Assembly: GCA_002773415.1 (NCBI GenBank)
Contig: PFBD01000008.1
Location: 1 to 54,021, forward strand
Source of the DNA: Candidatus Harrisonbacteria bacterium CG10_big_fil_rev_8_21_14_0_10_49_15
Lineage (GTDB): Bacteria > Patescibacteriota > Minisyncoccia > UBA6257 > 1-14-0-10-44-23
DNA length: 54,021 nt
Direction of reading: 5' to 3'
Shown one piece after another: positions 1 to 54,021 of the stretch. A program made the position numbers and the translations under genes. The notes beneath the pieces are model-generated. The model worked only from the letters and a program-made list of their open reading frames with translations. It was not told where the DNA came from and searched no databases. How positions within the stretch are numbered: position 1 is the first letter of the stretch; the number at the start of each line of letters is the position of its first letter.

Positions 1-127
1 CCGTCTAGAGTTTTCTGTAGAATACTCTAGAGATGACGGCTCCAGGGGTAATCCAGCGCAGCGCTATACTAGGGGCATTAAATTTGATGCTTAAGCGGCG
101 TTGATATTGCTATTCTCTCCGAATGAG

Positions 128-158
128 GTGTTGCAGGTTCGATTCCTGCCGGGAGCAC
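128..158 (+). tRNA. tRNA-like 3' end (T-arm plus 3' acceptor strand); 5' half not confidently found
   Basis: GCAGG-TTCGATT-CCTGC followed by CGGGAGC-A matches T-arm and acceptor 3' strand geometry; no normally spaced 5' half (GCTCCCG) upstream. Confidence 0.4.
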
Positions 159-286
159 AAGCAGGTTCCCGCCCATTTTCAATGGGCGAGGCTCGCCCAA
201 GAATTTTGGGCGGCGATTCCTGCCGGGAGCACTAAGGTGTTAAGTTAGCTTGACATAAATATTGTTTCTTTGTAAGATTATTGTCT

Positions 287-499
287 ATGGCAGCTGAGGA
301 GGTGGTAAATAATGTTTATGGCCTGCGGCAGGCGAGTGGGATAACGCAAGAGGCGCTTGGGGGCGCGGTGGGCGTGAGCCGGCAGACAGTTATTGCGATT
401 GAGAAGGGGAATTATATCCCCTCGGTTCTTTTGGCTATTAAGATAGCTAAGTTTTTTAAGCGACCGCTAGAGGAGGTTTTTTATATCAAAAAGAGTTAA
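287..499 (+). CDS. XRE-family helix-turn-helix regulator
   Basis: YGLRQASGITQEALGGAVGVSRQTVIAIEKGNYIPSVLLAIKIAKFF is a typical Xre HTH; ATG at 287 preferred over TTG at 281. Confidence 0.85.
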   Translation: MAAEEVVNNVYGLRQASGITQEALGGAVGVSRQTVIAIEKGNYIPSVLLAIKIAKFFKRPLEEVFYIKKS

Positions 500-508
500 A
501 ATATTACT

Positions 509-871
509 ATGAAACAATTTTGGCCGGAATTTGTGTTTGGATTGCTACTTATAATACTTTTGGTTTTCTTAGTAAATCCCTTCCCGATGTATATGCCGAA
601 CACCGCGACTATGGTTATTTTGGTCTGTGCTTTGCTTGCATTTGCTATTTTTGGCGCTCTTGTCTGGCGCGAACGGGCAACAGATGAGCGAGAGGTGGCT
701 CACCGGTCGCTGGCGGGGCGTATAGGCTTTTTAGTGGGTGCAGTCGCCTTGGCTATCGGGGTGCTGGTTCAGAGCTTACAACATCAGCTGGATCCCTGGT
801 TGGTTATCGGGCTGGGAGTGATGGTGTTGGGTAAGCTGGTGGGCCTTGTTTATGTTCGTCTGCGTCGGTAG
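509..871 (+). CDS. small multi-spanning membrane protein (DUF2178-like), paired with the XRE regulator
   Basis: hydrophobic segments; adjacent to XRE gene. Confidence 0.6.
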   Translation: MKQFWPEFVFGLLLIILLVFLVNPFPMYMPNTATMVILVCALLAFAIFGALVWRERATDEREVAHRSLAGRIGFLVGAVALAIGVLVQSLQHQLDPWLVIGLGVMVLGKLVGLVYVRLRR

Positions 872-955
872 GCGATGTAAAGAGGACTTGACATATTATT
901 TGTACTGCCTTATCTTAGAGATAAGGCAGTTTTAGTAGTATTAATTTTATTTCTT

Positions 956-1549
956 ATGAATAAAAATCTTTGGATAGGAGTGGTAGTTGTAATCGTGGCG
1001 GTGCTTTTAGTTGTTGGTCTAAGTGGGCCGAGCACAGAGGAGGGTGCGATGGTAAGCCAGGGTGATCAGATGATGACTGACGAGGTGATGGGCGGAGATG
1101 ATAACATGATGGTAAAGCCGAGTGGCGATACTATGATGGATGATGGGATGGATGATGACGCCATGATGGTTTATGACGACTTGGTTGTCTTAGCCGGTGC
1201 GGAGGGCCCGGCGAAGCTGTATGAGTTTGATAGTGCGGCGTACTCTCGTGCGCAAGAGGAAGGAAAGCTGATAGCGCTATACTTTTACGCGAACTGGTGC
1301 CCAACTTGCAAGAAAGAGTTCCCGGTGATGCAGGCGGCTTTTGAGCAGCTGACGAACGATGACGTGGTTGGGTTTCGGGTGAACTATAACGATGACGAGA
1401 CGAGTAGCGATGAAAAGGAGCTGGCTCGGAAGCACGGCGTTGGTTATCAGCACACGAAGGTCTTTGTGAAGGATGGTGTGCGGATACTTAAGTCTCCGGA
1501 GAGCTGGGATCAGGCGCGATATGTATCAGAAATTAATAAAGCACTTTAA
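956..1549 (+). CDS. thioredoxin-fold protein with N-terminal TM anchor and Met/Asp-rich linker
   Basis: ALYFYANWCPTCKKEFPVMQ active-site motif; N-terminal hydrophobic anchor. Confidence 0.8.
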   Translation: MNKNLWIGVVVVIVAVLLVVGLSGPSTEEGAMVSQGDQMMTDEVMGGDDNMMVKPSGDTMMDDGMDDDAMMVYDDLVVLAGAEGPAKLYEFDSAAYSRAQEEGKLIALYFYANWCPTCKKEFPVMQAAFEQLTNDDVVGFRVNYNDDETSSDEKELARKHGVGYQHTKVFVKDGVRILKSPESWDQARYVSEINKAL

Positions 1550-1551
1550 CG

Positions 1552-2262
1552 ATGATAAGCGAACTTGGATTGGGAATAGCGTTTGTTGCCGGTATAGTTA
1601 GTTTTTTGTCGCCGTGTGTGTTGCCGATTATTCCCGGATTTTTGGCCTACTTGGCCGGAAGCTCGGTAGATAAGGCCGCGAGTGATCGGAAGGCAATTTT
1701 CCTGAACAGTTTGTTTTTTGTACTTGGCTTTGCCGCCATCTTCGCCATTTTGGGCGTACTGTTGAATACTGTTTTGGAGGCGGTGGCGTATGACGCGCAG
1801 ATCTGGTTGGCGAGAATTGGGGGAGTGGTGATAATCTTTTTTGGTTTGTATCTGACAAAACTGCTTCATATCCCTTGGTTGGATAGAGATCATAAGCTAG
1901 TGGTGAAGCATCGTTTTCAGTCTCGTTATCTGACCTCGTTTGTGTTTGGCGCCGCTTTTGCCGTGGGCTGGACGCCGTGCGTGGGCGCGGCTTTGGGAAG
2001 CATCTTGGGGTTGGCGGCGACGGCCCCGGGTTCGGCTTTGTATCTACTTTTTGCTTATGCGCTTGGGCTGGGTATTCCTTTTTTGGTGGTTGGTCTATTT
2101 GCGGCGCAGGCGAGCGCTTGGATCCGGAAATACGCCAAGGTCATGAAGTATGTAAGTATCGTGTTCGGCGTTATTTTGATTGGCTTGGGTGTGCTGATCT
2201 TCACACAGCAGTTGAACAGGTTGGCGAGTTTTGAATTATTAAATTCATTCTTGTTGCAGTAA
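1552..2262 (+). CDS. ccdA: CcdA-like cytochrome c biogenesis / disulfide reductase membrane protein
   Basis: VSFLSPCVLPIIPGFLAYL and FAVGWTPCVGAALGSIL motifs. Confidence 0.9.
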   Translation: MISELGLGIAFVAGIVSFLSPCVLPIIPGFLAYLAGSSVDKAASDRKAIFLNSLFFVLGFAAIFAILGVLLNTVLEAVAYDAQIWLARIGGVVIIFFGLYLTKLLHIPWLDRDHKLVVKHRFQSRYLTSFVFGAAFAVGWTPCVGAALGSILGLAATAPGSALYLLFAYALGLGIPFLVVGLFAAQASAWIRKYAKVMKYVSIVFGVILIGLGVLIFTQQLNRLASFELLNSFLLQ

Positions 2263-2263
2263 A

Positions 2264-3385
2264 ATGCAGAAGTATCGCGTGATAATTTTAGTGTTGCTGG
2301 TCGTGGCTATTGTGGTCGCGATTGGACTGCTGGAAAAAAGCCGGGTGGGTTCGGGGGGAGAAGAAAGGGGTGGATTAATACAACGCATGAACGATATGAA
2401 CGCAAAAGAAAAATCAGTAAAATATCCGGCGGCGCGGGAGTTAGCCGGAATAGCGGGTTACATCAACAGCGAGCCATTTAAGCTGGAGGATCAGATTGGC
2501 AAGAAGGTTATCTTGTTAGACATTTGGACGTATAGTTGCATTAACTGTCAGCGTACTTTGCCGTACTTGAATTCTTGGCAGGAGAAGTACGCGGAGGCCG
2601 GCCTGTTGATTGTGGGTGTGCACACACCGGAGTTTGAGTTTGAGAAAAAGTTGGAAAATGTGCAGCGGGCGGTGGAGCAGTATGGGATAAACTACCCGGT
2701 TGTTTTAGACAACGACTACGCAACCTGGCACAGCTACAACAATCGTTACTGGCCGCGTAAGTTTTTAATCGATATTGATGGCTATGTGGTTTATGATCAT
2801 ATCGGCGAGGGCGGCTATCAGGAGACGGAGCGGAAGATCCAGGAGCTGCTGGCCGAGCGAGCGGATCGGCTGGGAATTGAAGCGGATGTTGCCATGGAGG
2901 TATCAAACTTTGATACTGGCGCGCCAACCGCAGGCGGGAATAGCCCGGAGATCTATTTTGGCGCGAGCCGGAATAGTTATTTGGGTAACGGTAAAGATGG
3001 GAAAGTAGGCGAGCAGGTTTTCACCGAGCCGGAAGGGCTAAAGACGCATATTTTATACTTGGCCGGCCGGTGGCAGTTTGCCAGCGAGTACGCGGAGAAT
3101 TTAGAGGCGGGTACAAAGATTATCTATCGCTACGTGGGCCAGCGAGTGTTTTTTGTGGCGCAGGCGGATAAACCAACTAAGGCGCTGATCTTGCGCGACG
3201 GTGAGCCAATTGCGAAGGAGCTGGCTGGTGCAGATATTCAGTACGACGCGCAGGGGGATAGCTATATTGAGGTTAGCGAAAGCCGGCTTTACAAGCTCAT
3301 AGAGCAGGGGGCTCAGGAAGAGCACACGCTGGAGATAATCCCGCAAACCCCGGGGCTGCAAGCGTTTACTTTTACTTTTGGATAG
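2264..3385 (+). CDS. DipZ/TlpA-like thioredoxin-family protein
   Basis: LLDIWTYSCINCQRTLPYLNSW redox motif; long C-terminal domain as in DipZ. Confidence 0.85.
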   Translation: MQKYRVIILVLLVVAIVVAIGLLEKSRVGSGGEERGGLIQRMNDMNAKEKSVKYPAARELAGIAGYINSEPFKLEDQIGKKVILLDIWTYSCINCQRTLPYLNSWQEKYAEAGLLIVGVHTPEFEFEKKLENVQRAVEQYGINYPVVLDNDYATWHSYNNRYWPRKFLIDIDGYVVYDHIGEGGYQETERKIQELLAERADRLGIEADVAMEVSNFDTGAPTAGGNSPEIYFGASRNSYLGNGKDGKVGEQVFTEPEGLKTHILYLAGRWQFASEYAENLEAGTKIIYRYVGQRVFFVAQADKPTKALILRDGEPIAKELAGADIQYDAQGDSYIEVSESRLYKLIEQGAQEEHTLEIIPQTPGLQAFTFTFG

Positions 3386-3422
3386 GAGAAGGCTTGCAAG
3401 TAAAAAAATGATTTGAGAAAGT

Positions 3423-3470
3423 TATCACCCACCCGCTACTATGACTAGTCATAGTAGCGGGTGGGTGATA
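3423..3470. repeat. 48-bp perfect palindrome (24-bp arms), candidate operator or element end
   Basis: TATCACCCACCCGCTACTATGACT|AGTCATAGTAGCGGGTGGGTGATA. Confidence 0.95.
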
Positions 3471-3481
3471 TAGTGGGGTGT

Positions 3482-3964
3482 ATGGGACAGGCGAAAAATC
3501 GTCCGAAGCGGACCCGCGGCGCTAATGATCCGGTATTGCCAAATATTTTCCCTTTTTTGGATATTCCATTCGTTGCTGAGACGACTTCGCCGCAAGCGTG
3601 GGAAGAGACTGCTTGGAATAAGGTGGTTGTACATCTAGGAACTCTAAATACCAAAGAAATAGATTCGTTTTTGAGGGTGGCGTTGAGTAGGCGAGAGCGC
3701 GATGCGTTGCTAAAACGCGTGGTAGCAATCCAGCGAGTAAATGGCGGAGCAAGTTATACAGAAATAAATGAAGAGTTAAAATTGTCGCCACAGACAATTA
3801 GTGCTTTGAAAAAGAGCACTGAGGCGCAGAAATATCAAACTTATTCAGACCAAGCTAAAGATGAAAAGAAAAAGAAGTATCGCGGCTCATATTTACCGGA
3901 TTCAGAAACCGATCATGATCCGCGACCATATAGAAATACAAAATACGGAAAGTTATATTACTAG
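3482..3964 (+). CDS. TrpR/YerC-like HTH DNA-binding protein
   Basis: ALSRRERDALLKRVVAIQRVNGGASYTEINEELKLSPQTISALKKS resembles TrpR/YerC HTH; ATG 3482 preferred over GTG 3461. Confidence 0.7.
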   Translation: MGQAKNRPKRTRGANDPVLPNIFPFLDIPFVAETTSPQAWEETAWNKVVVHLGTLNTKEIDSFLRVALSRRERDALLKRVVAIQRVNGGASYTEINEELKLSPQTISALKKSTEAQKYQTYSDQAKDEKKKKYRGSYLPDSETDHDPRPYRNTKYGKLYY

Positions 3965-3993
3965 GCTAAAGTAGTCTTTATTTATCTGTGTTG

Positions 3994-4029
3994 CCCTCCG
4001 CTACTATGACTAGTCATAGTAGCGGAGGG
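3994..4029. repeat. 36-bp perfect palindrome sharing a 28-bp core with 3423-3470
   Basis: CCCTCCGCTACTATGACT|AGTCATAGTAGCGGAGGG. Confidence 0.95.
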
Positions 4030-4074
4030 GATAGAATATGCTGATGTTTAAACAGTGGTATATACTATAGATGT

Positions 4075-6105
4075 ATGAGCGCTGAGTCATTGAATCAATT
4101 AGGGGCTGATGAGCGTCTTCCGGAGCGGGATGTTGCAGTGCCCGATAAGCAGACGGTGCGTCAATTTTCAAAGGAGCAAAATCCTGAGGAGCGAAAAAAG
4201 CTTGCAGCAGAATTGTGGGCTGGGCGAAAGGAGTATTTTGATAAGAAGCGCAGTCATCAAGAAGTCTTTGATGGACTCATTGGCTCGGCGAAAAAAAACG
4301 AAATTGAGGTAGCCGAGGTCGTTAGCCGTTTACAAGAAATTGATGAAATACTAAGAGAGCGTAAAGAATCTCGCTTAAAGGCAATAGCTAATGTTTTTAA
4401 TACGCCGAAGCTAGAGAGAGAAAGGGTTGAACTTGAAGGGCGCGGCGAGGAGATCGCCGCGGCGCAGCAGATTTTGCAGGAGCAGATCTCTGAGCGACAG
4501 CGGCAGATTGAAGATCGTACTTTACTAAAAGGCGCCCGTAAGCAGCTAGATGATTTTTATGCCGGAGAGGAGCGGGCTTGGGTAGAATATCAAGAAGCGG
4601 AGCGAGCACGAGATGTAAAGAATGTAATAGAGCGGTATGGGGCCTACGTTGTCCACGGCATAAAAGATCATTTTGTTCCTGGGGAAAATTCGATGTTGCG
4701 CTACGGCGTTGATATGGAAACTAAACTAAAGGTGCTGCTGGCTTTTGAGCCAACTCTTGCTACCTCAACCATTAGGTCGGGAGACAGGCCGCAGAATATG
4801 TGGGCACGAGAAGGCGCTTTGCTGACCGGTGGTCGTGTGTTGAGTGCGAGCCAGGGAGATGCGGCAACGGTTGCTACAGGTATTAAGCAGAGAACCGAGG
4901 GCTGGGGCGCTACTAGTAATATCGCTGAAAATATTCGCAAGGCTATTGAGGGGCGCGTTGTAAGTCGGGGCGGATATAACGAGCTGGTGGTTGAGAATCC
5001 GCAGGTAGTCGGTCTTTACGTGTGTCGAGATTATAAGGAGGGTGATCCTAGGGAGCGTAGTCCTGTTGCGGTAGAGAGGATAGTGGCGCTTGCGCAAGAA
5101 ACCGGTTTGCCGCTTTATGCGATTAGTAAGGGAGAGGTATATGAAATGACGTATGACTTTGATCCGGAGAGCTTGAAGCCGCGCCGAGATGATTTTTTAA
5201 AAATTAATCTTCCGCCGAAGCCGTTTAAGAGGATTTTTTTGGGTAGAAAAATATCGCCGAGCGAGCTGGCCCAAAAGTCTGTGGATATTTCTGATGCTCA
5301 GCGCGTTGAATGTGCTCGGGAAGTGTTAGGTAGCTCGCCTTTCAGGATGAAGGGATGGGAGGCTGGGTATGTCTCGCAGCGCACTGAGGGGAGTAAGATG
5401 TATGTTGACTTACACCCGGAGGCTTTAAAAGAAGCTCCGGCAAGATATAGCGAGGTATATACAGGAGAACCGCTGTACAGCCAGATGGAGTATTCTGCTG
5501 GGCGGTCTTGGGGAAAGCCGGAAAATATTATCTTAGATACAGGGGAAACGGTGGAAGTCGTTAGTGAAGTGCGCGCTCCGGATGGTTCGTGGCAGAAGGT
5601 TTTACGTACCGCTGAGGGATTATTTAGGCAGAGATTTCCAAGTCCGCACTTTGGCGAGGATAAGAGTCAGTCACAGCCAAAGACTGAGAGGTTCGAGGGC
5701 TGGGAAGAAGGGTATGCTAAAAGTCAATTAACTGGGAATTTTCATCTTGGCCTGGCCGGCGGAGCGCATGATTTAGGTGGGCCGGCGCGTAAAGAAACCT
5801 ATATAGGTGCTGTCTTCGCGCAGGTTGCGTATTGTAATGAGCAGATCACTGAACTTGAAATTTTGGTGAAAGAAAAACCGTATATGGAAAGTTCTTTGGA
5901 GACATACCGGCAGAGTATTAATTACATTGCTTATTATTTGTATGGGTTTGGGGAAGAGGCGGAAAAATTCGGCGATACGCAGACGCGGGACAAAGCTTGG
6001 GATAGAGCAGCTGAAATAATGCCACTTGATCAGATTCGTGAGGTTATTCAGCGCCGAGTCAATGAAAAAGGCGGCTATCGAATTACGCGGGAGGAGCTTG
6101 AGTAG
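4075..6105 (+). CDS. hypothetical protein, 676 aa, charged/coiled-coil-rich N-terminus
   Basis: long uninterrupted ORF; no recognised domain. Confidence 0.8.
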   Translation: MSAESLNQLGADERLPERDVAVPDKQTVRQFSKEQNPEERKKLAAELWAGRKEYFDKKRSHQEVFDGLIGSAKKNEIEVAEVVSRLQEIDEILRERKESRLKAIANVFNTPKLERERVELEGRGEEIAAAQQILQEQISERQRQIEDRTLLKGARKQLDDFYAGEERAWVEYQEAERARDVKNVIERYGAYVVHGIKDHFVPGENSMLRYGVDMETKLKVLLAFEPTLATSTIRSGDRPQNMWAREGALLTGGRVLSASQGDAATVATGIKQRTEGWGATSNIAENIRKAIEGRVVSRGGYNELVVENPQVVGLYVCRDYKEGDPRERSPVAVERIVALAQETGLPLYAISKGEVYEMTYDFDPESLKPRRDDFLKINLPPKPFKRIFLGRKISPSELAQKSVDISDAQRVECAREVLGSSPFRMKGWEAGYVSQRTEGSKMYVDLHPEALKEAPARYSEVYTGEPLYSQMEYSAGRSWGKPENIILDTGETVEVVSEVRAPDGSWQKVLRTAEGLFRQRFPSPHFGEDKSQSQPKTERFEGWEEGYAKSQLTGNFHLGLAGGAHDLGGPARKETYIGAVFAQVAYCNEQITELEILVKEKPYMESSLETYRQSINYIAYYLYGFGEEAEKFGDTQTRDKAWDRAAEIMPLDQIREVIQRRVNEKGGYRITREELE

Positions 6106-6110
6106 TCATT

Positions 6111-6215
6111 ATGCGTTTTATAGCTGACTTACATATTCATTCTAAGTACGCCAGGGCGACGAGTCCGCGGTTGGCGGAACGAAAGTGCGAATCCGGGAGC
6201 AGTGATTATGATTAA
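6111..6215 (+). pseudogene. 5' remnant of a PHP-domain protein (UvrD-associated/EndoQ-like N-terminus)
   Basis: MRFIADLHIHSKYARATSPRL matches PHP N-terminus (DLHIHSKYSRATS), then runs to TAA after 34 codons. Confidence 0.55.
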
Positions 6216-6218
6216 GGT

Positions 6219-6926
6219 TCAGCGCCAGTCAATTTCTGGGAGGCAATTTTTTCTTAGATACCTATTGGTTTGACTAAAGTGTTTATTCCCGAAGAACCCA
6301 TTATGAGCGGAGAGCGGAGAGGGATGAGCAGATTTGAGAACTAGGTGTTTTGCGTGGTCAATTTGTGACCCTTTTTTGCGAGCATAGTTTCCCCAGAGTA
6401 AAAAGACCAGACCTTGTTTTTCTTCGGATAACTTTTTAATAACTGCGTCGGTAAACTGCTCCCATCCTTTATTTTGGTGTGAGCCGGCCGAATGCGCACG
6501 AACGGTAAGCGTTGCGTTAAGAAGTAGGACTCCTTGCTTAGCCCACCGAGAGAGATCTCCGTTTGTGGCTAACTCAACCCCTAAGTCGCTACTTATTTCT
6601 TTAAAGATATTTTTCAGGGACGGGGGGAGTTCGGTTTTTTCCGGAACAGAGAAAGAGAGACCAGTTGCCTGTCCGTCGTTGTGATAAGGATCTTGCCCGA
6701 GGATGACAACTTTTGTGTTTTGTAATGGGCAGTAGTCAAATGCCTTAAAAATATCTCTTGGTTTTGGGAAAACCACGGACTTTTCATATTCGGTATGAAC
6801 AAATTCAGTTAGATTTTGAAAATAATCTGTTAGGAATTCTTCAGATAAAATGGATTTCCAAGAAGGCTCAATTTTTACGTTCAGGGGTCTTTGGCTCATA
6901 TCCGATATATTATGGCATACTATCAA
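6219..6926 (-). CDS. ung: uracil-DNA glycosylase
   Basis: VVILGQDPYHNDGQATGLSFSVP; LLWGNYARKKG; HPSPLSAHNGFFG. Confidence 0.95.
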   Translation of the reverse strand: MIVCHNISDMSQRPLNVKIEPSWKSILSEEFLTDYFQNLTEFVHTEYEKSVVFPKPRDIFKAFDYCPLQNTKVVILGQDPYHNDGQATGLSFSVPEKTELPPSLKNIFKEISSDLGVELATNGDLSRWAKQGVLLLNATLTVRAHSAGSHQNKGWEQFTDAVIKKLSEEKQGLVFLLWGNYARKKGSQIDHAKHLVLKSAHPSPLSAHNGFFGNKHFSQTNRYLRKNCLPEIDWR

Positions 6927-6970
6927 TCGGTGGAAATAGACAGGACACTTTCTTCTTTTAAGTAAGGTGT

Positions 6971-7345
6971 TTGCGGTGCTACAATAAGGATATGAACTTT
7001 TCGGTTGTTTATCTTATCCATAGGTTCTTTTATCGGATTTGGAAGTTCGCTTACAACTGGTATGCTGGCGGTTTTTTGAATATTAGTCACGTCGCTATTG
7101 GTCTTTTTGAACGACTGGATACTTTTTTCGCGTTTGAAGTCACCTTGCGCAATATTACGCAGCCGCTTTACCAAGACAAAACAATTCTTGGTTATATTTT
7201 GGGTATTATCTTTCGAGTGCTGAGAGTATTGGTTGGCGCTTTGGTGTATGTACTGCTTTCCCTACTGACAATTGCCGTGTATTTATTCTGGGCGTTTTTG
7301 CCAATTTTGATCACAATTGAAGGCTTTGGTTTAGGCCTAGTATGA
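6971..7345 (+). CDS. hypothetical membrane protein
   Basis: hydrophobic segments; directly upstream of Clp-like ATPase. Confidence 0.6.
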   Translation: MRCYNKDMNFSVVYLIHRFFYRIWKFAYNWYAGGFLNISHVAIGLFERLDTFFAFEVTLRNITQPLYQDKTILGYILGIIFRVLRVLVGALVYVLLSLLTIAVYLFWAFLPILITIEGFGLGLV

Positions 7346-7356
7346 TGTTTTAAATT

Positions 7357-9831
7357 ATGAAAGAAGAAGCACCACAAGATTTTTACTACCGGGAGCCTCG
7401 TTTAGAAATGACTGTTGGCGGTCGGTTTTTTGTGCGTTTAACAAGCTTCTTCCTTTATGGTGTCTTGCTGGTGCTACTAGTAGTTTTCCTACTTTCAGAT
7501 ATTAATTGGATGCAGGCTGTCGGTGGGTTGCTGGTACTCTTCTTTTTAGATCGCTTGGTGCATATTAACAGGCCGGAGTGGTTGCTTGGGCGGGCGGGTA
7601 ATGACCAGCTGAATATTGCTAAGTACTGTACGCCGGAGACTTATATTGTATTAGAGCGGGCTATAGATAGAGCTATTTTGCGTGGCGGTGATTGGCGTTT
7701 GTATCTACTGGGTGGATTATTAAAGAGGCCGGAGGTGGTGCGAGTTTTTGACCGTCTTGATGTTCCGGTGCCTGATCTGCGGCGAAAGATCGTTGAGGCG
7801 CTGGGCGAAGATGATCTGCGCTTAAAGAAAAAAGATGTTTTGCGGGATGTCGGTGAGTTGATGAAGGCCGCCTTTACCTTGGCGCGCCATCACTATGGTT
7901 ACGCAGTTGAACCGCACGATGTTTTAGGGGCATTAGCGGTCACTAAAGATGAAAAGATCTCTAGATTGTTTACCTTATTTGAAATAGATCCGGCGGATGT
8001 GGAAACGGCTTTTATTTTTGCTCGCGAGGCGCATCGGTCCACAAATAAAATGCTGACTCATGCTGTCGGCAGGCGGCATAGGGTGATGAATCGGGCTTGG
8101 ACGGCTCGGCCAACACCACTGTTAGACAAGTACAGCACAGATTTTACGGATCTTTCACGACTTGGCTACGGCGTGCTGTTGGTTGGTCATGAGCAGGAGT
8201 ATCAGCGTCTAGAAAACGTGATGAGTAGGCCCGGAAGTGCTCGTGCTTTACTTGTTGGCGACCCGGGGAGCGGAAAGAATTCCATAGTTCAACATTTGGC
8301 GCTCATGATCAGCAAAGACAGGGTGCCAAAACCGCTTTTTGATAAGCGCCTTGTTTCTCTTTCGGTTGGGAGTTTGACCGCGGGAGCGGATGCAGGTGAG
8401 GTTGAGGCTCGGATAGAGAGTGTTTTGGAAGAGATCCGGCGCGCCGGCAATATAATTTTGTATATTCCGGATATTCATACGTTGCTGCGCACTTCAGGAC
8501 AGGGTCATTTGTCTGGTGCGGATGTGCTGGTGCAGATAATCACAAGTGGGGATATCCCGGTTATTGGGGCAACGTATCCTCAGGAATCAAAACAGTACAT
8601 TGAACCTAATCGGGAGTTTGCGGCTGCGTTTGAGCTTATTCGGGTTGATGAGATATCAGGGGCAGATGCGGTGCGTTATCTGACGTTTCAAAGTGTTGTT
8701 TTGGAAAAGCAGTTTGGGCTGGTTATTAGTTTTGGCGCTATTAAAAAATCGGTGGAGTTGGCGAAGCGGCATTTTCACGAAGCGCTGTTGCCTTCTTCAG
8801 CGGAAAGCCTGCTTGCGGAGACTTTGGCAAGAGCGCAGAGGGCTAAACAGCGGCTTGTTGGTCCGGCAGATGTTGTTAAGACGGCCGAGGGAAAGACAAA
8901 TGTGGTTATCCACGGCGCGGACAAAGAAGAGGCGGCGGCTTTGCTGAATTTAGAGGCGGAGATCCATAATCGATATATTGACCAGGAGCAGGCGGTTAGC
9001 GCGGTTGCGGACGCGTTGCGGCAGTACAGGAGTGGTTTGGCGCTACCTGGCGGGCCGATAGCAACGTTTTTATTTGTCGGGCCGACAGGAGTTGGTAAGA
9101 CAGAGCTGGCGAAGATAGTGGCCAGTGTGCAGTTTGGTTCAGTGGCGGCTATGGTTAGGTTTGATATGACAGAGTATCAAGACAAGCAGAGCATCACGCG
9201 ACTGATTGGCTCTTCAGACGGGGCAGTGACTGGTTCGTTGACTGAGTCTATTCGGCAGAGACCGTATAGTTTGATCCTTTTGGATGAGTTTGAGAAGGCG
9301 CATCCGGACATCTTGAATATATTTCTTCAGGTTTTTGATGATGGTCGCTTGACTGACAACGCCGGTAGGACGGTGGACTTCAGTAATGCTATTATCATCG
9401 CGACTAGCAACGCGCATTCGCAGTTTATCGTAGAGCAGTTACAGGCGGGCGCAGATGCAGAGACTGTGGCCGAGGTGCTAAAACAGAAATTAACGGGTTC
9501 TTTCCGGCCGGAGTTACTGAATCGTTTTTCGGATATCGTGGTCTTTCGACAGCTTTCACAAGAGGATATTTTCCGCATAGCGGAGCTGCAGCTGGCAGAG
9601 CTAAGCCATGTTGTGGCACAGAGCCGAGCGCTTGAAATAAGCTTTACGCGAGACGCGGTGGAGGCGATTGCGAGAATTGGTTTTGATCCGGTTTTTGGCG
9701 CCCGGCCACTGCGGCGAGCGATTGCACAGTATCTTAAAAATCCTTTAGCGGAGATGATTTTAAGCGGGAAGGTTGACCGTGGCGGAAGGCTTACGGTTCG
9801 ATATGACGGCGCCGAGTTTATTTTTGAGTAG
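7357..9831 (+). CDS. membrane-anchored ClpA/B/C-type AAA+ ATPase
   Basis: N-terminal TM segments; D1 GDPGSGKN; D2 GPTGVGKTELAK, LLDEFEKAHPDI, C-terminal FDPVFGARPLRRAI. Confidence 0.9.
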   Translation: MKEEAPQDFYYREPRLEMTVGGRFFVRLTSFFLYGVLLVLLVVFLLSDINWMQAVGGLLVLFFLDRLVHINRPEWLLGRAGNDQLNIAKYCTPETYIVLERAIDRAILRGGDWRLYLLGGLLKRPEVVRVFDRLDVPVPDLRRKIVEALGEDDLRLKKKDVLRDVGELMKAAFTLARHHYGYAVEPHDVLGALAVTKDEKISRLFTLFEIDPADVETAFIFAREAHRSTNKMLTHAVGRRHRVMNRAWTARPTPLLDKYSTDFTDLSRLGYGVLLVGHEQEYQRLENVMSRPGSARALLVGDPGSGKNSIVQHLALMISKDRVPKPLFDKRLVSLSVGSLTAGADAGEVEARIESVLEEIRRAGNIILYIPDIHTLLRTSGQGHLSGADVLVQIITSGDIPVIGATYPQESKQYIEPNREFAAAFELIRVDEISGADAVRYLTFQSVVLEKQFGLVISFGAIKKSVELAKRHFHEALLPSSAESLLAETLARAQRAKQRLVGPADVVKTAEGKTNVVIHGADKEEAAALLNLEAEIHNRYIDQEQAVSAVADALRQYRSGLALPGGPIATFLFVGPTGVGKTELAKIVASVQFGSVAAMVRFDMTEYQDKQSITRLIGSSDGAVTGSLTESIRQRPYSLILLDEFEKAHPDILNIFLQVFDDGRLTDNAGRTVDFSNAIIIATSNAHSQFIVEQLQAGADAETVAEVLKQKLTGSFRPELLNRFSDIVVFRQLSQEDIFRIAELQLAELSHVVAQSRALEISFTRDAVEAIARIGFDPVFGARPLRRAIAQYLKNPLAEMILSGKVDRGGRLTVRYDGAEFIFE

Positions 9832-9872
9832 TTCATCTATCATTCATATACGGGTGTGTTAGAATTGGGGTA

Positions 9873-10406
9873 ATGGCAGCCCAACAGGGAGGCTCTGAGG
9901 TTAAACCGGGTAGACCTGAAGTTCAGTCTGGGGTTCAACCACGGAGCGTCGCCCCTGCAACCGTAGGGGTTAAAAAAGTTGTTTCCGCCGGTATTATTGT
10001 GTTTCGGCGGACGCGCGATGGTATTAAATTTTTGATCCTTTACCACGGTGGGGATTATTGGAATTTCCCAAAAGGGAAGTTAGAGGAGGCAGAGCGAAGT
10101 TGGGAAGCGGCTTTTCGGGAGGTGCACGAGGAGACGGGCCTAAAGAAGAGCGAACTTAAATTAGTCGGGAATTTCAAGGCTTTTGAGAAGTTCCACTATC
10201 AGCGTGGAAAAGAAAAGATATTTAAAGTGGTTATTCTTTATCTTGCTGAAACAACTCAGAAACAGATAACGGTCTCGGATGAGCACGATGGCTTTGGCTG
10301 GTTTCGGTTTGCGGATGCGAAAAGGATAATGGCTAAGCACAAAGATAGTATTAAGATCTTGAAGCAGGCTTACCTTTTTTTGAGGGAGCAGGAGGAGAAA
10401 AAATAA
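9873..10406 (+). CDS. NUDIX hydrolase
   Basis: GKLEEAERSWEAAFREVHEETGL Nudix box. Confidence 0.9.
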   Translation: MAAQQGGSEVKPGRPEVQSGVQPRSVAPATVGVKKVVSAGIIVFRRTRDGIKFLILYHGGDYWNFPKGKLEEAERSWEAAFREVHEETGLKKSELKLVGNFKAFEKFHYQRGKEKIFKVVILYLAETTQKQITVSDEHDGFGWFRFADAKRIMAKHKDSIKILKQAYLFLREQEEKK

Positions 10407-10502
10407 CAGCAGGTCTGTATGGCTCATTCTGAGTCTGCCTTGCCAGTAGGCAGATTCAGTGAAGGATCATGAGATCCTTCACATACGTTCAGGATGACAA
10501 CG

Positions 10503-10853
10503 CTAGCGCGTTGTCACTTGATCAACGATCTGTTTAAAGACTTCAGGTTGGTGCTCGGCGATATCGGCCAGGATTTTTCGGTCAATGATTACATCCTTCT
10601 TCTTAAGGGCGTTTATAAAGACGCTGTAGCTCATGTCCTGTTCGCGGACAGCGGCATTTATCTTTATCTGCCAAAGGCGACGACTGGTGCGCTTTTTTTC
10701 TTTACGGCTTCTGTAGGCGTTAGTCCAGGCGTGCAAAAGTGCCTCCCTGGCGGCACGTTCTTTTGATTTGCGGTCCCAATTAAAGCCTTTGGTGTGCTTT
10801 AAAAGCTTTTTACGCTTTCGGATACCTGTTGGACCTGTTTTTACTCTTGGCAT
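10503..10853 (-). CDS. rplT: 50S ribosomal protein L20
   Basis: MPRVKTGPTGIRKRKKLLKHTKGF; gene order infC-rpmI-rplT. Confidence 0.95.
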   Translation of the reverse strand: MPRVKTGPTGIRKRKKLLKHTKGFNWDRKSKERAAREALLHAWTNAYRSRKEKKRTSRRLWQIKINAAVREQDMSYSVFINALKKKDVIIDRKILADIAEHQPEVFKQIVDQVTTR

Positions 10854-10858
10854 GGGAT

Positions 10859-11044
10859 TTAGTTGACGCGGTTAAGGGCGGTTTTGATCAATTTTATATC
10901 ACTTGAAAATACAGTGGCACTCCGTTTTTGGGTGATCTGCTGGTTCTTGGTGCCTCGGGATCCGTTGTGACCGATGCCCATACGACGACGATTAAGTGTG
11001 CCGCCCTTTCGGAATTTTATGCGTTTGGTGACTGATTTTTTCAT
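10859..11044 (-). CDS. rpmI: 50S ribosomal protein L35
   Basis: KKSVTKRIKFRKGGTLNRRRMGIGHNG; gene order. Confidence 0.9.
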   Translation of the reverse strand: MKKSVTKRIKFRKGGTLNRRRMGIGHNGSRGTKNQQITQKRSATVFSSDIKLIKTALNRVN

Positions 11045-11204
11045 GAATTAGCTGTTTAGTTTGTTAGCTGTTTAGCCTGCCTGCCGGTAGGCAGGCTTTT
11101 TAGGCCGCGTCCTACCCACCTAAGAAGCTAAACAGCTAAGCAGCTCGTTGATACCACAATGGGAGAGATAATAGCAGAAAACCTTGAGGAACGCAAGCTC
11201 GGGC

Positions 11205-11759
11205 CTAGCGCTTGGGGGTGATAAGCATGGTGAAGCCTCGGCCACCTGGTCGGGGGGGAGAGATGACCTGGTGATCAACGGTGATCATGGTTTTTTCAAA
11301 CTCAATGAGTTTTTGTTTGGCGAACTCTTTATTGGCTTTTTCGCGGCCGCGCATGGTCATGACTATCTCCAGCTGATTGCCTTCTTTTAGAAAGCGATTG
11401 CCGCGCTCGGCCTTGAGTTCTAAGTCGCCGGCTGCTGAGCGAACACTTATTTGGATCTGTTTATTGGAAACCAACTTCTTCTTTCTTTCTAGGCGTTCTT
11501 TGCGAATCTTTTTGATCTCTTGATAGCGAAATTTATCAAAACTGACGAGTTTGGCTACTGGCGGTTGGGCTTGGGCAACTACCTCTACAAGATCCAGGCC
11601 TTGCTCTTTAGCTAGCTTAAGGGCGTCCGCAGTTGGCATGACACCGACATTTTCTCCTTCCGCGTCAATAACGCGCACTTCCGGCGCTTTTATTTTTTCG
11701 TTGGTCCGGTGGTTGATGACCGGATCGTCCTGGGCTCTTTTTCTTGGTCCTCTTCTCAA
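11205..11759 (-). CDS. infC: translation initiation factor IF-3
   Basis: NEKIKAPEVRVIDAEGENVGVMPTADALKLA. Confidence 0.95.
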   Translation of the reverse strand: MRRGPRKRAQDDPVINHRTNEKIKAPEVRVIDAEGENVGVMPTADALKLAKEQGLDLVEVVAQAQPPVAKLVSFDKFRYQEIKKIRKERLERKKKLVSNKQIQISVRSAAGDLELKAERGNRFLKEGNQLEIVMTMRGREKANKEFAKQKLIEFEKTMITVDHQVISPPRPGGRGFTMLITPKR

Positions 11760-12011
11760 AGTGCGTTTACTTTAACAGTAATGTTGCGCTTAGTAAAGCG
11801 TTTAATGCTTTGGAGGCGGAGTGGAGTGTTGGTATTCACCGTAAGATAGAGATAGCGGAAATTCGTCAAAAGCCATAACATAAATTGGCTCGTATTTAGA
11901 TGGTTTAAGTGGGGAGGTGGGGGCAGATAGTATGAGAGAGCTTTGTTTATAGGTTTGACATTTCACGGGGGGGGATATCATTAGAGTTATTATTATTCAT
12001 ACTAAACATAT

Positions 12012-12434
12012 ATGGAAAAAAACTCTTCAGAATTTTATGCAGCTAGGGCTCCAGAACTTTATGCAGCTAGGGCGAGGGCGGAGGCGAGAAAATATCCAGA
12101 AGATTTAAATGCGGAGCGAGAGGAGATTCCTGATGAAGCTGAGAAGTTAGCGTTTATAGATAGAAAACGGCGAGAATTCAGAGAGGCGTTTGAAGCTGCA
12201 GGTGGTGACTATGAAGAGGCTCAAATGTTGCACTACAACTATCATCAATATTGTGGCCCACAGACCGGATTCTATCGTGACAACATAAGCAAAAAATGGC
12301 GTGCAGATATTGAAGAAAGAGCTTTTAGATTTGGGCTTGATAAAATTTCACTACCAAATTCTTGGGTTGTTTGGGGTGCCGATTCACCATTGCCACCTAA
12401 GGATGCTGAAGAAACGAGCGAGAATAAAGGATAG
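12012..12434 (+). CDS. hypothetical protein
   Basis: 140-aa ORF followed by a strong hairpin terminator. Confidence 0.6.
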   Translation: MEKNSSEFYAARAPELYAARARAEARKYPEDLNAEREEIPDEAEKLAFIDRKRREFREAFEAAGGDYEEAQMLHYNYHQYCGPQTGFYRDNISKKWRADIEERAFRFGLDKISLPNSWVVWGADSPLPPKDAEETSENKG

Positions 12435-12461
12435 TGATTAAGCACGGAAGGGTAAAGTAGT

Positions 12462-12499
12462 AATGAATATAAGGCGCCTTCGGGCGCCTTATATTCATT
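12462..12499 (+). terminator. hairpin with TTCG tetraloop
   Basis: AATGAATATAAGGCGCC-TTCG-GGCGCCTTATATTCATT, perfect 17-bp stem. Confidence 0.8.
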
Positions 12500-12615
12500 C
12501 TTTGTTGTGGAGGTGGGGGTATGGTTCGGCTCTGTTCACCACGAGAGTGGTTTATCGAAAATCAACAAACTTTTGTTTTTAGCTTGCCCTGAGTTTGTCG
12601 AATGGGCGAGTCGAG

Positions 12616-12932
12616 TGGAGACGGGGGTATCGAAACCCCGTGCATTGGCACCTTCAATAATCATCTACAGGCTTAGTTCAAAAAGAACAGCAGTTGAGCT
12701 TCTAAGGTTTTCGAGTAGCGTCTAGAAACTCAATGAGCGCTACCTTAGTTCCAGGTATAACACCGGTAATTGATCCTATGGAACTTCGGACCACCGATGT
12801 CGCCGCGCTTAGTTAAGCGTACGCGAGAGCAGCATTTCTGTTGCCTTTTTGGTTTTGGGCCAGTTTGCAAGTTAGCCCAGCTTGACCTGCAGATTATCAA
12901 AGATCAATCCAATGTCGAAGCCTTGCGTCCCC
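12616..12932 (-). ncRNA. ssrA: transfer-messenger RNA
   Basis: minus strand: 5' GGGGACG pairs with 3' CGTCTCC(A); T-arm GGGG-TTTCGATA-CCCC; internal tag reading frame ending ...GNRNAALAYA-TAA (stop 12813-12815); adjacent to smpB. Confidence 0.8.
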
Positions 12933-12943
12933 ATTGGAGGCGA

Positions 12944-13384
12944 TTAACGCCGGTCTCTCATCTCGCGTCGGGCGGATTTTGCTTTAAGCGCTTCGCGCTT
13001 ATCGCCCTTTTTTAAGGGGCGGGCAATACCCAGCTCTAATTTGATGAGATGGTTTTTATTATATACTGACAAAGGTACGATTGTCAACTTGTCTTCTTCG
13101 GCTGACTGCCAGAGTTTTTTGATCTCATGCTGCTTAAGAAGCAGTTGGCGGTCGCGCAGGGGATCGTAGCTGACAGGCATGTTTTTAACCTGGTAAGGAG
13201 CGATATCCGCGCCACGTAGAATAGGACGTCCGCCACTGAATTTTATGACCGCGCCGGCGATGTTTATTTTTCCTTGTTGGATGGATTTAACCTCATGGCC
13301 GAGCAAAACTAAGCCGGCCTCCAGGCGATCTAGGATCTCGTAGTCATGTCTGGCTTTTCGGTTTTGAGCGTATGGTTCAGCCAT
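12944..13384 (-). CDS. smpB: SsrA-binding protein SmpB
   Basis: NRKARHDYEILDRLEAGLVLLGHEVKSIQQGKINIAGA. Confidence 0.95.
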   Translation of the reverse strand: MAEPYAQNRKARHDYEILDRLEAGLVLLGHEVKSIQQGKINIAGAVIKFSGGRPILRGADIAPYQVKNMPVSYDPLRDRQLLLKQHEIKKLWQSAEEDKLTIVPLSVYNKNHLIKLELGIARPLKKGDKREALKAKSARREMRDRR

Positions 13385-13412
13385 AGTGTTATTATACGCT
13401 AGAGGATATACT

Positions 13413-15125
13413 ATGCATATGCAAGGATTTGTTAAAGAATTTATACAAAAAACTCTGGAGTTAAAAGCTGAGCCGGGCGTGGAGGTGCCGACTGTGGCTA
13501 GTTATGGCCACTACTCTAGTAATGTCGCGATGCAACTCGCCAAAGAGCGGGGGGTTAATCCGCGAGATTTAGCGCAGGATTTTATAGCAAGCTTACAGGT
13601 TGCGGACAAAGACGGTGTATTTACGAATATAGAATTGGCCGGGCCGGGGTTTATTAATTTTTGGTTGAGTTCAGATTGGTTGCGCGAGCAGTTGGTGAAG
13701 AAGTACGGTAAAAAGATAGATGGAGTGAATGTCGGTAAAAAGGAGCAGGTGATTGTAGAGTATTCTTCAATTAACATTGCCAAGAGGATGCATGTTGGTC
13801 ATCTGCGGACGACAATAATTGGTGACGCGCTAGCGAATATCCACGAGTATCTGGGCTACAAGGTAACGAGATGGAACTACTTGGGGGATTGGGGTACGCA
13901 GTTTGGGAAGCTTATTGCCGCGTATAAGCTCTGGGGGGATAAAGAGGAGGTGGCACAGGCGCCGATTGAGAGCCTGCTTACTTTATATGTGAAGTTTCAT
14001 GATGAAGCTAAGCAAGGTCCAACGCTGGAGGACAAGGGGCGGGCGGAGTTCAAGAAGTTGGAAGATGGCGACTCTGAAAATCGGAAACTTTGGCAGTGGT
14101 TTAAAGAAGAGACGCTGAAGGAGGTATCGGTTATTTATAGACGTCTTGGTGTGGATTTTGACGTGGATATTGGCGAGGCTTTTTACGAGAAGGCGTTACA
14201 GTCTATTATTAAAGACCTAAAGAAAAAGGGGATCGCCCAGGAGAGTGAGGGGGCGATAATTGTGCCGCTAGAGGAGTTTAATTTACCGCCGGCGCTTATT
14301 CAAAAGTCAGATGGCGCGACCTTGTACTTAACGCGAGATATCGCGAATCTTGAGTATCGCTTAAAAAAGTATAAGCCAAGCAAGATATTGATCGTGGTTG
14401 GCAATGAGCAGTCCCTGCATTTTCGTCAGCTCGGTGCTATCTCGCAGCTGATGGGGCTGAATTCTTCTGAGTTACGACACGTTTCCTATGGCCTTATACT
14501 TGGCGCGGATGGTAAGAAGTTTTCTACCAGAGAGGGTGGGGTTGTTAGTATTGAAGAACTGTTGGATAAGGCGGTGGAGATGGCGTATGGCGTGGTGAGC
14601 CAAAAGAATCCGGACCTGCCGGAGGAGGAGAGGCGGCAAGTGGCGGAGGCGGTTGGTGTGGGTGCGCTGAAGTATAACGACCTGCGGGAGAACCGGAACT
14701 CGGATATTATTTTTGACTGGGATCAGATGTTGAATCTTGCCGGAAATACCGCGCCGTATTTACAGTACACAGTTGCTCGGTTGCGTAGCATACTTAGGAA
14801 ATCCCAAATTCCAAGCACCAAATTCCAAATAAAAAAGGCAAATCTCAAACTATTAGATCAGGAGATCGAGCTGGCGCTGATGAAAAAGATGTTGGATTTT
14901 GATGATAGTGTAATAGTTAGTGCGCAACAATATATGACGAGCCATCTAGCGACCTATTTGCATGAGCTGTCGCAGATGGCGAATCAATACTACGAGCAGG
15001 TGCATGTGCTTGCGGATGAGAACGAAGAACGAAAGTTAGCGCGTTTGGCGTTTGTGGATAGAGTGGCCGCGGTGCTAACCAAAGGATTAGAGCTTTTGGG
15101 TATTGACGTGCCGGAGCGGATTTAG
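13413..15125 (+). CDS. argS: arginyl-tRNA synthetase
   Basis: VEYSSINIAKRMHVGHLRTTIIGDA (HIGH-like), class Ia features; start uncertain (13386 or 13413). Confidence 0.95.
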   Translation: MHMQGFVKEFIQKTLELKAEPGVEVPTVASYGHYSSNVAMQLAKERGVNPRDLAQDFIASLQVADKDGVFTNIELAGPGFINFWLSSDWLREQLVKKYGKKIDGVNVGKKEQVIVEYSSINIAKRMHVGHLRTTIIGDALANIHEYLGYKVTRWNYLGDWGTQFGKLIAAYKLWGDKEEVAQAPIESLLTLYVKFHDEAKQGPTLEDKGRAEFKKLEDGDSENRKLWQWFKEETLKEVSVIYRRLGVDFDVDIGEAFYEKALQSIIKDLKKKGIAQESEGAIIVPLEEFNLPPALIQKSDGATLYLTRDIANLEYRLKKYKPSKILIVVGNEQSLHFRQLGAISQLMGLNSSELRHVSYGLILGADGKKFSTREGGVVSIEELLDKAVEMAYGVVSQKNPDLPEEERRQVAEAVGVGALKYNDLRENRNSDIIFDWDQMLNLAGNTAPYLQYTVARLRSILRKSQIPSTKFQIKKANLKLLDQEIELALMKKMLDFDDSVIVSAQQYMTSHLATYLHELSQMANQYYEQVHVLADENEERKLARLAFVDRVAAVLTKGLELLGIDVPERI

Positions 15126-15239
15126 TGTGAGCTTATTAGCTGTTTAGCTTCTTAGCTGATTAGGGTCTGAAAACGAAGCGAGGCCACGACGTCCCGGGTG
15201 GGTCGCCGTGGCCGCGTTGCTTGTTGCGAGCTTAGAGTG

Positions 15240-15467
15240 CTATGCCTCCTCGGAGGCTGTTCTCTTCCGGCAATCCATGGCGACTGCGATAGTCTGGTGC
15301 AGGCTGGCGACATAGGTCGCACAGGGGCGGCACTTGAACACACGCTCGCGAATGCGTCTGATGCGCCACTCCTGCTTGTAGAAGTGGACTACCCACCCGA
15401 TGATTGCTTTTCTTCTGACTCCGTCTTTGCAGCCGGGTACCGGTTCGTTCAGTTCGTTGTTGGTCAT
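15240..15467 (-). CDS. small GC-rich ORF, hypothetical
   Basis: SD-like CAGGAG upstream of ATG; GC-rich hairpin (GGCCACGACG...CGCCGTGGCC) downstream near 15180-15215. Confidence 0.5.
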   Translation of the reverse strand: MTNNELNEPVPGCKDGVRRKAIIGWVVHFYKQEWRIRRIRERVFKCRPCATYVASLHQTIAVAMDCRKRTASEEA

Positions 15468-15654
15468 CGCTTTCTCCTGGTTGTTGTGGGTCAGGCGAAC
15501 ATTGCGTCGTTCATTCCGTGATTAGTAAATCATTTTTATATTTTGTCAATAGTGCAAAGCTGGGAGAGTTTGGTATACTGGGGCTAATTGAATAGTCGTT
15601 AAAGCAGTGAGGTTATCTGATATATAACTAGCTGCGGTGAAATTTTTTTATTTG

Positions 15655-15678
15655 CCGCACTGGTTGTGCGGTTTTTTT
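15655..15678 (+). terminator. intrinsic terminator in the ileS 5' leader (attenuator candidate)
   Basis: CCGCAC-TGGTT-GTGCGG followed by T7. Confidence 0.75.
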
Positions 15679-15726
15679 CTTTATCCCTAATCAGCTAAGA
15701 AGCTAAACAGCTAATAAGCTAGTACC

Positions 15727-18700
15727 ATGCTAAAAAATCTAAAAAACTTTTCATTACCGGAATTAGAAGAAAAGGTGTTGCGCTTTTGGAAAGAGCAGGG
15801 GATTTTTGCTAAATCGGTTGCCAAGAACGAGGGAGGCAAGAAGGGAAAGTTCGTATTTTACGAGGGGCCGCCGACTGCGAATGGGCATCCGGGTATTCAC
15901 CATGTGCTGGCGCGTAGTTTTAAAGATATTGTGCCGCGTTATAAAACAATGCAGGGTTTTCACGTGCCGCGAAAAGCCGGTTGGGATACACATGGTTTAC
16001 CGGTAGAACTGCAGGCGGAGAAAGAATTAGGTCTTAACAGTAAGACAGAGATTGAGAAGTATGGCGTGGCGGAGTTTAATCGCTACTGCAAAGAGCTTAT
16101 TTGGAAATACCGGACAGAGTGGGAAGACCTGACTACACGGATGGGGTATTGGACAGACTTAAAGCATCCATACGTTACCTATGAAGCCGGCTACATGCAG
16201 ACGCTTTGGTGGATCTTGGCACAGGTAAACAAACAAAAACTACTACAAAAAGGTTATCGAGTGGTGCCTTGGTGTACGCGCTGTGGGACGCCGTTATCCA
16301 GTCATGAGCTGGGTCAGCCAGGGGCGTATAAGACGATCACGGATACGTCGGTGTATGTGAAGTTTAAGGTTAAAAAAGAGAGTGTTAAAAAATTATTGCC
16401 CCACTTCGCCAAGGCTTCGCGGGGCAACTTAGCACAAAATGTTTTTGTGCTAAGTTGGACTACGACGCCGTGGACTTTGCCGGGGAATGTGGCGCTGGCG
16501 GTGGGCAAGAATATTCAGTATCAACTTGTGCGCAAACAAGGGGAGATCTTGATCGTGGCAAAAGGGCGCGCGCAAGCGGTGCTTGGAGACGAGGATAGGG
16601 AGGTTGTTGCGGAAGTTAGCGGCAAGCAGTTGGTTGGGTTGGAGTATGAGCAGTTGTTTGATATTGCGAATTTGAGAAATAAAAAGCCCATTCGACAAGC
16701 TCACCGCAAGCAAGCTCAGGGCAAGTCGCATCAGGTGTATGACGCGAATTTTGTTACTGATACCGACGGCACGGGCGTGGTCCATACGGCGGTGATGTAT
16801 GGAGAAGACGACTTTGTGTTGGGAGTGGCCAACGGGCTGCCTCAGAACCACACTGTTGATGAGGCCGGTAAGTTTAATAAAGAGGTGAAGGGGTTGGCAG
16901 GCCTATACGCGCGGAGCAAGAAAACAAGTGACGCGGTCATTGGTCACTTGCAGAAAAAGGGCTATTTGCTGAAGACGGAGGAGTTTGAGCACGAATACCC
17001 GCACTGCTGGCGCTGTGGCACGGCTTTATTGTATTACGCTAGGCAGTCTTGGTTTATCTTGATGAGCAAATTGAAGCGCGAGATGCAGCAGAACAACGCG
17101 CAAATAAACTGGACGCCAGAGCATATTAAGGAGGGGAGGTTTGGACAGTGGCTCGCGGACTTAAAGGACTGGTCTATTAGTCGCAATCGTTACTGGGGGA
17201 CGCCGCTACCGGTTTGGGAGTGTGAAAAGCCAAAATGTGGGAATACGCTTGTGGTTGGTAGTTTGGCGGATTTGCGCAAGAATGCGATCTCGACGAATAA
17301 ATATTTTGCGGTCCGCCACGGAGAGGCGAGGCATAATGTGGAGCGGCTGAATGCGGGCGGTTCGGAGCAGGGGACTAATATTAGTCGGCTTACGGAGAAG
17401 GGTGAGAAGCAGGCGCAAAAGGCGGCCGCGGAGTTGAAGAAGCAGAAGCCCGACATTATTTTTACCTCGCCGTATCTGCGGACTAAGGAAACAGCGAAGG
17501 CAATAGCAAAGGCAACGGGCGCGCAGGTTAAGACGGATAAACGCTTGGGCGAGATAAACTGTGGTGTGTATAACTGGAAGGGTATTGACTCTTACCACTC
17601 GTCTTTTAGTTCTAAGTTGGAGCGATTTACAAAAGCTCCGGATGGGGAGGGAGCGGAGACGCTTAGCGATGTGCGGCGCCGGGTGATGGAGTTTGTCCGC
17701 GAAGTAGAGAAAAAGCATCAAGGGAAAAAGATTGTGATTGTAAGCCATGGCGATCCGCTTTGGCTTTTAGAGGGGGCGATGCGCGGGCTTAGCGACGAGC
17801 AGTTGCTTGAGTCGGAGTGGTATCCGCAACCTGGACACGCCGGTGAGATAAAGGGACCGGTGCTCTCGTACGACGAAGACGGTAGGTTGGATCTGCACAG
17901 GCCTTTTATTGATGAGGTGAGGTTGCGCTGTCCGAAGTGTAAGAAGGGTGAGATGCAACGGGTAACTGATGTAATGGACGCGTGGTTTGATTCCGGGTCT
18001 ATGCCACTAGCCCAACACCACTTCCCATTCGCACAAATAGGAAGTGGTGTTGGAAAATCCCAAATTTCAAATCCTAAATCCCAAGATGCTGCATTCCGGG
18101 AGATTGATTTTCCGGCGGACTATATCGCGGAAGCGGTGGATCAGACGCGGGGTTGGTTTTATACGCTGTTGGCTGTTTCTACTTTACTGAAAAAGGGACC
18201 GGCGTATAAAAATGTTATTTCGCTTGGTCTTATTCACGACAAGAACGGAATAAAGATGAGTAAGAGTAAGGGGAATATTGTTGACCCTTGGGCGATGATG
18301 TCTAGCTACGGCGCGGATGCGGTTCGGTGGTACTTTTATACGATGAACGATCCGGGCGAGGCTAAGAATTTTGATGAGATGGAGCTTGCGAAAGTAACCA
18401 GACGGCTAATTCTGATTGTTTATAACTCATTTGTCTTTTGGAACTCGTACGCGAAAAAGCAGGATATCAGCAAGCAGTCAAAGCGGCCGACGCATATTTT
18501 AGATCAGTGGATATTGGCCGACTTGCAGTTGTTGGTTCAGAAAACCACTGAGCACTTAGACAAATATGATATCGGCAGTGCCGCCAGACTGATTGAGGCT
18601 TTTACTGATGATCTGAGCCGTTGGTATATCAGGCGAAGCCGGGACCGCTTCCAAGAGCAGGCGCGTGGCGCCGCTACAAACCAGGTAGACTGGGAGTCTG

Positions 18701-19365
18701 CTTCGTACACTTTACAACTCGCTCTGCAGACATTGGCGCAGGTGATGGCTCCTTTTATGCCTTTCTTTAGCGAAGCTCTTTACCAAGCGATGGGAGGCGC
18801 GGGCGAGTCTGTGCATCTTGCGGAGTGGCCGAAAGTGGACCGGGGTTATAAAAATGCGAAGCTTATTAGCCAGATGCAGACTATTCGTGCTTTGGCGGCG
18901 CGGGCGCTCGCTTTGCGCGCCGAGGCGGGAGTAAAAGTGCGACAGCCACTTGCGAAGTTGACACTGCGCGATACTGAGATGCAAGAGTGGACAGAACTGC
19001 TGGAGATCTTAAAGGACGAGGTAAACGTGAAGGCGGTTCAATTTAACGAGTCGCTTCTGGAGGTGGATAGTGTGCAGTTAGATCTTACGATCAGTAAGGA
19101 ATTGCGCGAAGAGGGGCTTATCCGGGAGTTGGCGCGAATGGTTCAGGGGTTACGCGCGGACGCGGATTACAAGATGAGCGACGAGATTGTGTTAATGATT
19201 GAGGGAACGGATGAGCTGAGTAACTTAATACAGCGACACTCAGTTGGTTTGAAGAAGATGGTGGGTGCCAAAGATTTGGTAATGAGAAGGACGGATAAAT
19301 TTGAAGCGGAGTTGCAGACAAAGCTTGACGCCAGCCTGGTTTGGATAGGGGTGCGTAAAATCTAG
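15727..19365 (+). CDS. ileS: isoleucyl-tRNA synthetase with embedded histidine-phosphatase-like domain
   Basis: GPPTANGHPGIHHVLARSFKD; KMSKSKGNIVDPW; insertion ~17287-17853 with FAVRHGEARHN and IVIVSHGDPLW. Confidence 0.95.
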   Translation: MLKNLKNFSLPELEEKVLRFWKEQGIFAKSVAKNEGGKKGKFVFYEGPPTANGHPGIHHVLARSFKDIVPRYKTMQGFHVPRKAGWDTHGLPVELQAEKELGLNSKTEIEKYGVAEFNRYCKELIWKYRTEWEDLTTRMGYWTDLKHPYVTYEAGYMQTLWWILAQVNKQKLLQKGYRVVPWCTRCGTPLSSHELGQPGAYKTITDTSVYVKFKVKKESVKKLLPHFAKASRGNLAQNVFVLSWTTTPWTLPGNVALAVGKNIQYQLVRKQGEILIVAKGRAQAVLGDEDREVVAEVSGKQLVGLEYEQLFDIANLRNKKPIRQAHRKQAQGKSHQVYDANFVTDTDGTGVVHTAVMYGEDDFVLGVANGLPQNHTVDEAGKFNKEVKGLAGLYARSKKTSDAVIGHLQKKGYLLKTEEFEHEYPHCWRCGTALLYYARQSWFILMSKLKREMQQNNAQINWTPEHIKEGRFGQWLADLKDWSISRNRYWGTPLPVWECEKPKCGNTLVVGSLADLRKNAISTNKYFAVRHGEARHNVERLNAGGSEQGTNISRLTEKGEKQAQKAAAELKKQKPDIIFTSPYLRTKETAKAIAKATGAQVKTDKRLGEINCGVYNWKGIDSYHSSFSSKLERFTKAPDGEGAETLSDVRRRVMEFVREVEKKHQGKKIVIVSHGDPLWLLEGAMRGLSDEQLLESEWYPQPGHAGEIKGPVLSYDEDGRLDLHRPFIDEVRLRCPKCKKGEMQRVTDVMDAWFDSGSMPLAQHHFPFAQIGSGVGKSQISNPKSQDAAFREIDFPADYIAEAVDQTRGWFYTLLAVSTLLKKGPAYKNVISLGLIHDKNGIKMSKSKGNIVDPWAMMSSYGADAVRWYFYTMNDPGEAKNFDEMELAKVTRRLILIVYNSFVFWNSYAKKQDISKQSKRPTHILDQWILADLQLLVQKTTEHLDKYDIGSAARLIEAFTDDLSRWYIRRSRDRFQEQARGAATNQVDWESASYTLQLALQTLAQVMAPFMPFFSEALYQAMGGAGESVHLAEWPKVDRGYKNAKLISQMQTIRALAARALALRAEAGVKVRQPLAKLTLRDTEMQEWTELLEILKDEVNVKAVQFNESLLEVDSVQLDLTISKELREEGLIRELARMVQGLRADADYKMSDEIVLMIEGTDELSNLIQRHSVGLKKMVGAKDLVMRRTDKFEAELQTKLDASLVWIGVRKI

Positions 19366-19468
19366 TCATCAAACGAATTACGAATCCTTTACGTATTTAC
19401 GAATTCGCTGAAAACGTTTCTTCTGTATACGTAAATTCGTAACTACATTCGTAATTAGTCTGATGGCA

Positions 19469-20446
19469 TTATAGCAACCCAATGGTTTGTTTGACCTCAT
19501 CCAATTTCTTGTCCGCGACTTTAGTGGCAGCTTTTCCGCCTTTAACGAATATTTTCAACACCTTGTCAGGGTCTTGTAGGAGCTCTTGCTTGGCTTGGCG
19601 AATTGGAGTGAAGTAGGCGATGATTCGCTCGGCCACAAATTTTTTTAGGGCGCTGTAGCTCTTGCCACGGAGCTGGGCCGCGATGTCTTGGGGGCTGCGG
19701 CTAGTAAATGCTGAGGCGATGAGTAGTAAATTGGAAACCCCTGGCTTTTGCTTTGGGTCGTATTTGATTTCGTTGCCGGAGTCGGTTACGGCGCGAGATA
19801 TTTTTTTCTTTGCTGTTTCCGGGTCATCATCAATGAACAAGCAGCCTTCCGGTTTTGACTTGCTCATTTTTTTGCTTGGATCGTTTAAAGACATCAGGCG
19901 GGGGATGCTTGTGTAAAGCGGTTGTGGTTCGACTAGGAGGTCCCCGAATTGTGTATTAAATTTACGCGCTAAGGTACGCGTTAGTTCCAGGTGTTGGTCT
20001 TGGTCGTCGCCGACGGGTACATGGGTTGCGTCGTAAAGTAGAATATCAGCGGCCATAAGAACGGGATAAGTGAAAAGGCCGACATTGTTGTCTTGCTTAG
20101 CCTTGTCTTTGTACTGGGTCATGCGGGAGAGCTCGCCCATGGGCGTGAGCGTGGTTAGGATCCAGGATAAATTTGCGTGAGTTGGTACGTGAGACTGGAT
20201 AAAAAGCGTGGATAGCTTTGGGTTTAGGCCGGCGGCAAGATAAGTGGCCGCTAAGTCTATTATTTGAGATCTTTTTGTATCTGGGCTGTAATTTTCTGTT
20301 AAGGAGTGGTAGTCGGCGATAAAAAAATAACATTCGTACTCGCCGGAGCCTTGAAGTTCAATGAAGTTGTGAAGCGCGCCTAAGTAGTTGCCAATATGTA
20401 GCTTACCGCTTGGCTGAATGCCGGAGACAACGATGTTTGTGTTCAT
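19469..20446 (-). CDS. trpS: tryptophanyl-tRNA synthetase
   Basis: VSGIQPSGKLHIGNYLGAL; KKMSKSKPEG; ATG at 20446. Confidence 0.95.
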   Translation of the reverse strand: MNTNIVVSGIQPSGKLHIGNYLGALHNFIELQGSGEYECYFFIADYHSLTENYSPDTKRSQIIDLAATYLAAGLNPKLSTLFIQSHVPTHANLSWILTTLTPMGELSRMTQYKDKAKQDNNVGLFTYPVLMAADILLYDATHVPVGDDQDQHLELTRTLARKFNTQFGDLLVEPQPLYTSIPRLMSLNDPSKKMSKSKPEGCLFIDDDPETAKKKISRAVTDSGNEIKYDPKQKPGVSNLLLIASAFTSRSPQDIAAQLRGKSYSALKKFVAERIIAYFTPIRQAKQELLQDPDKVLKIFVKGGKAATKVADKKLDEVKQTIGLL

Positions 20447-20565
20447 AGTTTTTAGTATACCCAGCGCTAATGGCATTTGCAATTGGTGCTGGGGGTAGCT
20501 AAGTTCAGGGAGTCTTCATGGTATATTATAAAAGATGATGTTATTAGTATTAATTAACAAATATT

Positions 20566-20967
20566 ATGGCGACAAAAAAATCTTCTAAAAAGAAGATGGC
20601 GACGAAGACAAAGGTAGGCATTGGTTTGGGGGCGGCGGCGATGGTTGCCGCCGCTGGTGCGTATTTACTAACGGGGGAGCGCGGGAAAAAGAATCGCGCT
20701 AAAGTGAAGGAGTGGTCTGTAAAAGCGCGGCAGGAAGTTTTGCGGGAGGTAGTAAAAGTAAAAAAGCTCACCGAGATGCAGTATAACCAGATTGTTGATA
20801 CTGTCATGCGACAGTATGAGGCGATTGATAAGAAGGAAGCTGCGGCGCTAGTGAAAGAACTTAAGTCTCATTGGGATAATATCCGGGCGGAGTTGAAGGG
20901 TGTTCAGAAGACGGCGAAGAAGGCGTCGGGGCGCGTGGTTAAGAAAAAAAGTAAATCAGGAAAATAG
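20566..20967 (+). CDS. hypothetical Lys-rich protein with N-terminal TM (YtxH-like)
   Basis: IGLGAAAMVAAAGAYLLTGERGKKNRAKVKEW. Confidence 0.6.
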   Translation: MATKKSSKKKMATKTKVGIGLGAAAMVAAAGAYLLTGERGKKNRAKVKEWSVKARQEVLREVVKVKKLTEMQYNQIVDTVMRQYEAIDKKEAAALVKELKSHWDNIRAELKGVQKTAKKASGRVVKKKSKSGK

Positions 20968-21044
20968 TAAATTAGTAAATTAGTAAATTAGGAAATTAGG
21001 AAATTAGGAAATTTGGAAATTTGGAAATTTGGAAATTTGGAAAT
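20965..21044. repeat. ~10 x 8-bp tandem repeat (TAGTAAAT > TAGGAAAT > TTGGAAAT)
   Basis: read directly; stepwise unit drift. Confidence 0.9.
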
Positions 21045-21045
21045 T

Positions 21046-21090
21046 GCAAAAAACAAAACGCGCGTGTACACGCGCGTTTTGTTTTTTTGC
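21046..21090. terminator. near-perfect long palindrome, likely bidirectional terminator
   Basis: GCAAAAAACAAAACGCGCGTGTACACGCGCGTTTTGTTTTTTTGC. Confidence 0.75.
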
Positions 21091-21339
21091 ACACACATAA
21101 TTCATTTTGTTTTGTTGTTTTAAAAAAAAGTTATCAACAGTTTTGTGAAAAAAAACATTGTGTTGCATCGTAAATCACATCATAATAAATGTAAGAATCG
21201 TTTTTGGGGAGATTACTGATTCTTTTCATCATTACTTTTTTCAAAACTTTTTTTAGCGATACGTTGTTTCGTATCAACTACTTCTAAAAAATTTTTAGAA
21301 GTAGGAAAGGTCGAGTACAAGTTAATTATACTATTGATT

Positions 21340-21492
21340 ATGGCAGCAAAAAAACGAAAGGTAGCAAAGCGTAAGCCAGCGAAGAAAGTCGCAAAGCGAA
21401 AGACCGCGAAGCGAGCGCCGGCAAAGCGTAAGCCAGCGAAGAAAGTCGCAAAGCGAAAGACCGCCAAGAAGGCGACCAAGCGTCGCCGTTAA
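21340..21492 (+). CDS. 50-aa Lys/Arg/Ala-rich histone-like basic protein
   Basis: MAAKKRKVAKRKPAKKVAKRKTAKRAPAKRKPAKKVAKRKTAKKATKRRR; followed by a terminator hairpin at ~21505-21540; below ORF-track length cutoff. Confidence 0.75.
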   Translation: MAAKKRKVAKRKPAKKVAKRKTAKRAPAKRKPAKKVAKRKTAKKATKRRR

Positions 21493-21538
21493 TTCGGCCT
21501 AGCAAAATACCCCCGACGCAAGTCGGGGGTATTTTGTT

Positions 21539-23638
21539 TTAGATCTCGATTAATACCGGCAAGATCATAGGACGCCTCTGGGTTTTGTTGTAGAGGAACA
21601 GGCCAACTTGTTCGCGGATGAGCGTTTTGGTGTAATCGCTTTCTCCGCTGTCTTTACTACTTGTCTGATCAAGGATATTGCGTAGTTTGTCGCGGACGTC
21701 ATTAATGAGACGGGTGTTATCTTTGAGATGGATAAAACCGCGACTAATGATGTCCGGATTTTTAAGCAGGCGTCCGGTCTTTTTGCTAACAGTGGCGATG
21801 ATGACAACCATGCCTTCTTCAGACAGGTGGCGGCGATCACGCATCACGACCGCCTCCACGTCACCAACACCGAGACCGTCGACAAGGACGTAGTAGGCCG
21901 GCACAGTTTGTCCGGTTGGTTTGATGCTGTCTTTAGTTATCTCGGTGACAACGCCGTTGTCTAGTAAGATAACGCGCTCTTTCTGGATGCCAACTTTTTT
22001 CATGTTCCGGATGTTGGCCGCGCGTTTGTAGTAGTGGGCGTGGACCGGAATGATGAACTTTGGCCTGCAGAGCTTTGCGACCAAGGCAAGGTCGTCACCA
22101 GGGGAGTGGCCCGATGTGTGGATGTCTAGGTCGGCGTTAGTGTGCACAATGGCGCCTTGGCGAGAGAAGTGGTCTTTCAGGTTTTGAACACTGCGCTCAT
22201 TACCCGGAATAACCGAGGAAGAGAAGATAACAGTGTCGCCCGGTTTGACCCGGATGAACTTGTGTTCGCCCAGAACGATGCGCATAAGCCCGGCATTTTC
22301 CTGGCCTTGGGCGCCGGTGGAGAGGATAAGGATCTTGTTGTCGCGTACGTTGCGGAGTTCCTCCATCGGAATTACGGTGCCTTCTTTGTATTTAAGGTAA
22401 CCAAGGTGTTTAGCTATTTCCAGGTTTTCTTTCATGGATCGGCCGTTGATGATTACCTTGCGCCCTATTTTCTCCGCTATCTGAACTATTTCGTCTAAGC
22501 GTTCAATCATGGACGCAAAGGTGGAAAGGATTATTCGTCCTTCTGCCTCGCGGAATAGTTTTTCAAGGTTGGCGACCACGGTGTCTTCAGAAACAGCATT
22601 GCCTTCAAAGTCGGCGTTAGTGCTGTCGATCATTAGAGAGTGGACGCCTTGGGTGCCGAGCCACTCGAATTCGGCAATATCGGCATTTCCTTTGGCGTCG
22701 TAGGCGACTCGGAAGTCCGCGAAATGGACCATCTTGCCGGCTGGTGTATCCAGCACAATACCGGTGGTGTCCGGGACGGTGTGGCTAACGCCGAAGACCT
22801 CAAAGCTAAAGTTTGTAGAAACTTTTACTTTGTCGTGATTTTTAAGGATGTGGAACTTTGGCTTGGGAACGTTTGGCATCTCTGCCAGTTTTTTCTCAAC
22901 CACGGCTTTAACCAGCTCTGTGCCGTAAATGGTTGGATTACCGAGTTTTTCCAGAACATAAGGAATGGCACCAAAGTGGTCGTAGTGGGCGTGAGTGATG
23001 ATTAGACCCTTTATTTTTTTCTTGTGCTTGCTTAGGTACTCGGTGTTGGGGATTATCCAGTCCACGCCTGGAGTTTCTTCTTCCGGGAACTGAATACCCA
23101 TGTCGATGATTATTATTTCATCATTGTACTCAAAGAACGCGCAGTTGCGGCCTATCTCCTCCAGTCCGCCCAAGGGAACGAGGTAAAGAGTGTTTGGTTT
23201 TAAGCCGCGAGCCATCTCTGCTTCAGAGAGGACTCCTTCACGCGCTTTAAGTCGGTGGTCGCTAAGGAGCGATCCCATGCGTGGGGGAACGCGGCGAGCA
23301 CCGCGGTCTTTACCGCCGCGTTGTGGTTGTCGGTCGCCCCTATTAGGGGCGGCAGGACTTACCGTTTGCCGGTTTCTGGCACCGGTCTGCCTGCCTCCGG
23401 TACTAGTTTTGGTACTTCTGTTGTCACCGGTATGGCGCCGACGAGATCCATGTTGTTTGACGCCTTGTTCGTTAGGACGAGTGACGATGCGGCCGCCCTC
23501 GATGTGGATGACGCGCTTTGGTTCCGGGATTTTTTTCCGTCCGTTCGCCGTGCTCAGGACCTTTGGGGTACCAGATAAGATACCTTCAGCCTCACTGGGC
23601 ACAAGGGATCCTTTGTTTTTTGTATTGTCTGAATTCAT
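21539..23638 (-). CDS. rnj: ribonuclease J family
   Basis: LIITHAHYDHFGAIPYVL, GHSPGDDLALVAKLCRPKFIIPVHAHYY; disordered N-terminal extension. Confidence 0.95.
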   Translation of the reverse strand: MNSDNTKNKGSLVPSEAEGILSGTPKVLSTANGRKKIPEPKRVIHIEGGRIVTRPNEQGVKQHGSRRRHTGDNRSTKTSTGGRQTGARNRQTVSPAAPNRGDRQPQRGGKDRGARRVPPRMGSLLSDHRLKAREGVLSEAEMARGLKPNTLYLVPLGGLEEIGRNCAFFEYNDEIIIIDMGIQFPEEETPGVDWIIPNTEYLSKHKKKIKGLIITHAHYDHFGAIPYVLEKLGNPTIYGTELVKAVVEKKLAEMPNVPKPKFHILKNHDKVKVSTNFSFEVFGVSHTVPDTTGIVLDTPAGKMVHFADFRVAYDAKGNADIAEFEWLGTQGVHSLMIDSTNADFEGNAVSEDTVVANLEKLFREAEGRIILSTFASMIERLDEIVQIAEKIGRKVIINGRSMKENLEIAKHLGYLKYKEGTVIPMEELRNVRDNKILILSTGAQGQENAGLMRIVLGEHKFIRVKPGDTVIFSSSVIPGNERSVQNLKDHFSRQGAIVHTNADLDIHTSGHSPGDDLALVAKLCRPKFIIPVHAHYYKRAANIRNMKKVGIQKERVILLDNGVVTEITKDSIKPTGQTVPAYYVLVDGLGVGDVEAVVMRDRRHLSEEGMVVIIATVSKKTGRLLKNPDIISRGFIHLKDNTRLINDVRDKLRNILDQTSSKDSGESDYTKTLIREQVGLFLYNKTQRRPMILPVLIEI

Positions 23639-23740
23639 AAATCCAGTAGTGTTGCATGCTTCTATATAAAAAAGCATGCATTAAAAATAATTAGTTAATA
23701 ATTGAAAAGCGATTATGTTGTTCGAACAACAAACATCGAG

Positions 23741-23824
23741 TGCCGCGGGAGAGATTTGAACTCTCACGATCTTGCGATCACAGCGACCTGAACGCTGCGT
23801 GTCTGCCGGTTCCACCACCGCGGC
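23741..23824 (-). tRNA. tRNA-Leu(CAG)
   Basis: GCCGCGGTGGTGGAACCGGCAGACACGCAGCG-TTCAGGT-CGCTGT...long variable arm...GAGAGTTCAAATCTCTCCCGCGGCA. Confidence 0.9.
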
Positions 23825-23832
23825 ATATAGTT

Positions 23833-24069
23833 TTACAGTAAGGTTTTCAGAAATTCCTTGCCAATTCCTGACTTGAGATATTTTTCTCTTTTTCGAGCCT
23901 CTTGTCGAGTTTTATATTCTTCTATAAGAATAAGTTGGAAGGGGCGATAGGAAGCAGTTGTTCTTTCTCGACCGGTTTGGTGCTCATTAATCCTCCTTGT
24001 ATGATTATTGGTTAATCCTACATAAATATACTTTCGTGAGAGGCTAGATAGAGCATACACATAAAACAT
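23833..24069 (-). CDS. GIY-YIG nuclease domain protein
   Basis: MFYVYALSSLSRKYIYVGLTNNHTRRINEHQTGRERTTASYRPFQLI. Confidence 0.9.
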   Translation of the reverse strand: MFYVYALSSLSRKYIYVGLTNNHTRRINEHQTGRERTTASYRPFQLILIEEYKTRQEARKREKYLKSGIGKEFLKTLL

Positions 24070-24110
24070 TTTTATAGGAAGTGAAGCGCGCCTGCCTGCC
24101 GGCAGGCAGG

Positions 24111-24133
24111 TCTACCAATTCCGCCACCTGGGC
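24111..24133 (-). pseudogene. tRNA-Leu 5' fragment
   Basis: minus strand GCCCAGGTGGCGGAATTGGTAGA, then palindrome CCTGCCTGCCGGCAGGCAGG. Confidence 0.75.
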
Positions 24134-24307
24134 AAAAAAGTTGTATTTCTTTGCGAAGTTATAATTTACAAAAGCAATCTATATAGAATATCAGATGCGC
24201 CGGATATAGCTATCGGGGCGAGTAGTCAGGCAAGTAGCTGGGTCGGGCGCAAAGCGCCATTAAGATTACATCATAACATACATCGTTATTTTACGCAATA
24301 GGAAGCC

Positions 24308-25984
24308 TTATTTGAAGACGCGAGTTGTCTTTAGGAACCAGCTTTGTACTCGTTCAAAGCGGTCGGCCGGGGTGCTGATGAACTCAAGGTCTAGCCCGCC
24401 GAGATCTTTCGGGGCGGCGTAAAGATAGTTTGGGGAGAACAAGAAGATGGCGGGGTAGTCGTCGTGGATGGTCTGTTGGATGCCGGCTATACTACTATTC
24501 CTTTCGATTGGGTCAAATTCAGTGCGGGCAGAGTCAAGAAGAGCGTCAACGCGCTCGTTATTGTAGAGTGCTAGATTAAGTCCCGGTTGGAACCTTTGGC
24601 TAGAGTGCCAGAAAGAGTAAAGATCGGCGCTGTTGCGGAGGATGTTGCCAAACAAAAGCATTTCATAGTTTCGAGTGCGAACGTAACTATTTTGGGCTTC
24701 AGCAACAGAGACGACGTTGACAGTGAGCTCTGCTCCGATGTTGCGCCAGTCGCTTTTGATGAGGGCCGCGGTGTCTACCAAGAAGGGGATGTTTGGTACG
24801 ATGAGGTCAAAGCTGAGACGAACTTTTTCGCCGCGAATATTTTTCACGCGGATAAGGTCGTTACTTTCCGGGTCAAGATCCCAACCGTTTTCTTCTAAAA
24901 TAGCGACGGCTTCTTCCGCGGAAAATCTTTCTCGTTCATAGGCCGCGTCGTTATATCCGGGAAGGTAGGGGGCGAGGGGGCCATGGGCGATAAGTCCTCG
25001 GTCACCAAGAATGTTTTTTAGGATGTGGTTTTTGTTGGTCGCAAGGGTGAGCGCTTCACGCACAGCTTTTTCTTTGAGTACGCTACTGACAGTTTGGTTT
25101 AAGAAGATCGCGTAATAGCGAGGGATGCCTATTTCATAAGTGCGGTGATTTATTTTAAGGTCTGCAATATCGCGAGCATCAATGCCGCCGAGGCCGTCAA
25201 TGCTTTTTCGGTTGAAGGCTAGGATGGCGTCATTGTAGCTTGGGTAGAATTTGAATGTCAGTGTTTCTATAAGGGATCGCGAGCCGGCGTAGTTTGGATT
25301 AGCTTGAAGTTTGTAGCTTGTTATAAAACCGGTTCGTTCTTTTTCGTAGCTGATGAATGTGTAGCTGCCGCTTCCGACCGGCTCCAGGTTGTACGAGGAG
25401 AGATGCAGGTTGGCCGGAGGAATAGCCGAGAAGATGTGCGCCGGCACTATTTGCAGGTTTTTGAGAGTTTCTGAAAAGTAGGCGTATGGTGTTTTTAGGG
25501 TAAACTCAACTTCTTTTTCAGAAAGACGAACAACACTTACGCCTTGCCAGTTGTTCGCGCTTGGTGAGCGAGTCTCCGGATTTTGAATAGTTTCAACAGT
25601 GAAGACTACGTCGTTGGTTGTGATTGGAGTGTTGTCCGACCAGACGAGATCGTTTTTAAGAGAGACGATCCAGACAGTGCCGTCGCTAGAGGTGCTGTAG
25701 CTATCGCTGAGGGTGAGCAGATCGGCAAATAACACTTTGGCTAGATCTCGGTCAGCTTCATTGCCTCCTATAAGGAGGGGATTGATGGCGACTGGTTGGC
25801 CCACGATGCCTTCAGTGTAGCTGCCGCCTTGTGCGGGTTGGATAACAGTGTTTCGGTAGACAGTTGTTAGGATGATGCCGGTAGTGGCGGCGAAAAAAAT
25901 AGTCGAAGCGCTGATAAAGATATATCGTTCGCGCTTTGAGAATGTTTTAAAGGGTTTGGTGAGGTCGCGGAAGAAAGAGGACAT
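24308..25984 (-). CDS. ABC transporter substrate-binding protein, family 5 (peptide/nickel type)
   Basis: DLVWSDNTPITTNDVVFTVETIQNP; AVREALTLATNKNHIL. Confidence 0.9.
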   Translation of the reverse strand: MSSFFRDLTKPFKTFSKRERYIFISASTIFFAATTGIILTTVYRNTVIQPAQGGSYTEGIVGQPVAINPLLIGGNEADRDLAKVLFADLLTLSDSYSTSSDGTVWIVSLKNDLVWSDNTPITTNDVVFTVETIQNPETRSPSANNWQGVSVVRLSEKEVEFTLKTPYAYFSETLKNLQIVPAHIFSAIPPANLHLSSYNLEPVGSGSYTFISYEKERTGFITSYKLQANPNYAGSRSLIETLTFKFYPSYNDAILAFNRKSIDGLGGIDARDIADLKINHRTYEIGIPRYYAIFLNQTVSSVLKEKAVREALTLATNKNHILKNILGDRGLIAHGPLAPYLPGYNDAAYERERFSAEEAVAILEENGWDLDPESNDLIRVKNIRGEKVRLSFDLIVPNIPFLVDTAALIKSDWRNIGAELTVNVVSVAEAQNSYVRTRNYEMLLFGNILRNSADLYSFWHSSQRFQPGLNLALYNNERVDALLDSARTEFDPIERNSSIAGIQQTIHDDYPAIFLFSPNYLYAAPKDLGGLDLEFISTPADRFERVQSWFLKTTRVFK

Positions 25985-26108
25985 TAGACGAAATATAAAT
26001 CAGACTAATTACGAATGTAGTTACGAATTTACGTATGAAATTATCGTTAGCTAATTCGTAAATACGTAAAAGATTCGTAATTCGTTTGATGATGCTGGTT
26101 TGATGGTT

Positions 26109-26465
26109 TTATAGGCTAAAGTCAATAGCACTATCCACCCCGGTGTCCTGGGTGTCAGTTGTTGGCGCGTTTTCTTCTTCGATTGCCTCTAGTGGAGGAA
26201 TTATCTGTTCGTCGCTTGGAGACGGTATTGTTACTTGGTTGTTTGTGGTCACTAAGTTGGCGATTGCAAGACCGGCAAAAAAGATTATCAAAACGATGGT
26301 CGCGTTGAAAATAATTTTTTCAAAGCCGCGGCGTTTTTGGTAAAAATCGCCACCACCGCCACCGCCAGCTCCTAAAAATCCGGATGAATCGCCGCGCTGC
26401 TGAAGCAGGATGAGGACGATAAGGGCGACTGCGACAAGAATGAGAATGATGCTGATGAGATCCAT
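26109..26465 (-). CDS. secG: preprotein translocase subunit SecG
   Basis: ILILVAVALIVLILLQQRGDSSGFLGAGGGG; ATG 26465 preferred over 26489. Confidence 0.85.
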   Translation of the reverse strand: MDLISIILILVAVALIVLILLQQRGDSSGFLGAGGGGGGDFYQKRRGFEKIIFNATIVLIIFFAGLAIANLVTTNNQVTIPSPSDEQIIPPLEAIEEENAPTTDTQDTGVDSAIDFSL

Positions 26466-26566
26466 ATATGGTGAAATTACAAATGACAAATCCCAAATTC
26501 CAAACGAGTCTGTTTAGGTTTTTGAATTTAAGATTTATTTGATATTTGGTGCTTGATATTTGGGAG

Positions 26567-26923
26567 TTAGTCTTTGTGTCGGTTGCTGGCGTGGAAGATC
26601 ATGTTCGCGACCGTGATGATTAGGGTCCCGTATAGGAGCGGTAACAGTCCCTGTATACTAATGTTTTGGGCGTATTTGTCAATAATATAGAGGAGGCCGC
26701 CGGTGATGACGAGGTTAAAGAGGCCAAACGTGATAATGATAATTGGGGTAAGGACCAGCTTGATTATTGGCAAAATAATAAGCTGAATAAGGGTAAAAAC
26801 GCCTATTAAGGCCGCGGTAGCGGCCAGATCGGTCGTGTTTAGATTAAAGCCGGTGACAACGTAAGCCGCGACTCCGAAGCCAATGGCGTTGGCGATAAAA
26901 GTGATGATGACTTTTTTAAACAT
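26567..26923 (-). CDS. phage holin-family / 4-TM membrane protein (PF04020-like)
   Basis: length and hydrophobic profile; ITFIANAIGFGVAAYVVTGF. Confidence 0.7.
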   Translation of the reverse strand: MFKKVIITFIANAIGFGVAAYVVTGFNLNTTDLAATAALIGVFTLIQLIILPIIKLVLTPIIIITFGLFNLVITGGLLYIIDKYAQNISIQGLLPLLYGTLIITVANMIFHASNRHKD

Positions 26924-26945
26924 ATATATAGTATACTAAAAATCT

Positions 26946-27896
26946 ATGACTAAAGCACTACGGAGCTATGGACCGTTTTTGATTGCCTTTGCGGCGCTGC
27001 TTTGGGCGGTGGATGGGATTTTGCGACGGAGTTTGTTTTCCTTGCCGCCTATTACTATCGTATTTTACGAGCACTTGATAGGCGCGCTGCTTATTTTACC
27101 GTTCTTTTTTGTGGCTTGGAAAAAGCAGGCTCGGTCGCTGACAAAGTCGGAGTGGATCGTGATGGTCGTAGTGGCCTTGTTGTCGGGTGTGCTCGGAACA
27201 TTGTTTTTCACGGCCGCGCTGGTGCGAGTTGGCTTTATCTCTTTTTCAGTCGTGTTTTTATTGCAGAAACTGCAGCCGATATTCGCGATAGCGACAGCGG
27301 CTATTTTACTGAAAGAGCGGGTGACGCTGCGGTACGGGGTGTGGGCGGTGGTGGCTTTTGTGGCGGCCTATTTTGTGACCTTTCCGGCCGGGATGGTGAA
27401 CTTTGGTGAGACCGGGGTGATCGCCGCGGCGCTGCTAGCCGGGGCCGCAGCCTTTGCATGGGGGAGCTCGACGGCCTTTTCGCGATACGCGCTTATAGAT
27501 CATTCACACACGGTAATAACTGGCCTGCGATTTTTTATCACAGTGCCGCTGGCTTTTGTGGGCGTGCTGCTTCTTGGCCAGTTTTCTTCCTTATCTGGGG
27601 TTGAGCCGGGGCAGTTTGGTCGTTTGTTCATTATCGCGCTTTCAACCGGGATGGTGGCGCTTTGGATATACTACCGCGGGTTAAAAGTAACTCAGGCAAA
27701 AGTTTCCACAATAGTAGAGCTTATTTTTCCCTTTACCGCTGTGTTCATTGATATCTTTCTTTACGATACGGTATTGCACTGGAGTCAGTACGCGGCTGCC
27801 GCGGTGCTAATGCTGGCTATTTATCAGGTGAGCAGGCTAAATCAAGAAAAGGGGACGGCTGGATTGCCCGAGACAGGCGCTTCTGATACTCTCTAG
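26946..27896 (+). CDS. EamA/DMT-family transporter
   Basis: ~10 TM segments, duplicated EamA halves. Confidence 0.85.
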   Translation: MTKALRSYGPFLIAFAALLWAVDGILRRSLFSLPPITIVFYEHLIGALLILPFFFVAWKKQARSLTKSEWIVMVVVALLSGVLGTLFFTAALVRVGFISFSVVFLLQKLQPIFAIATAAILLKERVTLRYGVWAVVAFVAAYFVTFPAGMVNFGETGVIAAALLAGAAAFAWGSSTAFSRYALIDHSHTVITGLRFFITVPLAFVGVLLLGQFSSLSGVEPGQFGRLFIIALSTGMVALWIYYRGLKVTQAKVSTIVELIFPFTAVFIDIFLYDTVLHWSQYAAAAVLMLAIYQVSRLNQEKGTAGLPETGASDTL

Positions 27897-27898
27897 TC

Positions 27899-29224
27899 AT
27901 GGCTAAAAAGAAACAGGTGGAAACAATGAATTTTCAAATTGAGGGTGGGCGGCGTTTGTCCGGTGCGGTTACTTTGCGAACAGCAAAAAATTCAGCGGTG
28001 GGCTTGCTTTGTGCGTCGCTGTTGAACAAGGGGACGACCACTTTGCGCAACATGCCGAAGATAGAAGAGGTGTATCGCATCATTGAGGTACTAGAGAGCA
28101 TTGGTGTTTCAGTTAAGTGGCAAGGGAGTGATGTTGTTATCAAGCGGCCGGCGAATATTTCTTTAGCGAAGTTGGACTTGGAAGCGGCGATGCGGACGCG
28201 AAGCATCATCATGTTTATCGGGCCGCTTATTCACAGCTTGAAAAAATTTTCTTTGCCTCAGACTGGCGGTTGCAAATTGGGTAGCCGAACAGTACGCCCG
28301 CACTTTTACGCGCTGGAGCCGTTTGGCGTGAAGATAGATGTTAAGAGCAACGCGTTTGCGGTAACCGCGGCCAAGACTTTGAAGCCGGCGGAGTTTGTTT
28401 TGTATGAGTCGGGCGATACAGTGACAGAGAACGCGCTGATGGCCGCGGCCCTTATTCCTGGTGTGACCACGATAAAGCTGGCTTCGGCCAACTATCAGGT
28501 GCAGGACATGTGCTTTTTCTTGGAAGAGTTTGGTGTGAAGATAGAGGGTATAGGCACGACCACGCTGACCATTCATGGCGTAGCGGAGATGAACGCGGAT
28601 GTGGAGTACCATCTAAGCGAAGACCCGACCGAGGGGATGTTCTTTTTAGCGGTAGCGGCGGTGACAGGTTCGGCCATTACAATAGAGCGCGCGCCGATAG
28701 ACTTTTTAGAGCTAGAGCTTTTTAAACTGAAGAAGATGGGCTTTCGGTACACGATTACAAAGCGGTACAAGTCGGCTAACGGCAAGACAAACTTGGTAGA
28801 TATCAAAACCAAGCCGTCTACGTTGCGAGCTCTTGATGAGAAGATAGCCCCTCGGCCGTACCCGGGGTTGAATATTGATCACTTACCATTTTTCGCGGTC
28901 ATTGCGGCGACGGCGAAAGGACAGACGCTGATTCACGACTGGGTGTATGAAAAGCGCGCGATTTACTACACCGAGCTGGATAGATTGGGCGCGGATACGA
29001 TTTTGGCAGACCCACACCGGATTTATATAAATGGACCAACCGAATGGAAGGCACGAGAGCTTATCTGCCCGCCGGCCCTGCGCCCGGCGACGATTTTGCT
29101 GATTGCTATGTTGGCGGCCAAAGGTGAGTCGGTTCTGCGCGATGTCTACTCCATCAACCGCGGCTATGAAGACCTGGCGAATCGGCTGAATAAGTTGGGA
29201 GCGCGGATAAAGACGATCTCTTAG
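27899..29224 (+). CDS. murA: UDP-N-acetylglucosamine 1-carboxyvinyltransferase
   Basis: IEGGRRLSGAVTLRTAKNSAVGLLCASLL; DRLGADTIL. Confidence 0.9.
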   Translation: MAKKKQVETMNFQIEGGRRLSGAVTLRTAKNSAVGLLCASLLNKGTTTLRNMPKIEEVYRIIEVLESIGVSVKWQGSDVVIKRPANISLAKLDLEAAMRTRSIIMFIGPLIHSLKKFSLPQTGGCKLGSRTVRPHFYALEPFGVKIDVKSNAFAVTAAKTLKPAEFVLYESGDTVTENALMAAALIPGVTTIKLASANYQVQDMCFFLEEFGVKIEGIGTTTLTIHGVAEMNADVEYHLSEDPTEGMFFLAVAAVTGSAITIERAPIDFLELELFKLKKMGFRYTITKRYKSANGKTNLVDIKTKPSTLRALDEKIAPRPYPGLNIDHLPFFAVIAATAKGQTLIHDWVYEKRAIYYTELDRLGADTILADPHRIYINGPTEWKARELICPPALRPATILLIAMLAAKGESVLRDVYSINRGYEDLANRLNKLGARIKTIS

Positions 29225-29394
29225 CTGTTTAGCTTCTTAGCTGTTTAGGTCGCGGCCAATTGGAAAAATTGTTTTAGCTCTGCTAGGATAGCAGCACAAT
29301 ACTAGCTGCTTAGCTTCTTAGGGAAGTAACTTATTAGGTCGTGGACTAGACTCTAAAAAGCTAAACAGCTAAGAAGCTAATCAGCTTTCCTTAT

Positions 29395-30402
29395 ATGTTT
29401 GTACGTAAAATAGGCATTGACCTTGGAACCGCGAATACGATTGTTTTTGTGCCTGGCAAAGGCTTTATTGTGAACGAGCCGACGATTGTGGCGCTTGGCC
29501 AGCCGAATAATGAGGTTATTGCCGTGGGGCGGGAGGCTAAGAACATGATCGGCCGGACGCCGTATGATATTGTTGCGTATAAGCCTCTGAAAGACGGCGT
29601 GATTGCCGATTATTACATTACCAAGGCGATGCTGAAGTATTACATTACGAAGGCGATTGGTGGTTGGAATGTGATTAAGCCAGATGTGGTTATCAGCGCC
29701 CCGGCTGGGATCACGGCGAATGAACGCCGAGCGGTGGTTAACGCGGCTAAAGAGGCGGGCGCCAAGCAGACGTATATTGTGAAAGAGCCGATTTTGGCAG
29801 CTCTAGGCGCGGGCATTCCGATAAACTCTCACTCTGGAAACATGATTATCAATATTGGCGGTGGCACGGCCGAGGTGGCGGTCGTCTCCCTGGGGAGCAT
29901 CGTCAGTTGGTCCAGTTTGCGCGTGGCCGGGAACAAGTTTGATGCGGCCATCATGAACTACGTGAAAAAGAAGTTTGATGTTTATATCGGCGAGCAGACG
30001 GCCGAGCAGGTGAAGATAGAGGTCGGTAGCGCATTGCCGATGAAAGACAAGTTGTCGTTTAAGGTACGGGGTCGGGACGTGGCTTCGGGATTGCCCAAGG
30101 ATATAAATGTAAACTCTAACGAGATAGCCGAAGCGCTTAATCCGCTTTTATTGGATATCGCGGCTAGCGTGCAGACGGTGTTTAACGAAACCCCGCCGGA
30201 GTTGGTGGCGGACATTATGGAAAAGGGGATAATTATTTCGGGTGGCGGCGCGAACTTGCGCAACGTAGACGAGTTTTTCAAACGAATGACCGGTGTAGAG
30301 TGCTACACGGCTGAAGAGGCGCTCTTTTGCGTGGCCAAAGGCTCGGGTTTGATTTTGGACCACTTGGATGTGTATAAGCGAACGCTACTGAATAAACGCT
30401 AG
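29395..30402 (+). CDS. mreB: MreB/Mbl rod-shape protein (paralog 1)
   Basis: KIGIDLGTANTIVFVPGKGFIVNEPTIVAL. Confidence 0.95.
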   Translation: MFVRKIGIDLGTANTIVFVPGKGFIVNEPTIVALGQPNNEVIAVGREAKNMIGRTPYDIVAYKPLKDGVIADYYITKAMLKYYITKAIGGWNVIKPDVVISAPAGITANERRAVVNAAKEAGAKQTYIVKEPILAALGAGIPINSHSGNMIINIGGGTAEVAVVSLGSIVSWSSLRVAGNKFDAAIMNYVKKKFDVYIGEQTAEQVKIEVGSALPMKDKLSFKVRGRDVASGLPKDINVNSNEIAEALNPLLLDIAASVQTVFNETPPELVADIMEKGIIISGGGANLRNVDEFFKRMTGVECYTAEEALFCVAKGSGLILDHLDVYKRTLLNKR

Positions 30403-30668
30403 CGCCATTCCTCCTTTCTTAAAGGTGGTTGCCTGTAGGGAGGAGGATTTAAAATCCCTCCGCTTAACTGTGAATTATAAAACTCTAAAAATTTCTTCAT
30501 TTTGTCATTCCCGCGTAGGCGGGAATCTATCATTTGACTATTTTTTTATGGATTCCCGCCTTCGCGGGAATGACACGGCGGGGAGTTATGAAAAGTTTCT
30601 AAAACGTAGCAGGCCCCGGCCACCCAGTGAAGGATGGTCGGGGCCTTGTGTGTTGCGGGCGCGCACGT

Positions 30669-30857
30669 CTACTGGGCTACTCTGAGCTCCTGGGGGTAGG
30701 CCCAGATCGTGCGTCCGTCGTCGAGCTTGATTGCGTGAGCAACGCCCGACGCGTCCTCCTGGTTGCCATGGAGAATGACTGTGGCCACCTTCCCGTTGTT
30801 GGCGCTCTGGCCGTGTTTGGATTGGAACACGACTCGTGTGCCGACTTCGTATCGCAT
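30669..30857 (-). CDS. small hypothetical GC-rich ORF
   Basis: SD GGGAGG upstream of ATG 30857; strong GC-rich terminator hairpin at ~30611-30645. Confidence 0.55.
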   Translation of the reverse strand: MRYEVGTRVVFQSKHGQSANNGKVATVILHGNQEDASGVAHAIKLDDGRTIWAYPQELRVAQ

Positions 30858-31205
30858 GTTTCCCTCCCGGGATTGTGGGGTGAAGCGGGATTGCCTCACG
30901 GCCACCTATATATTAGTATAGCATACTTTTGGTATATTTGTCAATGTGTAGAAAATCTCATGAAATCTAGGGAAAATAAATGTTTGTCATTCCCGCGTAG
31001 GCGGGAATCCAGGCAGTGGATCCCCGGGTTAAGCCCGAGGATGACAAAGAGGAGAGGGAGAAAATAGTTAAAAGGCTTTCATATTTCTCCCTTTTGTAAA
31101 GGGAGTACCGGCGAAGCCGGGGAGGGAGTTTGAATCGGAAAAGGTAAATCCTCCGGCCTTTGGCTACCTCCTTTATGAAAGGAGGAATGATGCTAGAATA
31201 AGAAC

Positions 31206-31940
31206 ATGGAGGCAGTCCGGAAAAACTTTGAAAAGTTGGTAAAGGGAGATGCGCTCGCCCATGCTTATATTTTTTATGGTCCGGACTTGGTGGCGCAGTT
31301 TGGATTTGCTAAGGAGTTGGCACACTTTATAGAAAGGGGGGAGTGGAGTCTCACAGAGAGGCCGCTTTCAGACGCGCGGTTTATTGATGGAGCGACGGAC
31401 GACGTGGGAATCAATACAGCGCGGAGCGTATCGGATTTTTTATATCAGCACCCGAATATTTCTAGCCGGCGGGTGCTGGTGATTAGTGACGCGGGCAAGT
31501 TGAATCATTTGGCGCAAAACGCGCTACTTAAAGTAGTAGAGGAGCCGCCGGCTCACGGAATGGTAATTTTGATCGTGCGGGACCTGGGTGTTTTGTTGCC
31601 AACACTGGTTTCGCGGTTTGCCAAGATTTACTTTGCTTCGCAAGGTACGAAAAAGGAAGAAGGAAAAATTAAGGAGGAAGTCGCGGCATTGGTAAAAGAG
31701 TTTCTGGCGGCCGGACCGCGAGGGCAGAGTGAGATTATTAAAAATTTGATAAAAGAGGATGGCCCGGTAAACGAATTTGTGGAGGCGCTGATTGGGGAGT
31801 TGAATAAGCGGCCGCAGGAGAATTGGCGAGCGCTAAAAGAGTTGCATCATCGCTATGAGTTGATGAATCAGTTCAATGTGAACAAGCGTTTACAATTAGA
31901 GGCTGTTTTGCCATACTTGGGGGATGGAAAAAATAGTTAG
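31206..31940 (+). CDS. holB: DNA polymerase III delta'-like subunit
   Basis: LAHAYIFYGP; LVISDAGKLNHLAQNALLKVVEEPPAHGMVILI. Confidence 0.8.
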   Translation: MEAVRKNFEKLVKGDALAHAYIFYGPDLVAQFGFAKELAHFIERGEWSLTERPLSDARFIDGATDDVGINTARSVSDFLYQHPNISSRRVLVISDAGKLNHLAQNALLKVVEEPPAHGMVILIVRDLGVLLPTLVSRFAKIYFASQGTKKEEGKIKEEVAALVKEFLAAGPRGQSEIIKNLIKEDGPVNEFVEALIGELNKRPQENWRALKELHHRYELMNQFNVNKRLQLEAVLPYLGDGKNS

Positions 31941-32475
31941 TGAGTTAGATAGGCGAGCGCAAGCGGCTTTAAACGCTTTTCGAGAAGAGCTGTCTTCTAT
32001 TAGAGGTAATCAGCCGAGTCCGGCTTTAGTTGAGGATTTGAAGATTGAGTACTTTGAACAGCAAGTGCCACTGAAGCAGTTAGGGGCCATCTCGATGGTG
32101 CCGCCGCGAGAGCTGGTGGTTACTTTGTGGGATCCGAGTAATATTGAGACGGTAGCTAAGGCGATCAATGACGCGAAGCGTGGTTTTAGCGCAAGTGTGC
32201 GGGGGACTTCAATTCACATAATTTTGCCACAGTTGACTCAGGAGCGACGGGAAGAGCTGATAAAGCTGACTAAGCAGATAGGGGAGAAATATCGGATTGA
32301 GTTTCGCAACTTTCGCGACGACGCCAAAAGGAGACTGGAGTCCGCGGAGGCAGCCAAAGAGATTACGGAAGACCAAGAGTTTAAGGGTATGAAAAAGGTG
32401 CAAGAGGCAATCGACGGTGCGAACAAGAGTGTGGAGGATCTGCTAAAAAAGAAGGAGATAGAAATAAACGACTAG
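31924..32475 (+). CDS. frr: ribosome recycling factor
   Basis: ELSSIRGNQPSPALVEDLKIEYFEQQVPLKQLGAIS. Confidence 0.95.
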   Translation: MEKIVSELDRRAQAALNAFREELSSIRGNQPSPALVEDLKIEYFEQQVPLKQLGAISMVPPRELVVTLWDPSNIETVAKAINDAKRGFSASVRGTSIHIILPQLTQERREELIKLTKQIGEKYRIEFRNFRDDAKRRLESAEAAKEITEDQEFKGMKKVQEAIDGANKSVEDLLKKKEIEIND

Positions 32476-33513
32476 ATGATTTCCGCGATATTGATAATTG
32501 TTGGTTTATCGGTACTTATTTTGATTCACGAGTTGGGTCATTTTATTGCCGCGAAAAATGCCGGTTTGCTGGTTGAGGAGTTTGGGTTTGGTTTCCCACC
32601 GCGTTTGTATGGCAAAAAAATAGGGGAAACGGTCTACAGTCTTAATTGGTTGCCGTTTGGAGGTTTTGTGAAGATTTTTGGCGAGCGATCAGTGGAGGCG
32701 GGGCGACTGCCGGAGGAGGGGGGGGCGGATAAATCTCGTAGCTTTGCGCACCAATCGGCATGGAAGAGGTTTGTAATAATGGGGGCGGGTATCTCTATTA
32801 ATTTTTTATTTGGCTGGCTCCTACTTGCAGTGGTCTTAATGATTGGCAGTCCGCAGTCGGTGCTGATAACTGATGTGGCTCCGAATACACCGGCGGAGGA
32901 GGTTGGGCTCTTGCCCGGGGATCAGTTGGTGGAGTATGCCACTCCGGCGGAGTTTTCCGAGTTTGTGAACGCGCGCCGCGGGCAAGAAGTAAACTTAGAA
33001 ATAAGGCGCGCGGGAGAGGTGCGGACAGTGACTGTCACGCCGCGAGAGCTTGAGGGCACGACTGGCTCGGTGGGTGTGTTTATAACCGAGGTTGGGCTTG
33101 CTCCGCAGGCATTTTTCCCGGCACTTTGGGACGGCTTAAAGCTTTCTATTACGACCATGGGTGAGATATTGAAAGCGTTTGGGACTTTGCTTGCCGAGAT
33201 GTTTGGCTCGGCAAGCATCCCGGAGAATATTGTCGGTCCGATAGGTATATTTGGGATAGCTAACCAAGTTGGTCAGTTGGGATTTGTCTTTTTATTACAG
33301 CTGATAGCGCTTATCTCGCTAAACCTGGCTATCTTAAACTTCATTCCATTTCCGGCGTTAGACGGCGGGCGAATTCTATTTTTGATAATTGAAAAAATAA
33401 AAGGCGGCCCGCTCAACCAAAAGGTGGAGTTGTGGGCAAATGCCGCCAGCTTTGTGTTTTTGCTGCTACTAATGATCGTCATCACCGCCCGCGACATCAT
33501 TAATTTGGTGTAG
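32476..33513 (+). CDS. rseP: site-2 protease family (RseP-like), PDZ domain
   Basis: LIHELGHFIAAKNAG; LDGGRILFLIIE. Confidence 0.95.
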   Translation: MISAILIIVGLSVLILIHELGHFIAAKNAGLLVEEFGFGFPPRLYGKKIGETVYSLNWLPFGGFVKIFGERSVEAGRLPEEGGADKSRSFAHQSAWKRFVIMGAGISINFLFGWLLLAVVLMIGSPQSVLITDVAPNTPAEEVGLLPGDQLVEYATPAEFSEFVNARRGQEVNLEIRRAGEVRTVTVTPRELEGTTGSVGVFITEVGLAPQAFFPALWDGLKLSITTMGEILKAFGTLLAEMFGSASIPENIVGPIGIFGIANQVGQLGFVFLLQLIALISLNLAILNFIPFPALDGGRILFLIIEKIKGGPLNQKVELWANAASFVFLLLLMIVITARDIINLV

Positions 33514-33557
33514 CCCGGCGGATTGAGGAATAGTCACAAATAAACTATTTGTAATTT

Positions 33558-33599
33558 GTATATCTTTTTAATTGGCGACCGCTAATTAAAAAGATATAC
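33558..33599. repeat. 42-bp inverted repeat (20-bp arms, AC spacer) upstream of PaaX/Cas2-like gene
   Basis: GTATATCTTTTTAATTGGCG-AC-CGCTAATTAAAAAGATATAC, one G/T-type mismatch. Confidence 0.95.
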
Positions 33600-33607
33600 T
33601 ATATGGG

Positions 33608-34237
33608 ATGAAGGATTTTAAGAAAAAAGATGCTCGGGTAAATAATCAAGGTGCGCCAGCTGTGCTTGCTAAGGCGGCTTTGATACTTTTAATTGAAGGA
33701 GGGATGAGCGCGATAGATTTTACATTCGGAATGATGGATGCCGGGTATGGTGCATCTCGGGGGCAGATGGAGAGGAGTATACGCTCCAGAAGATCGGTAT
33801 CTTATGATAACTATAATAGTGAGGTTCGTCGCCGACGTCAGGTTTCAAATCTTAAATATCGCTTGAAGCGGGATGGTTTAATTTCTGAGGTGGATCGTAA
33901 GGGTAAGCGTATGTATATCATTACCTCAAAGGGTAAGTCGAGGCTATTAGCAATTGGAAAAAATAGCGAAAAACCTTTGTATCAACATAAGCAATACGAG
34001 AAGGTGGAGGGCGACGGGTTTATTTTGGTGACTTATGATATTCCGGAAAAACGGAAGAGAGCACGAGATTGGCTTCGTTATGAGCTTCAGGCTTTAGGAT
34101 ATAAGATGGTACAGAAAAGTGTTTGGATGGGAACCACGAAGATACCCATAGAGTTTATTGACGATTTGAAGTTGTTGAATTTATTCGATAACGTTGAATT
34201 TTTGCAAGCCGTGAAAATGGGTAGCTTATCCGGCTAA
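33608..34237 (+). CDS. PaaX-like transcriptional regulator with C-terminal Cas2-like domain
   Basis: winged-helix-like N-terminus (SNLKYRLKRDGLISEVDRKGKRMYIITSKGKSRL); GFILVTYDIPEKRKRARDWLRYELQALGYKMVQKSVWMG. Confidence 0.75.
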   Translation: MKDFKKKDARVNNQGAPAVLAKAALILLIEGGMSAIDFTFGMMDAGYGASRGQMERSIRSRRSVSYDNYNSEVRRRRQVSNLKYRLKRDGLISEVDRKGKRMYIITSKGKSRLLAIGKNSEKPLYQHKQYEKVEGDGFILVTYDIPEKRKRARDWLRYELQALGYKMVQKSVWMGTTKIPIEFIDDLKLLNLFDNVEFLQAVKMGSLSG

Positions 34238-34269
34238 TAGTTCGAGGAATATGGCGTTTTACTGTTTTG

Positions 34270-34301
34270 TCTTTTTAATTAGCGGTCGCTAATTAAAAAG
34301 A
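34270..34301. repeat. 32-bp inverted repeat (15-bp arms, GT spacer) downstream, reverse-oriented relative of 33558-33599
   Basis: TCTTTTTAATTAGCG-GT-CGCTAATTAAAAAGA. Confidence 0.95.
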
Positions 34302-34365
34302 TATTGTGTTTGGGATGGAGTGAGGAGATGAATTAAGAAGGATGATGAGTGAGGCTAATTTTTAT

Positions 34366-34461
34366 GTGAAATGTGAAATGTGAAATGTGAAATGTGAAAT
34401 GTGAAATGTGAAATGTGAAATGTGAAATGTGAAATGTGAAATGTGAAATGTGAAATGTGAA
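34366..34461. repeat. heptanucleotide tandem repeat (GTGAAAT)~13.7
   Basis: read directly. Confidence 0.95.
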
Positions 34462-34503
34462 GCCGCCCGGGTCCGTCGGAGACGGAAGCGGGCGGCAAAC
34501 GTT

Positions 34504-34884
34504 CTACTCGGCGCTGGCATAGCGCCTGTAGATAGGAAGCACGATGACCATGGTGGAAAGGATCCAGCTGGCGAGTAGCCAGAAGCCGGCTAGATCAACG
34601 GCGGCAGGGGGTGCACCTAGATTCGTGGTCAAACTCAGTAGGAGCATAGCCACGATTATGTTCCAGGGAATGGCAGCCCACATGAGCAGGCCGATTACGG
34701 CGGCGGCTAGCTGGGGTAGTTGCATCCACCAGTAGTGATCCGGTGCGATGTAGAGGCGCATGGTCTCTGATTTGTGCTTCCTTTGAAGGGAAGACCAGTA
34801 GAGCATGCAGCCCGACAGAAGGAAGATCAGCAGGCAAGGTACTTGCCAGGCCTCGAACGTGACTTCAGAGCCGATTGTGGGCAC
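34504..34884 (-). CDS. hypothetical GC-rich membrane protein
   Basis: 3-4 hydrophobic segments; SD GCAGGAG; GC-rich hairpin terminator at ~34463-34497. Confidence 0.6.
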   Translation of the reverse strand: MPTIGSEVTFEAWQVPCLLIFLLSGCMLYWSSLQRKHKSETMRLYIAPDHYWWMQLPQLAAAVIGLLMWAAIPWNIIVAMLLLSLTTNLGAPPAAVDLAGFWLLASWILSTMVIVLPIYRRYASAE

Positions 34885-35063
34885 GGCGTTCTCCTGCGGT
34901 TAGGGGTCTGATTTAAAAATAAAATACAATTCATTGTTTGTCAATCTGTTAAAAGGGGGTGGAGTTTAGTAAGATAGGAAGTGTAATGCAGACAAGGTTA
35001 TAGTATTTTTGGTTTATGAGGAGTCACCTCTTGCAGAGGAGACACCTCATAAATAAGAATTTT

Positions 35064-36320
35064 ATGCGACAAAGTCAGTTATTTACAAAAACTAGAAAAG
35101 AGGCGCCGAAGGATGAGGTGGCGAAGAACGCGCAACTGCTTATTCGGGCTGGGTACATTCACAAGGAGATGGCGGGCGTGTACGCGTATCTACCGCTGGG
35201 GTTGCGCACGCTGAACAAAATCGTAGGCATTATCCGGGAGGAGATGAATGCTATCGGCGGGCAGGAGATTTTTATGAGTTCTCTGCAGAGGAAAGAATTA
35301 TGGGAGGTTACTGATCGGTGGGATGACGCTAAGGTGGATAATTGGTTTAAAACTAATTTGAATGCCACTGCAGAGGCGGATGGTAAGCGCGGTAAGGAGC
35401 TTGGTCTTGGATTTACGCATGAGGAGCCGATTACCAATATGCTGGAGCAGTTTGTTTCTTCTTATAAAGATCTTCCTTTTTCTGTTTATCAGTTTCAGAC
35501 TAAATTTCGGAATGAGTTGCGGGCTAAGAGCGGGATCATGCGGGCGCGCGAGTTTTTGATGAAAGACTTATATTCTTTTAGTAAAGATGATGCCAGCCAT
35601 GAGGACTTCTACGAAAAGGCAAAGCAGGCTTATATAAAAATCTTTGAGCGCGTTGGTCTTGGCGAGCAAACCTACGTAACGTATGCTTCCGGCGGCAGCT
35701 TTAGTGAATTTAGTCATGAGTTTCAGACAATTACTGATGCCGGTGAAGATACTATCTACCTTTGTCCGGACTGCCGATTGGCTATTAACAAAGAGATCAT
35801 TGAAAAGCAGTCTGTGTGTGTGGGATGCGGAGGTAAGGAGTTGGATGAGCATACGGCTGTAGAAGTGGGCAATATTTTTAGCTTGGGAACGCGTTTTTCA
35901 GAGGCCTTGAACTTAATGTATGTGGATGAGCACAACAAAAAGAAGCCAGCGGTGATGGGTAGTTATGGTATTGGCCCGGGACGCGTGATGGGGACGATCG
36001 TAGAAGTGTTAGCGGATGAGAAGGGATTGGTTTGGCCAAAATCGATCGCGCCGTTTGCGGTTCATTTGGTTTCGCTTGGTAATGTGGGTGAGACTGCGAG
36101 CCAACTTTACCAGAGTTTGTTGGATGGGAATGTGGAAGTTTTGTTTGATGACAGAGATGCTTCGGCCGGTGTGAAACTGGCGGACAGTGAGCTACTGGGG
36201 ATGCCGACACGGGTGGTTATCAGTCCGAAAACTTTGGAGAGGCAGAGTGTGGAGGTGACGGATCGGGCGACCGGAGAGACGGAATTGGTGCCGCTAACTG
36301 GGCTTATGGCTCGTTTGTAA
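35064..36320 (+). CDS. proS: prolyl-tRNA synthetase (short form)
   Basis: MRQSQLFTKTRKEAPKDEVAKNAQLLIRAGYIHKEMAGVYAYLPLG. Confidence 0.95.
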   Translation: MRQSQLFTKTRKEAPKDEVAKNAQLLIRAGYIHKEMAGVYAYLPLGLRTLNKIVGIIREEMNAIGGQEIFMSSLQRKELWEVTDRWDDAKVDNWFKTNLNATAEADGKRGKELGLGFTHEEPITNMLEQFVSSYKDLPFSVYQFQTKFRNELRAKSGIMRAREFLMKDLYSFSKDDASHEDFYEKAKQAYIKIFERVGLGEQTYVTYASGGSFSEFSHEFQTITDAGEDTIYLCPDCRLAINKEIIEKQSVCVGCGGKELDEHTAVEVGNIFSLGTRFSEALNLMYVDEHNKKKPAVMGSYGIGPGRVMGTIVEVLADEKGLVWPKSIAPFAVHLVSLGNVGETASQLYQSLLDGNVEVLFDDRDASAGVKLADSELLGMPTRVVISPKTLERQSVEVTDRATGETELVPLTGLMARL

Positions 36321-36484
36321 GATACTGCTTGGTCTGCTAGGATATCAGCACATTATTAGCTGTTTAGCTTATCAGGAAAGTAGTTTGTTAGGTTGCGGTT
36401 GCTATGTTTGACCCCGAAGAGATAGGCGCTACGCCTGCCTACCGGCAGGCAGGCGCCATCTCATGGGGTAATGACTAAGTCATT

Positions 36485-37534
36485 ATGAAAAATCCTTTTT
36501 CTTTATTGCGTAAGAATGTTGGTGTAGACCTGGGGACTGCGAATTCACTGGTTTATTTGAGTGGGCGGGGAATAGTTATCAATGAGCCGACCACAGTAGC
36601 CGTGAATAACAAAACCGGTAAGGTGGTGGCGGTGGGTACGGAGGCGAAGAACATGCTTGGGCGGACGCCGCTGCATATCACGGTTGTCCGGCCGCTTTTG
36701 GGTGGTGTTATATCTGATTTTGAAATGGCGCAGGAGATGTTACGGCAGTTTTTGCGCCAGTTGGCGAACAACGGTCCGTTTAATTATTACCAGAATGCGG
36801 TTATTGGAGTGCCGAGTGATTTAACAGAGGTGGAGCGGAAGTCGGTGGAAGACGCTATTTTGGGTGCCGGAGTTTCCAAGGCTTATGTGATTGAGTCGGC
36901 GGTGGCGGCGGCGCTTGGGGCGCGTCTACCTGTGACCGAGCCGGTGGCAAATATGATCATTGATATTGGCGGTGGAACTACGGAGGTTGCTATTATCTCC
37001 ATGGGCGGCGCCGTGACAATCAAGAGCGTGAAGGTGGCCGGGGATAAGTTCAATGAAGATATCATCAAGTTTGTAAAAGATGAATTTCATTTGGCGATTG
37101 GCGAGCCGACGGCGGAGGAGTTGAAAATTGAGCTTGGCAGTGCGGTGGTTCTTTCTGATAAGTTGGAGATGCTGGTCCGCGGGCGGGATCTTGCAACCGG
37201 CTTACCAAAAGAGATTCTTCTTAAAGACGCTCATATTAGATCGGCTATCGGTAAGTCTTTGAAGGTTATTGTTGATGCTATCAAGGACGTGGTGGAGGTT
37301 AGCCCGCCGGAGTTGGTTGGCGACCTGTTGCAGCGGGGGATTCACTTGTGTGGTGGCGGAAGTTTATTGCGCGGGATTGATGACTTGATAAGTAAAGAGC
37401 TGGCCGCGACTGTTACGGTAGTAGATGATCCGCTTACTTGCGTGGCCAGGGGCACGGGTTTGGCAGTTGAGAACCTGGAAGAGTACAGCCAGATTTTGGA
37501 TAATCCATTAAAACCAAGAGAAATAAAACTGTAG
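36485..37534 (+). CDS. mreB: MreB rod-shape protein (paralog 2)
   Basis: NVGVDLGTANSLVYLSGRGIVINEPTTVAV. Confidence 0.95.
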   Translation: MKNPFSLLRKNVGVDLGTANSLVYLSGRGIVINEPTTVAVNNKTGKVVAVGTEAKNMLGRTPLHITVVRPLLGGVISDFEMAQEMLRQFLRQLANNGPFNYYQNAVIGVPSDLTEVERKSVEDAILGAGVSKAYVIESAVAAALGARLPVTEPVANMIIDIGGGTTEVAIISMGGAVTIKSVKVAGDKFNEDIIKFVKDEFHLAIGEPTAEELKIELGSAVVLSDKLEMLVRGRDLATGLPKEILLKDAHIRSAIGKSLKVIVDAIKDVVEVSPPELVGDLLQRGIHLCGGGSLLRGIDDLISKELAATVTVVDDPLTCVARGTGLAVENLEEYSQILDNPLKPREIKL

Positions 37535-37640
37535 TTTTATTTCTCTTGGTTTTCAATTTCTAATTTCTAATTCCTGCCTGCCGCCTGCCTGTCCGGTAGG
37601 TAGGGCAGGCGGGCAGGTCTAAATAAATCCTAATTCGACA

Positions 37641-38360
37641 ATGTCTAAAAATTCAAAACGGACAAAGGTCGTTTTAGGAGTATTGGCGCTGTTGCTTTTG
37701 CTTGGGCAGTGGTTGTTTGTGCCGAGGACGTACGTGCGTTCTCGACTTGGACAAGCCTTGCAGGCGCCGTTTGTGTTTTTAGAGTCTTTGCGTAGTCGCT
37801 CTGCCTTAGTAGATCAACTAAAAGAGCTGCAAATAGAGAATTTGGGATTACGGGCTGAGCTCGCGAGTGTGAATGCTCGTCCGGAGCTTATCCAGGAGGA
37901 GGGCCAGCGGTATGTGCGGGCGCGGGCGTACTCAAGTTATCCGCTTAATAATGTCGATAACTTGCTTATTAACGTTGGAGAAAATGTTGGTGTTGAGGTT
38001 GGGATGCCGGTGCTAGTGACGCCGAACCTATTTTTCGGAGAAGTAGTGGAGGTTTTTGAAACTATGGCGATGGTGAGAACTATTTTTGATCCGGGTTGGG
38101 AGTTGCAGGTGAAGATCGGTGATCAGAACGCTGACTCTTTGTTTGTTGGCGGTCCAAGTCCAAGACTGACCCTTATCTCTAAGGGTCGTCGCGTTGCCAG
38201 TGATCAAGAGGTTTATTTAACAGACAAACGCTACCCGCTTGGACTGGTCTTGGGTGCTGTGGGGCAGATAAGCGATAGTGATCAGAATTTGTTTGAAGAG
38301 GCATCTCTTGATACGCCCTATACGCGTAGCGATATTAACCAGCTTTATGTTCGGCTATGA
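37641..38360 (+). CDS. mreC: rod shape-determining protein MreC
   Basis: position after mreB; N-terminal TM, coiled coil, GENVGVEVGMPVLVTPNLFFGEVVEV. Confidence 0.85.
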   Translation: MSKNSKRTKVVLGVLALLLLLGQWLFVPRTYVRSRLGQALQAPFVFLESLRSRSALVDQLKELQIENLGLRAELASVNARPELIQEEGQRYVRARAYSSYPLNNVDNLLINVGENVGVEVGMPVLVTPNLFFGEVVEVFETMAMVRTIFDPGWELQVKIGDQNADSLFVGGPSPRLTLISKGRRVASDQEVYLTDKRYPLGLVLGAVGQISDSDQNLFEEASLDTPYTRSDINQLYVRL

Positions 38361-38833
38361 GGCAGAGTGATTGGTGCCAGGTTGTTCTTTTTTTACTGAT
38401 GATAGGCGCAGTCTTGTTCGCGACCACGCCGGCCCTGCGTATACTAGGCATTATGCCGAATTTTGTGTTGGCGATAATGGTTATTTTTTTGCTTACATCC
38501 CCGGGCTTAGGCTTGTACTTTATTCTTTTACTCGCCGCGGCGGTTGGTTTAAGTGTTGGGCCGGTAGTCGGTCTACCTGCATTCGCGACTGTAGTGGTTG
38601 GACTGTTTTTGTACTGGTTGCGCGCAAGATTTTTGGCTGGTGGATTATTGTCCGTGTTTTTTCTGGTTTTGCTAGGTACGGTCGCGACTTATCTTATTGT
38701 TGAGCCAGGTTTTTTGCTGGAGGCGCCGGTCATTGTTTTGCTTGAATTTGTGTATACTATAGGCACCACGGCTTTGTTGCTAATAGCTATACGTCTAATT
38801 TTTAATGAAACGATCACGGGATCTACAATTTGA
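38357..38833 (+). CDS. mreD: MreD-like membrane protein
   Basis: hydrophobic, between mreC and PBP2. Confidence 0.65.
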   Translation: MRQSDWCQVVLFLLMIGAVLFATTPALRILGIMPNFVLAIMVIFLLTSPGLGLYFILLLAAAVGLSVGPVVGLPAFATVVVGLFLYWLRARFLAGGLLSVFFLVLLGTVATYLIVEPGFLLEAPVIVLLEFVYTIGTTALLLIAIRLIFNETITGSTI

Positions 38834-40700
38834 TGAATTCGCGCCTGATGTTTTTTCGGGTAGCGGGGAGTTGGACTATATTGAAACGCCGCTATCAGGC
38901 CGGAGTTTTTTGCTGGTCGCGGCTGTAGCGGCTTTGGTTCTCCTTATTCTTTTGACTCGGATAATCACTTTAAATGTGGTAAAGGGTGATTTTTATACAG
39001 CGCGGGCGCTTGCGAATGTGAACCGGGAAAAGGCGATACCGGCAAACAGGGGCATTATCACGGATAGGTATGGGACGGTGTTGGCTAAGAATGCGGAGAC
39101 GTTTAGTCTTTTCGTTAATACAAATGATCTTTTACGTGATCGGCAGAGAATGGAAAGTGCCTTGGCTCAGGTGAGTCAGTTGACGCAGGTCCCTCTTGCT
39201 GATCTTTTGCTGGAGATAGAAAAGGCTGACATGGAGGCGACACCGGAGATTCCGCTAGTGCGTAATATTGAAGCGGATGTGGCTATCTCGCTGAAAACAT
39301 TAACCATTCCTGGGCTGCATGTTGAGAATGATTTTCGGCGTGAGTATATCAATGCGCCGGTGTTTGCGCCGGTGCTTGGTTATACCGGTTTGTCAGATAC
39401 GGAAAACGCGGTGATTGGCAAAAGCGGTTTAGAGCGGTTTTATGACGATCAACTGCGAGGGCGAGACGGCGTGTATACTTATGTGCGCAACGCGCTGGGG
39501 CAGACTTTGGATGAGCGACTGACGGTTGAGCCTATATCCGGTGCAACACTGGAAACATCACTAGATGCTGAGTTGCAGGAGTACTTTTATGCTCGGTTGC
39601 AGCAACAGTTGCAGACGGCGAATAGTTCGGCGGCGGTGGGCATTGCTATCGAGCCTGCAACCGGAGAAATACTGGCGCTGGCGAGCTTGCCGAGTTATGA
39701 CAATAATGTTTTTGTGACGCCAGGGAAGAACGCGGAGCGAGCGGCGTTGTTTGCCGATCCGAACAAGCCGCTGTTTAATAGAGCTATTTTAGGCGCTTAC
39801 AGCCCGGGCTCAACCATTAAGCCTTTAGTTGCTCTAGCCGGACTGCGGGAGGGGGTGATGGATCCGGTTTTTGGAGTATATAGCCCGGGTTACCTGGATA
39901 TTCCAAATCCATATTTTCCGGATAAACCAACTAGGTTTTTAGATTGGAAGGCGCATGGCTGGGTAAATGTGCGTAAGGCACTCGCGGTTTCTTCTAACGT
40001 TTACTTTTATGTTATTGGGGGAGGCGACTCGGCGCAAAGTGAGGAGCGAGCTCGGCAAGGTTTGGGGATAACCCGGTTGCGCGAATATTGGCAGCAGTTT
40101 GGTTTTGGAAGTGCGACCGGAGTAGACTTTGTGGATGAGAGTTTGGGATTTTTACCTGCTCCGGAAGAGAAGGAAGAGAGGACTGGCCAGCCTTGGCGAA
40201 TTGGAGATACATATAACGTGAGCATTGGTCAGGGGGACTTACTGGTGTCGCCGCTTCAGCTGGTTCGCTTTACGGCTTCTATTGCGGATGATGGTCAGTC
40301 GCGCCGGCCGCACTTTGCGCGGAAAATAACAGACCCGGATGGCACCACGACTGTGAATCGCGGCCAAGAGGTTTTGTTCGATTATTCCAGTTGGGAGCTG
40401 CCGCTTGAAGAGGTGCAGACGGGAATGGTGCAGGCGGTTACCGAGGAGTATGGCACGGCGCGGATGCTTAATACTTTGGCGATGACCGCCGCCGGAAAGA
40501 CGGGCAGCGCGCAGATTAATAATAATACGGCAGAGAACGCTTTTTTTGTGGGTTACGCGCCGGCGGAAGACCCGCAGATTGCAATTTTGGTGTTGATTGA
40601 GACGGCAAAATCCGGAAGTTTGAATGCGGTGCCGGTGGCATATGACGTTTTGCAGTGGTTTTATGAGAACCGACTGCAAAACGAAAATTCTAAACTCTAA
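38805..40700 (+). CDS. mrdA: penicillin-binding protein 2
   Basis: YSPGSTIKPLVALAGL; SSNVYFYVIGG; AAGKTGSAQ. Confidence 0.95.
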   Translation: MKRSRDLQFDEFAPDVFSGSGELDYIETPLSGRSFLLVAAVAALVLLILLTRIITLNVVKGDFYTARALANVNREKAIPANRGIITDRYGTVLAKNAETFSLFVNTNDLLRDRQRMESALAQVSQLTQVPLADLLLEIEKADMEATPEIPLVRNIEADVAISLKTLTIPGLHVENDFRREYINAPVFAPVLGYTGLSDTENAVIGKSGLERFYDDQLRGRDGVYTYVRNALGQTLDERLTVEPISGATLETSLDAELQEYFYARLQQQLQTANSSAAVGIAIEPATGEILALASLPSYDNNVFVTPGKNAERAALFADPNKPLFNRAILGAYSPGSTIKPLVALAGLREGVMDPVFGVYSPGYLDIPNPYFPDKPTRFLDWKAHGWVNVRKALAVSSNVYFYVIGGGDSAQSEERARQGLGITRLREYWQQFGFGSATGVDFVDESLGFLPAPEEKEERTGQPWRIGDTYNVSIGQGDLLVSPLQLVRFTASIADDGQSRRPHFARKITDPDGTTTVNRGQEVLFDYSSWELPLEEVQTGMVQAVTEEYGTARMLNTLAMTAAGKTGSAQINNNTAENAFFVGYAPAEDPQIAILVLIETAKSGSLNAVPVAYDVLQWFYENRLQNENSKL

Positions 40701-40738
40701 TTTCTAAATAAATTCCAAATCCAAAGTTCTTAAACGGT

Positions 40739-41227
40739 TTGGATCTAGTGTTTTTTTACAAAATTGTGATAAACGAAATAGTATCAACAATTTTAATTGG
40801 GGCGGCGCCTATTTTGGAAATCAGGGGCGCTATTCCGCTTGGAATGGGGTTGTATGGTTTGAGTCCATGGGCGGCTTATATTTTTGGTTTGGTAGGGAAT
40901 ATGTTGCCAGTCATACCCTTGCTGCTTTTTTGGCGTTACGCGGTGGGCTATGTTGGCCGCCACTCTTATGTGATGAATAGATTTTTTGCCTGGCTTTTTG
41001 CGCGGACGAGATTAAGACATACGAAGCAGTTTGAGCTTTGGGGTGCGCTCGCCCTTTTCGCGTTTGTGGCTGTCCCTTTTCCGGTGACCGGAGCCTGGAC
41101 TGCGACCGTGGCTGCGTTCTTGTTTGGTATTCCTTTTTGGAAGTCGTTTTATGCGATACTATTAGGAGTAGCTGTGTCAGGGATTATTGTACTTATGCTG
41201 ACACTGGGTATTAGCGCATTTATATAG
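40739..41227 (+). CDS. small multidrug export-like membrane protein (PF06695-like)
   Basis: GAAPILEIRGAIPLGMGLYGLSPWAAY; PFPVTGAWTATVAAFLFGIPFWKSF. Confidence 0.85.
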   Translation: MDLVFFYKIVINEIVSTILIGAAPILEIRGAIPLGMGLYGLSPWAAYIFGLVGNMLPVIPLLLFWRYAVGYVGRHSYVMNRFFAWLFARTRLRHTKQFELWGALALFAFVAVPFPVTGAWTATVAAFLFGIPFWKSFYAILLGVAVSGIIVLMLTLGISAFI

Positions 41228-41368
41228 GGCTTCAGTCGAATTATAATAAGGACCTCACTAATCACGAATTATCACTAATCAAACGAATATGCTTCAATCG
41301 TTGTAATGGATTAGGCGATTAGTGATTATTCGTGATTAGTGAAGTCCATAGGAATTATAATCAATTCA

Positions 41369-42115
41369 ATGAAAAAGTTGTTAATGGCGAATTGGAAGAT
41401 GAATCCGAAGACCGAGAAAGAGGCGATTCGTTTGGCGAAGGCGAGTGATGCGGCTAATGTTGTGGTTTATCCGCCTTTTCCGTTTTTGCCGGCTGTGGCT
41501 AAGGCGCTGAAGAAGGCGACTTTAGGAGCGCAAGATCTTTTTTGGGAGGCAGAGACCGGGCCTTATACGGGCGAGGTATCGGCGCGAGAGTTGAAGTCTG
41601 TTGGCGTGGAGTATGTGATTATTGGTCACTCTTCGCGTCGGGCGCTTGGTGAGAAAGATGAAGTTATCGCCAAAAAAGTTCAAGCCGCTCTATCAGTTGG
41701 TTTGGTGCCGATTCTTTGCGTTGGAGAGGTTTTAGAGGAGCGGGAGGCGGGTCGGGCGCAGGAGGTGGTGGACAAGCAGCTACGAACAGTTTTGAGCCAG
41801 CTGCCACTTGTGGCACATGGCCAACTTTTTGTTGCTTATGAACCGGTTTGGGCGATAAGCACCACGCCGCACTCTAGCGGTCTACAGTCTCTTTCCGCTG
41901 AAGAAGCACCGGCTAAGTCTGTAGAACTTATTCGGTATATGCAGCATATGGTGAGCACGATACAAATGGAGACGAAGTTTTTGTACGGGGGCTCAGTGAA
42001 CTTAAAGAATGTGCAAGAGGTCTTTGGTTATGATGAGATAGATGGGGCGCTGGTTGGGGGGGCGAGCTTGAAAGCGGCCGAGTTTGGGAAGATGATAAAA
42101 GAAGTGAGTACGTAG
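41369..42115 (+). CDS. tpiA: triosephosphate isomerase
   Basis: MANWKMNP; VIIGHSSRR; VAYEPVWAIS; YGGSVNLKN. Confidence 0.95.
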   Translation: MKKLLMANWKMNPKTEKEAIRLAKASDAANVVVYPPFPFLPAVAKALKKATLGAQDLFWEAETGPYTGEVSARELKSVGVEYVIIGHSSRRALGEKDEVIAKKVQAALSVGLVPILCVGEVLEEREAGRAQEVVDKQLRTVLSQLPLVAHGQLFVAYEPVWAISTTPHSSGLQSLSAEEAPAKSVELIRYMQHMVSTIQMETKFLYGGSVNLKNVQEVFGYDEIDGALVGGASLKAAEFGKMIKEVST

Positions 42116-42253
42116 TGCTTAGGCGTGAAAGGATTTGGCGAGTGTTTCGTCGTAGATAGGAGCACGAAACTCTAATTACCCTGCTCCAGGCGTGGTATAA
42201 TAAATCACGCTTGTTAGAATTAATATTACAATAGTGGAGGTTAATAGTTATAT

Positions 42254-43030
42254 ATGTTTAAAAAAGAAACAATGGAGGGGATGAAGGGAATTTTTTGGAT
42301 GCTGCTCAATGTGGTGATGGTGTTTGTGCTTTTCTTAGGAATAATCGGCATGACCGCTATTGCGCGCTACAGCAACGCGGTGGTGCCATCGCGAACAGTT
42401 ACTGTTACCGGAGAGGGGGAGGTAGAAGTGAGTCCGGATCTAGCGACATTGAATTTTTCAGTTGTGACTCAGGGGAAAGATCCGGATGCAATTACAAAAC
42501 AGAACACAGAGAAGATGAACACTGTGATTGCGTTTGTGAAGGAGCAGGGCATTGAGGCTAAGGATATTAAGACCAGTAATTTTAATCTTTATCCGCGCTA
42601 CACCTATCTGGAGCGAGAGGAGCCGTCTATTACCGGTTACGAGTTGAATCAAGGCGTGACTGTTAAGATTCGAGATTTGGACAAGGTGAGCACGATTGTT
42701 GGTGGTTTGACCAGCCGTGGTATAAATCAGATAAGCTCGGTTAGTTACAGTATTGATGACCCGGAGGCTCAGCGCGTGGAGGCTCGCCAAGAGGCGTTCG
42801 CTGAGGCATATGAGAAGGCGCGAGTAATGGCAAGGCAGAATGGGGTGCGGATTGCGCGAGTGATAAACTTCAGTGAAGGCTTTTCCGGAGGCTATCCGCC
42901 GATAATGTATGCTAAGGAGGAGGCTTATGGTCGCGGTGGCGATATGGCGATGTCTAGCGCGATGCCGAATTTTGAGGCCGGGAGTGAGGAGGTTAAAGTG
43001 TTTGTGACGGTGACGTACGAGATAGAATAA
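42254..43030 (+). CDS. SIMPL-domain (DUF541) protein
   Basis: TVTVTGEGEVEVSPDLATLNFSVVTQG. Confidence 0.9.
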   Translation: MFKKETMEGMKGIFWMLLNVVMVFVLFLGIIGMTAIARYSNAVVPSRTVTVTGEGEVEVSPDLATLNFSVVTQGKDPDAITKQNTEKMNTVIAFVKEQGIEAKDIKTSNFNLYPRYTYLEREEPSITGYELNQGVTVKIRDLDKVSTIVGGLTSRGINQISSVSYSIDDPEAQRVEARQEAFAEAYEKARVMARQNGVRIARVINFSEGFSGGYPPIMYAKEEAYGRGGDMAMSSAMPNFEAGSEEVKVFVTVTYEIE

Positions 43031-43075
43031 GGCTTTCAGGGTGAGGGAGGACATCACCTTGTGGTATGATGGGAG

Positions 43076-43354
43076 GTGATGAAGTTTTTCTTCGGGTTAT
43101 TTTTCTTAGCAATATTGGGTTTTTTGGCAACGCAGTTGTATAGTTTGCGTACTCATACCGCGACTTATAATGATCAACTCGGTGAGTTTGGCGCTGAGGC
43201 GAGCTTGCTTCAGGCTGAGAATCGGCAGTTACGGCAAGATCTGCAGTACTATAGCCAAGACGAAAATTTGGCCAAGGAGCTTAGGGCGCAGTTCAACTAC
43301 CGGGCTCCGGATGAAAAACTTTTTATTTTGGTGTCACCGCAAGGGGATGAGTAA
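43076..43354 (+). CDS. septum formation initiator (FtsB/DivIC-like)
   Basis: single TM, coiled coil, ENRQLRQDLQYYSQDENLAKELRAQFNYRAPDEKLFIL. Confidence 0.75.
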   Translation: MMKFFFGLFFLAILGFLATQLYSLRTHTATYNDQLGEFGAEASLLQAENRQLRQDLQYYSQDENLAKELRAQFNYRAPDEKLFILVSPQGDE

Positions 43355-43383
43355 TTGCGGAGCTAACGCAGATTTTCTGATAG

Positions 43384-43454
43384 AGCGGAATACGAGAATC
43401 GAACTCGTGTCTCTTGCTTGGGAAGCAAGCGTACTACCACTGTACTAATCCCGC
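43384..43454 (-). tRNA. tRNA-Gly(CCC)
   Basis: GCGGGATTAGTACAGTGGTAGTACGCTTGC-TTCCCAA-GCAAGAGACACGAGTTCGATTCTCGTATTCCGC. Confidence 0.92.
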
Positions 43455-43501
43455 TTTTATTAGTGATTTCGGAATACAGCTATTATACTAGAAGCTAAAG
43501 A

Positions 43502-45334
43502 ATGCGTAAATTCTCGAAGACAAAAATAGGGGCTTTTGCAGGTGGACTTATTTTGTTTTTAGTTTTGGTTGGCGCTGGAGTTGCCGTGTTTGAATATCAG
43601 TACGTGGGCCGATTTTATCCCGGCGTTCAGTTGGCTGGAGAGAATATTTCCGGGAAGACTTATAGTGAGGTTGCAGATAAGGTGCGTCAGGTGGTGGAGC
43701 GGTTGGAGAAAGATGGAATCGTTTTAGTGGTAGAGACGGCTGGCTCTAGTCATGTGGTCAGCGTGCCACAGACAAGTGTTGGACTGACATCGGATACAGT
43801 TGTGGATTATTATTCTGTTGGTGATTGGGAGGCGACTTTGGCAAAGGCGTATCAGCGGGGGCGGTCTGGCTCGCTATTGGAACACGTCAGACAGCAGGCG
43901 TGGTTGATTATTAGGGGGCAGTCATTTGAGTTTCCTTTCATTATTAGGCAAGGGGCGCTTAGTTCATTGATTGAGCGAGAGTTGGACAGAGTTTTATCCA
44001 AACCACAGCCGGCTCATTTTGTTGTTCGGGATGGGACTGTGGAGGTTGCTCGTGAGCAGCTTGGCGAGAGGGTCTCGGTGTCAGAGGTCATCGGTCTAAT
44101 TGATTCCTTGTTGCGATCGCTGACAAAAAATACAATACCACTAGTGACCGAGCAGGTGCCTGTTGGGGCGACCAGTGATGAGTTGCGGCCGCTAACCGGC
44201 TTTGTGGCAGACGCTATTTTGCCCTTAGTGGTTCGTTTTAACTACAATGGTTATTGGGCGGCGGCGTATGGAGGTACATTAGCGAGTTGGCTGACTGTTT
44301 CAGATACGCCAGAGAAGACGTTGGAGTTTCGTAAAGAATCAGTAGAGCTGTTTTTACATAATCGTTTTGGTGTATATATTGAGAATCCGATGAGTAGTAG
44401 TCGGTTTGCGTTTGTTGGCGGCAAGTTGGAAGAGATCGTCGCCGGTCAGGCAGGGGAGGCGATTGCAGTGGATAAGGTGATAGCTGAGCTGAATGACGTT
44501 TTGCGGTCGCGGTTAGCGGATCATGAAGCGCCTTTAATCGGTGCAGATCTTTCTGATACTGTTCGGATAACGGTTGGGACCACGCGGCAGGAGCCGGTCG
44601 TAACCAAGGACACGGTGGATCGGTATGATATCCGGGAGTTGGTGGCGACGGCACGAACGAGTTTTGGTGGTAGTACGGCCGACCGAAAGCATAACATCGC
44701 GCTGGCGGCCGCAAAGCTGAACGGGGTTTTGATAGCGCCAGGGGAAGAGTTTTCAACAGTGAATGGCATTGGTTACATTACTGAGGATCAGGGTTATAAA
44801 AAGGAGTATGTCATTAAAGGAAATGAGAGCGTGAAAGAGTTAGGGGGCGGGCTGTGTCAGTTGGCGACCACTTTGTTTAGAACGGCGCTGAATGCCGGTG
44901 TGCAGATAACCGAGCGGCAGAACCACAGCTATGTGGTCGGCTATTACGGGCCAGGCTTAGACGCGACCATCTACGGTCCGCATCCGGACTTGCGGTTTAT
45001 GAATGATACCGGGCACTACCTGTTACTGCAGGGTCGGGTAGAGGGGGATGAGCTGGTGTTTGAGCTTTACGGGCAAAAAGACGGGCGAGTGGCCTCTATT
45101 AGCGAGCCTAAGATATTCAACCGCATCCCGCCACCACCACCAAAATATATTCCAAGTACGGAGTTGGCGCTTGGCGAAGAAAAATGTACGGAGCAGGCGA
45201 GATACGGTATGGAGGCAGAGGCGACCTATACGGTGAAGTATCAAGACGGTAGTACCCGAGAGCAGATATTTAAGAGCAAATATCGGCCTTGGCAAAAGGT
45301 GTGTTTGGTGGGGGTGGGGCAGGCGGGGTATTGA
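43502..45334 (+). CDS. VanW family protein with peptidoglycan-binding-like domain
   Basis: FSTVNGIGYITEDQGYKKEYVIKGNESVKELGGGLCQLATTLFRTALNAG. Confidence 0.9.
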   Translation: MRKFSKTKIGAFAGGLILFLVLVGAGVAVFEYQYVGRFYPGVQLAGENISGKTYSEVADKVRQVVERLEKDGIVLVVETAGSSHVVSVPQTSVGLTSDTVVDYYSVGDWEATLAKAYQRGRSGSLLEHVRQQAWLIIRGQSFEFPFIIRQGALSSLIERELDRVLSKPQPAHFVVRDGTVEVAREQLGERVSVSEVIGLIDSLLRSLTKNTIPLVTEQVPVGATSDELRPLTGFVADAILPLVVRFNYNGYWAAAYGGTLASWLTVSDTPEKTLEFRKESVELFLHNRFGVYIENPMSSSRFAFVGGKLEEIVAGQAGEAIAVDKVIAELNDVLRSRLADHEAPLIGADLSDTVRITVGTTRQEPVVTKDTVDRYDIRELVATARTSFGGSTADRKHNIALAAAKLNGVLIAPGEEFSTVNGIGYITEDQGYKKEYVIKGNESVKELGGGLCQLATTLFRTALNAGVQITERQNHSYVVGYYGPGLDATIYGPHPDLRFMNDTGHYLLLQGRVEGDELVFELYGQKDGRVASISEPKIFNRIPPPPPKYIPSTELALGEEKCTEQARYGMEAEATYTVKYQDGSTREQIFKSKYRPWQKVCLVGVGQAGY

Positions 45335-45395
45335 CAAAATAGGCGATACCGTGCTATAATTAGAGGTAGAAGTTTGATATAGTTATTTTGCTGAT

Positions 45396-45452
45396 TTTGG
45401 CCGCATATTTAGCCTTGTTTTAACCATAAATTGGGTTGGATATGCGGCCAAA
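45396..45452. repeat. 13-bp-arm inverted repeat preceding the DGR target gene
   Basis: TTTGGCCGCATAT...(31 nt)...ATATGCGGCCAAA. Confidence 0.9.
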
Positions 45453-45539
45453 TGGAGCCGCGTGTGGGCCTACGAACGTTTTGCCAATGGTTGGCGAGAT
45501 TAGTAGGGTGCCCGGCAGACTACAAAGGAGTTTTCTGCC

Positions 45540-46157
45540 ATGACCACGACGACCGATTCTCCGATCACGCCCGAACAGCTCCACGAGGGGCACGGGTTTC
45601 TGTGTCGGCTGTCGAACCCGGGGTACCAGGCGCGTCGCGCGCTGATCGCGCGGGCGAGCGACCCCAACCGACACCCGGGCTACCTGGTCGACCACGACCC
45701 GAGCAGCTCGGTCCGGCGCGCCTGCGCGCTGGACGTAGCGACCTGCGGGCCAAAGCTGGACGCGCCGTTCAACGGCGCGCAGATCCTCACCGACGTCTAC
45801 GGTGAGGAGGATGGCGGTTTCGACCTCACCACGGTCGAGCCGCTGCACCTCGATACGACGCTTCGGCTCGGAGCGGCCTGCGAGAAGATCCTGCCGCGGC
45901 GGGAGAAGCTCTCCATGGGTGGCCGCAGGCTCCGCTGGTTCGTGAAGAACGCGAACGCCGGCACGCTGCCGCTTGCCGACCAGTGGAAGAAGCAGGGGAA
46001 GGTCATCTTCTTCCCCGACACTTCCTGGCGGCACGACAGCGGCAACGAGTACGTCCGGTACGCCTACGTCAATGACGGCCAGTGGGTCGTCCGCTACCAC
46101 TGGCTCGGCTTCGACGTCGGCGGGCGCTTCTGCGTCCTCGTCAGCAAGGAGGTCTAG
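45540..46157 (+). CDS. DGR variable (target) protein with C-terminal variable region
   Basis: SD AAAGGAG upstream; 3' end contains VR matching downstream TR with only A-position mismatches. Confidence 0.93.
   Translation: MTTTTDSPITPEQLHEGHGFLCRLSNPGYQARRALIARASDPNRHPGYLVDHDPSSSVRRACALDVATCGPKLDAPFNGAQILTDVYGEEDGGFDLTTVEPLHLDTTLRLGAACEKILPRREKLSMGGRRLRWFVKNANAGTLPLADQWKKQGKVIFFPDTSWRHDSGNEYVRYAYVNDGQWVVRYHWLGFDVGGRFCVLVSKEV
46022..46147 (+). repeat. DGR variable repeat (VR)
   Basis: 126 bp aligned to 46552-46677 with 13 mismatches, all at template A (A>G, A>C, A>T). Confidence 0.97.
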
Positions 46158-46170
46158 GAAACTTGGGCTT

Positions 46171-46190
46171 TGGGAATCTTCGGATTCTCG
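46171..46190 (+). other. candidate post-VR hairpin (TTCG tetraloop)
   Basis: GAATC-TTCG-GATTC core extended by GG/TC; 24-27 nt downstream of VR. Confidence 0.45.
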
Positions 46191-46551
46191 GGCCCTCGGT
46201 TCCTCGGTCCCGCAAACCCTACGACCCTGGCAGAAGTTCTGTCGGGGTCGTTCACATTTTGATATACTTTGAAGCGGATAGTACGTGACAACGCGCGGTT
46301 TCGTTTGGTGCTAACCAAGCGAGGTTGCACGTGGCCGAATTCCAGAGACAGGTTGCGCAGAGCTGTGGGCGGCTAAGTGAAAGCAAAGTTTCCCCGGGTG
46401 TCGCGCTTGATACTCTTAATATACTTTTATACTCCTTGGTATCGTGCGCTAGCGCATTGAACCCAGTAGGTCATACTGCTGAATGAGATGCGGAATCAGA
46501 TACAATCCTGAGAATATTCAATGGATGGTGTGGTGGAAGGTGCATGGTACG

Positions 46552-46677
46552 TTCCTGGCGGAACGACAACGGCAACGAGTACGTCCGGTACGCCTACGTC
46601 AATGACGGCCAGTGGATCATCAACTACAACTGGCTCGACAACGACGTCGACGAGCGCTACTGCGTCCTCGTCAGCAA
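46552..46677 (+). repeat. DGR template repeat (TR)
   Basis: 126 bp, AAC-codon-rich; 13 of ~32 template adenines differ in VR, 0 non-A differences. Confidence 0.97.
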
Positions 46678-46698
46678 TGGGTATGGTATATGCCGCTG

Positions 46699-46723
46699 GC
46701 TGCGCATTAGACTAATGCGCAGC
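46699..46723. other. perfect 12-bp-stem hairpin between TR and avd end
   Basis: GCTGCGCATTAG-A-CTAATGCGCAGC; overlaps avd stop codon. Confidence 0.9.
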
Positions 46724-47056
46724 TTCTGTGGCAGTTTTCTTTAGCCATCCGCCGAGCATTCTGCCGATGGTTGCAAGTTGTTCGGAAAGCAAGGCGTAGT
46801 GCTTGGTCTCAATGGATTTTGTTTCCCAGAGGATCATTAAAAAGAATTTAAGCAGGTCAAAATTGGTATTGGCTTTTTGTAAGATGAGTAACTTTTGCTC
46901 TTGTGGTGTATATCGCGCCAAGAAGATAAGTTTCAAAACCGCGATGAAAAGGCCGTCGATTTCTTCTCCAAGAGTGTATCTGGCTGATTTAGTGAGGTGT
47001 TGCTTGAGATTAAACCAAGTTTTATAACAACTAACCAAATGTTGCAAAATACTCAA
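46712..47056 (-). CDS. avd: DGR accessory variability determinant (Avd)-like four-helix bundle protein
   Basis: SARYTLGEEIDGLFIAVLKLIFLARYTPQEQKLLILQKANTNFDLLKFFLMILWETKSIETKHYALLSEQLATIGRMLGGWLK. Confidence 0.88.
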   Translation of the reverse strand: MSILQHLVSCYKTWFNLKQHLTKSARYTLGEEIDGLFIAVLKLIFLARYTPQEQKLLILQKANTNFDLLKFFLMILWETKSIETKHYALLSEQLATIGRMLGGWLKKTATEAAH

Positions 47057-47065
47057 ATTTCCAGC

Positions 47066-47076
47066 GGGGGGGGGGG
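47066..47076. repeat. 11-nt poly-G tract between divergent avd and RT 5' ends
   Basis: CCAGC-GGGGGGGGGGG-CTTC. Confidence 0.9.
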
Positions 47077-47094
47077 CTTCTTAAAGGGTCTGTT

Positions 47095-48078
47095 TTGGCT
47101 CATGTATTTGAAGAGATAGTTTCAGTTGAAAACTTGCTTTTAGCTTGGCAAGAATTTCTTAAGGGTAAGAGAAATAAAAAAGATGTTCAGGAGTTCTCCC
47201 TGCATCTTATGGATAATCTCCTTATTTTACACGAAGAGCTAAAAAAGGAAATCTACGCCCATGGTCTTTATAAGTATTTCAGGATAAACGACCCCAAGCC
47301 AAGAGATATCCACAAAGCCAGCGTCAGGGATAGATTGGTCCACCACGCCATTTATCGAGTTCTCTATCCCTACTTTAGCAAGCGATTTATAGCCGACTCT
47401 TATTCTTGTCAACTAGGAAAAGGCACGCACAAAGCGCTCAATCGTTTTCGCAGATTTGCCTTTAAGGTGAGCAGAAATCACACCCGCACCTGTTGGATTC
47501 TGAAGTGCGATATCAGAAAGTTTTTCGCGAACATAGATCACCAAATTCTGCTTCAAATTCTGCAGAAACACATCCAAGACGCCGATACTTTGTGGCTGCT
47601 TAACCAGGTTGTTAAAAGTTTTAACTCTGGTGAAGGCGGTATGACGCGTCATACCGCCATGGGTCTGCCGCTTGGTAATCTCACCAGTCAGTTGCTTGTG
47701 AATATTTACATGCATGAGTTTGATCAGTGGGTGAAGCGCGGCTTGAAATTCAAGTACTATATCCGCTATGCGGATGACTTTGTGTTTTTATCTACGGACA
47801 GAAATGAACTGGAGCGGCTCATTCCACGGATTCAGGATTTTCTGCAGAACAAGCTCAAACTACAACTGCATCCTAACAAGCTATTTATCAAAACCCTGGC
47901 TTCCGGCGTGGACTTTTTGGGTTGGGTGCATTTTCCGGATCACCGCGTCTTGCGGACAGCGACTAAACGGCGGATGCTGCGAAAAGTGGTTGGATTTTCT
48001 AACGAAGCTATGACCTCTTCGTATTTGGGGATGCTGTCGCATGGGAACGCGCGGAAGTTGGAGAAATTTTTAGAATAA
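47095..48078 (+). CDS. DGR-type reverse transcriptase
   Basis: GLPLGNLTSQLLVNIYMHEFD, YYIRYADDFVFLS, HPNKLFIKTLASGVDFLGW; start codon uncertain (TTG 47095, or ATG 47039 if poly-G length changes). Confidence 0.93.
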   Translation: MAHVFEEIVSVENLLLAWQEFLKGKRNKKDVQEFSLHLMDNLLILHEELKKEIYAHGLYKYFRINDPKPRDIHKASVRDRLVHHAIYRVLYPYFSKRFIADSYSCQLGKGTHKALNRFRRFAFKVSRNHTRTCWILKCDIRKFFANIDHQILLQILQKHIQDADTLWLLNQVVKSFNSGEGGMTRHTAMGLPLGNLTSQLLVNIYMHEFDQWVKRGLKFKYYIRYADDFVFLSTDRNELERLIPRIQDFLQNKLKLQLHPNKLFIKTLASGVDFLGWVHFPDHRVLRTATKRRMLRKVVGFSNEAMTSSYLGMLSHGNARKLEKFLE

Positions 48079-48153
48079 GATCGCCTGAGTGAAATGTATG
48101 CGCTTTATATAACTCATTGTAATTTCAGATGGGCTAAGGTAGTCTAAGAATAT

Positions 48154-48336
48154 ATGACTAAGGTGGAGCTCCAGAAAATTGAAAAGATGGCCGCGGAGAG
48201 TGCTACGCTCGCGCGCAAGGCGTTGCGAAAGAGCGATGAGCTTGAGGCGTATTTGAGTTTGCTGGAGTATCGAGCCGGCAAGGCGCAAAAGCATGCCTCG
48301 GTGAGCGCCCTGTTTAAGAAACTGAAATTGCGATGA
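48154..48336 (+). CDS. putative antitoxin of RelE/YafQ-type module
   Basis: 60-aa charged ORF overlapping the downstream toxin ORF by 4 nt. Confidence 0.6.
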   Translation: MTKVELQKIEKMAAESATLARKALRKSDELEAYLSLLEYRAGKAQKHASVSALFKKLKLR

Positions 48337-48602
48337 AGAGACTCTTAACGACGCCAAGGTTTGATCGGCGTCTGGAGCGTTTTGTGCGCCGACATCCGGA
48401 ATTAAAGGATGTTGTTTTTGAATCTATGACCGCGCTCTTGAAGAATTCTCCGCCGCAAAGCCTAAAATTGCATAAGCTGGGTGGTATACTGAAGGGCTGC
48501 TATGGTGCCAGCGTTTCGCATGCCTATCGGCTTGTGTTTGTTATGGATTCTGATTCTGTGTGCTTTTTGGATGTCGGTACTCACGATGAAGTATATCGGT
48601 AG
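48333..48602 (+). CDS. RelE/YafQ-type toxin
   Basis: LLTTPRFDRRLERFVRRHPELKDVVFESMTALLKNSPPQSLKLHKLGG...YRLVFVMDSDSVCFLDVGTHDEVYR. Confidence 0.8.
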   Translation: MKRLLTTPRFDRRLERFVRRHPELKDVVFESMTALLKNSPPQSLKLHKLGGILKGCYGASVSHAYRLVFVMDSDSVCFLDVGTHDEVYR

Positions 48603-48680
48603 TATTAGCAATTGATTTTGGGCTTTATTTCGGTTAGCATAAACCTGCCTGCTGGTAGGTAGGTTTCACGTTCGATATTA

Positions 48681-48756
48681 GCCACCTTAGCTCAGTTGGT
48701 AGAGCAGATTCTTCGTAAGAATAAGGTCCCCGGTTCGAATCCGGGAGGTGGCTCCA
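48681..48756 (+). tRNA. tRNA-Thr(CGT), CCA encoded
   Basis: GCCACCTTAGCTCAGTTGGTAGAGCAGATTC-TTCGTAA-GAATAAGGTCCCCGGTTCGAATCCGGGAGGTGGCTCCA. Confidence 0.93.
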
Positions 48757-48843
48757 TTCTTCGCCACGCGAAGAATGGCCCTGCGTAGCTTTAGCGAAGC
48801 ACGGGCTATCTATGTTTTAAGTAGAAATTATATTAGGCTTCGA

Positions 48844-49608
48844 ATGGCAAGCATGAAAACTGATCAACATCACGGGGATGCGTTTAAGGCGCTGACGGGA
48901 AAGTATGACAAGGGGTCGGCGCATTTGAGTATTTATCCGGGCGTAGGTGGGGATGATGCCAAAGACTGGGCGCAGATGCTGTTGGAGATGTATACTGCCT
49001 ATGCCAAGCGCCGGGGGTTTAAAGTGGCCCTGATTGATGACCTGGCACTGGAAATAAAAGGAGACTTTGCTTATGGCACGCTCAAGAACGAGACGGGCGT
49101 GCACCGGCTGGTGCGGATAAGCCCGTATGATAGCAAGAAGTTACGGCATACGAGTTTCGCGCTAGTGGAGGTGGTGCCGATTTTCCCGGATATTCACCGA
49201 GCTTTGAATATTCCAGAGGGCGACTTAAAAGTGGAGACGGCGCGCGCCGGTGGGCCGGGCGGGCAGAATGTGAACAAGCGCGAGACAGCGGTGCGGGTGG
49301 TGCATATACCGACCGGGATAGCGGCTACTTGCCGGGAAGAGCGAGGGCAGCTGCAAAACAAGGAAAAGGCGATTGTGCTTCTCAAGAGTAAGCTTTTGCA
49401 CTTGATGGAGAAACACCAGAAAGAGCAGTTGTCTGATTTGCGTAGCCATGCTAAGCCGGAGTGGGGCAGCCAGATTCGTTCTTATGTTTTGCATCCTTAT
49501 AAAAAGGTGAAGGATCACCGAACGGAAGTGCAGAGTAATAGCCCGGATAAGGTGCTGGCCGGAGATTTGGACAAGTTTGTTGAAGCGGAACTGAACTTGA
49601 GTACGTAG
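48844..49608 (+). CDS. prfB: RF2-like peptide chain release factor lacking N-terminal domain 1
   Basis: [45 protein letters not shown]; immediately downstream of tRNA-Thr. Confidence 0.85.
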
Positions 49609-49708
49609 TGCCTAGCACATAGGTAGAGGTGCTGGTTGCAATTTTAACTGTGATATAATTGAATGTATCTTCAGGGGTGACTACGTGCTAAGCACTAAGT
49701 ACTGACCA

Positions 49709-50392
49709 ATGATTGAATTTAAAAACGTTACCAAGGTATACCCAAATAAAGCGGTTGGCGTGGAAGATATCAGCTTTCATATAAAACCGGGTGAATTTGT
49801 GTCGCTAGTGGGCCGCTCCGGAGCCGGTAAATCTACGATTATCAAGCTGCTTATTGGCGAGGAAAGAGTGACAAAGGGGCGAGTTTTGTTTGGCTCTTAT
49901 GAGGTGAATAAATTGAGCATGAAGGAGTTCCCTCAACTTCGCCGGCAGATTGGGATTGTGTTTCAGGATTTTCGGTTACTGCCAAACAAGACTGCTTACG
50001 AGAACGTGGCTTTTGCGCTAGAGGTGGGTGGGCGGCCGCAGAGTGAGATAGAAGAGTTCGTGCCGCAGGTGCTAGATATGGTGGGCTTGTCTAGCAAGCG
50101 CTCGGCCTTTCCGCATCAGCTTTCCGGTGGAGAAAAGCAGAGAGTGGGGATTGCCAGGGCGATGATCCATCACCCGGCGGTGATAATTGCAGATGAGCCG
50201 ACTGGTAATTTGGATGAATTTAACAGCGAAGATATTATAAAACTGCTTGTTAGGATCAATGAGTTGGGAACGACCGTTATCTTAGCAACGCATGATAAGA
50301 ATGTGGTTGATAATCTGAATCGGCGAGTTATTAGTGTGGTTGACGGGCGAATCGCTCGGGATGAGGCGAAGGGGAAGTACATAATAATGTAA
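49709..50392 (+). CDS. ftsE: cell division ATP-binding protein FtsE
   Basis: GRSGAGKSTIIKLL; LSGGEKQRVGIARA; followed by ftsX. Confidence 0.93.
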   Translation: MIEFKNVTKVYPNKAVGVEDISFHIKPGEFVSLVGRSGAGKSTIIKLLIGEERVTKGRVLFGSYEVNKLSMKEFPQLRRQIGIVFQDFRLLPNKTAYENVAFALEVGGRPQSEIEEFVPQVLDMVGLSSKRSAFPHQLSGGEKQRVGIARAMIHHPAVIIADEPTGNLDEFNSEDIIKLLVRINELGTTVILATHDKNVVDNLNRRVISVVDGRIARDEAKGKYIIM

Positions 50393-50420
50393 TTTCTAAG
50401 TACTAATTTCTAAACCAGAC

Positions 50421-51335
50421 ATGGCTACCACCTTGGCAAGGATAATTAAATACGGGTTTCAGAATTTTTGGCGTAACGGCTGGTTGAGTACAGCGACCGT
50501 TATTATTATGGCACTTGCTCTTGTGCTTTTTCAGGGCTTGCTATTGTTTGATGTTGTGACTTCTTCGGCTGTGGCGAGTATCCAGGAAAAAATAGATGTC
50601 GCGGTTTATTTTGTTCAAGACGCGCCCGAGGCGGATATTTTGGCGATCCGCGATTCTTTAGAGGCTTTCCCGGAAATAGCGGAGGTTCGGTATGTTTCCA
50701 GAGATGAGGCTTTGGCTATTTTTAGGGAGAAACATGAAGGGGAGGAGTTTATCACTCAGGCCCTTGATGAGGTTGGCGAGAATCCGCTATTTGGTTCGCT
50801 GAATGTTCGCACCACTGACCCTAAGGATTATGTGGTGGTGGAAGAGTTTTTAGCTGCTGACCAGTATCAACCGCTTATTGCCAAGATCTCCAGTCAGTCG
50901 CAGGATAACAGAGATGCTATTGAACGGTTGGATAGGATCATCAGTACCCTGAATAAAGTCGGGTTCGTTTTCACGATATTCATCGCCCTTGTCGCTGCTT
51001 TGGTCGCCTTCAATACTATTCGTTTGGCTATCTACTCTAACAGAGAGGAGATCGGGATAATGAAGCTTGTTGGTGCTTCTAATATCTTTGCCAAAGGACC
51101 TTATATTGTGAGCGGCATTTTATACGGTTTTATCGGGGCCGTGCTGGCGCTTATTTTAGCCGCGCCGGCTATTAATCTGGCCTCGCCGGTGTTTACTAGG
51201 CTAATACCGGAGTTGAATGTAGAGGCGTATTTTTACGACAACTTAAGCACCCTTTTCCTTTACTTGCTGGTTGCGGGTGTGGCCTTGGGCATTGGATCAA
51301 GCTGGATAGCGATTCGTAGATACCTAAAAATCTAG
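50421..51335 (+). CDS. ftsX: cell division permease FtsX
   Basis: 4 TM topology, RNGWLSTATVIIMALALVLFQG, adjacent to ftsE. Confidence 0.92.
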   Translation: MATTLARIIKYGFQNFWRNGWLSTATVIIMALALVLFQGLLLFDVVTSSAVASIQEKIDVAVYFVQDAPEADILAIRDSLEAFPEIAEVRYVSRDEALAIFREKHEGEEFITQALDEVGENPLFGSLNVRTTDPKDYVVVEEFLAADQYQPLIAKISSQSQDNRDAIERLDRIISTLNKVGFVFTIFIALVAALVAFNTIRLAIYSNREEIGIMKLVGASNIFAKGPYIVSGILYGFIGAVLALILAAPAINLASPVFTRLIPELNVEAYFYDNLSTLFLYLLVAGVALGIGSSWIAIRRYLKI

Positions 51336-51472
51336 ACGAAGGGTTTGTAGTCTTTTTCCGGAGGAAGCACCTTTTCTTCTTTTTTGAATTTGTTCTTAAA
51401 GTAGGCGGTCAGCAAGCTCATGCTCGCTATCCACATTAGGGTTAGAACAATTATTTTCTCAAGTAGTGTCAT
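51332..51472 (-). CDS. 46-aa single-TM small protein
   Basis: MTLLEKIIVLTLMWIASMSLLTAYFKNKFKKEEKVLPPEKDYKPFV; overlaps ftsX stop tail-to-tail. Confidence 0.45.
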   Translation of the reverse strand: MTLLEKIIVLTLMWIASMSLLTAYFKNKFKKEEKVLPPEKDYKPFV

Positions 51473-51500
51473 GGTAGTATCAGCGAATAATGCGAATGCG

Positions 51501-53030
51501 CTACGTAGTTTCCATTTTGGAAACTACTATAGCGGATTTTTTCTTAAATTTCCACCATAGGTAGCCGATGAGGGTGAGGAGGATGATTGAGCCTGCGATT
51601 ATTCCTCTGATTTCAAGGTCGTGAGACTCCGGTTGCAAAGTGAACGTCTCCACGGTGGCAAGCTTTTCATAGATGCCATTTTTGTTGGTGTAGACAATGG
51701 CGTGGTAGGTCCCGCTTTCTAGCCCGGGAAAATTGTACGAGTGCGTACCGGACGGGACAAAGATCTGGTGGATGAGTTTATAGTTTATATCAAAAATATC
51801 TACGCGGTAACCGCCGTCCGGCTCGCCACTCGCCGGTGCTACCCAGCTGATCGTGGTATTGCCGGTGTCGGTCTCGGGCGTGACTGTGAGTGGGGGCTGG
51901 GCGCCTATTGGTTTGGGTGTTTGCTGTTCACTTTCTTCGTTTGGGTTGGTTTCGTTATCAGTTGTATCTGATTGGCCGCCAGACTCCGGGGGGTTGTCGC
52001 TATCGATTGGTTCGCTTGGCTGACCTGCTATGGGCTCTTCTGTTTGGGGTTGGGTTTCTTCTTCGGTTGGCGTGGTTGTTGGGTCTTCTGATGGTGGTGC
52101 GGGTTGGTCAGCTGGGGCGGGCAGGGTTTGAAAGGCTATGGTGTAGGTTGTTAGGGTTATGGATTGGCCAAGGCTGGAAAAGGTGTCCGCAAAGTAGTTT
52201 ATGCCCGGTGTAAGGCCGGTTAGAGTTAGGGTGTGCTCAAGTTCTAAGGTTGGGTCAGTTACGGTTTGGATGCTGTAGAGCGGGTTGAGCTGAGTGCGGA
52301 GGACGACCCTGGAGTCGGCGGCGACGTTTGTTGTCCAGGTTACTGTGGCACTGTTGTGAGTTAGATTGGCGATACGAGCGTTTGTGATAGCGATTGTAAT
52401 TGGTTGCTCAACAGTTTCTTCTTCAACAAGCTCCGGCTCCGGGTCTGCTTGAGCTATTTCTGTGAGGACGCCATGGAGGGCGAATTTGAAGGTGTATGGT
52501 TGGATCTCATCACCAAGCTTGGCCGCGCCTAGGCTGTATTCTGAGGTGTAGGGGAGGTTGTGCTCTAGAACCGCGAGGCGGTCGGTGTAATAGATGCCAA
52601 GGCCGGAGGGCGCGGTGTTGATGCGGATCCTGTAAACTTTGTTTTTGTTTAGCGGAGCCGAAGAGGGTAGGTCAACATGGATCTTATGACCACCCGGCTG
52701 GGGCGTCATGGTGTTAATGGTGATGTCGGTCTCGTCTAGTATCGCGCCGGCTTCGGTAAGAATTGAAAAACTAATAGTGCCCGGGGAGCTGTTGTTGTCC
52801 AGCCAAAGGTCAAACCCGCTTAGTTCTGCGCTATCGGCGGTATAAAAAAGTTGTTGAGGAGTGCCGGCGCCGGCCGTAGTGAGCCGCTCTGAGTTCCACG
52901 GGTCAGGCGCGAATTCAAAAAGAAGCTGGTCGTGCGCGAGCGCGGCTTGAGAAGCTGGAAAATAGAAACTAGAAACTAGGAGAAGAAGGAAAAAGGAAAA
53001 AAGAAGTGTCAAAAAAGGGATGCGTTGCAT
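51501..53030 (-). CDS. secreted/anchored fibronectin type III-containing protein
   Basis: N-terminal signal-like segment; ARIANLTHNSATVTWTTNVAADSRVVL FN3 motif; Pro/Glu/Thr-rich linker; C-terminal TM. Confidence 0.8.
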   Translation of the reverse strand: MQRIPFLTLLFSFFLLLLVSSFYFPASQAALAHDQLLFEFAPDPWNSERLTTAGAGTPQQLFYTADSAELSGFDLWLDNNSSPGTISFSILTEAGAILDETDITINTMTPQPGGHKIHVDLPSSAPLNKNKVYRIRINTAPSGLGIYYTDRLAVLEHNLPYTSEYSLGAAKLGDEIQPYTFKFALHGVLTEIAQADPEPELVEEETVEQPITIAITNARIANLTHNSATVTWTTNVAADSRVVLRTQLNPLYSIQTVTDPTLELEHTLTLTGLTPGINYFADTFSSLGQSITLTTYTIAFQTLPAPADQPAPPSEDPTTTPTEEETQPQTEEPIAGQPSEPIDSDNPPESGGQSDTTDNETNPNEESEQQTPKPIGAQPPLTVTPETDTGNTTISWVAPASGEPDGGYRVDIFDINYKLIHQIFVPSGTHSYNFPGLESGTYHAIVYTNKNGIYEKLATVETFTLQPESHDLEIRGIIAGSIILLTLIGYLWWKFKKKSAIVVSKMETT

Positions 53031-53047
53031 ATGTTAATGATAGCACG

Positions 53048-53716
53048 CTAGCCAGCAAGCTGGCGGTGGGGTTCGCCTAGGTGAGCATGATCATTAATCG
53101 TGATAATGTGCCATTGCCTTTCCTTTGCTAGCTCTGGTAGATATTCGCATACGGTCAGCGCTGTATTATTGACGGATACATTTTCAAAAAAAGGGTAAAA
53201 TATTTCGGCGGTGGTTTTTTCTCCATAAAGAAGGGTGCAGAGAAATAACTTCAAGAAGCGGACATGGGTAACGATTGCTACGTGTTTGTGTGTTGCGGCG
53301 AGTGACTCAAAATACTCTTTTGCTCGCGAGCATCGATTTTTTATATCTGTAAAATTTTCTTCGTCGGCGTAGTGCCAATCAGGTTCAGTATGGTCTTTTT
53401 CTTCGAGAATTTTCCGAAGACTTTGTAGCCGGGGGTCATTTTTGGGTTTCCCTATAAACTCTTTGGGCCAGACTCGTTCTTTAAGTTCGTCAAGTATTTG
53501 GATCGGAATGTCATGCGGGTTTGCAATATAAGCCGCGGTTTCTTGGGCTCGTACTGCAGGACTTGAAATGATTGCGTCTAAGGAGATTTCTTTAAGTCTT
53601 TGTGTCACAAAAAGTGCTTGCTTTTTTCCCTGCGCCGAAAGTTGCTCATCTTTTCCTTGATATATCCTGTTGATATTGCTTTCAGTTTCGCCGTGGCGAA
53701 TTAGGTAGAGCTTCAT
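53048..53716 (-). CDS. histidine phosphatase (phosphoglycerate mutase-like)
   Basis: MKLYLIRHGETESNINRIYQGKDEQLSAQGKKQA. Confidence 0.92.
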   Translation of the reverse strand: MKLYLIRHGETESNINRIYQGKDEQLSAQGKKQALFVTQRLKEISLDAIISSPAVRAQETAAYIANPHDIPIQILDELKERVWPKEFIGKPKNDPRLQSLRKILEEKDHTEPDWHYADEENFTDIKNRCSRAKEYFESLAATHKHVAIVTHVRFLKLFLCTLLYGEKTTAEIFYPFFENVSVNNTALTVCEYLPELAKERQWHIITINDHAHLGEPHRQLAG

Positions 53717-53748
53717 AGAAGTAAGAAGTCAGAATTAAGAATTAAGAA

Positions 53749-54021
53749 TTAAGAAGGGTTGGCTTTTTTGTAGGTTATGGCGAGGGCGTTGATGGCAAAG
53801 ACAGTGAAAGTGCCGGTGATAGCAAGTAGGAAGCCGACGTGGAAGACGTTGATAAGCAGTGCTAGGATGCCAAATATTATGGCTTGCGCTCCCATAGAGG
53901 TGGCGTTACGCAGGGTGGCTAGGTTTAGTTCTCCGCCGCGCGGCACTCTGGCGAACATACTGCTATCAAGCGGTATGCTGACCAAAAGCGCGAAGATACC
54001 CATTAAGAAGATGCTGAGATA
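53749..54021 (-). CDS. membrane protein, N-terminus continues beyond window
   Basis: frame stays open upstream of ATG 54003 to the window edge (...YLSIFLMGIFALLVSIPL). Confidence 0.5.
   Translation of the reverse strand, partial: YLSIFLMGIFALLVSIPLDSSMFARVPRGGELNLATLRNATSMGAQAIIFGILALLINVFHVGFLLAITGTFTVFAINALAITYKKANPS

Follow-up and report, generated by a model that had tools for sequence, protein, structure and literature searches.

Can a simple sequence repeat switch a targeted hypermutator on and off? The question is raised by a diversity-generating retroelement (DGR) in the window, by which we mean the whole stretch of 54,021 nucleotides that was analyzed; the locus lies on contig C34 of a draft CPR genome (884 kb, 91% complete). 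At the 5'-5' junction of its divergent avd and reverse transcriptase (RT) genes sits a run of 11 G residues (G11), unmentioned in an earlier note made from the sequence alone. G11 is the longest G/C run in the genome, all other G/C runs being 9 nt or shorter.

The identity of the element was examined through its repeats and its two proteins. The variable repeat (VR) and the template repeat (TR) aligned without gaps over 126 bp, with exactly the 13 mismatches that the earlier note had listed, all 13 of them opposite TR adenines; the probability that 13 random mismatches would all hit the 32 TR adenines is 2e-9. Every VR change is at the first or second position of its codon, and the 11 residues altered are those that had been named. 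Within the 884-kb genome, the TR sequence was present in two places, VR and TR themselves, and no remote VRs for this TR were found. The RT matched Pfam RVT_1 (1.4e-26) and the PHROG reverse transcriptase family (7e-107). Among PDB sequences its best match was 8ub7 (1e-43), which we take to be a DGR RT, far ahead of the best group II intron RT (1e-20) and of a retron RT (8e-6); it groups with CPR DGR RTs in a tree restricted to the DGR RTs of 191 loci. The adjacent protein had been described as Avd-like, and matches to Pfam bAvd (9e-12) and to the PHROG family "Avd protein of DGR" (3e-16) agree, as does a match to NCBIfam DivGenRetAVD (1.6e-18) that falls below the model cut-off. The window contains a real DGR. 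From the A-only signature, and by analogy with experimentally studied DGRs, we infer that it works by mutagenic retrohoming, in which RT and Avd would make an error-prone copy of TR-RNA, miscopied at adenines, that would take the place of VR. The parts list of the element is full (Table 1), and to that extent the earlier description of a complete DGR stands; however, the G11 length in the assembly leaves the ATG start of each gene, avd and RT alike, out of register with the gene body.

TABLE 1 Features of the window DGR and its avd/RT junction
Feature	Coordinates	Strand	Remarks
DGR target gene	45540..46157	+	205 aa; VR at C-terminus
VR (variable repeat)	46022..46147	+	alignment to TR
Stem-loop GGGAATC-TTCG-GATTCTC	46172..46189	+	candidate VR-downstream hairpin, read from sequence; shortly 3' of target stop
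15-bp inverted repeat	46221..46251	+	87% complementary; 74 nt 3' of VR; terminator-like
TR (template repeat)	46552..46677	+	32 adenines; 13 changed in VR
12-bp perfect inverted repeat	46699..46723	no strand	directly 3' of TR; overlaps avd 3' end
avd body	46712..47056	-	114 aa counted from internal TTG; profile matches
Predicted RT start ATG	47039..47041	+	within avd body; reverse complement of avd His codon
G11 tract, predicted phase switch	47066..47076	no strand	between avd and RT 5' ends
Predicted avd start ATG	47101..47103	-	reverse complement of RT His codon CAT
DGR reverse transcriptase	47095..48078	+	327 aa counted from internal TTG

Around these features, a 13-bp perfect inverted repeat (TTTGGCCGCATAT / ATATGCGGCCAAA, at 45396-45452) lies ∼90 nt 5' of the target start codon, and a small two-gene cassette adjoins RT at 48154-48602, its second gene being YafQ/RelE-toxin-like (weak Pfam and NCBIfam matches). 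An Rfam search returned tRNAs alone above threshold. The same genome carries a second complete DGR on contig C30, with a VR/TR pair of 132 bp (14/14 mismatches at A) and a target different from that in the window, and a third RT with avd on contig C16, beside which no VR/TR pair was found in the stretch examined.

The target protein had no match in Pfam, NCBIfam, PHROG or PDB sequences. Examined for a C-type lectin fold, its predicted structure was a poor model (mean pLDDT of 48) with no fold match; the sequence showed only a conserved W/Y motif. In the VR-bearing C-terminus, five residues (W149, F158, Y176, W182, and W188) are invariant in eight CPR targets, while the N-terminal half is common only to Harrisonbacteria locus L025 (57% identity overall). 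The suggestion that the target family is distinctive is therefore apt for the N-terminal part, known only from L025 besides the window, but not for the C-terminal motif, which is common to CPR targets. The target gene has a GC content of 67.5%, compared with 41% for avd, 44% for RT and 48% for the window; the C30 target has a GC-rich appearance too.

To place the locus in its clade, 80 CPR loci with RTs ∼58 to 67% identical were collected, followed by further loci from 387 genomes of the same class, and the layout was counted on the 209 RT loci that were left after redundancy removal. A divergent avd directly upstream of RT was present in 192 of the 209, so that the order of target, TR, divergent avd and RT, first read as distinctive, is the usual one for DGRs of this CPR clade. 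The earlier note proposed a search for homologous VR/TR pairs in related genomes; a simple scan of 81 long loci, the window among them, detected a pair in 61, and of the 1,037 mismatches in these pairs 975 fall at TR adenines. The pairs lie ∼1 kb upstream of RT. The CPR/Patescibacteria DGRs of clade 2 (PMC8144416) share with the window the host group, a DGR-type RT, Avd, A-specific TR-to-VR changes and targets without recognized domains. As a DGR, the window element is ordinary for CPR bacteria, with a layout and a mechanism standard for its clade.

The junction repeat proved to be nearly universal in this clade: 164 of the 192 divergent non-redundant CPR loci have one, comprising G7-14 (n = 143), GA/AG (n = 18), and GT, TTGG and C9G9 (one each). 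Long simple repeats numbered 78 across the 742 kb of related loci, and all but 4 of them (74) were within 170 nt of the start of the RT match. The repeat lies inside the predicted avd coding sequence, where G tracts encode Pro runs and other repeats encode other residues. On the RT tree of 191 loci, the type of repeat changes at least 23 times, and the strongly supported branches alone require at least 3 changes for GA and at least 7 for absence. This convergence argues that it is the repeat itself, and not one peptide, that is kept. A deeper CPR sister group is without the repeat, its avd and RT start codons lying a few bases apart, and more distant DGRs on viral contigs showed no such repeat near RT. 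Lengths in draft assemblies are to be read with the proviso that homopolymers may be off by one. Among dinucleotide tracts, L166 and L188 have flanks that are 91% identical and GA repeats of 17 and 13 nt, a difference of two units that places them in phases 1 and 0; they represent different species, not strains.

Two further observations were made at the junction. The closest relative, L025, has an N gap inside its G tract in the assembly, as expected for a long or mixed tract. In L018, L054, L056 and L171, a ∼95-bp segment with terminal inverted repeats of 12 to 13 bp (ACCC..TTA / TAAC..GGGT) lies between the avd leader and the RT start and was considered as either an insertion or an invertible segment. 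L018, L054 and L056 also have a G tract beyond the segment, which makes an insertion look likelier than an invertible promoter.

Next, the start of avd was examined. On the avd strand, an upstream ATG has a frame open into the repeat in 164/164 repeat loci, and from the other side the frame of the avd body is likewise open up to the repeat in all 164. In the window, the leader from this ATG reads MSQNRPFKK and continues into a Pro run. In 111 loci this ATG is supplied, as its reverse complement, by the His codon of the RT motif HxxEEIISxENLL. That His codon is CAT in 114 cases and CAC in none, while the remaining His codons of the same RT genes divide 632:584 (p = 8e-31; here and below, p-values treat related loci as independent, and kinship makes them too small). 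The frame read from the His CAT is open in 110/113 cases, compared with 34/130 for CATs out of register with RT, which mostly hit stops. Because the His codon is CAT only and the leader is open, the upstream ATG appears to have been selected as the avd start, all start codons here being predictions. A -10-like consensus ∼7 nt before the ATG is only suggestive of a leaderless start.

The phase between this ATG and the avd body depends on the repeat. Of the repeat loci, 33 have the two in frame and 131 do not (OFF), the latter divided 80 and 51 between the two other phases; where the repeat is missing or decayed, they are in frame in 26/28 (Fisher p = 1e-13), one exception having an N gap and the other a short remnant of a GA repeat. 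The genome of the window has two further copies, a paralogue on C30 with G7 and a copy on C16 with (AG)10, and the assembly places both out of frame. In 120/131 OFF loci, no avd-frame ATG, GTG or TTG lies upstream of the tract. The avd gene nevertheless remains intact when OFF: in the closest avd pairs in which both copies are OFF, dN/dS was ∼0.03 to 0.12, and VR-TR divergence in OFF loci equals that in loci with avd in frame (ON). Since avd is under purifying selection and the VRs are as diverged as in ON loci, the OFF state looks reversible rather than dead.

The predicted effect of the repeat on RT differed between loci. An ATG that could serve RT lies between the repeat and the RT body in 92 of the 164 repeat loci, so only avd would switch there. 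In 61 others, no RT start codon lies between repeat and body, and the RT frame is open through the repeat. An RT-frame ATG upstream of the repeat, before any stop, was found in 57 of these 61, compared with 21 of the 92 that do not need one (p = 4e-19). The repeat length that opens avd also frames the upstream RT ATG in 58 of the 61, and exclusively so in 42; thus, one slip would switch both genes in this class. The WHE motif of avd was rejected as the sole source of the RT ATG, since different avd His codons serve; the CAT bias of these codons is weak (85:14, versus 39:17 for other avd His codons; p = 0.02).

The window fits best in the class in which both genes would switch, although it has a TTG on the far side of its tract. 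With G11, translation from the RT ATG at 47039 would give 26 aa and translation from the avd ATG at 47103 would give 16 aa, so that both genes are closed. Computed lengths for other tracts were 346 aa (RT) and 130 aa (Avd) with G12, and 345 aa and 129 aa with G9; G10 and G13 leave both genes closed. The internal codons TTG 47056 (avd) and TTG 47095 (RT) could allow some product in the OFF state.

We consider it very probable that repeat slippage subjects DGR hypermutation in this CPR clade to translational phase variation, with the switching itself deduced from sequence. The avd and RT genes are divergent, and their 5' ends overlap: the predicted avd start ATG falls within the opening codons of RT and, for one class of loci (the window among them), the predicted RT start ATG falls within the avd body. 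In the proposed mechanism, replication slippage would alter the length of the repeat between these starts and the gene bodies, and the new length would bring avd into or out of frame, alone or jointly with RT. The window would be OFF as assembled (G11), and G12 or G9 would open both genes. In a population, diversification of VR would then be confined to a minority of cells, and a useful variant would be locked in when the repeat slipped back; length changes within populations, control of translation and gating of mutagenesis are all presumed in this model. MutS and MutL were not found in the 91%-complete genome (11 of 14 control genomes match each), so slippage is probably unrepaired there. 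A wider proposition, that targeted hypermutation across CPR is a contingency locus whose mutator is toggled at random by a slipping repeat, in many loci with both genes per slip, so that a binding protein would be diversified in bursts followed by a freeze, appears likely.

Alternatively, the element could be an ordinary constitutive CPR DGR with a neutral or structural tract, Avd and RT both starting downstream of it. The RT ATG beyond the repeat in 92/164 loci and the window TTG codons 47056 and 47095 fit such an arrangement. For avd, some start codon lies between tract and body in 47 of the 131 OFF loci, but none does in the other 84. Moreover, a neutral G run would not be expected in 164/192 loci, nor would it be expected to be swapped for other repeat types, and the CAT-only His codon with its open leader places the upstream avd ATG under selection. 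On balance, constitutive expression is unlikely.

The swapping of repeat types also bears on events at the RNA level. Homopolymer runs can make a polymerase or a ribosome slip, and transcriptional slippage or ribosomal frameshifting might thereby yield a constant fraction of Avd and RT from unchanged DNA. However, (GA)n, (GT)n and (TTGG)n stand in for G tracts, and what all four repeats have in common is slippage during DNA replication; tract lengths, in addition, occur in all three phases and not at one frame offset, which makes an RNA-level process very unlikely. We give still less credence to the repeat as a promoter spacer whose length sets avd and/or RT transcription: its position between two divergent genes resembles promoter-type phase variation, but in every repeat locus the tract comes downstream of the avd ATG and the leader is open into it, and loci free of the repeat are in frame almost without exception (26/28), neither of which a spacer would predict. 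A decaying pseudo-DGR or an assembly-error frameshift, without switching, would explain why neither ATG-initiated frame is open as assembled, G runs being error-prone, but is hardly credible given RT and avd bodies that are otherwise intact, a cleanly A-only VR signature, purifying selection on avd in OFF relatives and a tract that assembly error cannot produce in 164 loci.

The proposed slippage switching of a DGR can be compared with two known systems. The Bordetella phage BPP-1 DGR (bRT-Avd-TR-mtd) is alike in RT, Avd, TR, VR and adenine mutagenesis, but its avd, TR and brt form one co-directional operon (PMC12875486), whereas avd in the window is divergent, lies between TR and RT, and is separated from its predicted start by a repeat at the junction with RT. 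BPP-1 retrohoming is lost when either RT or Avd is inactivated (PMC12875486); since both are needed there, framing avd alone should gate the CPR system as well, if the essential role of Avd carries over. The contingency loci of Campylobacter, Neisseria, Haemophilus and Helicobacter share a poly-G, di- or tetranucleotide repeat near the gene start, three phases and an intact gene. In contrast to these loci, what would be switched here is a targeted hypermutator instead of a surface protein or methylase, and a single tract can set the frame of two divergent genes that overlap. On the best reading, the novelty lies in placing a DGR, itself of known type, under simple-sequence-repeat phase variation that would often act on both of the overlapping genes.

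In this clade the junction repeat appears to be general yet unreported. No link of DGRs to phase variation was found in open-licence full texts (the main CPR DGR paper, Paul et al. 2017, not among them), and no mention of a simple repeat or of phase variation was found in the searched passages of PMC8144416. Regulatory handles on DGRs are only suspected in a 2026 study (PMC12875486), and the repeat switch, if true, would be a simple answer to how a large group of cellular DGRs is regulated. It would couple two mutators, with slippage controlling hypermutation. Clade 2 DGRs show below-average activity in metagenomes (Roux et al. 2021, PMC8144416), which a mostly OFF population could explain; the authors also propose purifying selection. 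In such genomes, avd and RT may be overlooked or cut short by automatic annotation.

Finally, a few loci bear on where the elements reside and how they move. A scan of IMG/VR yielded only two members of the RT clade (L147 and L148), both on viral contigs, with O-like replication and terminase genes and a serine integrase; they are without the repeat, and their avd ATG is in frame. These two cases, as if locked ON, hint that the switch is retained by cells and not by phages. The L166 and L188 DGR loci, 91% identical over the junction, come from two separate genome families (f90 and f64), a distribution suggestive of horizontal transfer of DGRs in CPR.
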